DNA of 64,000 nucleotides, from NCBI GenBank assembly GCA_002261195.1, contig MVBO01000038.1, positions 1 through 64,000 of the forward strand, read 5' to 3'. A program made the position numbers and the translations under genes. The notes beneath the pieces were generated by a model, which made no database searches, was not told the DNA's origin, and saw only the letters and a list, made by a program, of their open reading frames with translations. This document shows positions 1-64,000 of the stretch, in pieces; positions within the stretch are counted from its first letter, which is position 1, and every line of letters starts with the position of its first letter. The DNA is from Bifiguratus adelaidae. Lineage: Eukaryota > Mucoromycota > Endogonomycetes > Endogonales.

Positions 1-675
1 GATATATTGTTGCCAGTGGCACTTTGTAACACCCACCACCGCGGCAACTTTGAAAAGGGTGAGTCCAACCCGCCTCTTCTCCTACAAGTTTGTCACACTG
101 TCAAACTCGTCGCAGCGAGCACTCCTTTTCTTCACGGACTGGCCTTCACACCTTGGACAATAGAAGGTCACTCCAACCGCAATTTCTCTCCACCCTGTAG
201 CAAAAACTGCACGAGACACTAGGGCAAGCGCCAAAAGCGTGCAACAAGTAGAAGACTGAAGCCCAAAGCCCTTCCCTCCGCACCTGACAAGTTACACGAC
301 GCGAATTACCCGAAATAGAAATAGAAACAACCGGCATGCATGAGGACCTGAGATTACTTTTCTGGGGGGAATTGAATGCATGAGCATGCAGCATTGAGTG
401 GATGAAGCGCGCCAAGTGGCATTTAACATCGTATGACAAATAGATGTTGAGGTTTCAGCGTAAAGACAATTGTCACACAAGACGAATCGGCAGCACAACG
501 TGTTTACGAGTGGTATACGCGTCATCCACACGCTTCCCATCAGCGAGCACGCTACCAACAGGGTCTATGGTCGCTTCAAGGCTTTGAGCGCAACAGTTTG
601 CACGACAATAGTCCTTCGCTTTTGCGACTGGAGACATGTCACGTGCACATTTGTGCGTAATCGGTTCCTTGCAGG
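1..675. other. Upstream intergenic region of the SelO gene
   Basis: No convincing gene is visible. Short open frames on both strands lack family resemblance and splice support. A CACGTG E-box lies at 640-645, close upstream of the SelO start, and could be a promoter element. The 5' end of this region may belong to a neighbouring gene outside the window, but nothing shows it. Confidence 0.5.
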
Positions 676-2835
<2,160 letters not shown>

Positions 2836-2899
2836 ATAAAATATAAAAGACTCTCTGATACTATACATTGCCTATTATTTTACAGATAACGATTGCTCA

Positions 2900-3886
2900 C
2901 TACTTCTTCTCCACAACTTCCTCACCGTCAAAGCCATGATGATCCGTCTCGAAAAGCACTGCATCTTCCTCTGTAGGTTCCGGCTCCTGTGGCGCACCTG
3001 AGCTTCTACACAATTGTCAACCATGCGCATCTGTAGACAGGCTATGCTTACCGACGCACTTCAAGGGCAGACCATCGAGACTGAGCAGTATGAAGAGCAT
3101 CTGTACCTAGATCCAATGCCCTCGACGTTGACCGTTGCATACTTGAGCGGTCAGCACGCGAACCAAAACGCCAGACTTACGCAACACTTACCCTCCAGTC
3201 TCAAAGGCTTTTTGAGTGCTTTGCATCAAGGACGCGATACCCTTGCCCAAGCTGTCGTAGATGGTCTTGGATTTGTCATAGGCTAGATGAGCATCTTCCG
3301 ATTGGCCTCTTTCTTCTCGTTGTAGTCGGTACCAATTAGCCTTCAACAATTTGAGCTCCTCAATGTGCGCTTGCAGCTGGTCTTGGAGCGTCAGGATTAA
3401 GTTCTCTTTCCTGCGTATAAAGTGGTATAATTCTTCCTTTTGCTGTTTTCGAAGAATCTCTGCTTCATTGGGAGTAGGTGCTGAAGTTACACTAGCTTTA
3501 GTTGGACTTTGGGCAGTCTGCGACGAGAAACGTCAACGGTTGTCTTGATAAAATGACTGTTTCTGTCTCACCTGGGCTTCCTCTGCTGGTTTGTGAAGAA
3601 TAGCATCTGATTCCGTAGCCAAATGCGATAATGAGTATTCATCAATAGTGTCAGATACGGGCGATTCCCTGTCTTTGCCTTTGGGTGTCACTTGTGACGC
3701 GGTATCAGTCTCCAGCACCGGTTGCTCCTCTTGATCGTCATCCTCGTAAGCGTCACCCAATACCTCCCGCAGCTCGTCCTTGAGGTCTTTGCTAGTGAAG
3801 CTACCCTCTCTTTCCAAGGACTCGCCTTCACCCTCACTCGCAACGGTCTCCTGAGCATACGCCTTCTTTGACTTGTCTTTGGTCAT
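2900..3886 (-). CDS. Coiled-coil protein of unknown function
   Basis: Four exons join in frame: 3886-3572, 3517-3192, 3120-3052 and 3005-2900, giving 271 residues. The N-terminal third is acidic and Ser/Thr-rich. The middle, starting about EAEILRKQQKEELYHFIRR, is a heptad-like coiled coil of roughly 90 residues. The C-terminus is acidic and ends EEVVEKK. I do not recognise a family. The open frame runs upstream of Met-1 towards the F-box gene stop 95 bases away, but offers no ATG there. One acceptor, before 3120, is a GAG and is the weakest junction. Confidence 0.6.
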
Positions 3887-3981
3887 GGAGTGAAAGGGAT
3901 TTCCTATTTTGGATGAGTACTCCACACAAAGCTTGGACTAAAAACATCTTTAGTAGGGCGTGATACGGAAACTGTTGTGGA

Positions 3982-6018
3982 TCAGGGTGCAAGGCGTGTT
4001 TTATTGATCATTCGCCATAAGGCCACGTTCCTTGTGTGCAAAGTGCAACGCCATTGTTTGGCATACTCGCGGACGAGAGCCATAGCATCGGGCTTCACAT
4101 GGTCACAACTACGCAAATCCAAAACATTCAAAGAAGATTGGCGGCTATCAATTTCCACCACCAGCTTCTTGAGCCCGATGCCTGTGATGGAGGAGCAATT
4201 CGCCAAATTGAGTTGTTTGAGGGCTAGGCATCGTTTCGCAATGAACTCAAGGCCTTCGTCAGTGATATTTGAGTTATTAGCGATTTCCAGGGTGTGCAAT
4301 TGCTGGATATGCAGGCTGTCTTCGGTGAACTTTTCGATTCCAGTGTTGGTGACACGTGGGCAAGATATGATCTTGAGAACTTGTATGCGTGTACAGCCGC
4401 CAAGCATATCTAATGTAGCGTCATCGACCTCAACACAGCAACTGAGATCGATGGATGTCAGTGAATCGTAGGAGGTCTCCAGCATAGGATTCAACACAGA
4501 ATTGCCAAACATAGTCAATCGCTGACACGAGAACTCTCGTAACTTGTACTGGCTTTTGCCAAACAACTGCCAAAGGCAATGTCGGAGATTGATGTGATCT
4601 TGTCGTCGCATTCCGCTGAGATGCAATGCCTCCAGTCCCGTAAGAAGAGTAGGTATATTTTCCGAGAGGATGCGTTCGCCCACTATAGCATTGGAAAGGT
4701 TGAGGTACTTCAACTTGGGTATAAGTCCAAAGAAGCGATCGCAAACTCCTTCATTGCATTCTACGCCCTGTAGATTGAGCCATTGCAGTTCTGATGGTTC
4801 CACATTGTCGGGAACAATGGGAAGGGTATCCAGACGCGCATTGCTGAAGCTGAGATCCAATTCGCGTAATTTGGGACACTTAGTCAGCAGCATAATCAAG
4901 AATTCTGTTGTGCAGCTGCGATTCTGTCGCAGATTCAAAATCTGCACATTTGATTTGATCAAATCAACCAATTCCAGTAACATTCTTTCGGACATTCGCA
5001 CTCCAGGAAGCTCTAGCCGTTGGAGATTCCGACAGTCCATCTTGCAAAGAAATCTCGGTAATGTTTCGTTGCAGCGCGAAGAGCAACCAATGACGAGGTG
5101 CCGAAGATGCCATGCCTTGGCTCGCGGATTAGCCAAGCCCTTCCGGATGCAGTGTTGGACCTCGAAACTGGTGATATTCGGGCTTTGCGGAAGCAATCCG
5201 TCCTCCGTGAAGTCAAGCTTCTGCCATATAGCCGGTTCGTTGAGCAAAAGTTTCTGCCAGTGCTTGGACACGCGAGTGATTTGGATCAACTTGCTAAACG
5301 AAATATATTGAAGGATATATCGAATCACTTCGTAGGGTAAGCATTGGAATGGGTCCCGCATAATTGGCTTCGGAGCTCTTGACCTGGTATCTTCCGACAA
5401 TCCTACCATCTTGTGCTTCGCTCCTTTGATGTTTTCATGCAAGCGAGCAAGATCCTCCTCCGAAATGTTTGCACATTCTTTCAGAGCAACCTTGTAAATG
5501 GCCAGCGCTTTATCCGAGAGACCCATCTGTCGCAAAATCTTGCCTGTCCGCAGATATCCGGTAACACTGTTGGGTATAAGCTTGAGCATATGGTAGGCGT
5601 CTTTGAGTGCCTTGTTCAAGTCCCCACTCTGGGCAAGACTGGCGGCCCGATAATCGAGAACTTTGTGCATATGGACCGTATCATGCGGTGTTCTCAAGCA
5701 GTGCTTGACTTCGGTCAATATACCTATGGCTCGAGTCCAATCGCGCGCCTTGTAGCTTGCTACGCCCTCTTTAAGTGAGAGTCTAACAACTTCGGGCAGG
5801 TTATCCTTTGCTTGACGGAACGAATCTGGCCGCTTTAACAGGGAGACTGATGTTGTTAGCGGCGTGTTGTTCTTTACGCGCTTGCTCGCTCTGGCATTAT
5901 CGCTCTTCTCGACCTCTTGAGGTCTCTTCCTTCCGCCTGCAATCATACCCTCGAAGTGCACGCGTTCAAAGGGAACGACACCTAATAAGGAAAGTGCTGT
6001 AAGCACCCTCTGGCCCAT
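3982..6018 (-). CDS. pof3: TPR, F-box and leucine-rich repeat protein (Dia2/Pof3 type)
   Basis: A single 678-residue exon. TPR-like helices occupy about residues 80-205 (LSLKEGVASYKARDW, GYLRTGKILRQMGLSDKALA). An F-box follows at about 225-270 (LPYEVIRYILQYISFSKL). Leucine-rich repeats run from about 300 to 665 (LRELDLSFSNARLDTLP, LKQLNLANCSSITGIG). The order TPR, F-box, LRR is that of budding yeast Dia2 and fission yeast Pof3. These are SCF ubiquitin ligase substrate receptors acting on chromatin, in replisome disassembly and genome stability. A Lys/Arg cluster (GGRKRPQE to ASKRVKNN) could be a nuclear signal. An internal Met at residue 25 is an alternative start. Confidence 0.88.
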   Translation of the reverse strand: MGQRVLTALSLLGVVPFERVHFEGMIAGGRKRPQEVEKSDNARASKRVKNNTPLTTSVSLLKRPDSFRQAKDNLPEVVRLSLKEGVASYKARDWTRAIGILTEVKHCLRTPHDTVHMHKVLDYRAASLAQSGDLNKALKDAYHMLKLIPNSVTGYLRTGKILRQMGLSDKALAIYKVALKECANISEEDLARLHENIKGAKHKMVGLSEDTRSRAPKPIMRDPFQCLPYEVIRYILQYISFSKLIQITRVSKHWQKLLLNEPAIWQKLDFTEDGLLPQSPNITSFEVQHCIRKGLANPRAKAWHLRHLVIGCSSRCNETLPRFLCKMDCRNLQRLELPGVRMSERMLLELVDLIKSNVQILNLRQNRSCTTEFLIMLLTKCPKLRELDLSFSNARLDTLPIVPDNVEPSELQWLNLQGVECNEGVCDRFFGLIPKLKYLNLSNAIVGERILSENIPTLLTGLEALHLSGMRRQDHINLRHCLWQLFGKSQYKLREFSCQRLTMFGNSVLNPMLETSYDSLTSIDLSCCVEVDDATLDMLGGCTRIQVLKIISCPRVTNTGIEKFTEDSLHIQQLHTLEIANNSNITDEGLEFIAKRCLALKQLNLANCSSITGIGLKKLVVEIDSRQSSLNVLDLRSCDHVKPDAMALVREYAKQWRCTLHTRNVALWRMINKTRLAP

Positions 6019-6151
6019 CCACCAGAAAGCGCGAAACTCGAGTCAAGTGCATCAAACCAATTTATTTGTACAATCACCGCAGCACTAGCATTCTGATCGG
6101 CGGCCAAAAAAGCTTGTACTCACGAGATCTAGGAAAAGCAACCCACTGCTA

Positions 6152-6815
6152 CTATACATGCATGTTGAGCTTGTGCTCCATGGCAAAGTGCATATCGATC
6201 TCCTGGGTGGGGTTTTTGTCTAAAAGGTCAACAATTCAATCAATAACCTATCGCGCAAGAATTTCGTTCATGCAAATGGAAACCCACCTCCAAGGAAATC
6301 TTCAAAGTCAATCGTTTCGTCATTACCCGTCAAAATGTCCAATCCAATGGTGGATGAATGAAGTAAAGGAGCGCGTTGGACCTAAAGAAACCAAGTCAAT
6401 ACCGTTCTATCAACGCTTACTAATTTGCTAACCTTTGATACGATACTTCGCTCCATCATATGTCTTATGGGAGCGTGCATGCCGTAGAGCTGTCGTTGCA
6501 TGGAGTACTTCGTTTCTGTCTGCGTTTCCTTCCACTATAAGGAGCCATTAGCATGGATCGAACTTGCGTGAAAACGTCTTCAACTTACATTTGCAAGGCG
6601 GTTCTCTAGAGCATGCTTTGGCGCAATCTCTGTTTGCAGCGATCGTATTCCGTATCGCATGGCATCGTGAACACCGAGTTCGCCAGAGGCGGTATTGTGA
6701 TATGAAGCTGTAGGCTGATCAGGGGCCGTTGAGGGAGTGACACGCAAAGACTGAACAAGATATAGGTCAGTTTCACGCTCCAGTGTCAACTACAATACCC
6801 TTCAAGACTTACCAT
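6152..6815 (-). CDS. UMP1: Proteasome maturation factor UMP1/POMP
   Basis: Five exons on the minus strand (6815-6813, 6750-6589, 6534-6433, 6381-6288, 6219-6152) give 142 residues, the usual UMP1 length. Recognisable segments are GVHDAMRYGIRSLQTE, LENRLANWKETQ, YGMHAPIRHMMERSIV and a C-terminal GLDILTGNDETIDFEDFLG. UMP1 is the chaperone that helps assemble half 20S proteasomes and is degraded when the particle matures. The first exon is nothing but the ATG, directly followed by GTAAGT. Confidence 0.93.
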
Positions 6816-7380
6816 GGTGAACAATGGAGAACGAGGACTTGGACACGCAACGTTCGTCAGCAACTGCACACGCAATGAAATCAATGACGTCATCAATTTG
6901 GTGGTTGGGCTTGTCCTCGCGCGAGCATACCTGGCACTAAGCTATATCCATTATATCGCTTCACATCCCGAGGTAAGATCCGTTCCGTTACCCTGGAGCG
7001 GGATACGGCGGCGTAAGTCATGTCCATCGGGGCATTCCGAGGGATGCTGTTTACAAGTTGCGTTGTCATAAGCTCCCCTATCCATACACCAGCCGGTGTA
7101 TCGGAGGTGTAGTTCTTCAAGTCATAAAAGATTTTACTGTCACCACAAGGTCCAAGACAAGGATCGCTGCCTTTTAGCTTAGCCAGTGAGGTCATCGTTG
7201 TCCACAAACTGTATTTTCCATTCTTGGTTATTGTGCGGAAGAATTGAACCTGACAAGCGCTTGGGCGATTTTCGGCGATTGTACAGTGTGGGAAAGAGCC
7301 CGGCTATTGTATATAAAGGTAGCGGGTCTTTGCGTTTTATCTCTACACTTGCCCCTATCCTTCTTGTCCATAGAGCAGTC
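6816..7380. other. Divergent promoter region between UMP1 and alpha-galactosidase
   Basis: This 565-base region separates two divergent genes. A TATA box at 7310-7318 serves the plus-strand gene. A minus-strand frame stays open over about 300 bases (7193 down to 6893), with a possible splice to 6858-6815, but it matches no family I know and would overlap the UMP1 leader. I treat it as non-coding. Confidence 0.5.
7310..7318 (+). promoter_or_regulatory. TATA box of the alpha-galactosidase gene
   Basis: The sequence TATATAAAG lies 63 bases upstream of the ATG at 7381, a normal spacing for a regulated fungal gene. It supports the chosen start. Confidence 0.65.
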
Positions 7381-8773
7381 ATGTGGGATCAAAAGCTTTC
7401 GGTTGTTGCACTCGCAGTGGCGAGTTTGATGGTTTTGCATTCTAGCCCTGAATATCAGGCCGAAGCCGTGAACAATGGCTTGGCCAGAACACCTCAATTG
7501 GGGTGGAACACCTGGAATAGATATGGATGCAACATCAATGAGACGATTATCAAGGATAACGCTAATGCTCTCGTGAGCAAGGGGTTACACAAAGTGGGCT
7601 ATGAATATATTGTTATTGATGATTGCTGGAGTGCACCAGAACGTGACAGCAAGACAAAGGCACTTGTTCCGGATCCCAACAAATTCCCTTCGGGCATCAA
7701 GGTGAGCTGACGGAGCAATACATACCACGACAGATATTCATCCGATGCTCCGTATAGAGTGTGGCCGACTACGTTCATTCTCTGGGACTCAAGATTGGTA
7801 TCTATTCCGATGCCGGCAAATACACATGCGGTGGTCATCAAGGATCGCTGGGCTACGAAGATATTGACGCAAAGACGTGGGCTTCCTGGGGCATCGATTA
7901 TCTCAAATACGACAATTGCTACAATGAAGGTCAAAGCGGTACCCCTCTCATCAGTTACAGCCGGTACAAGAAAATGTCAGATGCCTTGAATTCCACGAGC
8001 AGACCCATTCTCTACTCCATGTGCAACTGGGGAGAGGACAGTCCATGGAATTGGGCGACGACCATTGCCAACAGCTGGCGTATGTCGGGTGACATTTATG
8101 ACAACTTTGATCGTCCGGACGATCGATGCCCATGTACGACCTACGATTGCCCCTTGCCCGGTTTCCATTGTTCTGTGACCAACATTATTGAGAAGGCCGC
8201 ACCTATTGGTCAGAAGGCTGGACCTGGACAATGGAATGATCTTGACATGCTTGAGGTCGGCAACGGCGGCATGTCCTTTGAAGGTAAATATTTATGATAC
8301 CTAGGATGAATTGGCTCACACGTCGCTGTGCAGAGTACAAGACCATGTTCATCATGTGGTCAGCCCTGAAATCACCATTGATTCTCGGCAACGATCTGAA
8401 CGCCTTGTCCAATGAAGAATTCCAGCTTATTTCCCACGACGAAATCATTGCCATCAATCAAGATCGCAATGGATCTCCGGCATCCCGTATCTGGAAGAAG
8501 GATGACATGACCCAGCTTTGGTCCGGATCCTTAGTCAATTCAACACAAGTCGTCGTCATGTACAATCCATCCAATGCTTCCAAGAGTATGACCGCTACAT
8601 GGGCTGATATCTGGGTGGACAGTATGCCACATGTCAATACCAATGCCTCCGTGGAAGTTCGCGACGTCTATGCAAAGAAGAGTCTCGGCAACTTTACCGG
8701 TTCAATTACCCTGGATGTGCCATCCCACGGTACCAGATTGTTGAAGATGATGTGGGCTCCACTCATTGCGTAG
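7381..8773 (+). CDS. Secreted alpha-galactosidase, GH27
   Basis: Exons 7381-7701, 7758-8283 and 8334-8773 give 428 residues. A hydrophobic N-terminal segment (LSVVALAVASLMVL) is a signal peptide. GH27 marks follow: LGWNTWNRYGC, IDDCWS, LKIGIYSDAGKYTCGG, and LKYDNCYN, which carries the catalytic nucleophile Asp. Next come a WRMSGDI segment, GPGQWNDLDML and SALKSPLILGNDL. The C-terminal beta domain has several N-glycosylation sequons. The enzyme removes terminal alpha-1,6-galactose from melibiose-type sugars and galactomannans outside the cell. Its TATA promoter fits nutrient regulation. Confidence 0.94.
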
Positions 8774-8883
8774 TCATGTCGCATAGCCGTTTTATATGAG
8801 TGTGGTTCAGTGCGCAACCAGTTTTCGAGCGTATATACTCCCGAATGCGCAATGCTGTATCTCTATGCCTATATTTACACTGT

Positions 8884-11800
8884 TCACAATGTGATTGGAT
8901 CACAGTTTAACAAGCTTTCTAAAACCTCCAATTCTATGCCCAGCTTATTGGAGGCAATGGCATGAAGCTTGTCTGTAACTTCTGTCGACGAAACGCTGCG
9001 TCGAAATGATTGACGATGGCTACTTGCCCACTTGCAATAGACTCTCACCACCTTTTCGGCCAAGGACTTTCCTTCCGCCTCGTCCTCTTCATCCTCCACA
9101 CCTTTGTCGACTCGCCCATAGTCTGTCTCCTCCATGATACGAAATATGCAGTCCCACATTCGCTCTCCATACCGGCGATGCCATGAGCCGAGCACAGAGG
9201 TAACAAAAGGCGTTTGAGATTCGGATATGTCGCCGTCAAAGTTGAATGCCATTGACAATATATCATCCATGAATTTGGCGCAATCTGTCAACGTCGTCAA
9301 TTCAACAGTAGTGAGCATTGTGACGAGGAACGGAAAGGCCTCGGGATAGTCTATGTCAAATTATTCGTCAGCAGATTGTTTTGAATACTATGAACGGCTT
9401 ACCCTCAAACTCGAGCCCGCGCAGGATAGCACAATTGCCGAACAAGTCTTTGATGGCATCCTCATTGCCCATCAGCTCTATCGACAGCAATTGCCATAGT
9501 TTTGTACGTTCGTAAGAGCTCCAATCCAACGCGGCACCTAAATGATTGTTAGCTATCATCTCCAAGTTGCTATACCTGCCTAATATCTCATCAAAATCCA
9601 ACGCATTGAACATTGAAATATCACCTCGGCGCATGTCTAGCAGAAGGACTGACATGGGGGCGGAGCTTATGCTTGTGAGGAACTTGAAAAACTCTGGGGT
9701 GCTCACGAACCAGCGTGTAGATTGCGACCTGCAGATGGCTGTCAAAAGTGGAACGAACACATCAGGTTGTTGATCATGGAACCATAGCAAGGGCCGTTGC
9801 CAGACGAGATCTGACGTGTCGTCGTCAGCTCCCACATCGCCGTTCACGTCTTCAAAGCGCATGTAATCTCGCAACACATCCAAGGACCCTTCATCGCGGC
9901 GTAGAAGAAATGCAAGCATACGCGCCTCTATCATGCTGGAGGTACTCGGCATTAGAGTGGCTATGTGCTTAAGTAAATCGCAACACTGTTCAGGAGCAGT
10001 GAGTAGAGAATGCTCAAAAATGATTTCCAAACAATCGACCACAATTGTGTTTGACTTGTCATCCTGTTGAAAGTAGTGTAAGGGAAATGATTGTTTCGCA
10101 GCCATGGTCGCGACCGGCGATGCAAGAACAGATGCCAGTAAAGTATAAGGCGTGTTTGTCGCCTTGGCTGTATCCAGCAATTTGACCAACGCATCATTCA
10201 GGGCAATAATCGCTGCATCGGATGTAGAACCAGAATCGCCGAGTTGGTCGTAGGTTTTCTCAAAGTCGTCTATGATTGCACGAACGTTGGCATCTATGTC
10301 GCCCAGCATGGCGCCAACGATGTCGGATACTTCATTGGCCAAAGCAGATTTCGCAATAGTCGACGTGTGTTTGAAACCATCGCGGATTCCATTGGAACCC
10401 TCCACAGCTTCGTCGGCAGACACGGGGTCGCTCTCGTCCATTCCACTGGTAACAGCTTCGTCCTCTGTTGCTGAACCGAAAGCAAATGCCCGAGGCAATC
10501 CGTCAATAGGTTTCAGACACATGCTACGCAAACACCTACCAGTGCCATAGAGAAACGCGTCAATGTCATCCTCATCCCCCAAGCCGGCAGCTTTAGCTAC
10601 CCAGGACTTTCCAAGGCTCCCATCAGAGCCATTGTTTGCTGTTTCCAACTCCGAAGCAGATTGTGCGAATTCATCAACCTCGCTATGCGGAAGCAGTGGA
10701 ACATCGGGTCTCGGTTGCGGTGCTTGTTTAACGTCATCATGCGCGGCTAAGAAGGGCGCAAACAGGTCGCGCATGTATTGCCTGCTTTGCGCATCTAGGC
10801 TTGGTGCAGTAAAGATGGGTTCGAGCGAACGTATCACGCCCTTCTCGATCATTTCTCGCATGCCGACATGAACGGATTTCTGAATCTGATCGCGCAATGG
10901 TGGATAGTACTCGTCGACTGAGAACCGCATAAATTCTAGAAGAATGGCCGTGATGTAGGGGTATCTCTCCACCGACCTTTCCATAAGAAGCATGCAAGGT
11001 TCTAATCCGTCTTTAGCCTCCGTCACAATATTTTGTTTTGCACCTACCTATTAACATCAAATGATCTCCGGTTCCACCGTAAAATAACCAATCCCAAATC
11101 AAAGCCAACTTTACATTCGCCGCAATGACATGGTTTTTAATGGACCTAATGAGGCTTCCGAGAATGACATATCGTGGCACAATGTCCGACTGCAGAATTT
11201 GGTTTGTCGGATACCAGCCGGCCACTATGAATCGTACAAGATCGGGAAAGAGGTAGTCAGCCGATGGATTATTCGGGTTAAGATATCGGGCCGTCAACCA
11301 GCCAAGGTTACGCTGAAACTGGCCCAGACGTAGCTATCACAACCATGTTGAATGTTGAATTCCTCTATGTATCATCTCATGCTACTTACTCCCTGGAGAA
11401 TGTGCATGAGTTTGCGCTCCATATCAATCGTAATGCGAACGAGCAGAAATTCTTTTGGTGTCGGAACCTTGAGCAAACTTTGGATACCGTCAAATTGCGG
11501 AGCGAGCTTCTCTGGCTCGTGCAACAATTCGCGCCAGAAGGCTTCAATTTCGGGTATATGCGCGATTTCTTGCAAAGCACGTACAAGATCACGGCCAATA
11601 ATGCAACAAGCGAGCCACTAAATTGAATGAGTCACTTTTGACATGCATCGAAGTCCGCTACGCGTACCTTTGTCCTCATCAACTTTACAATGAGATTAAT
11701 CTCACGACGACGAAGATCAACAAGCCGACCGTGCTCAATGACGGCCCTGGAGAAGCAATAAACCACGGAGGCTACTAGCTTGGGGTACTTGCATAGCCAG

Positions 11801-12529
11801 TCGATATGCTTTTCAAATGTCCTTACAAGATTGGCACATAACGTAAGGTTGCTCTTTGACGTATCGCCCGGTACTATTTGCCGTAATAGATTGTAATAGA
11901 GGAAATCAAGGCCCGAGACGCCTATGGTGGTGAGCTCGTTGATGAGGTAGAAAAACTAGAGCGAGACGTCAATGTGTTGTCGATGTAAATCGCACAGATA
12001 CAAACTTGATGAATGACAGGCTCATGTATGGAATGGAATTTGGGAAATGAGCTAAAGTAAACGAGCCGCTTCATGACGGTAGCGTAATTGTCTCGGTTCA
12101 GAATGGTAAGGAGCTGAAAGTACTATCAAAAACGACATGAGTCGTCCGCACGCGGCTTCTCAAAGGCCATCCTCTTACAATCTTTGATTTAGGTGCATCG
12201 GTCAGGATCCCGTAGAGCAAACCCGACGCCACTTCGGAGTGGGCAGCCCTGCTGGACGACACCTAGTCCAACCTTGCATTCAGTGCACACGTTCCTACTT
12301 TACAATAGACAAGCTCTGTAACTATACCTTCTCCTGGAGATCATTATGCGCTTCAGCCTCTGTCTTTGTACCCAAAGACGCGATCAACTTTTGAAAATGC
12401 TCAGACAATTCCTACCGTCATGCTGGTCAGCAAGCAATACAACACCTAACGCGCGCTGTCTCTTCTCTACACACTCACCCAGTCATCCTTGTCTCGCTCG
12501 TCGACCGGCGAAAGTGCCAGTAAAGACAT
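8884..12529 (-). CDS. INTS3: Integrator complex subunit 3 (INTS3/SOSS-A) homologue
   Basis: A multi-exon gene. The best N-terminal exon starts at 12529 (MSLLALSPVDERDKDDW) and splices to ELSEHFQKL. INTS3 core motifs are clear. One is IPEIEAFWRELLHEP followed by LAPQFDGIQSLL and DMERKLMHIL. Another is LFPDLVRFIVAGWYPTNQIL with SDIVPRYVILGSL and NVKLALIWDWLF. A third is YITAILLEFM with YYPPLRDQIQKSV. The C-terminal half has an acidic linker, then WSSYERTKLWQL, then an alpha-helical tail ending CDPITL. INTS3 links the Integrator RNA-cleaving complex and the SOSS single-stranded DNA sensor. Some introns are very short (about 37 bases near 11050-11014). Borders between 11300 and 12500 are only partly resolved. 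Confidence 0.85.
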
Positions 12530-12588
12530 TGGAATGAAATTGCGCTTTTTTCGCTTCCCTTGCCTTGGTGAAAGACGACGATATATGC
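12530..12588. promoter_or_regulatory. Compact bidirectional promoter, INTS3 / amino acid transporter
   Basis: Only 59 bases separate the two divergent start codons, so both leaders and core promoters must overlap or extend into the neighbouring first exon. No TATA box is seen. Confidence 0.5.
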
Positions 12589-14815
12589 ATGGATTTGCGG
12601 CATGATGACCATGACAGTGACAACATTGTAGAGCAAGTAGTAGAGAAGGAGGTGGAGGGCAGTAAGATGTCAAAGAAGGAGGAATTCTTGCGACATCGGG
12701 TACAGCAACCTACAAGCGAGGAGGAAGACATTGAGCAGATTGGAGGTAAGGGAAGGAAGCTTTCTTTGGAGAGATCTTTTTGACTAACGTTGCTCTTGCG
12801 CTAGGCGATTTGGCAGATCTACCCACTTTTGCCGAATCTCAGTTTCAGACGATTCAGAGACGTCAGATCAATCCACGCGCAAATGGCTCCATGCTGAAAT
12901 GGTCCAATGTTCCAAGCCGATACCCCAATCTGAGCAACTCTTGGGAATTCAGCGGGTAGGTAGATTGAGACTTGTTGTGTCGAGCATCCATTGACCTAAG
13001 CTCAGTTGGGGATCAACATACTATATGGAATTGCCGCCAACGGAGGTGGACGAACCGGAAATTAAAAAGACACGCATCGGTCAATGGCGAGGGGCAGCTC
13101 TGGCGGGAAATGGATTAATCGCCTCGGTACTTTACACAATTGGAGGAGTCTCCATAGTTGCAGGGAAATGGGCTCCAGTTTCGCTTTTCTTGGTTAGTCT
13201 CGTCATGTATCCGGCCCAGAGAAGTATGTCGGAGGTGGTCGGCACGATGTCTCTCAATGGAGGGACATATGCGGCCATACTCAACTCAGCTCCAAAGTGG
13301 ATGGCCGTAATAGCCGCTTGCTTCAGTGTTATTGACTACGTCGCCACCGTGGTGGTCAGTGCAGCCACAGCTACGGCTTATCTAGCTGGTGAAGTGACTA
13401 TACCCGGATCCAACTCTGTTTTACTGCTCACCATCGCGCTCATTCTTATTTCCGCAATTATCACATTCTTTGGCACTCGCAATACTTCCACCATCGCTTT
13501 GGGTATATTTTGCATTCATTTAACGACAGTGGCTATTGTCATGGTTTTCAGCATTATCCGATGGGCTCAAACCGGCAACGATGTATTCCTTTCCAATTGG
13601 ACTCTACCGACCCCGGAAGGTACAACTCCGATCCAGCAAATATTTTATGGATTCTGCGTGGGTTTGCTGGGCTGCACGGGCATAGAGACAGCAGAAAACT
13701 ACGTTGAGGAGGTCAAGCCTGGAGTTTTCCCCAAAATCATGCGCAACTTATGGTGGCTTGTCTTTCTAATCAATGCGCCGATGACCTTTCTTGCTACAGC
13801 AGTTGTCCCATTGGACGTTATGCAAGCGAATGCCGCAAATGTTGTCAGCATCATGGGAGAATACGCTGGAGGCCGATGGCTGCGCATGCTCATCATGGTG
13901 GACGCTGTTACTGTTCTGTACGCAGGGGTTCTTCTAGGAATGGTTGGCTCTGCTGGTCTTTTAGAGCCTCTGTCTGATGACCGCATATTGCCGCAGTTTC
14001 TCAAAAACAAAAATCGCTGGACCGGATCCTGTCATTGGATTATTCTCGTGTTCACCGTCCTCTGTGTCAGTCTATACTCGATCACGCACACCAACTTGGA
14101 GATCATGAATGGTGTTTTCACTGTCGCCTTTCTATGTGTCATGTGCACGTTCATGGTAGCCAACATGCTACTGAAGTATGAACGCCCCAGACTGCCTCGA
14201 CCTATCAAGATTTCCATATTCACCGCTTTGTTCGCATTCGGCGCGCTCTTTGCTGGCCTTGCTGGAAACATCGTCCTCACGCCTTCCATTATCTTGTATT
14301 TTGCAATCTATTTTGTCGTTTTCGCACTTGTCATGCTCGGCGCTGTCTCGAGAGTATGGTTACTCAAGCTAGCCTATTGGTGTTTCGGTCAAGTCAGCTC
14401 GCTGCCGGATGCGTGGAGAACCCGTGCATGCGACACGATTATTGCCAACATCAAGGCTTTGCGGAATGAGTCCGTGATCTTCTTCACCAAGACGGATGAA
14501 ATTCACGTCCTTAACAAAGCTATCCTATATTGCCGAGACAACGAAATGACTGAGCACATCAAACTGGTTTATGTCTATGACAGGATTGAAAATATTCCCG
14601 AAGGCCTTGAAGCTAATCACCGCGTCTTGGACGAAGTATACCCAAAGCTCAAGATCGATCTCATTTTCATACAAGGCACTTTTGATCCTCAAACTGTAGA
14701 CGCTGTTTCCAAGCAATTAGACGTCAAGAAGAACCTCATGTTCATCAGCAGCATGGGGGACAAATTCCCTTACAGTCTGGCTGAGCTAGGTGGTCTTAGG
14801 ACTATCATGCTTTAA
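12589..14815 (+). CDS. APC-family amino acid transporter with cytosolic C-terminal domain
   Basis: Exons 12589-12745, 12805-12955 and 13006-14815 encode 705 residues. The N-terminal 120 residues are soluble and acidic. About twelve hydrophobic segments follow; the first (IASVLYTIGGVSIVAG) has the glycine-rich unwound helix of the APC fold, and MSLNGGTYAAILN is the conserved helix 2-3 region. The last roughly 130 residues form a soluble alpha/beta-looking domain (ESVIFFTKTDEIHVLNKAI, LIFIQGTFDPQTVDA). Substrate cannot be told from sequence; amino acid or polyamine uptake at a membrane is the family expectation. Confidence 0.85.
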
Positions 14816-14938
14816 ATCGTTTAGTGTATGCATGAAGACATTGTCATATCGCCTGTAAGTCATTTCTATAGAGTTGTATAGTTGCATATCTTTTGTTGGC
14901 TATTTTGCAGTGTTGAAATATCGTACAAATTATATGAT

Positions 14939-16755
14939 TCAGAGTGGGTAGGTAAATAGCTCTGCATACGTCCTTTTTGTGCCATCAATGCTTGGTGACT
15001 CCCTTCCTCGACAAGCTTTCCGTGCTCCACCATCAGAATTTTTGTCTGTGAAACGAACGGAGCTGACGCGATGGCTGATATACAAGGCCGATTTACCGGC
15101 TTTCAACGTGTTGAAATGATGATAGACTTCGTATTCTGCTTGGGGATCTAGTGCGGCTGTCGGCTCTTCAAGGATAAGTAACCGAGCATGAGAGCGCATA
15201 AAAGCCACACGCAAGTGCAATCTTTTGCCACTGACCGCCGCTCAAAATCATCTAACCGCTTTGTCAGTCGAGAACTACCAATTCTCATAAATGCGATGTC
15301 GCCCAACACCGGGTCCAACACCGGATCCAACCCATGGTCCAGATCGTCAAACCTGCGTCTTGCTCCAGACTGCTCAGCTGCTCGTAAGATAGCGCCCGTG
15401 TCATCAACAGGCTCAACGTTGTCAACGCCAATGTTTTCCTTGACGGTGTTGAGATAGCGAGCATAATCTTGAAAGATCACCTCAATGGTCGAGCGATGAT
15501 CCTGTAGATCATATTCGCGGATATCATGCCCATTGATGAGTATTTGACCTTTCTGGGGTTCGTAAAATCGTGCCAATAGCTTGACAAGTGTTGCCTTGCC
15601 AGCGCCGTTCGATCCAACAACGACCGTAGATGTGGACTTCTGCAGCTTGAACGGCATGTTGGATATGGCTGGTTGAGACTTGTTTGGGTACGTAAATGTG
15701 ACACCACGAAATTCAATTTCCAAGCCGTTGTCATGGTCTTCTGCAAACTTGCGTCCGTTGAGGAGCGATTTAATGGAAGGTTCAGTGTCAAAAATGTCAA
15801 CAAGTTTTGCAAACGACTTGCAAGCTCCCTGGTAAAGTGCAGTTGATCGTAGATGTGTCTGCTTATGCCAGTCACTGGATCTAGGGAGGAAATGTACATA
15901 GCAATCTCGGAGATTGTACCGGATACAGCCTCCTCACAAGGACATAGTAACACCACGCGTCGAGAAAGAATTTAGAGTCCGTCGAAAAATACTTGTTTAA
16001 CACCTTGGCGTTTTGATGACAGTCGTTTTGCTTCCATGCGACGGTCAACGCATAGGAAACTATCTACAAAATGATTGATCAATCCAAAGAGCTTGATCTG
16101 CTTGTTCACTTCCGGCTGGATGAGGAGATTGCTATAGTAATTGGCATCCAACATTTCCCTGGTCCCCTCTTCCGATTCTTTGACGCTTCGACTTCTTGTA
16201 ATGTATCCCTCATAGCTCGCGGGCAAATATGCAAGTATGCCGACTACCGGAAGGCATCAATCTAGGTCGACAAGGAAAAACAACAAGGAAAGGACGGAGA
16301 GTATATCGCCAAGGAATTTTAACCAAGGCTGAATGAGATTAAAAGGATTGCATATCTCGTGTTGCGCCATGGAAAGGCGGGCTTTCACCTGTGGATCCTC
16401 GAGCGACTGCAAGTCGAGTTCAGCAGCGTGCTTCATTAACTTCATGTGCGATGTGCAGAGATAAACGTTTCTTAAATCCATCGCCAAACGTGTCCAGTTG
16501 ATGCTTCACCACTAGAGTTGCAATGTCTAAAGTAGGTTTCATAAAGATTCAGTAACAGACATTATCAACGAGCTGTGGATTGACAGCCGCACTGACTATG
16601 CTGTCCAGCATGTATTTTGTGAGATGTGCGTTAACCGCTGGTTCGAGACTATTCAACACGTTCAAAATGGCGCTGATGGATACAGCTGCGTAGGCTTCAG
16701 TTACGCTTGTACACTCCTTTTTCAAGCTCACCAATAGATTACAAGCCCCAGACAA
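14939..16755 (-). pseudogene. Decayed ABC transporter, paralogue of the intact gene at 17238-19229
   Basis: Pieces in different minus-strand frames match the intact neighbour in order: LDSIVSAAVNPQLVDN (16640), LMKHAAELDLQSLEDPQ (16430), KQIKLFGLINHFVDSF (16090), MEIEFRGVTFTYP (15720), and EEPTAALDPQAEYEVYHHF (15150). Lesions include a TGG-to-TGA stop at 16259-16257 after FLVDLD. A frameshift loses LSGGQ upstream of 15240, and a 1-base insertion sits near 15210. The Walker A threonine is changed (GAGKAT instead of GAGKTT) and Walker B has EE for DE. No GT-AG intron removes the stops. It begins about 0.5 kb downstream of the intact copy's stop, as expected for a tandem duplicate. Confidence 0.88.
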
Positions 16756-17237
16756 AGCTTGGATACGTTGAGAAATCCAATATCCAACACCTGTGTCGAT
16801 TTGCCGGACGTATAGCGTAGGCTTTGAACATCTGCATTAAGTGGACCCGCCTTTGGAGCTTGCTGGTCGCGAACTTTGACTCGCTGTGTCATTCCTTCAT
16901 TGTCTGCCATACGAACAATGTGGGTCAGTACAGCCATTACACCACAAGTGCTGATACTTGTAGCTACATGCCGCAGTACCCAAAATTGAGGGATCCAATG
17001 GCCAGTAAACACATTACGATTAGTGCGAACTTGACGACTTTGTCCAGAGCAACCGTCCGAGGATTGTGTAACGTGCGCGAGCACTGACCACCCGGAAAGA
17101 TCCAAATGACATGGTTGATAGAACATCGGGATATGTATGAGAGGATTTACAGAATGCGTGCGTGATTTATCTATGGGTGCTATTGCTGTTGGTCGACTAT
17201 ATACATTGAAAATGAACTGTACCCGGATACTGCCACA
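16756..17237. other. Spacer between ABC pseudogene and intact ABC gene
   Basis: This 480-base stretch should hold the lost N-terminus and promoter of the pseudogene. I see no clear match to the N-terminal 50 residues of the intact paralogue and no other gene. A minus-strand open frame at 17126-16728 has no family resemblance. Confidence 0.5.
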
Positions 17238-19229
17238 TCAAGGAATGATATAAGATTGGGATTGATAGGTAAATAGTTCCGCATAACGTCCCTTTTTTGC
17301 CATCAAAGCATGATGACTTCCTTCTTCTACCAACTTGCCATTCTCCACAACCAAAATCTTATCTGCAAATCGAACGGAGCTGAACCGATGACTAATATAC
17401 AAGGCCGATTTGCCAGCCTTCAACGTGTTGAAATGATGATAAACTTCGTATTCTGCTTGAGGATCCAGTGCGGCTGTCGGCTCATCAAGGATAAGTAACC
17501 GAGCATGAGAGCGCATAAAAGCCCGCGCAAGTGCAATCTTTTGCCATTGGCCGCCGCTCAGGTTATTTTTGCGCTTTGTCTCTTGACCATTGCTTACGAT
17601 ATAGCGTACTCCTAGCTCCGTATCAATGCCATTTTCAAGCTTTTCTATCACTTTGCTGGCTCCTGATTGCTCAGCTGCACTTTGGATAGCTTCCACATTG
17701 TCGATTCGGTCAATATCACCCACGCCGATGTTCTCCTTAATCATGCCTTCGTACCGAACAAAGTCTTGAAAGATCACGCCAATGTGGGAATGGAGGTCTT
17801 TTAGATCATACTCTCGGATATCGTAGCCGTTTACGAAAATCTGGCCTTCTTGGGGATCATATAGCCTCGTAATCAGCTTGACAATAGTCGTTTTGCCGGC
17901 GCCGTTAGAACCAACCAGAACAATGGATTGTGATCTTTCCATTTTGAACGAGAGGTTGTTGATCGCCGGTTTAATTTGGTCTGGATATGTGAAGGTCACG
18001 TTCCGAAACTCAATCTCTAATCCTTCTTCATTTATTGCCAGCTTTCGTCCGTTGACAGGAGACTTGATGGAGGATTCAGTATCCAGAAATTTGAAAAAGG
18101 CGGTCATGCGCTCGGTCGTTTCCCGTGTTTCACTGAGTTGGGCTGCAATCGTCCTGCTGATTCTCGTGACTCGATCCAAAGCTGTCGTGTACAAGGCAAT
18201 CTCTCCGATAGAGATACGGCCGGAAACAGCATGTTTCGCAAAGACAAAGTAAGCCCAAGCATCGCCTGCTAGCTGAAGGCCATGAAGTATCGGCTCTCTA
18301 TCGCCTTTCTGTTCTGCAATTCTACGTTCTTCGATAGTGCGGTTGATAACCTTGAATCTGTCCAAGAAATGATCGATGAGTCCAAAGAGTTTGATCTCCT
18401 TGTTGACGTGTGGTTCAGTCAATATGTCGCAATAGTAAGACCCCATAAGATACTCCTCGTCATCGCGGAGCGTTTCTTCCGCGCTCTTGTGGCTTTTGAT
18501 ATAGTCGCTGTAGCTCTCAGGCAAGTGACTGAGCATACCGATCACCGGAATGGTCCAATCTAGATCGATCAGGAAGACCAGTAAGGAGAATACTGACAAT
18601 GCGTCGGCGATCAAGCTAATCCAAGACTGCATCAAGTATATGGGACGCCATTGGAGGTCGGTATGTGCCATGGAGAGACCGCGCTCTATCTGTGGACTCT
18701 CCAATGTTTGTAAGTCAAGCTCAGCCGCGTGTTTCATTGACCTGAGTCGCAAATGCATTGAAGCCTGGTGTGAAAAAGCTTGTTTGACTTTCATGACTCT
18801 ATGGTGGGCAAGGCTGTCGAAGACGTCAAAAGCTACTTTTATCGACACAAAGTAGAAAACGTCATCGATGTGATGCGGATCGCCAGACGAGGAGACAATG
18901 CTATCAAGAATGCTTTTGTTAAGATACGCGTCGATAGCAGGTTGAACGGTGCAGAAGATGTTGTATAGAAGCAGAATGGTTACCGATGTATAGGCTCCCG
19001 GAACAGACGTGATCTCGCTCATCAGTCGTAGTAGAATTTGCGCTGGCGCAACTATTATGTTCTCGAGTTTGAGTACCTGACGGCGGATGGTTTCTGCGAG
19101 TTGTGACGGTTTGCTCTTTCGGCGCTTGGGATTTGGTCGATCAACCGATGACTTGCTGTTATTGGAGCCATTCTGGGATGCTTGGGTCTTGGTAGGTCTC
19201 CGCTGCCTCAACTCTACGTCCGACGACAT
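17238..19229 (-). CDS. ABC half-transporter (exporter-type membrane domain plus ATPase)
   Basis: An uninterrupted 663-residue frame from the ATG at 19229. A basic, Ser/Asn-rich N-terminus (KRRKSKPSQ) is followed by a membrane domain. Its hydrophobic helices include SVTILLLYNIFCTV and ADALSVFSLLVFLIDLDW. The nucleotide-binding domain from about residue 410 is complete: GSNGAGKTT (Walker A), VIFQDF (Q-loop), NNLSGGQWQKIALARA (signature), LLILDEPTAALD (Walker B) and YISHR (switch His). It would act as a dimer to export an unknown substrate. The lack of introns contrasts with most neighbours and raises the possibility of bacterial origin; this is inference. Confidence 0.85.
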   Translation of the reverse strand: MSSDVELRQRRPTKTQASQNGSNNSKSSVDRPNPKRRKSKPSQLAETIRRQVLKLENIIVAPAQILLRLMSEITSVPGAYTSVTILLLYNIFCTVQPAIDAYLNKSILDSIVSSSGDPHHIDDVFYFVSIKVAFDVFDSLAHHRVMKVKQAFSHQASMHLRLRSMKHAAELDLQTLESPQIERGLSMAHTDLQWRPIYLMQSWISLIADALSVFSLLVFLIDLDWTIPVIGMLSHLPESYSDYIKSHKSAEETLRDDEEYLMGSYYCDILTEPHVNKEIKLFGLIDHFLDRFKVINRTIEERRIAEQKGDREPILHGLQLAGDAWAYFVFAKHAVSGRISIGEIALYTTALDRVTRISRTIAAQLSETRETTERMTAFFKFLDTESSIKSPVNGRKLAINEEGLEIEFRNVTFTYPDQIKPAINNLSFKMERSQSIVLVGSNGAGKTTIVKLITRLYDPQEGQIFVNGYDIREYDLKDLHSHIGVIFQDFVRYEGMIKENIGVGDIDRIDNVEAIQSAAEQSGASKVIEKLENGIDTELGVRYIVSNGQETKRKNNLSGGQWQKIALARAFMRSHARLLILDEPTAALDPQAEYEVYHHFNTLKAGKSALYISHRFSSVRFADKILVVENGKLVEEGSHHALMAKKGRYAELFTYQSQSYIIP

Positions 19230-19966
19230 TGAGAAAGACTGAACCAAAGGTAGATCTCTTGGCTTTTATGTATCGTACATATGGCGCAGCAGCCAGCTGA
19301 TGTGCCCTTTTGATAGACCGTTACACCAGCGGTACCGTGAGTGGCGTGAGACGGGCTGCGCAACCAAAGCCCCTGTTTACGTCGCTATAGTGAGGGTAGG
19401 CTAGTGTACGAAGATATGTCATTCATTCAACTCAAGAGTCGACAGTAGCGCGCTAGCAAACAGTCCAGAGTGATGACGCAGCTGCTGGCTGCATGTCAGC
19501 CATCATCTCACAATCCTATTTCCTAAAGTCGAATGGTTTGCCATGTGCCATGGCCGTTCCAGATGAGCAAGGCGCAACGTTCGGGAGAGGAGAATCAAGC
19601 ATCTTACTAAATGTACAGAGCGCCGTACTCTCGTTTTCGTCCAACCATGACGGTTCCTCTCGAGCCAATGAATGGATGAACCTATCGTTTATCACCAAAG
19701 AGCCATCTTGAACTCTAATAGCCGCTCCATCTGTAGAAACAACAGCTGCCTCATCTACTTTTCGCTCGTCGTCTTTTATCAGTCAAATCTTCGATCAAAT
19801 GGCACAGTCGTGGGAATCCTTCCGTGGGAAACTCGCTGCACATTCTCGCATTTGATTGGCTGACAAGCCAGATCACATGACCGCGAAGGTTTAAGCCGGG
19901 AGAGACACGGAACACTTGCTGTTCGTTCCTTTCTGTTCTACTCTATTCCATTGTTGATCTACCGTC
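19230..19966. other. Divergent promoter region, ABC transporter / ornithine aminotransferase
   Basis: This 737-base intergenic region has no supportable gene. Short frames at 19493-19711 (+) and 19698-19516 (-) mirror each other and have no splice or family support. Confidence 0.5.
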
Positions 19967-21334
19967 ATGACCACCCAAGTTACGTCGCAAGAAGTTTACG
20001 CCCTTGAGAACGAGTTTGGAGCTCACAAGTAAGTCATCAGCAGCCGAAATAGCATAGTGTTGCCTTTTGCGAGAACTCATTGATCCCTTGACAGCTACCA
20101 CCCACTTCCAGTTGTCTTCTCCAAAGCTGAGGGAGCCTATGTGTGGGATCCCGAGGGCAACAAGTACATTGACTTCCTTTCTGCCTATTCTGCTGTCAAT
20201 CAAGGTCACTGCCACCCAAAGATTGTGAAGGCACTTACAGACCAAGCTCAGAAGCTTTGCCTGTCGTCACGAGCCTTCTACAATGATATTTTCGGCCAAT
20301 ACGCAAAGTATATCACTGGCTACTTTGGCTATGATATGGTATTGCCCATGAACACCGGCGCCGAAGCCGTCGAAACCGGGATCAAACTTGCCCGCAAGTG
20401 GGGTTACATGAAGAAGGGCATTCCAGAGAATGAAGCCATCGTGATTTCTTGCACCGACAACTTCCACGGCCGCACCATGGGTATCATCTCCATGTCCAGC
20501 GATCCGGATTGCCGAACTGGTTTCGGCCCATATATGCCTCTTGTAGGTCCCATCTGCCCTGCTACAGGCAAGCCTATCCGATACAACAACTTTGAGGATC
20601 TAGAGGCTTGCTTCGAAGAATGTGGCAAGAACATTGCGGGGTTTTTGGTGGAGCCGATCCAAGGTGAAGCCGGGATAATGGTCCCTGATGATGGCTACCT
20701 CGCCAAATGTTACGATCTCTGCAAGAAGCACAACGTGCTCTTCATCGCTGATGAGATCCAAACTGGCCTCGCCAGAACCGGCAAAATGCTTTGCGTCGAG
20801 CATGACAATGTTCGTCCTGATGTAGTCTTGCTCGGTAAAGCTCTCTCAGGAGGTGTCTACCCTGTCTCTGCTGTTCTCGCTGACCGTGATATTATGCTTT
20901 GCATCAAGGCCGGTGAGCACGGATCCACCTATGGCGGTAACCCCTTGGGATCTGCCGCTGCCATCGCAGCCCTGCAAGTCATCAAGGACGAGAACCTAGT
21001 AGAGCGTGCCGCTGTGCTCGGAGAAAAGTTCAGAGCCGCTCTCCGCAAGATCGACTCACCTATGCTTGTCGCCGTCCGAGGACGTGGACTCTTGAACGCC
21101 ATTGTCATTGACGAAACCAAGACAGACAAGACTGCCTGGCAACTTTGCCTTCTCTTGAAATCTCGAGGCATCCTTGCCAAGCCCACCCACGTGAACATTA
21201 TCCGTTTGGCTCCTCCATTGGTGATCAGCGAGGAAGACTTGATGAAGGGAGCCGAAATTATTGGACAAGCCATGAAGGACATTGCGACCATGCGTGTCGA
21301 AGACATTCCAGGAGCCGTTGAAGATTCGCACTAG
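19967..21334 (+). CDS. CAR2: Ornithine aminotransferase
   Basis: Exons 19967-20028 and 20095-21334 give 433 residues, the usual length. The enzyme is PLP-dependent and converts ornithine and 2-oxoglutarate to glutamate semialdehyde and glutamate, linking arginine breakdown to proline. Motifs seen: [60 protein letters not shown] and the PLP-lysine loop LLGKALSGG. There is no presequence, so the enzyme is likely cytosolic as in other fungi. The 66-base intron splits Asn-21. Confidence 0.96.
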
Positions 21335-21474
21335 ATAGACATTTTTCACTCTTACGCCATAGGCATATTTTGCACATACCGAGAAGCATGTCTTAGAGTT
21401 TTTCTATCTATGGCGTCTATAGTTTCTTTCCAAAATGTACATGCACCTCACATTTTTCACATCCATATTATCTG

Positions 21475-22711
21475 CTAATAGGGCACATTCGCCTGTAATA
21501 GAGTGATCATGGCAATCGACTCTCCGAAATACGTATTGTCGCCCAACTGATTCATTTGTTGGGTAATCTTGGCTAATTCATTGGTCCATCCGAGTGTCCA
21601 AAACAGAAAACTGGCCGGGGCCAAGAAGGCAAGATCGGTGTAGTCGTTCAAAGGCTTGCCGTTGAGCTTGTACCCAGCCAGTACACCATCTTCGTTCTTG
21701 TGTACTTGCTGCGCAAAGAATTGAGCCATGGTTTGCAGGAGAGGTAAGAGACGTGCATCTTTGGTCATGTGGTAATAGTGAGCTAAACGCCACGGAACCC
21801 GGCACGAGTTCCAATTGTAATCACCGTCATGTTTATCCTCGAGTACCTTGCCCTTGGGCGGGACGTATTGATGGCCCTTGAGCTCCAGGAAATCGGCGAC
21901 CAGACCCGTTTGCGGATTGAGCGACAATTGATGTTGCAAAACATTGATACATGCATCAATCACACGATTCCAGCCATCCCGTCTCGCTACATCATCCTAT
22001 ACTGTTGTCAGCGGTCCACTTGTTCAATCAAGGCTAAAACCCACATGGTGAAAAACCAAAAAGGCACTCAGAATGAAATCTGCCGGTCGAGTCAGTTTGA
22101 TCTCCCCTTCATCATCGACCCAATCCCCAAGCTTGGTCACAAATGTCGCCTTGTTGATCGTCCAGTCCCAGATACTCGCACATAATTGAACAGCAATGTC
22201 CCGATACTGTACCGGTCGTCCATCCGGCAATCTTCCACCGTGAGGCCAGACTTTGGCCGCCAGAAAAAGTGCAGTAGCTATATCAATGTCTCCATCGGTA
22301 GCGCTATGATCGCCTCCCTCATTACCCGGTATGAAATTGCCAGAATGCGTCTTTTGCTGTTGCCATTGCATTAAACCGTGCGAATTCATCCAATGTAGGA
22401 AATATGCCAGTAGGCCATCAAAGTCTTGCTGGTTTCGCTTCAAGACTGAAACGAGCATACCGTAGCCTGAACCTTTAGTGAGTGATGTCATGCAAATACT
22501 ATTGCAGTGCGCTAGTGTGCCTTGTACTGACCGTGTGCTTCCGAACAAGTAACGGCGTCTCCATTGTCTCCAGTAGCATTGTAAAAGACATAGTACATGC
22601 CACTCCAAGAGCGCAAGTACCTATTCCAGGGTCATTTGTGCTAGTGTAGGACAGAACAGCTTACCGTTGACGCCAAGTGACGTAGCGTTCTTCAAGACTT
22701 CCTTGCGACAT
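21475..22711 (-). CDS. Glycoside hydrolase family 8 (endoglucanase/chitosanase/xylanase type)
   Basis: Exons 22711-22665, 22620-22532, 22466-22045 and 21996-21475 join in frame to 359 residues. Family marks are TCSEAHGYGM with the probable proton donor Glu, the signature ATDGDIDIATALFLAA, and NWNSCRVPWRLA. GH8 enzymes cut beta-1,4-linked glucan, chitosan or xylan; the substrate cannot be told here. The start is uncertain. The first safe Met is MSQGSLEERY, and the frame remains open upstream to an ATG at about 22882 through a CATA-rich stretch that is probably an intron or leader. No clear signal peptide was found. Confidence 0.85.
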
Positions 22712-22784
22712 GTCCAGAACACTTGTGCCTGGCAATAAAAAGCAGTCAATTAAAGAGAAGAGACTGCAAGAGTGAGTAAATATT

Positions 22785-22819
22785 GTATGTTGGTGTATGT
22801 GTATGTATATGCGTATGTG
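22785..22819. repeat. TATG/TG-rich microsatellite-like stretch in the GH8 leader
   Basis: A run of imperfect GTATG/TATG units lies upstream of the GH8 coding region. A TATA-like element (GTATATACCC on the minus strand) is at about 22905-22914, roughly 200 bases before the chosen Met. The stretch is probably 5' leader or a first intron. Confidence 0.5.
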
Positions 22820-22920
22820 CGAGTAGGAGGAAGAGCATGTATGTGAGAGATTGGAGAAGCGAGTGAAGAAAAAACCTGCCATGGGCCACAAGCCATCTAT
22901 TAGGGTATATACACACTAGA

Positions 22921-24270
22921 CTAATTTCTTTGTCCTGGTTCAGGCAGCGATAGATCATTCAAAGCAACGCACACCGCAGGTTTCTGATGGCCTTTGTACT
23001 CTCGAACCGTTTCTCCAGACGCCAAATCCCACAACATGGCATCATGGTCTGATGAGACAGTAACGAGGTAGGCAGAATCGGCGGAGAAGGCACATTCCCA
23101 CACCCATCGTCTGTGACGTTCCAGTTTTTGCTTCAACTTGAATTTGCCATCGGGTTCATGTTCCCATAGGCGTACGGAGGAATCGGCCGAGCACGTTGCC
23201 AAAAGTCTATAGGCGATCAGCATTTCGAAACAAGGATATGCAGGCTTAACTCACCCATTGTCGGGACTCAATAGGCAACGCAAAATGTAATTGTTGTGAG
23301 CCTGCCATTTGCACACTGGTCGAAGCTCCGTTCCTTCTTCCGTCAAGCGCATTTGCCACACATACACAAAACCCTAAGTATTCATGGTCAACAATAGGCC
23401 TCACGATATCGAATGCATTAATCTGTGGATGGGCACACCCACCTTGTTGTTGGCCGCTGCCAATGTCCAACTCCTCGAACTTTCAGTATTGATGCTGACC
23501 GATCGCACAGCAACGTCCTCTTCGGGTACCTGCACGAGGAAAGATCATGAATTTGGCCTTTCAAACGCATCCACTCGCCACGTACCAGTTCATGCGTGCA
23601 TTCTGTTTCTTGCATGTTCCAAATCTTGATGCTTCCTTTTTGATCACACGAAATAAGTTCCCGCTGGTTGGGATGAACAACCAAATCGTTCACTGGCGCC
23701 TCTTGATCCATTTGTAGCTTCAGGGTGGGACCTCTACGACCACTCAATCAATATGAGCATTCTCAACATCACGCGCCAGACTCACCGGCAATCAAACACC
23801 TTAATCTGGTGGTCTTCGCTGGCAGTGACAATGAATTGACCACCGTTCACAAAGCATACGGCCGTAACGTTGCCTGAATGACTTCCAAAGGTGGCTATAG
23901 GATCTGGATTGGTCGAATTGATATCGTAGAGACGAACAACATGATTGCCTATCCAATAGAGTGAGCAACTACACCTTGGGAGAGAAGGGGAAACGTACCA
24001 GCCGCAGCCAAGAACCGCTTGTCGGGCGAAATAACCAGTCGGTTCACTTGCTATGGTTGGTATATACCGATTAGACCCTGTCGCGCAACCAGAGCTCGAG
24101 GTACCTACCGAATCGCCATGTTGTATCGTTCGCGCACAAATGCCGTTCAATGCTTCCCAGAATCGTATCGTATGATCATAGCCAGCTGTCACCAAGATCA
24201 CAGAGTTGGCTTCTGGACTCTGCTGATAGTGTTGGTGATGGTGGTTATGGTGGGTGTGATGTCCACTCAT
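22921..24270 (-). CDS. LST8: TOR complex subunit LST8 (WD40 propeller)
   Basis: A six- or seven-exon WD40 gene. After a His/Gln-rich start come LVTAGYDHTIRFWEALNG, VVRLYDINSTNP, FGSHSGNVTAVCF, IVTASEDHQIKVFD, SCDQKGSIKIWNM, LLATCSADSSVRLWEH, HRRWVWECAFSADS and VSSDHDAMLWDLASGE. The repeats follow the LST8/Pop3 pattern; the closing Trp-rich repeat 6 is diagnostic. LST8 binds the TOR kinase domain in TORC1 and TORC2. The N-terminal His/Gln stretch is unusual for the family. Confidence 0.92.
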
Positions 24271-24299
24271 GAAGAAACGTCACACGTATTCACTGCGCC
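24271..24299. promoter_or_regulatory. 29-base gap between divergent LST8 and DNAJC8 start codons
   Basis: Both ATGs are well supported by homology, so the core promoters must lie inside or be shared through these 29 bases and the flanking 5' coding sequence. No TATA box is present. Confidence 0.5.
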
Positions 24300-25050
24300 A
24301 TGGACGACGATATCGATCGCTTCTTCTCCGTGGAGGAAAAGTATATGGAAGTGGAGCGTATCTTGACTTGCTTCAAGCTTGATCCCTTCGCAATGCTGTC
24401 ATTGCCCTACAGTCCTTTTCCTACACCGAAAGCCGTCAAAATGGCCTACCGCAAGAAGTCGCTTATGATTCACCCAGACAAAATCAAGCATGACAAAGCA
24501 GAGGAAGCCTTTGCGTTGTTGAAGAAGGCAGAGAACGAACTTTCCGACGAGACGCGGCGAGGCATATTAGCAGGGATCATAGAGGAGGCCAAGGGAGAGG
24601 CCTTGCTCGCTCAAGGCTACAAGATCAAATATTCAGCTCAACCGCCTCCCGCCGACGACGCTGCCACCGAACAAGAGGGAAAGCAAGCTCAACCTACATC
24701 CCAAATCATTTCCGAACAAGACAATCCATGGCTAGCCACCGAAGAAGGTCAATTAGGCATTAAAGAGAAACTGAAGAAGATTCAGATCGAAACAGAGCTT
24801 CGGAAAAGACGACTACAAAAGCGAGAAATGGAAGCAGAAGGTAGGTGTGCCTCACATCTCGCTGTGATACAACGTCCTGATGGAATGGATCATTTAAGGT
24901 GCATTGGCGAGAGAAAAGGAAGAAGCAATCAATGAAAAGAAACGGAAACAGGCAGAAACAAAGGCATGGGAAGAGAATAGAGATAAACGTGTGAATAGTT
25001 GGAGAGATTTCCAAAAGGGTGGTGCGGGTAAGAAGAAGAAGAAGACATAA
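24300..25050 (+). CDS. spf31: J-domain protein DNAJC8/Spf31, spliceosome-associated
   Basis: Exons 24300-24840 and 24899-25050 give 230 residues. The J domain (residues about 27-85) contains the HPD motif in LMIHPDKIKHDKAEEAFALL. A long basic coiled-coil tail follows (LKKIQIETELRKRRLQKRE) and ends in a Lys run. This is the layout of DNAJC8 and fission yeast Spf31, which associate with spliceosomes and recruit Hsp70. Confidence 0.9.
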
Positions 25051-25140
25051 AACGTCAATTCCATCCTCCAATGTTACTTTGAGGCAAAAGACAAAATTTT
25101 CGACGCCTCTCTTGCGCCGTGTTTCTAGACAGATAGAACG

Positions 25141-26889
25141 ATGGAGTCAAGTCCTAGTTCGACACAATCACCCGACATCTCTGCACCTGCAGACAATACT
25201 AATGAAAACAACGCGCATGACACTCAGACAGATAACGACTCAAAGAAGAAGCGGGCTGGTCCCAAGCGCCGGAAAGTGACGCATGGCAAGTAGCGCCATC
25301 CCCGGAGCAGGCAATAAGCTTACATCCTCTCTACTCTGCTGCAGCTTGTGTCTATTGTCGACGATCGCACATGACGTGTGACGATGGTAAGGACATGTCT
25401 ATCCGAGTGTCAAACCTGAGGTGTCTTACTCTTGTGGACAGGGCGGCCGTGTCAGCGTTGCATCAAAAGATCCATAGGGCATTTGTGTCATGACGAACCA
25501 AAGAACCCAACATCTTCCGCGACTACTACAAGTTCTATCGCCACTAGCTCTGCGCCAAACCAAGCGAATCGTGGTAATAACGGTTTCATGAGCCTCGCCA
25601 ATCTATCTCCTGATGGTAAGTCGGCAGGTGACTTTTTGCGGCCCATTGACCTGTCACTAGCATTGCGCACCCAAAATCTCAACTCGCTCAATCTCCAAAA
25701 CTTTGGTCAAATGACCAATGTCCCTCTCACCTTTGCTTCCGAACATATGGGCAACGAATTCACGGTCATTAGTGACTTTTTAGAATCGTTGGACGAGAAT
25801 CCACAAAACATCTTGAATCCCAAAAACGCTACAACTCCCAACGGCACGGTCCTTGGATCACCTACAGTCAGCACCAATGGCAGCGGAATTCACCCCAACA
25901 GCAATTCGTCTGTTCTCATCAACACGACCGAAAAATTCTTCTTGACGGCTGCTGATCCAAGCGATGGCAAGCTCGAAGATCGCTTGACGGAGGTCATCAA
26001 CGCCAAATATGAAGCTGGCTTCCTCAAACCTTACAATTACGTGAACGGATATGCGAGGTTGCAGCGATACATGGATAACAAGTAAGGGCAAGGCTGTCAC
26101 TTTGACGCAGCACTTTTCCTGACATGGGTTGCAGCATGTCTAGCATATCACGTCAACGCATATTGAACGTCATGGGTACATTCAGACCGGCTTTCCGCGC
26201 TGTTGCCCAGAGCTTGACAGATATCGATCTCATTCTGGTGGAGGAGGCATTTGAACGTCTACTACTGGTGAGTTATTGTACTTGCGAGGCGTTGCGCAAG
26301 GGTATTGATGAGCGACTGTAGGATTACGACCGGGTTTTCAGCTCTATGGGCATCCCAGCGTGCTTATGGCGTCGTACAGGAGAGATCTACAAGGGCAACA
26401 AGGAATTTGCCAGCCTGGTCGGCGTACCGATCGAAATGTTTCGTGATGGACGACTTTGCATTTACGAATTGATGGCGGAGGAAAGCGCAGTAAATTACTG
26501 GGAGGTGGGTGCAATTTATGGGCCTCTAGCTACCTTCTCACGCCTACGTGCTACAGAAATACGGCAACATTGCGTTTGATGCCGGACAAAAGGCAGTGCT
26601 GACATCGTGCCTGTTGAAGAACCCTGATCCGGGCTCTAGCCTCATCTCATGCTGCTTTTCATTTACCATACGGCGCGATAAATATAACATGTAAGTGCTT
26701 TCGCAACGTCAAGGGACAGACAGACTAATCGCATCCTCGCTCTTGCGTTCCTTTTCACCCATTTCCATAGTCCGGTAAGTCATATCACATGCATGCCATC
26801 ATGGACCACATGGACCACATGGACCAGTGAATAACCTCTGCTTGTAGACTGTAATTGTTGGCAATTTCTTGCCCGTAAATCTTCAATGA
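25141..26889 (+). CDS. ERT1: Zn2Cys6 transcription factor ERT1/AcuK (gluconeogenesis regulator)
   Basis: Eight exons: 25141-25285, 25345-25386, 25442-26081, 26135-26267, 26322-26504, 26557-26690, 26771-26774 and 26848-26889, total 440 residues. The binuclear zinc cluster reads ACVYCRRSHMTCDDGRPCQRC. The C-terminal PAS-like region (MGIPACLWRRTGEIYKGNK, LCIYELMAEESAVNYWE) and the end IPTVIVGNFLP identify ERT1/AcuK. These factors activate gluconeogenic and mitochondrial genes on non-fermentable carbon. Intron 1 begins with GC (GCAAGT at 25286) and exon 7 is four bases long. Both are needed to keep the zinc cluster and the conserved C-terminus in frame. Confidence 0.92.
26791..26827 (+). repeat. 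Three near-identical 9-base units inside the last ERT1 intron
   Basis: ATGGACCAC is repeated three times (the last copy ends CAG) in the intron between the 4-base exon and the last exon. It may be a recent slippage tract or a splicing element for the micro-exon. Confidence 0.6.
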
Positions 26890-27123
26890 CGCTCTGTAGT
26901 GCGTGATGTACCCGTTTGATACCACGCTGTACATATGGAATCCCAAAATAAGCGTGGAGAAAAGAGGCATATCGCTCGCTCGGAGTCCAAAAGACGTGAC
27001 GTCGACAAAATCGCGAAATCCAAATTTGGCAATCTGAAACAGTCATAAGAATATCGGCATGTCCTTGTGCGTTCTCCCTTGCTTCCATTCGCTAGCATTC
27101 GCTAGACATTGTCCTTGAGCTCT

Positions 27124-27747
27124 ATGGTAAGCTTTCCTTGTCCATTTCTCTGCATGTTTCCTCTATGTCTATTCTACCTTTGAGGGCTGTTCTCCTTTGC
27201 ATGCCCATCGCCACGCGCTAAGGCTAACGAATGATGCTTCTAGGCCGATAAAGCATCTCAACTGCCTCCCAATCAGAACCAGGCCAGAAAGGAGAAGGCA
27301 CCTGCACTGTCACAATCTGCCAGAGCAGGCTTGCAAGTAAGTCAACGTGTTGCCTAACGCTATCGACTGAAGCGTCGCTTAGTTTCCCGTCGGTCGTGTC
27401 CACAGATACCTCAAGAAGAAGTATAATGCGCGTGTCGGCAGCAAGGCGGCCGTTTATTCTGCTGCCATCTTAGAGTATTTGACGGCTGAGGTGCTTGAAT
27501 TGGCCGGTAATGCTACAAAGGATCTCAAGGTCAAGCGTATCACACCAAGGCACTTGCAGTTGGCTATTCGTGGTGATGAAGAACTGGATTCGTTGATCAA
27601 GGCCACGATTGCGGGTGGTGGTGTGTTACCGGTATGTGGATTGGCGATATGGATTGTGTGCAAATAATGGTTTGCTTAACACTGGTTATGTAGCATATCC
27701 ACAAGGCGCTTATAGGGAAAACAAAGGGTCAAGGAAAGAAGGTTTAA
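27124..27747 (+). CDS. HTZ1: Histone variant H2A.Z
   Basis: Exons 27124-27126 (ATG only), 27244-27336, 27383-27631 and 27694-27747 give 132 residues. The core [38 protein letters not shown] and [14 protein letters not shown] is that of H2A.Z, not canonical H2A: it has the extended acidic-patch sequence and lacks the SQ tail. SWR1 deposits H2A.Z at promoters. The N-terminal tail ([19 protein letters not shown]) differs from those I know, with few acetylatable lysines before the fold. Confidence 0.95.
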
Positions 27748-27925
27748 TATGACAAGTTTGCGTATGGACGGATACAAGCAAGCGAGGTGTATAGCCCGTG
27801 ATCTTTTTCGTTTGCATGGCTGTGACGTTTGTGCTCTCTGCTGTAATTTTTCAAGTCTCTACACGCTTGTGTGTTGGTACAATTGTAACAATGTGTAAAC
27901 ATGTGTTGTACATGGTTGTGCGCAT

Positions 27926-29472
27926 CTAGACACTAGCCTTGAATTCCGCATCCACTTTTTCGTAAAAGCCCTTCTCTAGGTAAACGTCCGCGGCGGTCAA
28001 AGCAATGCCTTTAGCCGCACGTAACATGTTGGCATGAGCCGTCGGTGTTCTGGCGGCGCCCACAAAATCAATGGTATGTGCAGCCGCTTTTGTATCAATA
28101 TCGACGAGAGCATGCATGCCAGGCACCTCGTAGGAAATGTTGCCAAAATCGGTGGATCCCATGGGGGCCGCTTCTTGCTCTTGGCGACTAGGCAACGTCA
28201 CACCGCTCTCGGTCAGGTATTGGGTATATCGTTCACCCAGCACGGAGTTGGTCTTGACGTCTGCCAATGGGATCACATATTGGCATTGGTACGAGTAGAC
28301 CTTGTCGTCGTTGACTTACCCAAGTAAGGCTCGTCAGCCGTCACCTTGACGGTTGTCCCGGTTGCCATGGCTGCAGATGAGAAGATCTTGTGCACCTTTT
28401 CCATAAAGGACATGAGTGACTTTCTGTCAGGAGCGCGAACGATCCAGCGAGCTTTGGTCTTGTCAGGAATAACATTGGGCGCCCCGCCGCCGTTCAGAAT
28501 GACACCGTGGATCCTGTCATTCAAAGATCAGTCGACCTTTTTACTCGCACTTGCGGTTAAAGTTACCTGTGGGTGGGAGGCATTTGTTGACGTAGCATGG
28601 ACATGCCATTATAGCATTGAACGACGGCGTCCAAGGCGTTCAATCCTTCCCATGGGGCTGCTACATGTGGAATGTTTGAGGTTTTGGGATCTCTATGCCG
28701 TGAGGAAACATACCCGAAGCATGACTGGATCGGCCAAAGTATTCCACGGTGAGATCGGAAATGGCGAGGTATTTGGCATAGACGAGGTCGGTATTGCTAC
28801 AAGGATCAAAGAAGAGTTATCTCCCAGTTGCGTCCGACCAGACATGGAAGCTTACTAGGGATGCAACATCATGCAGAGATCAATGTTCTTGAAGGCGCCC
28901 TGTTTGCTCATGATGCACTTGCCACCTCCACCCTCTATCGACAATCCAATCAGCACCATTCGCAGCTCATTTCGCCAGTACTCCACCTTCCGCAGGCGTG
29001 CCGAGCAACACCACTCTGCCCTCTGTTGAGGTTTCCTCCAAGACCTTCTTGGTCGCAACGGCCGCCGCAATACCAGAGATGGCAATCAGATTGTGCCCAC
29101 AAGCATGACCTAACACAAGTTGAGCAACAGCGTCGATCTGTGTATCTGACCCATACCGATACCCGGTAACGCATCATATTCACTGCAAAACGCCACTGTG
29201 CGGCCACCAGAACCGACTTGACACACGGCCTCAAAGGCAGTCGGCATACCATAGGCTCCACGAACGACCTGAAAGCCTTGCTGTTCGAGATAGGTCGTCA
29301 GCACCTCGTGGGCATGGACCTCTTGAAAGGCCGTCTCGGGATGGTCGTGAATCTAAGCGCCCGCGTAAGCATCAGCCTTAGGGATAGACCATCTTACATT
29401 CACGCTAAGATCTCGTAAATCGGCATTTATGCCCTCGATGGCCTGCGCAATGATATCCTTGACCGATGTCAT
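27926..29472 (-). CDS. M20-family amidohydrolase (PM20D2-like)
   Basis: A multi-exon gene. Metal-site motifs are visible: [29 protein letters not shown] (the HACGHN His ligands and the following catalytic region), [11 protein letters not shown] and [18 protein letters not shown]. The C-terminal exon carries [16 protein letters not shown]. The family hydrolyses amide bonds in small dipeptide-like or acyl-amino substrates. The start at 29472 ([10 protein letters not shown]) is conservative. An upstream in-frame ATG at 29541 would add an Arg-rich 23-residue extension that could be a mitochondrial presequence. Confidence 0.87.
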
Positions 29473-30879
29473 GATAGGAAAAGAGCGAGAGATAACATTC
29501 GTTCGAAGGCGGGCCCTCCGACCACTCGGCTGACCCCACATTCAATGACCATATTTGGTCATGCAGATATGAAAGGCGGGAAAATGCAGAGAAACAGTTG
29601 CTCTCTTGGGCAGAACTGCGTAGTGTTTAGTTGATTTGTCACCATTGGATTGACCATGTCAGGATCAGAAAGGATAGGAGATGCTGTGGTGCGCACAGGT
29701 GCTATAGAATGATGTTAATTTATCTGGTATCTGTTCCAAGATTGCTGCCGCACTTCGTCCACACCCTTTGTCTTTCTTTGTCTTTCTTTGTCTTGTATGC
29801 ATCCATAGGATGACCTGGCATCACTTTGGTTCATAACGACTCTTAAGCCCATATCTACATACTTGTCTATTCTTCCATGCAATGTCTGCACGTGGCAGTG
29901 ACAAGCCATGGTTTTAGTCACGAACAATCGCGATCCCACGTGTCTTTTTGGCGCGCTTCGTTACGCATGATATCAAGACATGTGGGATAAGCCTGCTGTA
30001 GCTCCAGACCATCCACATACATCGTCCTGTTCAATTCAGACGCCACCGGTTACATTCAACGTGAATGAAAGAGGCCGAGATATTGGTCATACCCACAACC
30101 TGCCAACCCCATTCGGCTAAACATTTATCCTCACAGCCGGTTCATAGAGCAAGGAGTCGATCCAAACGTATCCTTGAAACGCAGTATCGCCAAGAAACGA
30201 TACGATGCTCCCGATTGCCCCTCGTCATGCCGCCCGCTCTGAAAACCTGACCACCCCCTGCTATTTCATTCGTGGCCCCAATCCCTTGAACACAAGTGAG
30301 GCCATCCGTTGTGTGTACCGGACCGGAGCTCCCACCACCCCCTGGCTGTAACCTGGCATCCTCATGATCGATGTAAGATCCATTGTTGCACTACAAGATA
30401 TTTGTCCTACCTGACGAAGGATTTTACCCTGGCCCCTTTCCTTCCTCCATCCATGCCACACCGAACCACCGACGCTCTTCCCCGTGTACCCATACGACCC
30501 TAACGTGACCCGTCCATCTAATACCCTAGCCCGGCCTCCATTTTATCGTGTCAAATGTCACACTTCGCTCTTGTAAAAGGGGGCCAATTTCTGATTGTCC
30601 CGATCCAAGAATAGAAAATGCCCTGATTGATCTCACACACCAACTGCTGGAAAGGGTGTGCTTTGCCTTGTCTCGCTTCCTCTCTCCCTCTCTCACTTTC
30701 GTCCGCTTAGTCTTTTGTTACGGTTCTCATACACATTCCTTTGTCTGGACCCCTAGCACACGCGACGAGGGAGCGCGGCGCGCTCCTTGTTATATTTAGA
30801 CTCTCATTGCATCATTCGCTTATTAGCTTTCCTGTTTGTCGGTTGAGCTTTACCTTTGTCCCTCTCTCTTCTTCTGCAC
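29473..30879. other. Large intergenic region upstream of the chitin synthase gene
   Basis: About 1.4 kb between divergent genes, the longest non-coding stretch in the window. It contains two CACGTG E-boxes (29889-29894 and 29937-29942), a 10-base tandem repeat at 29767-29794, and pyrimidine-rich sequence just before the chitin synthase ATG. Long upstream regions are common for regulated cell-wall genes. Nothing coding was found. Confidence 0.6.
29767..29794 (+). repeat. 10-base tandem repeat, 2.8 copies
   Basis: The unit TTTGTCTTTC occurs twice perfectly and once truncated. Confidence 0.8.
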
Positions 30880-33800
30880 ATGTCCTCGGAGCCACGCACT
30901 GGGTCACCAGGACAGGGACGTCGAGTCTATTCTGCCACGCCAGATAGACCTCAGTCACCGCCAGTAGAAGGGAGCCGAAAGACGAGTCTACTCCGACGGA
31001 CGAGTACAACGACCGAGACAAACGATGGGCGACCTACGCGGCCTAAACGACAAAAGTCGCTCGTCAGACCAGAGAGAGAGCGAATCAACGCTGACCATCG
31101 ACAGTATCATTATCGACAGCATGTGGCCGAACAGCTCGAGTCAGGATGGAGAGGTGGTTTTGAAGCCAGTACGACGGGAAATGCTCCGCTTTATAATCTT
31201 GAAAATGGTCCTCGAGGCGCAGTGACGGGTGTATGGCCTCCACAACCATTGTATCCATCAGAAGAGCCAGGTGCTCTGAATGACCACACTGGTCGGACAA
31301 CTCCACCGACGATGCCGATGCAGAACCTGAATCTTCATCCATTGTTGAAGCGTGGCAAGTCCATTTTGGGTCGGGAAGAGCCGCAGATGAAGGAAAAGAT
31401 GCCTGAGACCAAGTCAAAGGCAGCCAAGGCCATTGTATCTCCCTTCGAACCTCCGGCCCCAACCACAGCCACAAAGACAAAGAAGATTAGAGTTCCTGGG
31501 GCAACAGACCAAAGTGGGGAGAGGAAGTGGCCGGATTGCTGGCAAACCTATTGCCGCTTACTCACCTGCTGCATTCCTGGTGGTTTGTTGGAATTGTTTG
31601 GTGAGTATGCGCACAGTATAGATTACGCGCCCCGTGAACTGAACATTGGCCTCTAGGGATGCCCAACCCTCTTACACAGAAAGCATGGAGGGAAAAGATT
31701 GGACTCTTGTCCATCATTTTCCTCATTTGCGGTGCTGTCGGATTTCTCACCTTTGGCTTTACACAAGCTGTCTGTCCCACACCGCCGCTCACGTTTCGTA
31801 TCGGGACCATCAATCCCGGGTACCTCATTATCAACGGCTGGGCGTATCAGCTAGCCAGCTGGAGCCATCCACCCATCCCCGGGTTTCCATCCAACATGAC
31901 CAACATCTTGTACCCTCCCATCAACGCAGGTGGCATGGACGCTACATTCCTTTTTCAGAATGTCAATCAACAGTGTCTTGGCGTCATCACCCCGAAGGCT
32001 GGCGCGGTCATTGAAGGTATGCAGGGCAACAAGGTACCCACCTATTTTCCATGTCGCTTGTTCAACCCCAATATCACGGCACCGCCGGATCCGAGTACTT
32101 ACACCAATTATTCCGGCTGTCACTTGACGACAACCGCAAGAGATGCGTATTATCAAATGGAGACGATTGGCGCAAAAGACAATAATGGAAAGTATCAGAA
32201 AGGTGGCCAAGTGTATTATGCCTGGGAAGATGTGCGAGGAAAAGCCAATTTGGTCGTCTACAATGGGTGAGTGGTTCCGAACGTGCAGGTTTTGGGAAGG
32301 TCGACTAAGTAAGCTGTCTGTCTGCTCAGTAATGTGCTGAACTTAGCTCTGCTCAAATCGCTTCCAACCAACCTCTTCAGCACTCCGGCGAACGGGCTCA
32401 TGCAACAAATTATCAATGCCAATGGGACCTCTCCCTTAGGCGGCACCGATATTACTCTCTATGTCTCCACCTCGCGCGATCCTTCAGTGAACTATTACAA
32501 GGAGGCTGAATGCATGTCCGACATCATCAAGGTTGGCCAGATTGATACTATGTCCCTAGGCTGTATTGCATCCCAACTGGTGCTTTACCTGTCATTGTGC
32601 GTTATTCTCGGAGTCATCATCATCAAATTCACTCTCGCCATTATCTTTGGTTGGTTTTTGTCATGGAAATTGGGTTACTTCAAGGAGGGTGATTCTTACA
32701 AGGATCGAATGAAGCGTGCCAATGAGATTGAAAGTTGGACAGACAACATTCTTCGGCCGGCAGACGCTATTCGGCCACGCAGTTATGCGAGCGCAGACTC
32801 GCTTAAGCGGCAAACGATCATACCTCGAAAGTCGCGCTTCACGACACAGGAATTTGGATCCACTCATTTTGACAATACTGCTGCGAGAACAAGTACAGCA
32901 CATTTCGCTAGAAGTCCAATGGGTCCCAACATGCGCGCAAGCGGAATTCTTCAAGTATCAGCGTCCGGCACGGCTACTCCCCCACTTCGATCGTCTCACA
33001 TGGGTGGTAGCGTTCATTCCATTCCACGTAGTTTGGACAGGTCTCGTCGGTCGTCTACATCGTCCACCTCGATTGGCAAGGTGTGTGCTAATGCAGGCAT
33101 GTCCTCCTGTCCATTTCCCCTGGCCAAAGGTGTTGTCCCACAACCACCACCAGACTATCAACCCTTCCATTTTCCACTCATTCCCGCAATCTGCCTCATC
33201 ACCTGTTACTCTGAAGGTGAAGAAGGCATCCGAACCACACTCGATTCCATCGCCACCACAGACTATCCGAATTCACACAAACTTATTCTCATCATCGCCG
33301 ATGGGATCATCACCGGTGCAGGCAACAGCAAGCCGACTCCAGATATCTGTGTGGACATGATGACGGATCTCATTGTTCCCAGAGACCGAGTTCAACCGTA
33401 CTCCTATGTTTCCATTGCAGATGGCGCAAAACGACACAACATGGCCAAGATTTACGCCGGTTTTTACAAGTACGACAATACTACAGTTGATCCGTCCAAG
33501 CAGCAACGTGTACCGATGATCACCATCGCAAAATGCGGCACGGAAGCGGAAGCAAACGAGAAAAAGCCTGGCAATCGAGGTAAACGGGACTCGCAAATCA
33601 TCCTCATGAACTTTTTGCAAAAAGTCATGTTTGACGAGCGTATGACTTTGCTTGAGTACGAGTTTTTCAACAGCATTTGGCGTGTGTGCGGCATCTCGGC
33701 CGACAAATTCGAGGCGGTGTTGATGGTAGGGTCTTTTTTCCGGTCTTGGCCATCAGCAAGGACTCACATTGCGTGCTTTAGGTGGATGCAGATACAAAGA

Positions 33801-35415
33801 TCTTTCCGGATTCTCTGACTCGACTTCTTGCCTGCCTGGTCAAAGACCACGATATCATGGGGTTGTGCGGTGAAACCAAGATTGGAAATAAGACCGATAG
33901 CTGGGTGTCCATGATACAGGGTACGTGACTTTGCTTCTCCTTGTTCTCCAGCGTCAGCGACTAATGGTCCGTCACAGTATTCGAGTACTACATTTCGCAT
34001 CATCAGATTAAGGCCTTTGAGTCCATCTTCGGCGGTGTAACGTGTTTGCCCGGTTGTTTCTGCATGTATCGCATCAAAGCGCCCAAAGGACCAAACGGAT
34101 ATTGGGTTCCAATCTTAGCCAATCCCGACGTTGTCCAACACTATTCCGAGAACATTGTCGACACACTGCACAAGAAGAATCTCTTGTTGCTTGGTGAAGA
34201 TCGGTACCTGTCTACACTCATGCTCAAGACGTTTCCCAAACGTAAAATGGTATTTGTTCCGCAAGCCGTCTGCAAGACTGTGGTGCCAGATACATTCAAT
34301 GTGTTACTCTCGCAACGTCGACGATGGATAAATTCGACCATTCATAATCTTGCCGAATTAGTTTTTGTGCGCGATCTATGGTATGTGATCCTGCAGATGG
34401 TCGGACCTGTTCTTGACTCACTCCGTTCGTTTACAGTGGTACATTTTGCTTCTCGATGCAATTTATTGTCTTTATGGACCTAGTAGGCACGGTTGCATTG
34501 CCAGCTGCCATCTCCTTCACGTTGTATCTCGTGATCAGGGCCTGTCTCGGCTATGCGATGGACGAACTGATTCCGCTCATCTTGCTCGCGGTCATTTTGG
34601 GTCTTCCAGCCGTGTTGATTGGACTGACGAGCCGAAAGCTCATCTACGTTGGATGGATGATGGTCTACTTGCTCAGTCTTCCCATCTGGAACTTTGTCTT
34701 GCCCGTGTATGCTTACTGGCATTTCGATGATTTCACATGGGGGGATACCCGTAAACTGGCATCTGGCAAAGACACCCATCACGGTGACAAGGAAGGCGAA
34801 TTCGATTCGTCAAAGGTCATCATGAAGAGATGGGCAGAATACGAGCGCGAGCGGCGCAGCAGAGGTCTTTATAGCAACCTCCAGGGCGATTACCCTGGTT
34901 CAGGCCAGTCGATTGACACGATCTCTTCCGAAGAGGATCTTGCTTCGCTTAGGTATGAGCGTCATAAAGTGTCGAATATCTGTCCTCAACAACCCTTTAG
35001 ACATGTCCCGTTCCGCAAAGGCCATGACCGCACACCTTCCGGTTCCATGCTCCTGAGCCCGCCACTCTTGACGAATTCCCATGTCATGACACCGCACACC
35101 TTTTTCAATGGCGCAGACTCGGACATCAAGTCTCCCCTTTTGACAGGCAACATGTCCATGTCCACTCAATCCTACCACTTCCACAGTCCGCTCACTGCCG
35201 ATGTCAAACCTTACAAAGCAACCTCGAATGGGTCCCATCTATCTACGCGACGATCTTCCTCGAATGCATCTACCAGTCAACCCTCGAGTCCTTTAGCTGT
35301 TCCGACAGCCTTGGGATCTAACAGCCACCATCCGTCACCGAATGCGTCGGAACCGCCAAAGCCTCCACCTCATCGTGTTGCCCCCCGGTCTGACATGCGA
35401 CACGAGATCGATTAG
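30880..35415 (+). CDS. CHS3: Chitin synthase, division III (class IV/Chs3 type)
   Basis: Exons 30880-31600, 31657-32266, 32330-33725, 33782-33920, 33978-34380 and 34437-35415 give 1,415 residues. A basic, disordered N-terminus of about 230 residues precedes the first membrane helix ([17 protein letters not shown]). An extracellular loop with sequons and a second helix cluster ([18 protein letters not shown]) follow. The glycosyltransferase core has [21 protein letters not shown] and the product-binding QRRRW, then C-terminal helices. The enzyme polymerises UDP-GlcNAc into chitin across the plasma membrane. A 48-base GTATGA...TTTAG stretch near 34952-34999 could be an in-frame optional intron. 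The Ser/Pro-rich tail is likely phosphoregulated. Confidence 0.94.
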
Positions 35416-35517
35416 TCCCGTCTGTCGCATACCTGTATTATTACCGCACATCTTCATGTATACACCTGAGAAAGTCTAGGAATGTACCATTTTAATCACA
35501 ACAATGAAAAGGAACCA

Positions 35518-36387
35518 TCACGATGAATCTCTGAACCCATGAATGATGATATCCTCGCCCAAAGGTGTGTATTGCATACGCGGCAATCGAAACGCATTGG
35601 CTTGAACAGCTACACCTTCAGGCCCAATGAAGAGCGGTGCCATCGTAATAATGAGCGCATCCATGATGTGTTCCTGTAGACAAGACTGAATCACGGACGC
35701 GCCGCCTTCAATCATGATTGACCGAATGTTGTAGTCGGGTTGATTCAGGGTGTGAATGACGTCTGATAGGTTTAGGGCGTAAGTGTCGTCTTGTGTCGTA
35801 GAGGTTATCGGAATGATGCGTGCGCCTGCTGATTCAAGGTGTGTCTAAGAATCAAGAATAGTGAGGATCGGCAAAGGCATCCCGAGCCGCCTTACCACAC
35901 GGTCAGCGTTCGTCTCATGCACCGTAGAGGACGTGATGATCCAGGGTTGAGGTGAGACGCCACATTTATAGTTGTGAATTAGCTTACAATCCAGAGGCGT
36001 CCGGAGTTGGGTATCGAGAACAATGGGTCGAGGTTGTCCCTTGGACGGTACCGGGACCAATCTCACTGAAGAATATTTTAGCTTTTGCTCAACCCTGCAG
36101 TCACCTTACCATTCAGACTAGGATTGTCATTCAAGACGGTACCAATGCCTACGAGTATACCATCGTGTAGAGCCCGCAACCTAAGCAAAAGCGACTATAA
36201 GTCTCAACGCTACACAGCGATCTCGAGCCTACTTGTGCGTCATGGTCATGGACAGATCGCCGGAGAGAACAAGCTGGCGTCCATTCCGTATCCCTATACG
36301 TGCGTCCAAGCTCTGCGCATACGTCAAGGTGACAAAATGCTCGCAATGTGCGATGCGTTCTTGCACCTCTTGTAGAACAGCATCCAT
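35518..36387 (-). CDS. RIB7: Diaminohydroxyphosphoribosylamino-pyrimidine reductase (riboflavin synthesis)
   Basis: Four exons with matching phases. Family marks are FVTLTYAQSLDARIG at the N-terminus, ALHDGILVGIGTVLNDNPSLN, PRPIVLDTQLRTPLD and IMIEGGASVIQ. This is the RibD C-terminal reductase fold in its stand-alone fungal form (Rib7), which reduces the ribose of the pyrimidine intermediate with NADPH. The start at 36387 (MDAVLQEVQERI) lies 35 bases from the divergent dynamitin start. Confidence 0.92.
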
Positions 36388-36422
36388 TTCCAAATTGAGG
36401 ATTGACGCGCCCCATGGCAACC
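36388..36422. promoter_or_regulatory. 35-base gap between RIB7 and dynamitin start codons
   Basis: Divergent start codons leave only 35 bases. The RIB7 frame stays open into the dynamitin leader, so the two transcripts probably overlap at their 5' ends. Confidence 0.45.
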
Positions 36423-38173
36423 ATGAGCAAGTATGCTTCATTGCCAGACATTGTAAGTGTGATGAGCTCTTTCCTTGCTCAGAGATGCTTGTCATGGGTA
36501 TTGACTCTTGCCTAGGATACACAGCCAGATGTCTACGAGACACCCGATGCTTTATCAGGAACACTCCGATCCGAAGGGGTAAGACACGGGTCGCATGCAC
36601 GTCCATCTGCAGCAGCACGAGTGCTAATGATACGTTAGACGGAAAGCATTGCGAGTGATGACGAATCTGAAGATGTGGTGCGCGCAACAATCAATGTCAA
36701 GGACGCGACGAGCAAGTTTAGTGATGCGATTGTGGATGCTACGGACGCAGGTGAGCTTCACAAAGTGTCCAGTGGAAGCGCAGCATGGTCTGATAGTTTT
36801 GCCTTAGATTTCTCAGATACGATAAGGTCCAGAAAGAAGTCGGCTTATCGTTCGATGAGAGCGAAAACACCGACATTGGAAACCGAGGAATATGAGATTG
36901 TGGGACGCGAAGACTTGATGACGCCGGAAACACGCATGCAAAAGCTTCGGCGACTCATGTTTGAAGTACAAGAACTTGCAGAGGACGTACAAAAGCCTAA
37001 CGTAAGTTGCTAATGTGTAGAGATGTCAGGGCAAAAGCTTGATAACTTCCGGTGACGTGACAGATGGAAGAAGACAAGGCCCAATCCGCGTCCATACTAG
37101 CGCAGATTGAGGCTTTACAGCATGATCTAGCTAGACTCAACCAAACTGATGCGCTTACCTCTACAGAATCCAAAAACAGGCTCAACATGCATCTCGGGGC
37201 TGCCAAACACCTTGTATCGCAAATCGAAGCCTTCAAGAACCAGATACACGAGGATAAGCCTTCGGAGAGCCCATCAAAGACCGGTACCAGCGAAAAAAAT
37301 GATGTATGTGACCGATCGGGCCAAATATGCAATAGAATGCTGATTGTTGTTCTAGTATGTCAGTTATGAACTGTTTTACAATCGTGGTGCGACGCAAGCA
37401 GAATTCACAAAGGAGTTGTCATTGATAGATCAACGTATTGCGTCCATAGAAACAATACTCGGAGAGGTGAGCCAGTGCAATACCCGTGCGTAAACCGTGC
37501 ACAAACCGTGGTTCATTAACAGACAAGAGAATATCAACAAAGTACATCCATATTTAATGCCATGGAAGACATCAAACAACAGCTCGACTTGCTCACACAG
37601 CCTCGCAACATGGAACAGCTCAATCGACAGGTCAAAGGCTTGTTGACGGATCTAGATCGCTTGAATGACCTCCGTCAAGGCTTATCGTATGGCTCGTCCG
37701 GCGATCTCAATGACGTCAAACCCGCGTCACAGGATAGTATGCAACTCGATAGTGAGACCACATCCAAGGTACGAGGTTTCATGGACGCAATGGTGGCGTG
37801 TATCTTATATCTCTCAGATCAATTACCTGTTTGATGCATTGCATCGAGTAGACCCATTACTACCCCTCACTACAGCGACCTTGACCCGCCTCAAGTCTCT
37901 CCAACAAATGCACACAGAAGCCGCCTCCTTTTCAACGACGGTCAACATGATTGCCAAGGAGCAAGATGCCATCCAAACCGAGCTCAGCACTATTGGTGCC
38001 AGTTGTGCCAAGGTAAGTGGCCAATGCAACTCGTTCCCACTCCTTATACACACGTCTAGATGGAATCTTCTCTCAGAGAGAATGAAAGCACCATCCAATC
38101 CAATATTCAGACCATTGACGCACGTCTGACCCATTTGGTTGAACGCTTAGAGCAATTGAGATCCAGTGCATGA
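36423..38173 (+). CDS. DCTN2: Dynactin subunit 2 (dynamitin/p50)
   Basis: The first exon MSKYASLPDI splices to DTQPDVYETPD, the hallmark N-terminal peptide of dynamitin. Further exons give long coiled coils (RMQKLRRLMFEVQELAEDV, LNRQVKGLLTDLDRLNDL, YLFDALHRVDPLLPL) and the C-terminal helix ending LEQLRSSA. Dynamitin forms the dynactin shoulder that joins dynein to cargo. At least seven exons; stop at 38173. Confidence 0.9.
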
Positions 38174-38215
38174 ATTCATGTCTCAGTCGCGGTCTATAAA
38201 AAATACCCTCCTGCT

Positions 38216-38623
38216 ATGCTTCATCTTCCATTGACCATATACACCGACAGAGAGCACCACGACAAGGAGCCTCATAGACAACATACGACGGCTCACGTCC
38301 CAGTGAACCCAGACAATGTCTTTGAAACCTCCTCGTACCGTTCACCCTTCCAACAGGTCAGAGTGAACAAGGACGCGCCCCTGGCAGAGTCTGCAGCGCT
38401 CACCAACGACGAGGGACCAGCCTATGGCACTCCACACGGTATCACCAATGTACTGCTCGGTGAGGAACCCGTCTATACCCGAGAGCAAGCCGCTGCCAAC
38501 ACAGCCCAATCCCGCCATTCAGGCGTTCATGGAACAGTCTATGGACAAGGAGCTCCTCTAGCACCGGGAAGTCAAGCTATGGAAGCTGACAATCCTTTCA
38601 AGCCTACGCGCAACATTGGATAG
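38216..38623 (+). CDS. Small hypothetical hydrophilic protein
   Basis: A single 135-residue frame that starts 43 bases after the dynamitin stop and ends 23 bases before the next ATG. It is His/Pro/Ala-rich with repeated Asn-Pro and Gly-Thr turns (ETSSYRSPFQQVRVNKDAP, GEEPVYTREQAAANTAQSR) and no hydrophobic segment; it looks disordered. I do not recognise it. Its length, position and uniform composition favour a real gene. Confidence 0.55.
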   Translation: MLHLPLTIYTDREHHDKEPHRQHTTAHVPVNPDNVFETSSYRSPFQQVRVNKDAPLAESAALTNDEGPAYGTPHGITNVLLGEEPVYTREQAAANTAQSRHSGVHGTVYGQGAPLAPGSQAMEADNPFKPTRNIG

Positions 38624-38645
38624 AACACCTTGTACCTTATCTATC

Positions 38646-40829
38646 ATGGTGGATGGGTCGTTGACTCTCCCCAAGCATATTATACACGCTAAAGAGGACC
38701 TTGACGCAGCTATACGTAGTGTTGAGGATGTTGATGAGCGGAGCAAGCTGGAGAAAAGCTTTGCTGCGCTGATGGAAGCGTTCTATACTAGCGTTGCAAC
38801 ATCATCGAGTGAGTACGATTCCCTATTGTCAAAGTACCGCGAGAGGTCCGGCAGGCTCGAGGAGCTGGAGAAGAAGTGTAAGCGGTTGGAGGGTGACCTG
38901 GCTCAACAGAGAACCGACTTGGAGGACCTGCGAAGACAACAACTGCAGACGAACCTATGGGACGCGCAAGGACACTATGGACCACCCATGTTGGTGAAGC
39001 CAGACGAGGTATTCGACAGGGAAACGCCAGGGCTACCGAATACGAGTAATGCGCCCGGGGACCCGAATCCTATAGCCGGCTTGCCTTTAGTTTCGCCATT
39101 GGTTATCAGGGCATCCCATTCTCGGACCAATTCCTCTGCTGGTCTTCCATTACCCATGACACCTACCAGTCAATCCACCTCCAGCGGGCTGACATCTCAG
39201 TCATCACCTCGTCTTCATCCTAGTCGATCGGAGAACCATATTGGCGAGAATATCGCCATGCCGAGCGCCGGTCGAATTATATCTCCGTCTCCTCATCACT
39301 CGCGGTCTTCTACCGATGATACCATACCTGTCTCACTCCCGCCTAGCGACACGCAGCATCCCATTGACCTTGAGGCGGACCCTCCGACGCCGCAAGTCCA
39401 ATTTCCTCCTGTTCCGCCGCAACACAAGTATCACCGTCCGTCGCCTTATGAGACCCGTTCGTCTCCCGAGGTGCTTGCAGAACCGATTTCACCCATTTCC
39501 GCGGATCCTATCCCATCTCCAACGTCCGTGCGAAAGAGCAGCGATTGGTCTGGCGACAGAACGCCTCCGGCTTGGACCTCCTCCGTTCCAGTTCCAACAT
39601 TCAACACCGACGAACATCGACAATCCATGCCTTCCACGCGATCCTTTAGCTCATTAGGGCGGTCTCAGTCGTTCAAGGAGCACCACCCTCGAGATTCTCC
39701 AGACAAGGCAAATGGTGGAAGCATGGTGGGTCAATGGCCGACGGGCAACATCTCCTCCGAACCAGAAGAGTTCCGGGCTAGCTCCGATGATCAAATACAT
39801 TCCTCCAATAGTTCCATTCTAGAGGATGTGAATGAATTGCGTGATCGCACGGTGTCGTCTACCCTTTTCCAAAACCGACGCAAACAGCCGGTCGAGCACG
39901 GCGGTTCCAATCCCTTTTGGCGCGACTTTTTGAAACAAGCGAGCATTGAATCCAAAGTGCGACGGCTCGAGGACGATTTTGTCAATGACCCAGAGATTCA
40001 TCCCAACATCGCCCGATCGGAGCCAACGGTCGGACGATTTCTACAGGGTTATTCGTTGCTTCACTGCAGCATCGTATGGAAATCCACCGATCTCATGAGC
40101 GTCGTTCTTCGTCATGGCGCCAATCCGAATGGTCTATCCATTTCGCCTAAGAGTGACGACAAGGTCACGCCCTTGTATTTGGCGTGCGTCGAGGGCTTCA
40201 AAGAAGGCGTGGAAATGCTGTTGCGGTATGGAGCCGATATCAGCGCACTTTCGTGTGCTTCCAAAAAGAAGACGGCCTTTATTGCGGCCGCTGAGAAAGG
40301 CACGGCCGGCTGTCTTAAACTCTTGATTGAGGCTCCGCGCGGAAAAGAGGTGGCCATGAAGCCTGATCATTACGGTAAGCGGTACGACTTCGCCTTGTAT
40401 GACAGACAGTGACCATATTGCCAGGTGTATCCCCTTTGATGTACGCAGCACATTACAACAAGGTGCCATGTGTCGAAATGCTACTCACCGAAGCCGAGCT
40501 GAATCCCAATGTCACCGACAAGGACGGAGAAACGATGTACGTGCTGTCTTGCCACGCTATTGCATCGTGACTGACATGTGTGCTCTAGCCTCCATTATGC
40601 CGCCAAACACAACTGGACCTCGCTTATTGAACGACTCGTGGAAGTGTATGGCATGGATCCCAACATTCGCAACGAAAAAGTCGGGACACCTCTCAAACTC
40701 GCCAAAGCCAAGGAAGCCGAAGAAGTGCTCAAGAAGCTCGGGGGCCGCAAACTCGAAAGGATTCGGCCGGATCGACAGGATTCGGAGCATGCGAGCGGAT
40801 CGGGCTTCTTTCGGCGACTTGGTCGATAA
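38646..40829 (+). CDS. Coiled-coil and ankyrin-repeat protein
   Basis: Three exons; the first runs from 38646 to about 40374 and the others join by GT-AG introns ending before GVSPLMYAAHYN and ILHYAAKHNW. Residues about 15-110 form a coiled coil (LEELEKKCKRLEGDLAQQR). A long Ser/Pro-rich disordered region follows. The C-terminal 250 residues hold about four ankyrin repeats (YSLLHCSIVWKSTDLMSVVL, TPLYLACVEGFKEGVEMLLR, TAFIAAAEKGTAGCLKLL). The partner is unknown; a scaffold role is the family expectation. It ends in a basic tail. Confidence 0.8.
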
Positions 40830-40965
40830 CTTGTCCGTTTTATTGTCCTTCTTCTGTTTCATGTTGGACCTTGTTACCCCCTATTACGTAGTCTCCATAT
40901 GTACTATATATTTTCAATCATTCTCGTGTAGTGTATTACTCTATTAGTTTATTATAGCATCCTCA

Positions 40966-44440
<3,475 letters not shown>

Positions 44441-44647
44441 ATATGCGCAGTCTATGGGCTATGGTAGGAGAGGCTTCGAGAGAGAGCGTCTCTTCTAGAG
44501 AGGATGGAACACGTTTACGTTGCGTGTCTAGAGACTACATGTACAAGGGTGTGAAGTGAAGCGAGAACCCATCGCTTATGCTCTGATCATGGGTAATGAG
44601 ACCTCCACTTAGTAGGGGAGGGATATGTATCTACGTAGAATGCACTG

Positions 44648-44869
44648 TCATGAAGAAGAAGAAGCCGTTTCGGATGCCTTGGGCTCGACCAAATGCCAAC
44701 ACCAGGTTGGCTTGTCATTGCGATGCATCTTCTTGGTCACCACACCTTGCGATTCCAAACTCTTGAGCACCTGCTTGAGATGTGACTTGGATACGTCGTG
44801 CTGAGCAGCCAACTGCACCGTTGTCTGTGGACCTCTCGTCAACAATTGCTTCACCAAGCGTCCAGACAT
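44648..44869 (-). CDS. Small winged-helix-like protein
   Basis: A 73-residue frame from the ATG at 44869. RLVKQLLTRGPQTTVQLAAQ with KSHLKQVLKSLESQGVVTKK has the helix-turn-helix and wing pattern of a winged helix. An aromatic strand follows (KPTWCWHLVEP), then a Ser/Glu-rich tail. I cannot assign a family; mitochondrial ribosome or transcription roles are possible for such small proteins. It is divergent from RRS1 with 98 bases between starts. The frame continues upstream to another Met, which would add 13 residues. Confidence 0.6.
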   Translation of the reverse strand: MSGRLVKQLLTRGPQTTVQLAAQHDVSKSHLKQVLKSLESQGVVTKKMHRNDKPTWCWHLVEPKASETASSSS

Positions 44870-44967
44870 GAGAGAAAGAGAAGAGTGTAAGTAAGAGAGT
44901 GAAAGCACCTGTGATCCACTGAATCACCCTTTAGGAGAGTGGCTTGTGTGAATTCTTCTTTTTTGTC

Positions 44968-45989
44968 ATGGACGTCTCTGCGGTATTGGAGGCTCACAAG
45001 GCGCAATTGTAGGTGGATGACGAGGTGAAGGAGGTCTATGGGCTGACACGGGCTGTTTTATAGCAAACCGATTACGGTGGACAAGGTGATTCCCTTGGAA
45101 TATGACCTGAATCTACTCACAGCGCTGGATTCCAACCCACTGGACGAATCGCAACTCAGGTGAGTGTTGGTGGTCACGGTGGACGAAGGATGGGTTAGAC
45201 TCATGCATGGACGCAAACTAGGTCAAACACCGAAGAATATCTGAAACAGTATACTCGAGATGGCTGTCAATTACTCTTTAATCACATCTTTACGCTACCG
45301 GTGGTAAGCGATGAATCAGGCGTGCTAGCCACTCTTCCTGAGCGTGTGACGACGATTCCTCGAGAGAAACCGTTGCCTAAGCCTAAGCCACCGACTCGAT
45401 GGGAACGATTTGCGGCGCAAAAGGGTATTCAGAAGCAAAAGAAGGAAAGAATGGTCTTTGATGAGCGCACGGGAGAATATGTTCCTCGGTGGGGTTATGG
45501 AGGTGGAAAGAAGAACAAGACGGAGGACTGGCTTTTGGAGGTGCCTCAGAACGCTGATCCCATGGAGGATCAGTATGCCAAAAAGAATGAAGAAAAGCAG
45601 GAACGAATGGAGAAGAACAAGAAGCGACAGCAGCGAAATCTGGATGAGCGTGCTGCCCAAGAAAAGGGCGTGAATCCACGAGACGCACGGAAACAACAAG
45701 TCTATGATGCTCTGGCCACGAGCAAGAAGTCTACAGCATCCTTGGGCAAGTTTGACAAGCAATTGAGCGGCGAACCAAAGCAAAAGGGCATCAAACGTAA
45801 ATTCGAGGCCACTGAGGCCGATGTGGCCAAAGAAAAGGCGAAGCATCTTGACATCCTCAACAAGGTGGTCGGTAAGGCCGGCGAACCAACGGTTAACGTC
45901 AGGAAGGTAAGTCTCTTCCGATACTCTTGTGCGAACGCACCTTTTACTCACAGCCATTCTAGGCCATCAAGCTGACGAAGCGAAAATAA
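44968..45989 (+). CDS. RRS1: Ribosome biogenesis regulator RRS1
   Basis: Five exons; the first (44968-45008) encodes MDVSAVLEAHKAQ and splices to FKPITVDKVIPLEYDLNLL. Family segments are TRWERFAAQKGIQKQKKERM, RWGYGGGKKNKTEDWLLEVP and the conserved ERAAQEKGVNPRDARK-like region. The C-terminal exon AIKLTKRK is eight codons. RRS1 brings 5S RNP (uL18, uL5) into the pre-60S particle in the nucleolus. Confidence 0.93.
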
Positions 45990-46232
45990 TATCCCATGCT
46001 GTAGAAAAAACCTCTTTCAATGTACACTATTCGACGCCACAATCATGTCCATCTTGGAAACCATCTGCATCGGAATTAAAACCCGGGAGATCATGCCCCT
46101 CAAGGCAATCGATTTCCCTGGCATATGGATGGGAACAAAACACGTTTTTAAGGGACGGGTTGTCACACAACCCCACGCTTGTGCTCATGTCTCCATTTGG
46201 AAGCCTCAGGGCTTGCTATTGTTGTCACCGGG

Positions 46233-46238
46233 TATAAG
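46233..46238 (+). promoter_or_regulatory. TATA-like element of the lipase gene
   Basis: TATAAG, 44 bases upstream of the ATG at 46282. It favours that ATG over the in-frame one at 46045. Confidence 0.4.
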
Positions 46239-46281
46239 ATGGCCAAATCCGCATCCATGGGGCGCGCGTAGTGCTGCAGTC

Positions 46282-47426
46282 ATGAAGACGTTACAGTGGG
46301 CTACGATGTTGAGCCTTGCGGCTACAGTTCGTGGGCAATTTGCAGGTGGTTTCTCACCCTCCAACGGTACGTCCAAATAAGGCACTAGCCCATCATTGAC
46401 CGACCAAAAAGCTCCCTATGGTGGATTTGGCGGAGGATCATGTACCTCTACCCATACACCCATCATTTTTCTCCACGGCAATGGCAATAATGCCCAAAAT
46501 TGGTTCGATGGGGTTTCGCAAGGGGCGCCTAACCCGGTAGCCACCTTTCAAAACGCAGGCTATACCCCATGTGATTTGTTTGGCGTCACTTGGTTGTCGA
46601 CCTCCGCTCAAGCGGCCTCTCAGGCACAGTACAATTATCATGAGGAAGGCAAGGCTAAGATCGTGTCTAATTTCATTGCGGATGTCTTGTCGTATACCGG
46701 CAAGAGCAAGGTGGTGATCATAGGGCATAGCATGTAAGCGTCAACACCGGCGTGGATATTGCTTGCACTGATCCTCTGTGCAGGGGAGTCACCGTAGGTC
46801 TTCATGGAATCACCTACGAAAACCAATGGGGCAACATTGATACTTTCCTGTCCATTGCCGGAGCCATGAAAGGTTTGGATTCGTGCTTGGCGGTTGGCTA
46901 CGCCAATGCGTATTATCCGACATGTGGGAGTCAGAATGTGTATGATTCCAACGTATTTGGCTTCTATCCGAGTCAGAACCCGAGGATGCAGAGCGGTGAG
47001 TGTTGGCCATTCCTATACGATGAGGAAACGGAGCAGGGTTGTATTGATGGATAGGACAGGTGGTTTCCGCGATTACCCCTCGCAACTCGGTGGAGTGACC
47101 TTCTATTCGATCAATGCAGGCACTTCAGATGAGATTGTACGCACCCCTCACGCTCACGATTGCACACTAACAAGCTCATCCTTTAGATTTGCTCAACCGG
47201 CACCAATTGTCAATCCTCCGTCTTTGATTCATCGAGCAACATCCACGCTCAAATCAATGTGGGCTACGGCTCTCCTTCGGTGAATGGGAACGATGATAGT
47301 TCGGGCGTGGGACATTTCCGGGCGAAACGCAATACTGGTGCTATCCAGGTGAACATGATACTCAATCGTTGCTCGGGAACTGGCTGCTGCAGCGGTTACT
47401 CCGGCCCAACCTGTGCGACAAGTTGA
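46282..47426 (+). CDS. Secreted alpha/beta hydrolase, lipase-like
   Basis: Exons 46282-46366, 46412-46733, 46784-46995, 47060-47136 and 47187-47426 give 311 residues. A signal peptide (MKTLQWATMLSLAATVRG) precedes the fold. The oxyanion loop is IIFLHGNGNNAQNW and the nucleophile elbow VVIIGHSMG is split by intron 2. The C-terminus is Cys-rich (RCSGTGCCSGYSGPTC), like a small EGF-like module. Esterase or triacylglycerol lipase activity is expected; the substrate is not known. The same frame is open further upstream to 46045, but that extension lacks a signal peptide. Confidence 0.87.
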
Positions 47427-47518
47427 GATGACTTCTACCATGTGTATATTTGCATATATGTGTTTGTGTGTGTGAGAGAGATTTTACGATATGGTCAATA
47501 GCTTTTTCAAGGGATCTT

Positions 47519-48233
47519 TTAAAGGCCTCTAGCCTTGAACAACTCATCCAGCTGAGCTTCTAATACATCGTTGGTTCCTCGTATACCTAACATTCATCAA
47601 ATTTCCGCGTTATAGTTCGCATGGGACACTTACCATCGACGACTTGCTTGGCCCATTCAAAGTATTCCTGGACGCGCTCCTTGGACCAGCCCACGGGGGT
47701 CGCGCTTGTCAAGTCGCGGAGATTATAAAGTTTATCGGCAAGCTTGACTTGTTTGGCCTGGATATCAATGAGTCTTGCGTGCCCATTGTAACACGGCACG
47801 TACCTCCAGTGACTTGTGAGGCGAGTTGACGACCTGTAGACGTTTTCGTTCGGCTTTTGGTAGCCGCTTATCATCCGTGCATTCTTCCACGATATCGCGC
47901 ACGCGGCGCCCAAAAACCTTTTGGAGCTTTTGACACGCGTCAGTGTACACTACCTTATGGAAAAGAAACGTACCTCTTCCAAAGTGGTTTCGGTGTCTTC
48001 GACTGTATCGTGCAGTATGGCTGCCTGTAGGGTCTCCAACTTTGTTACTCCTGCGTCTGCCAATAACTTTGCAACACCTATGGGATGGACAATGTAGGCT
48101 GACGGTCCATGTCAACATGACGAACGACTGCCCTGCAACGACACTCACGCGACTGCTGTGGGTCCTTGCGGCGCTGGTTGATGTGCTTTCTTGCTGCAAA
48201 ATCGATAGTGGTCAACAGTTCTACGTGTTCCAT
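47519..48233 (-). CDS. HDDC3: MESH1/HDDC3-type (p)ppGpp/NADPH phosphohydrolase
   Basis: The start [20 protein letters not shown] leads into the HD domain of SpoT-type hydrolases. [19 protein letters not shown] supplies the HD metal site and the ED catalytic pair; [15 protein letters not shown] is the second conserved block. There is no synthetase domain, so this is a small alarmone hydrolase like MESH1, whose known substrates are ppGpp and NADPH. Several short exons; the last ends ELFKARGL. Confidence 0.9.
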
Positions 48234-48273
48234 GGGTATTTACAAGCAAACAATAGGATTTGATACATGTCGG

Positions 48274-50458
48274 TCATTGCCATATCTTAATGGTTCTATC
48301 CGCACATCCAGTGATCAAACATCCGTCTCCCAAGGTCATGGCATGGACGAACCCTGTTCATTGCATGGGAAATGATCTCTTGAGTAGAGCCTTATCTTAC
48401 TTACCTCGATGACCTTTTAGTGTCGCAGTACATTCGCCTGCACTGCCGTGAGCGATGTCGACCATGGCTCTCATGTCCCAACGTTTGATAGTATGGTCGA
48501 AACTGGCGCTGAAAAGTTCGCCTTGAGTGTATTCGAGTTTCCAGACCTCCCAACTATGCCCACTTAGCGTTTGGGCCGCTTGGAAAGTGGCATTACAGTT
48601 CGGTACTGTGCTCACTGCTGATCCTGTTGTCGCGACTCTCTCGTCATAGACGTGTATGATGGCATCGTACGTGGAAGCAAACAACATGTGGTCTCCATAG
48701 GCAAGATCGAGGACTTCGGAGGAGTGTGATGTGATAGTAGATAGCACTTGACCTGATGAAATATCCCAAATCTTGAGGTAGCGAGTTACTTTATCATGTT
48801 TTGGGACGTGCGTGCTCTATCTTACCTTGATGGTCTTATCTGAAGCTCCTGTCGCTATGCGATTGCGATCAATGCTCACGACCGAGTTTATACCGTCGTC
48901 ATGCCCCGTCAACGTCGCATTGCAGATCAGATCGGAAGCACTCCATATCTGAGGGCAATTGAATGAATTAGTGTCGAACATGAATACCGCCTCGGCTAAT
49001 TGCTCTTTACCTTGACGGTACGATCGGATGAGACAGAGAAGAGAAAGTCTTCGCGGGTAACTAACCCGTACACTTTGCCACTGTGCTCTACAAGAGCCTC
49101 AATCGGTTCAACATCCGGAGAGCATAACGCATCCAGATCCCAGGCCTGCATATTGTCATTCCTTGAGCTACAGAGTCGATTCACTGACCTTGATGATACC
49201 ATCAGAACCGGCGCTAAACAACCTTCTTGTGGCATCAGAGACTGCCAAAGCCCATACAGAGATGTCGTGCCCACTACAGCTTCCAGGCATAGCTCCATCA
49301 TCACAGTTGAAAATCTCCACAAACATTACCAACGCATTCCCGACCATGCTAAAGTACAAGCGGCTTACCTTTATGCTTCCATCATGTGCGCCAGCATAGA
49401 TCCAGTCGTTGTAAAATACGACAGATGTGACGCCACAATTGTGGTGTGAGATGGTTCGGCTGCATTTAATCTCGCCATGCGGCCAGGTCTGAGAAAGCAA
49501 CGCGTCAGATGAATGGCATGCAATAAGACCATTCACTACCTCCTCTTTTTCGTTCATAATTTCTGCATCCTCGCTAACAGTCGCATTCATCTGCAAAGCT
49601 ATCAAGTTATCTGATGCCTATCAGCGACCGAGATTAGCGCAAGTGTGCAGCCACCAGACTCTGCTACATACCGAAGACTTTCTTCTTGCAGATAGCTTCA
49701 GCATTGCCTTTAATTTAGAAATCTCGCGATCTTGTGTCTAAAAAGGTGACAGTTAGACCCTTGTGATTTTCAGACATGACTGCGGAAGCATACCTCGACC
49801 ATTTGCGATAGCTCCTCTAACTTTTCATTCGTCGCGAGGATGAATCCTTTCATCTTCTCAAAAGGACAAGTGGCCAAATGCTCTACAGATGACAAGACAG
49901 TACCTAACATGGCAAACATCCATGTGAGTTTTTGCGGGAACAATACAATCAGCCACTTACCGGTAAAAGTACATCCTATGTCAGCATGCATACATTTATC
50001 TGAGCTGTAGCCACATATGCGAACATGGTCTTCAATCGCATCATAGCGTATCTTTGAACCGCATCCATTGGATCGAAAAGGACAATAGACTTCCAACTCG
50101 GCAACGAGGTTTTCAACAATCAAGTTGGCATGTAGATCTATCACAGAATTTTTGAAGACTGCTCTGTGAGGATCAGCGTGCGCAAGCATCCTACCTCCAA
50201 TAGTGATACTCGCTCGACAAAGTGGACACACCTTCTCCATTTGTAGACACTGATATATACACGCTGCACAGAATGTATGGTTGCAACTTGTAGTTATGAG
50301 TGGGTCTGTAAATACACTATGACAGCTATAAGACCGTTAGCGTCAGGTCATAAGGTCTATCAACTTGTAACATACACTGGACAAAACAGAGACTGAGACG
50401 GTTGTTCGGCGAACTCAATGTCGTCAATGAGCTCGGGAAGCTTTCGACTTTCGGGCAT
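48274..50458 (-). CDS. RING, TRAF zinc finger and WD40 protein (TRAF7-like E3 ligase)
   Basis: Start MPESRKLPELIDD at 50458. After splicing, a complete C3HC4 RING is formed: CPVC, then CNHTFCAAC, then CPLC. TRAF-type zinc fingers follow (CPFRSNGCGSKIRYDAIEDH, HLATCPFEKMKGF), then a short coiled coil (ATNEKLEELSQMVE) and about seven WD40 repeats to the end (SCSGHDISVWAL, AGSDGIIKV, SVSSDRTVKV, ITGCADRTIKIWQ). This order matches animal TRAF7 and some plant and protist E3 ligases. Substrates cannot be inferred. At least eight introns. Confidence 0.87.
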
Positions 50459-50593
50459 GCCTCAACTGAACCCTTCTTTTTGTACAGCTAAGTCGCAATT
50501 AGACGTGGGTGGCAAGATTCATGGCAACGTGTGATGTAAGAAGCACAAGGATGCACGCGACCAAGATCTCTATTCCCAAATTCGTACATACAG

Positions 50594-53500
50594 TCACTGC
50601 GGTCCAACTCTGACTTTGATCACCAGTGGATTCTTTTTCACCTTCTTCGCTTCCCTTTCTTCCACCTGTCTCGCGAATTCATCACGTAATACCTTTGCCG
50701 ATAGAGACACAGGATGATCTTCACCGTTGAATTTGAAAGAGTTTTCCCAGATCTGATCCATGTCACGCTTCAAGTCGTCAAACGATGGATATCGGCCAGT
50801 TTTGAGCTTTCGTTCCCTGTTGACATGTCCATCAATGTCCAGCTCAATGAATTACTTGATCATTACTTACACTGTTGAGAGATCCATTGGGCGATCAATC
50901 ACCTCCAAGTAGTTTGGAATACCTAATGCTTCGGGATCAACTGGTTGATTGAATGCCATTGCATTAGGGTTTTTCCTCAATGACTGCACGATGGAAAGGT
51001 AAGGAGCGGCGTCAAAGTGTGGTGCAGGACGCTTTGGCTGAGCGGGTTTCGGGCTTTCTTTGGGTGTTTCCGGTTGTGACTGGGCTAGTGTCCATTCGCG
51101 TGCAAAGATTGTCTCCAAGGCTTTGCCTTCATTGGTGACATGTGAGTCTGGGCCATTGTAAGTGTAGCAATTCTGAAAAATCAATTTGACGTCGTCGTAA
51201 AATGCTTGAGGAGTTTCGTATTGGCCTTTGTCCAATTTGCTCTTTACAGTCAAGAGGTCCATTGGGTTTCTGTGTAACAGCAGATTGAATAAGTGGCAAG
51301 CATCATATGCAATGATGTTGTTACTCACTTGATGACATCAAAATAGTTGGGTATATTCAGGGCAACCGGATCGACTGGGTTTGCAAAATAAATGCCGTGC
51401 TTTGACGAGGTGAGTTTTCGTAGGATATTTCGATATCGTTTTACAACGTCTTGAGGAAGTTTGTTTTGGGTTGAGTCGGCGGAGGATATTGGTTTTGGTG
51501 TGGATGTCTGCAGATTGGGCTTTTTTACAACAATAGACATATTCGAGGTGGTACCGTTCGGTATCTTTATGCCGTTGGCTTGCTCTTGCTTTTGCTGATC
51601 TTGGAATTTCTGCCATTCGCTTTCAAAAATAGCTTCCAGAGTCTTGCCTTCTTGATGGACGTATGAACCTTCCGGATTGTAGGTGTAGCAATTGTTGAAC
51701 ACCAATTTGACGTCATTATAGAATTCATTGGCACTTCCGTACCGGTTGTCGTCGAGCTTCTGCTTGATGCTACCAAGGTCCATTGGATTCCTTAAAAAGG
51801 ACGGTTAGCTAACCGGACTGCCACTGCATGGATACCACTTACTTGATGACATCGAAATAATCGGGGATATTGAGCGCTATAGGATCCACCGGTTGCTGAA
51901 AATTTAGGGAATGCTTCGACGCGAAGAGCTTGCGAATGATCGCACGACAGCCTTTGACAGCTTCCTTGGGCATGGTTGTGTCCGAGATAACTGGTACACG
52001 TATTTTCGGCGATGCTAAAAGTCAAGCCGTAAACAAATGATTGATATTCCGTGCAAAGCAACTCACCTTTCGCTGCTGGACCTCCGTTCTTTTCTGCAAT
52101 GGTGATATTGTCTCCCGAATCAACCTCGGCCGACCCGAAGGAACTCCAAGCTCTTTCGAAAACTGCTTCCAATGCTTTACCCTCCTGATGTACATATGTG
52201 TCCGGCGGATTGAACAGGTAACAGTTTGAGAATATGAGTTTCACGTCATCATGAAATTCTGAAGGTGAGGCGTATCCACCGCGCTCAAGTTTTGTTTTGA
52301 TGGTGGCAAGATCCATAGGATTTCTGATCAAGCAGGATTAGTTTGAGGCTGATCCACCTAAAGCACGTTTACTCACTTGACGATCTCATAATAGTTGGGG
52401 ACATTGAGTGCGACAGGATCTACAGGGTTCTGAAAGAGGAAGGAATGCTTTGATGCCACTACCTTGCGAAGGAGATTGCGACAACGCTTGACATTGTCCA
52501 TTGACATGCGTTCTGACGGCCTTTTAGCTTCGATGGTGGGTGTTTTGATTACGGGTGGGGACGGTTTCTCTGGCATTATCGCTGTAGCCAGGAATGGTGT
52601 GACATGGTTGTCCAGATGATCTTGACCTAATTCATTGGTAGGTGTACGCTCCTGAAAGATGAAAATGGATCAGAATCGGTTCATTATCGCTAGCACGAAG
52701 CGAAACTCACTGAGAGCGAAGGTATCCTTATCTTCACCGTGCGACCAGCGGCTTCTGTCGGCTTGTAGAGCATTTCACACATCAGTATCAGGTACTTCCT
52801 CTTGCGATGCGGCAGATGTTCAGTCGGGTCGCTTTTAGCGTAGTGTTAGCTGCCATTTGGAATACGGAATCAAGCTTACTTTAGCGTCTGCCATATCAAA
52901 TTCTGAAGGGTAAGATTCCCCAACAGCAACTTGCGCATTTGCAATATGCCAGAACGAAAAGCGGCTTCTTGCTCCTGTGCTTCGTTGCGTCGCACGATTG
53001 CAGAGCCTTCTTCTTCAATCAGCGCATCCATGGCTCTCCGTGTGTAGCCCTCGTGCGCTTTGCTCATCAACAGGGCCAAAGACTCAACAAGCATTTTCGA
53101 GAGAGAATAGGCGACATACTGAGACCGATCATGTCGGATAGTGTCGAAGAAATATACAAGGAGGTCGTCATTATCCAAACCGGTCAACAGCAATAGACTT
53201 GTTAAGACGGAGAGACGGATACCCAGATAATTTCCATACCTATCCAAGTAATCTCGTTAGGCAAGGCATGTTCGTTGATAGGTTTTCTGAACTTACCGGG
53301 CTCGTTGAAGGAACAGGCCCAAGTCTTTGTCCAGTCGTCCCGTAAGCATGCACTTTGTAAATGTCTAGTACGAGGAAAATCACACAATTAGCATTCTGTT
53401 AACGTCAGTCTGTCAACTATCGCCGTACCTGTAAACAACTGATGGTGATGGTATTGTGGAAAGATGGAATCATGTAATCGAGTGTCCGATAGCGCTCAAT

Positions 53501-56500
53501 CTCGTGACAAGCAGCGTTGAAAATCTCATCGCGTTGTGCGATATACTTTTCGTCCATGCCAACGTCTTGATCGCGCGGGAGTGCCGTGAGCGCATTTCCC
53601 ATAGCGGTTATTAATGTGCTAACATAGTAATTATCCGAGAACTACAAATATGGTTTATTGTGAGAATGGTATCTCGCAATAAATCTATCATCCAACTTAC
53701 CACGTTGCCTGTGTTATCATTGTACTTTAGCAAGTCCAGCAGCAGTCTCTGCACTGGCAACGGACATTGCCCTCTGTCGTCGCGAATTTGACTAAGTGCG
53801 ATCGGGATAGCCTTCTGTACATAATATTCCGTCAAGGTGGAGAAATCGTTCGGTTTCGGGACGCAAACGACGATGGGTAGTTCATCGTCTGCAAAGGAGT
53901 CTGCCGCTGTTGAATAGCAGAAAGAACGTTGAAAGGTCTTCGTTAGCTGCAACAGGCCAACCCAGCGCAATGCAGGAGTTGCGCATTTCGCAAGCGTATA
54001 TGCCGCTTCCATGCGAATGCGATAAAAGCACTTTGGATCCAAGAGTGCTCTCAGTAGACTTGTTGACGTCGGCAGTGAAGGCATAGAAGATAATGCTTGT
54101 AGAGCGTCGTATTGCGCTACCACATCTCGATCCTTCGTCAATTGTGAGGCCCACATGTAGTCCGGTTGCTCGAAATTCATGACGCAGATCCATTCGAACT
54201 CGGCATCCATTCGAATCCAATCAAACGTCGCGCTCGCAGCTCCACTCGTGTCTTCTTCCGTTTGGCCCCATTCAACTAGACGCCAGGCTATCCGCTCGTT
54301 CTCGTCTTCAAACGTCGGCATACCCAGTCCAAACATAGGTATCATGCCCGGAAGGTTTGTGTCACCTTCTTCACCATCAGCAAGATCTTCTTCTGCAGCG
54401 GCGGCAGCGGCCGCTGCTTGCTTCGCTTGGAAACGTTTCGTATTTCGCCGAATACGCTTATACTTGGTGTTGAACTGTACTTCAAACTTTTTGTTGCTCT
54501 CCTGAATGTCCAAAATATGCTCGTACGGAGTACCATCAGCCTCATGGATTCTAGCTGTAAGGTTGCCGGTGAAAAGCGGAGTGACTGTGGCCGTGGTTGA
54601 AAGGGTGTTTTCGGAAAGTGCTTGCGCTGAGATATCCACGAACCCAAGATTCGTAGTTTCCTGTCTCATGGTAAACTCCACCACCATCTTCTTGCGATTG
54701 AAGTGATATGAGAAAAAGAATACTGGACATCCACTACCATAGATCCATTGATCGGCAAAAGCCTTGTTGTCAAAACCGCTGACTTTTCGACACATCCGCA
54801 AGAACCAGTGAGTACCGAGACTAATAAGTTCCCCACTCATCGCTGAAACAAGTATCTTGGGTATAATGCGCGATAATCCCAGCGATGAGCCATCTTTGCA
54901 CATTCTGTTGTTCAGCATCCACAATACTAGCGGGCCTTTGAGCGATATGAAGTCCAGATCATCTGGATCAAGAGGGATAGGGAGTTGAGTGTTGTAAATT
55001 GGGGGTCTGCCTTTGTCTAGAGCACAACAGCGGTTGATATCCTGTGAGAACATAAATTGAGCAAAGATTCGCCTCCAAGGTACTCATTATACTACCTTAC
55101 GGAGGCGCAAACGGTATTCGTTATTGCCAAAATGCTTGCGCATAAAAACACCACTTATATACCGTGCTAGTCCTGATACCAACCAAAAGTCCGGCCAGAT
55201 TCTGGGGGTGATGTGTATACCAAACCACTGAGTGGCAAGTGCTAAAGTCAGCTCTCGCCGAGTTTCGTATACTTGGTCAATGATATCAGCCGAATGCAGA
55301 AACGTCGTACTGTTGTAATGGAAACCCATAAATAAAAAAGGATTAAGTCGATAGGCATATTTGCACTGACCTGCAAAGCGCTAAAGAAGCTGAGGACATC
55401 ATAGGGCTCCATGCGTCTTCAATGAAGACCATCTTGTAGTCAGAATAAGGGTATGAACCGTATTCTTGCGAGAAAAAAGCAAGAGCCTAAATTATGTCAG
55501 AGCATGGCACAAAGAAATACAGTCTACAAGTTACTTACCCGCATAATGAACTGACAAGACTCAGTGATTTCCTCGCGCGCTCCTGGAAGAGCAAAGGCAT
55601 AGACGCTCGGAAGCGAGGCAATATTGAAGGTCTTTTCCTTGATATCCATCTCTGCATCCTCTCGCACGTTGTTAAACCACGACAACGAGGTTGGAGAGAA
55701 CTTGACGACCTCGAACGGTCCAACGGCAAATGAGATATATGGAGCGGCGGTGGGAACCGTCAAGAGATAATGGACAATCTTCTTGTCCAGCTGGGTTGGA
55801 TGGCTTGTCTAATGAAGGAATTAGCCTAGTGATGTGAAATGATTACCGGAACCACACCTGCTCTATCAGCTCTCCGCTACATATAACATTCATATCAATG
55901 ATCCCACCATCACTTGTGATCTCATCGTCCAGATCGCTGTCTGGGTCATGATGATAAGCCTTTGGAACTATGAACTCCATTTCCCATGTGCAACGCTCTG
56001 ATATCTTGTCGACACAAGGAAGCCACAAGCGCGTTGCGCCAGGCACTGGTTCATTAACGGTATACATGTGACGGAATCTCTGTCAGAATGCAATTGTTAG
56101 GCACCTTATCCTTGTGAGCACCTTCATGCCCATTTGCATTACTCACATCTGGCGCCGCGATGGGATCTGGCTCGACAAACACGACACCAGATTGGGGATT
56201 GACTACCTCAAATTCAATCTTGACAATGATGGGAGGATACTGAACGGTAACCATAGGTCCCTGGCCAGTTTCAGTGCCATCTGCCATAATCACTAACATA
56301 ACGATAAGCTAATATGATCAATACCGCGATTATTGGTGCCTAACCATCTTGAATCCCCTTTTCCGGTGCTTCCAGTACTTGCTTGACTTCTCCATTACTC
56401 TTTCGGATATGCGAAGATAGGTCAGACGCTTATTCCGTGATCTTAAACGACTTACGTTGTGACTAGAGGGAATGAGGTGTTGCGGTAACCGAATGCTTAA

Positions 56501-57020
56501 TTCCCCCTCGTCAGATGCTTGGAGAGCGGACAGATAACGTCGCCGGTATTCCTGATGATGATGGACAGATCCTTTGCCGGGACCGAAAGGCACTTCCAAT
56601 AAAGGATCTCTATGCTCATGCTGAGCGACCTGGCCTTCAATGTGCACCGAATGAATTTCTACAAGAATAAGCATGCCACTTAGCAAGCTTGACCCATGCG
56701 GGGACTACTCTGCTTACTGCATTGCCTTGCGTTCAGTCTGATCTCGCTAATGCCCTCCCGAAGCGGGACAATGGTCAATTCAGCAAAGCCCTATAATGTA
56801 TCGTGTTAACGGCCGTACCACAAACCGTGAAGGCTGAATCGAAGCGACGACTTACCCAGAGCCGTTTCTCATTCAAGTCTACATCGAGTACAAAGCGTTC
56901 GTGACTCGTATAAGGCGACAAGAGACAAGATTAGCGCGAGTACAGCATGCGAAACCATTCTTTCAATACTTATAATCTGAAGTCCTGGCCTTTGACTTCT
57001 CCTCTTGTAGCAGCGGACAT
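50594..57020 (-). CDS. TAF2: TFIID subunit TAF2 fused to four C-terminal bromodomains
   Basis: The N-terminal 1,150 or so residues are TAF2: HERFVLDVDLNEKRLWGFAEL, the M1-aminopeptidase fold without its zinc site (LALATQWFGIHITPRIWPDFW; no HEXXH) and GSGCPVFFFSYHFNRKK. The usual end (RKYLILMCEMLYKP, RTVKIRIPS) splices in frame to a linker and four bromodomains at about 52500-52130, 51985-51630, 51450-51090 and 51000-50700. Each has the PVDPxAL, NPMDL or RPMDL, and acetyl-lysine-pocket Asn motifs (NCYLFN, NCYTYN, NCYTYN, NSFKFN). TAF2 binds the Initiator; the bromodomains would tether TFIID to acetylated histones. The first exon is unresolved: an ATG exists at 57020, but the obvious splice puts a TAA at the junction. 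Confidence 0.85.
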
Positions 57021-57144
57021 TCCACCACTCGTAAGTCACTCCCTACAGTAACCTGACCCGGACAACACCGCGATCGACAAGGACAAGTACTCAACAGCGT
57101 TCACCGCAGAAGTGGAATGGCCAAATTCGGATGGCAGTCATGAG

Positions 57145-57152
57145 TGACGTCA
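57145..57152. promoter_or_regulatory. Palindromic TGACGTCA site in the TAF2/RPS6 divergent promoter
   Basis: A perfect CRE/ATF consensus 92 bases upstream of the RPS6 ATG. It is a likely bZIP binding site. Confidence 0.55.
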
Positions 57153-57243
57153 CGAATTTGAGAGCATTGGAGAGCAGCGAGCCAAAAGGCACAGAAATTC
57201 GCCCAGTGGATTCCTTCTCTTTTTTGGCGCACACCATAGCAAC

Positions 57244-58349
57244 ATGAAGGTAGGTTGGGATGCATGATACATAGGAATCTGGATGGCGTGGTACGTCGGA
57301 TGATGTGGATAGAGTGTGCTGCAGCGATGAAACTCGGGTGAAAAAGGATGGATGGACGTGATGAGCTTGTAGGATGGACGGATCAACGACATATCCGTCG
57401 AGGTATACGTCCATCCGATGATGTATCATCTCCTCTTTGCCAGCTGCATCAATAGCAGACACCCACCATACCCCCAGAGAATGCATCCAGGTATAGGAGG
57501 CATACAGGACAGATGAGCTAACGTCGTGACTCTTCATCAGTTGAACATCGCCAACCCAGCCACTGGCTTGCAAAAGACCATCGACATTGAAGATGAGCGT
57601 CGTGTGTATGTATTGTGCTAGCGGCTTACGCAAGATCGTGGTGCCTTTTCATGACTGAGATGCTGATGAACCATTCCCACAGGCGTGTCTTCTATGACAA
57701 GCGTATGTCCGCTGAAGTTCCCGGTGACTCCGTCGGTGACGAGTTCAAGGGCTACGTTTTCCGCATCACTGGTGGAAATGACAAGCAAGGTTTCCCCATG
57801 AAGCAAGGTGTTCTTTTGCCTCACCGTGTCAGACTTTTGTTGTCCGAGGGACACTCCTGCTACCGACCCCGTCGTGCCGGTGAACGCAAGAGAAAGTCCG
57901 TCCGTGGTTGCATTGTCGGACCTGACTTGGCCGTCTTGTCTCTTGTCATTGTCAAGCAAGGCGAGAACGATATTCCCGGACTTACTGACAGCGCCGTTCC
58001 CAAGCGTCTCGGCCCTAAGCGTGCCAACCACATTCGCAAGTTCTTCAACTTGAGCAAGGAGGATGATGTTAGAAAGTTTGTCATTCGCCGTGAAGTCAAG
58101 CCTAAGAACCCCGAAAAGAAACCCTACACCAAGGCTCCCAAGATTCAACGTCTTATCACCCCTGCCCGTCTGCAACGCAAGAGACAGAACATCCTCGCCA
58201 AGCGTAGACGTGCTGAAGCCTCCAAGGAAGCTGCCGCCGAGTACTCTGCTTTGTTGGCCAAGCGCGTAAAGGAGGCTAAAGAGCGCAAGGACGACCTCAA
58301 GAAGAGACGCACGTCTTCCATGCAAAAGAGCGCCTCCAAGTCTGCTTAA
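57244..58349 (+). CDS. RPS6: 40S ribosomal protein eS6
   Basis: Three exons: 57244-57249 (ATGAAG only), 57541-57605 and 57683-58349, giving 245 residues. Motifs: [68 protein letters not shown] and a basic C-terminal helix with [16 protein letters not shown]. That tail includes the paired serines phosphorylated downstream of TOR. The first intron is 291 bases, among the longest here, as is common in ribosomal protein genes. Confidence 0.96.
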
Positions 58350-58600
58350 ATGATGTAAAGTGGACAAGTACCGTGTTACTATACAAATAAAATCACTCCA
58401 TCCGTTCATATCGTGTCTGTGTTTACGCCATCATGTTGGCATCTTGCGATCATAGAGTAGCGATCTAAAGCGAGATTCACGGACACATGCAATATCACAA
58501 GTTGTAATTATCCCAATCGCCTAATGCATATGTACATCCATGAGTGATGTTTTAATTTGGCATACAATCAGCAAGAAAGCAGCATGCTGGCATCTCGCGT

Positions 58601-59845
58601 TTACAAAGTGTTGACGTTTCCAAGGTCCTTGCAGGCTTGTTGGACACGTTTTATCAGGCTTTGCTCACCAGCGCGGATCCAGACACGAGGATCGTAGTAC
58701 TTCTTATTGGGCTTGTCCTCGCCCTCAGGGTTACCGACTTGGGATTGCAAATAAGCCTTCTTGCTCTCGTAAAAGTCCTTGATGCCTTGCCAGTAAGCCC
58801 ATTGGGTGTCGGTATCCACGTTCATCTTGACAACGCCATTGCTCACGGCGGTCTTGATCTCTTCCTCAGTGGAACCGGAGCCACCGTGGAAGACAAAGAA
58901 GACGGGTTTGTCATTCTTGGCCTTGGAGCCGAGCTGCTCCTTGACGTAAGCTTGGTGCTTGCCAAGGAGTTCAGGATGAAGCTTGACATTGCCGGGCTTG
59001 TAAACACCGTGAACGTTACCGAAAGCGGCAGCGATGGTGAAAAGATCTGTCACTTGAGAGAAGGCCTTGTAGATATCCCAGATATCCTCGGGTTGCGTGT
59101 AGAGAGCGGCGGACTCAACATCCTCATTGTTGACACCATCCTCTTCACCACCAGTGATACCAATCTCCATTTCCAACAAGCACTTCATAGGAGCCATGCG
59201 CTTCAAGTATTTTGTGCAAATCTCAATATTTTCCTCTTTGGACTCTTCTGACAAATCGAGCATGTGGGAGGAGAAGAGGGGCTCGCCGTGCTCCTTGAAG
59301 TAGGCCTCGTCGGCTTCGAGCATGCCGTCGAACCAGGGAAGTAACTTCTTGGCGCAGTGGTCAGAGTGGATCACAACGGGAATACCGTAGGCAGGGGCAA
59401 CCTCGCGAATATACTGATGGGGAAAGATGAATACTGATCTTGAATTTACGACGTACCCGGATGGGCAAGAGCACTCACCTTGGCTCCAGCAATAGCTCCC
59501 AAGATGGATGCCTCTTGGTTCTTGTTGGGAAGTCCCTTACCAGCAAAGAAAGCAGATCCGCCGTTAGAGAATTGAATGATGATGGGCGCTTTGACGTCAC
59601 GAGCAGCTTCGAGCACAGCGTTGATGGTGCTAAGCACAGAGATTGAGTTGAGCGCAACCATCGACACGCTGCCCTTACCTGGTAGAAGTGCAGTTGACAG
59701 CGGGAATGGCAAAGTTGTGCTCTTGAGCTAAAGACAACGTTCAGCAGACGGATCGAAAACGAGCGCTCTACATACCATAGTCAAACAATTTGCGAAGGTT
59801 ATCGCCAGTGACGACACCAGGAGGAACAATATCAGCAAGACCCAT
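58601..59845 (-). CDS. FBA1: Fructose-bisphosphate aldolase, class II
   Basis: Start MGLADIVPPGVVTGDNL at 59845, four exons. Motifs: FSNGGSAFFAGKGL, PVVIHSDHCAKKLLPW (zinc ligands HSDHC), LEMEIGITGGEEDGV, AAFGNVHGVY with a further zinc His, and FVFHGGSGSTEEEI. It is the glycolytic and gluconeogenic zinc aldolase of fungi. The last exon is long and strongly codon-biased (CTC, AAG, GTC), as expected for a very highly expressed gene. Confidence 0.96.
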
Positions 59846-59868
59846 GATAAGACTGAAGTAGCCTAGAT

Positions 59869-59890
59869 AGAGAGAGAGTGTGTGTGTGTG
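59869..59890. repeat. AG/TG dinucleotide microsatellite in the FBA1 leader
   Basis: About five AG units followed directly by six TG units, 24 bases upstream of the FBA1 ATG. On the transcript it reads as a CA/CT-rich leader, typical for highly expressed fungal genes. Confidence 0.75.
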
Positions 59891-59922
59891 AAAAGAGTAA
59901 CGGCCAGAAGGAAAAGAGTGCC

Positions 59923-59930
59923 CTTTTATA
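59923..59930 (-). promoter_or_regulatory. TATA box of FBA1
   Basis: TATAAAAG on the minus strand, 78 bases upstream of the FBA1 start. Confidence 0.7.
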
Positions 59931-60261
59931 AGTGACTCGGAATGGCTGTTTTCCATGGGTAAGGCAAATTAAGCAGTCTTGATAGAGTTTCGGATTGATG
60001 AAATGCTGCACATATGCCAATGAAAGGGCAAAACCCCCATGCATGGCAAGGGAAACGATGTGTAGAGGTGAGAGTGGTGCATTGGCCATGCTGGTATACC
60101 TGCTAAGGGTCCTCCACAACGCTATTCATGAATATCCTATTATCCATCCGACCGACAAAATGATGACGTAGACAATTTCCTAACAAATGGGTAAACAGCA
60201 AAAGATGGTGTATTGCTTTCCTCCTCGTAGCGGTCGCCTTGTTGCTTCGATTGACTGCAAC

Positions 60262-61503
60262 ATGTTGTCTATCACTCGTACCGCTATTCGTCCCTTGGGT
60301 GGAGTTTCTGTCTCCAGGTAAGTCGCTTCTCTGAGGGTGGAGTGCTGCGTTTGAACTGGAAGGAGAGAGGGGTTTGGGTCCCTCGACATGCCGAGTTGAG
60401 GTGATGAACCCAGGACCTTGCAAGCATACACGTTCCTGACTTTGAGATCTCGTCACTTGTTGGCTTGACTATGTCGATCGCATGTTGTTTGCAAGCTTGA
60501 CTTTTGGATTGGGTTGCTCATCAACACTTTTTTGCACTGTTAGCAATGCTGTGCAGGCACGTAACATGGCCACCTTGAAAGAAAGTAAGTGCCATAATAT
60601 ATGACAGTATTGTGATTCAGTACGGTGGCTCATCGATTTGGCCCCACATAGTCCAAGGTCGCCTCAAGTCAGTTTCCAACATCTCCAAAATCACAAAGTC
60701 CATGAAGATGATTGCTTCCACCAAGGTCACAAAGGCTCAAAGGGCCATGGAGAACGCTCGTACTTATGGTGAAGCCACCAACGGTGAGTATTCAACCTTC
60801 CAATTTTTGAAACCTCTTGCACGGGTTGCTGATTTCGATTCGCTTGTTAGAGCTCTTCAAGGCTGCCGAGACCAAACCCGCCGAAAACTCTACCACAATC
60901 TACATCGCCGCTTCCGGTGACCGTGGTCTCTGCGGTGGTATTCACTCCTCTGTTGCCAAGGGAACTCGTCGGGCTATTGGCAACAACAACAAGGCTGCCA
61001 TCGTCGTTCTTGGTGATAAAGCCAAAGCTCAACTTAGCCGATCCCACCGATCCCAGATCAGCCTTTCCTTCAACCAAATCGGCAAGGACATACCCACATT
61101 CGCTGAAGCTTCCGCCATTGTTGATGTCATCCGTCAACAAGGCATAGAATTCGATAGCGCTGAGATCGTGTATAACGAGTTCAAGTCTGTCATTTCTTAC
61201 GAAGCTGTGTCGACACTCGTTTACAACGAGGCAACCTTCAAGGCCTCTCCCAACTTTGCCGCCTTTGAAATCGAGGATGACGTGCTCGAAAATTTGCAAG
61301 AGTTCACCTTTGCCAACAACATCTACCATGCTCTTGTCGAAGGCCATGCCGCCGAAATGGCTGCTAAGCGCGCTGCCATGGAGAACGCCACAAAGAACGC
61401 CGAGGATATGATTGGCAAGTTGACGCTACAATACAACAGAGGTCGTCAAGCCGTCATTACCAACGAACTCATCGACATTATTACTGGTGCTTCTGCCCTC
61501 TAG
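60262..61503 (+). CDS. ATP3: ATP synthase F1 subunit gamma, mitochondrial
   Basis: Exons 60262-60317, 60544-60584, 60652-60783 and 60851-61503 give 293 residues. The presequence MLSITRTAIRPLGGVSVS and the following NAVQARNMATLKEIQGRLKSV lead to the N-terminal rotor helix (ITKSMKMIASTKV). GDRGLCGGIHSSV and the C-terminal rotor helix (KLTLQYNRGRQAVITNELIDIITGA) are diagnostic. The gamma subunit is the rotating shaft of F1. It is divergent from FBA1 with 416 bases between starts. Confidence 0.96.
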
Positions 61504-61864
61504 ACTTGGATACATACATTATGCCCATGAAACATCAAAAAGCCAATGTTGGGCGGCAACATTGACTAGTTACCATTTTGAACTTGGTTGTAAACATTGG
61601 CCTTTCCGCATGCCCATCTTATGGGCTGTGGCATAAAGACTCCCATTTCTGCGAACAATTGCCTTGTTACATGGCAAAATATGTAATCTCTTTAGAATAT
61701 TGAATCATACATCTACGTCCTAGTCCATGTGCAGTGCGCGCCCCGGCTCGTCTTGGCGGTGCGATCTCTGACCACCTGATTGATCCCAATTGAGATACGT
61801 GTGATCTCCCAGTTTCCTAACCGACTCCTCAGCACTCATCATTGCCAGTCTTTTTGCTAAAAAC
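61504..61864. other. Convergent intergenic region, ATP3 / CDC50
   Basis: This holds the two 3' ends only. Nothing else was seen. Confidence 0.5.
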
Positions 61865-63151
61865 TCACCTAGGCTTAAAGCAGTTTCTCGCCAAAAAGAT
61901 CAATCCCAATAGCGCACAAATACATCCCATGGCAATGTAGGCATACCCCATGAAAGAATTGCGATCACCCAAGAAGGAGGTTCCAGAAATCACAATGGAT
62001 TTGCGGCCACCATAGGTCGTGATGGGGTACATGGAATCAATTTGGATTTGGTAAGTCCCTGCCGCAAGTGTATCTGGTCCATCATACCGGGACCATAGTT
62101 TGCGAAAGGTGGGGTACCAACTTAGACGCATCCACACAAGAAAATGCTCATCTCGCGCAATCTTGTCGATATCTGCTTGACTGGCAAAACTGTTGTTGGG
62201 ATACCGCGATTGCCAGTTGGGTGGAGGAAGGCAATTATCGGGGGTGTAGCTGCTGACGGCGTAACGGGTCTGGTCGGCTGGCCAAGCGATGTTGGTTGAC
62301 ACAAAGTTGGAAGGTGTACCACCCACCAGGGTCGGCTGTCCAATGGTATCTAGACCAAGGTCAACATCTCGTCAACGTTCGCCAACGACTTACCATTGAA
62401 CATGGAGTTGGCTATTAGACCACAGGGATAGTACGGCTTTCCCGAAACCGGATCGTGACCCACAGGCGAACACGAAGAATCAGCCGTGCTAGCGTCTACA
62501 GCTTGTCCATTCAATTGATTCTGACTGAAACTCTTTACATATTGGCGATGGTTTTGGTAGAAGTTGGTCAATTTGTAATAGATGAAAACAGATGGTTTGA
62601 GGGGTACGCCAATGGTAAATTGAATGTGACAGCGAGTGATTTGAAGGTTTTGAGGGTTCGATGAGTTGTCAAGGAACGTTGTCACGGTCTCTGAGTAGTA
62701 TTGCGGTACGTTGATTTCTGAAGCAGAGTATGAGCATGCAAGAAAGCGTGTTTTGAGCCTAGGTGAGGAATGTACCTGTTGTGTTTGAAGAACCGAGATG
62801 GTAACTCCACAAGTTGGAAGGTATTAGCTGAGGGTTCGTTGTTACACTACCGCAATCCGTGTAGTCAATCTCAATCTCGTTAACCTGCAGGAGACGACAT
62901 TAGTTTGCCTTCACCATGTACTGGACGGGCTGGACGTACTGTTTCGCTGGCCCATAGAAACAAACCGCCAAGCGGTGCAAAGACGATGCCAACCGCAAAG
63001 AGTATAGGAAGAACTGTCTTGGGCGTAAGAAGGGGTTGCCAACTCTTTAATCGCTGCTGCTTGAAAGCCGTATCTATTTCACAGTGGTGAGCAAGGTATG
63101 CAGAGCTAGCTTATACTGACTTGCTGGCTTCCTAGACTTTACATCCGCCAT
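61865..63151 (-). CDS. CDC50: CDC50/LEM3 family flippase beta subunit
   Basis: Start [11 protein letters not shown] at 63151, splicing to [20 protein letters not shown], the conserved cytosolic entry. The first helix ([20 protein letters not shown]) is followed by an ectodomain with [35 protein letters not shown] and the [12 protein letters not shown] region. The second helix ([19 protein letters not shown]) is near the end. Several sequons lie in the ectodomain. CDC50 proteins chaperone P4-ATPase phospholipid flippases out of the endoplasmic reticulum. Confidence 0.94.
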
Positions 63152-63427
63152 GATGAGAGACAGCACTAAGAGCAGCCTCGCACTGTAATTTCCTTTTATG
63201 TGATTCAAGCTAGCACTTGCTATTTAGGAGCGTTCAATGTCCCTCTCTTAATGCACTACCATTGACGCGAATATGAGATCTATTTGAAAGGTATGGCACG
63301 ATGAAGAATGATCACTACTAGGTTATTTTGTATCTACCTATTAAAACGCACGTCAGAGAGCGTATCTTCTTGTCAAGGTATATGAGGTGAATTAGAGGAA
63401 TGAATGCCTCAGTGGTATCGGCTTGAT

Positions 63428-64000
63428 CTAAGCGCGCCTTCGCACATTAGATTCGGTAGTAGCTGTGGTTTGGCTCTTTTGGCTACTTGAGACCTGACTT
63501 TGGAATTTTTGTACTTCGATGACAACTCTTCCACGTGTAGCGTTTGTTTCAAACCTTTCATAAGCCTGTACAAAGCGAAATAATACATCAACATTAGCCT
63601 TGCATGGAATAAGGTGCGGAATATACATACCGCACGCGCTTCTTCGAACGGCCAAACAGAGTCTATGATGTACTTGAGTTTTCCATCGGCAATCATCTGT
63701 CGTATCCTCTCCAGTTTTGTGGGCTCTGGTGTAGCACTGATGAAAGCGTACTTCCTTGGTGTACCGCCCAAAAAGCGTGGCCGGAAGTAATTCTTTAGTT
63801 GTGCCGTAAAGAAAATGCGAATATCAGACCAGGCCCAATCGCGACCTACGGGCCGTTGAATACCCATGTTCAGAAATGGTGCATCTTTCTTCAGATAGCC
63901 AGCGGAGTGAACATAGAGGTCTTGCACACCGACACAATCGATGATGGCGTCGAATGGTCGTTCGCCGTAAGTAGATGCCAGATACTCGTGCAATGGGCTG
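63428..64000 (-). CDS. Zinc-type alcohol dehydrogenase-like / quinone oxidoreductase (MDR), 3' part
   Basis: The gene runs off the window, so only the C-terminal part is present. The end of the nucleotide-binding domain (PFDAIIDCVGVQDLYVHSAGYL) and the closing block (RIRQMIADGKLKYIIDSVWPFEEARA) are typical of MDR reductases. They splice to AYERFETNATRGRVVIEV, the usual family C-terminus. A Ser/Gln/Arg tail of about 25 residues is extra. Confidence 0.85.

Follow-up and report, generated by a model that had tools for sequence, protein, structure and literature searches.

Gene structure of the TAF2 locus

The window, that is, the whole 64,000-nucleotide stretch of DNA that was analysed, carries on its minus strand (56906..50594) a gene which, when spliced by hand, reads through 20 exons and 19 GT..AG introns (48-67 nt) as a single open frame ending in a TGA codon. 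Counting a probable exon 1 at 57020, the predicted product is a TAF2 fusion protein of approximately 1757 residues, in which the hand splice and Pfam place a TAF2 core, a linker, four bromodomains and a C-terminal tip, in this order (Table 1). The Peptidase_M1, TAF2_3rd and TPR_TAF2_C domains follow one another as in TAF2, all three above the curated cut-offs; the relatives of the protein carry the same TAF2 domains, and its best PDB match is Taf2. A genome search with the TPR_TAF2_C profile returned two matches, both inside this gene, and a second copy of TAF2 in the genome was ruled out, the TAF2 profile matching one locus only. The bromodomain profile (PF00439) likewise scores above its curated cut-off, with four stretches reaching 291 bits together (E 1.6e-88) and being found exon by exon as well; a DUF7877 match (46 bits) overlaps the fourth. 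The first ~15 residues and their junction are uncertain, exon 1 having no canonical donor that joins it to exon 2. Relatives suggest that exon 1 is joined across 57020-56906 despite the missing canonical donor, with a sequencing error or an unusual intron as possible causes.

Table 1. Features of the TAF2-bromodomain gene and of the genes next to it. Coordinates are those of the window.
Feature	Residues	Position	Strand	Basis and remarks
Putative exon 1, beginning MSAATRGEVKGQDFR		56976..57020	-	ATG at 57020; resembles the start of the Umbelopsis relative P0014; without canonical donor
TAF2 core, exons 2-15	~16-1162	52711..56906	-	Splice and Pfam
Peptidase_M1-like segment	350-461	55096..55544	-	Pfam, 32 bits; spans introns
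TAF2_3rd Ig-like domain	564-754	54163..54735	-	Pfam, 106 bits
TPR_TAF2_C repeats	755-1065	53050..54162	-	Pfam, 201 bits; spans introns
Fusion-junction intron, 59 nt, phase 0		52652..52710	-	Splice; TCA/GTGAGT..TTTCAG/GAG; in-frame stop if retained
Linker, TAF2 core to bromodomain 1		52511..52651	-	Splice
Bromodomain 1	1210-1316	52137..52510	-	Splice and Pfam; phase-2 intron 52376-52324 at IVK/NPMDL
Bromodomain 2	1353-1459	51604..51976	-	Splice and Pfam; phase-2 intron 51842-51791 at VIK/NPMDL
Bromodomain 3	1507-1613	51083..51462	-	Splice and Pfam; phase-2 intron 51328-51270 at VIK/NPMDL
Bromodomain 4, divergent	1636-1742	50642..51016	-	Splice and Pfam; intron 50870-50817 elsewhere (STV/ERK)
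C-terminal tip LVIKVRV	1748-1754	50606..50626	-	ET-binding consensus; absent from database model P0001
Stop codon TGA		50594..50596	-	Splice
Ribosomal protein S6e gene		57597-58349	+	Head to head with TAF2
Class II fructose-bisphosphate aldolase gene		58601-59536	-	After the S6e gene

The fusion requires splicing of the junction intron, because its retention would add six residues (VSFASC) and then bring a stop. The earlier note on this DNA had described a TAF2 running in frame into four bromodomains. The splice and the Pfam assignment bear this out, as do the bromodomains seen in 119 of the best 120 of 402 matches; the TAF2-bromodomain fusion is confirmed. Two of the junctions given there needed amendment in their residues, the frame being maintained at both: the one written LK/NDPTEHL reads LNDPTEHL across a split codon (AA/C), with no K, and the one written LSLS/ERTPT reads PSLS/ERTPT, in phase 0. 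The third, IVK/NPMDL in bromodomain 1, had been read correctly, with the phase-2 intron listed in Table 1.

The best database match, P0001 (BZG36_02242, 99% identical), comes from Bifiguratus adelaidae (Mucoromycota, Endogonales) and matches the hand splice over the fusion junction. Its start lies immediately ahead of exon 4, inside what the hand splice reads as an intron, and it joins exons 5 and 6 with four additional residues. At the 3' end it lacks the final 15 residues of the hand reading, the ET-motif tip included, and runs into a RING/TRAF-zinc-finger WD40 gene and an HD-domain (ppGpp hydrolase-like) gene (48817-50594, minus strand). The outer ends of this model were taken to be wrong, since a stop codon closes the hand-spliced frame and the RING gene has a possible ATG of its own.

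Bromodomain type, acetyl-lysine pocket and C-terminal tip

Bromodomains 1-3 are 59-60% identical to one another and have their intron at the same place and in the same phase (IVK or VIK / NPMDL), which points to their origin by tandem duplication; bromodomain 4 differs from them and has its intron elsewhere. Compared with BET bromodomains, bromodomains 1-3 reach identities of 47-55% at best; with those of TAF1 they reach 37-41%, and with six others from this genome 33-41%. For bromodomain 4 the corresponding values are 40, 34 and 34%. The best single-domain match of bromodomain 2 in the PDB is bromodomain 2 of Candida albicans Bdf1 (102.6 bits), and for bromodomain 4 the single-domain chains are led by a bromodomain from C. 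glabrata (61 bits), followed by CREBBP (60 bits); whole-chain scores put the multi-bromodomain polybromo-1 and BRD4 first, as several domains add up in them. The TAF2 bromodomains are BET-like. The fusion protein itself is not a BET protein, a family marked by two bromodomains and an ET (NET) domain: Pfam found no PF17035 in it. The NET domain occurs in the genome only at C254, C226, C112 and C66, and three free BET loci encode two bromodomains and an ET domain each.

In a poorly resolved bromodomain tree (70 rows, 103 columns, 31 of 67 inner branches open), the TAF2 bromodomains do not form one group, seven changes being needed (the starred branches force three), and BET copies fall among them, so that more than one capture of bromodomains by TAF2 is possible. 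Bromodomain 4 of the window has a long branch and is placed next to one of this genome's own BET copies. The TAF1 bromodomains stand largely apart, and the tree was used as weak support for keeping them separate.

To compare the acetyl-lysine pocket, 436 TAF2 bromodomain copies, drawn from the window protein and P0002-P0120 (120 sequences), were aligned. The acetyl-lysine-anchoring position holds Asn in 423 of the 434 copies with a residue there (Thr in ten, Ser in one, missing in two), and the ZA-loop Tyr is kept in all 433 copies in which the residue is present (missing in three). Both residues, which we take to correspond to N140 and Y97 of BRD4, are present in all four bromodomains of the window; the 11 copies without the pocket Asn are all first bromodomains, eight of them from Ustilaginomycotina. 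We infer that the TAF2 arm would bind acetylated histones.

The fusion protein ends, as read, in ...NPLVIKVRVGPQ, and the LVIKVRV within this end fits the pattern Phi-x-Phi-+-Phi-+-Phi and is a putative ET ligand. The pattern is given as the consensus of peptides bound by the Taf14 ET domain in the available text of PMC7442819, and a Saccharomyces cerevisiae Taf2 tail of such a type binds Taf14, according to the available parts of PMC9177701 and PMC7442819. When the last 40 residues were searched for the strict motif (best 120 proteins of each set), it was found in 3 of 120 non-yeast relatives (0.33 when shuffled) and in 24 of 120 yeast-type TAF2 proteins (0.35). A shorter form, Phi-+-Phi-+-Phi, within the last 15 residues, was found in 6 of 120 (shuffled, 0.3) and 93 of 120 (2.6), respectively, counts that are exploratory, as this form was picked after the tails had been viewed, and that kinship among the yeasts inflates on their side. 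The six non-yeast proteins are those of the window, Jimgerdemannia, Podila, Mortierella claussenii, Calcarisporiella and Spizellomyces; the Basidiomycota among the best 120 of 402 have no tip motif, and some of the non-yeast models are partial. In many yeast-type TAF2 proteins the basic-hydrophobic motif sits at the very last residues.

Distribution of bromodomains on TAF2 and TAF1 among fungi

A search with the full protein, bromodomains included, gave 402 matches, of which the best 120 were examined, a ranking that favours proteins with bromodomains; groups were taken from organism names. A bromodomain profile, made from the window's four copies and then iterated on the relatives, gave at least two matches (range, 2-7) behind the TAF2 core in 119 of these 120 relatives, the sole exception, P0048, being a partial model of 1274 aa. 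Among these best 120 of 402, three bromodomains each were counted in 61 proteins of Basidiomycota and in nine further relatives without group, and four to six in Mucorales, Umbelopsis, Endogonales and Mortierellomycota, except for P0048, for P0018 (a model marked low quality, with seven matches, three of them partial) and for P0044 (a partial model with two). Calcarisporiella has two, Tieghemiomyces three, Dispira four and Spizellomyces five. The fusion is common to relatives in several fungal phyla, and its restriction to Bifiguratus or to Mucoromycota was ruled out on the same grounds.

Two TAF2 proteins occur in some Mucorales, namely Dichotomocladium (P0004/P0019), Zychaea (P0006/P0037) and Sporodiniella (P0033/P0043), with six and four bromodomains in the first two and four and four in the third. 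The Spizellomyces model (P0052) opens with an unrelated part that resembles the renin receptor N-terminal domain, just under the cut-off, and is probably a merged model.

Two relatives labelled 'lgn' have contigs barely longer than their reading frames: P0054 has a 1829-codon ORF on 5660 nt, with ~170 nt left for introns and ends, and P0095 a 1833-codon ORF on 5783 nt, with ~280 nt left; a third relative is less tight (1812 codons on 6673 nt). We infer that the contigs of P0054 and P0095 are cDNA, which would fit a single transcript if their genes have introns as here.

In a search with the Komagataella phaffii Taf2 core as query, in which the named matches are budding yeasts, none of the best 120 of 1374 proteins had a bromodomain, either by Pfam label or by our own profile. 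Across the protein searches (best 120 each of 402, 1374 and 612), the named matches comprise no TAF2 of Pezizomycotina, Taphrinomycotina or Pucciniomycotina, nor of chytrids beyond Spizellomyces. The TAF2-bromodomain architecture is widespread in non-yeast fungi, and bromodomains are absent from TAF2 of the sampled budding yeasts.

The TAF1 core of this genome is located at C229:3199-4554, and its zinc-knuckle open frame ends in a stop. The first 7 kb of C229 yielded no bromodomain, and the genome search lists none on this contig. The earlier note had seen the TAF2 arm as a second acetyl-histone contact of TFIID, whose known bromodomains it placed on TAF1 or on Bdf1. This part of its reading changes: because TAF1 of this genome shows no bromodomain, TAF2 supplies the bromodomains rather than a second set of them, and between the two subunits they are found on TAF2 only. 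Among fungal TAF1 proteins (best 120 of 612, some of them partial models, with groups taken from names), 23 of 120 carry a bromodomain, namely 21 of the 22 Mortierellomycota and both Glomeromycota, and it is single in these models (P0277-P0306, P0314, P0323). The other 97, some partial, have none, the 22nd Mortierellomycota model included. Mortierellomycota have bromodomains on both TAF1 and TAF2. This distribution suggests that the TAF1 bromodomain was lost within the fungi, perhaps more than once.

Comparison with known systems and interpretation

Like the protein of the window, K. phaffii Taf2 (6hqa) and human TAF2 consist of an M1-aminopeptidase-like core followed by Ig-like and repeat domains, and the alignment with K. 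phaffii Taf2 covers residues 157-1045 of the predicted protein. In Komagataella, the protein P0121 has IKLKLKF at its end, which belongs to the same class of motif as the LVIKVRV tip. Human TAF2 in the PDB, with 1199 residues, has no room for a bromodomain array of this kind behind the core. Bdf1 and other BET proteins share the bromodomain type (Bdf1 is the best single-domain match of bromodomain 2, and BRD4 scores high), but they are separate proteins that combine two bromodomains with an ET domain, whereas here the bromodomains lie within TAF2, together with a putative ET ligand and without an ET domain. The double bromodomain of TAF1 (1EQF, 3UV5) is likewise part of a large TFIID subunit, although of another subunit and of another type, with lower identity to the window, and it was not found on TAF1 here. 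Taf14 on the Taf2 C-terminus of S. cerevisiae also places an acyl-lysine reader at the TAF2 arm, through the same class of terminal motif, but as a YEATS reader in trans rather than as bromodomains in cis (available parts of PMC9177701 and PMC7442819).

Judging from its domains, the gene quite probably encodes a TFIID subunit TAF2 with an in-cis acetyl-lysine reader arm, made of four BET-type bromodomains and an ET-docking tip. Within TFIID, TAF2 belongs to the lobe in contact with the downstream part of the promoter DNA. From a core promoter, the TAF2 arm would reach the neighbouring nucleosome and hold its acetylated histone tails, a grip that would help TFIID to load where promoters are acetylated; the tip, for its part, may bind a protein with an ET domain. 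The TAF2 of S. cerevisiae is of the type without the array, and its tip recruits the YEATS reader Taf14 in trans. A point against this reading is that the free BET proteins could assist TFIID in the manner of yeast Bdf1, so that the arm would be less needed.

It is scarcely credible that two adjacent genes, one for TAF2 and one for a four-bromodomain protein, were wrongly joined, with a transcript end at ~52700 and a second start before bromodomain 1. The early stop that a retained 59-nt junction intron would bring, the presence in exon 16 of an ATG that precedes bromodomain 1, and the merging of genes by local gene models, as of P0001 with the RING/WD40 gene, all speak for such an error; however, the junction intron has ordinary splice sites, the contigs of P0054 and P0095 look like transcripts, and separate genes were rejected because bromodomains follow the TAF2 core in all but one of the 120 best relatives out of 402. 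A transfer of the bromodomains from TAF1 to TAF2 is very improbable as well. It would agree with their presence on TAF2 and their absence from TAF1, both in this genome and in 97 of 120 fungal TAF1 proteins (some partial; best 120 of 612), but the TAF2 bromodomains are closer to BET than to TAF1 in identity and PDB match, TAF1 bromodomains stand apart in the (poorly resolved) tree, and Mortierellomycota carry bromodomains on both subunits; this origin was rejected on the PDB matches, the tree and the identities.

The alternative that the fusion protein is made, but that its arm serves chiefly to read acetylated proteins other than histones (transcription factors or TFIID subunits) or as a structural spacer for the ET-binding tip, is unlikely, though less so than the two readings above. 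An array length that varies from two to six (seven in one low-quality model) across the best 120 of 402 relatives would fit a loose spacer, and the tip is common in yeasts without TAF2 bromodomains; yet nearly all copies retain the acetyl-lysine pocket, something that a spacer alone could do without.

As for the history of the TAF2 arm, we tentatively suggest, with somewhat less than even confidence, that in fungi it was ancestrally an acetyl-reader module, a BET-type array with an ET-docking tip, and took over from the TAF1 bromodomain, with Mortierellomycota as a stage of overlap. Toward the budding yeasts the array would have been lost and the tip kept, recruiting Taf14, and possibly BET proteins, in trans, so that yeast TFIID would be derived. 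Models of chromatin reading by TFIID rest on animals (TAF1 bromodomains and the TAF3 PHD finger) and on budding yeast (Bdf1, and Taf14 in trans). What is added here, beside the docking of Taf14 in yeast, is the predicted presence of bromodomains on the TAF2 tail itself in many other fungi, and if these carry several acetyl readers on TAF2, this would be a third solution for chromatin reading by TFIID. Such a solution would explain the reader-docking tail of yeast TAF2 and would make the view of Bdf1 as the 'missing piece' of yeast TFIID testable by comparison of lineages. TAF2 could also be a BET-type target behind the effects of BET inhibitors in fungi.

Among the open-literature papers listed, none describes bromodomains on TAF2 in its title or abstract, although a 2019 review of TFIID evolution (Antonova et al.) may mention them; the architecture is already present in public databases under automatic names. 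The Cryptococcus neoformans protein CNAG_03273, mentioned in passing in the available text of PMC12844337 as a TAF2 ortholog and a tBLASTn match through its bromodomain, with no remark on a bromodomain in TAF2, probably has the same TAF2-bromodomain architecture, since a TAF2 ortholog was matched there through a bromodomain.
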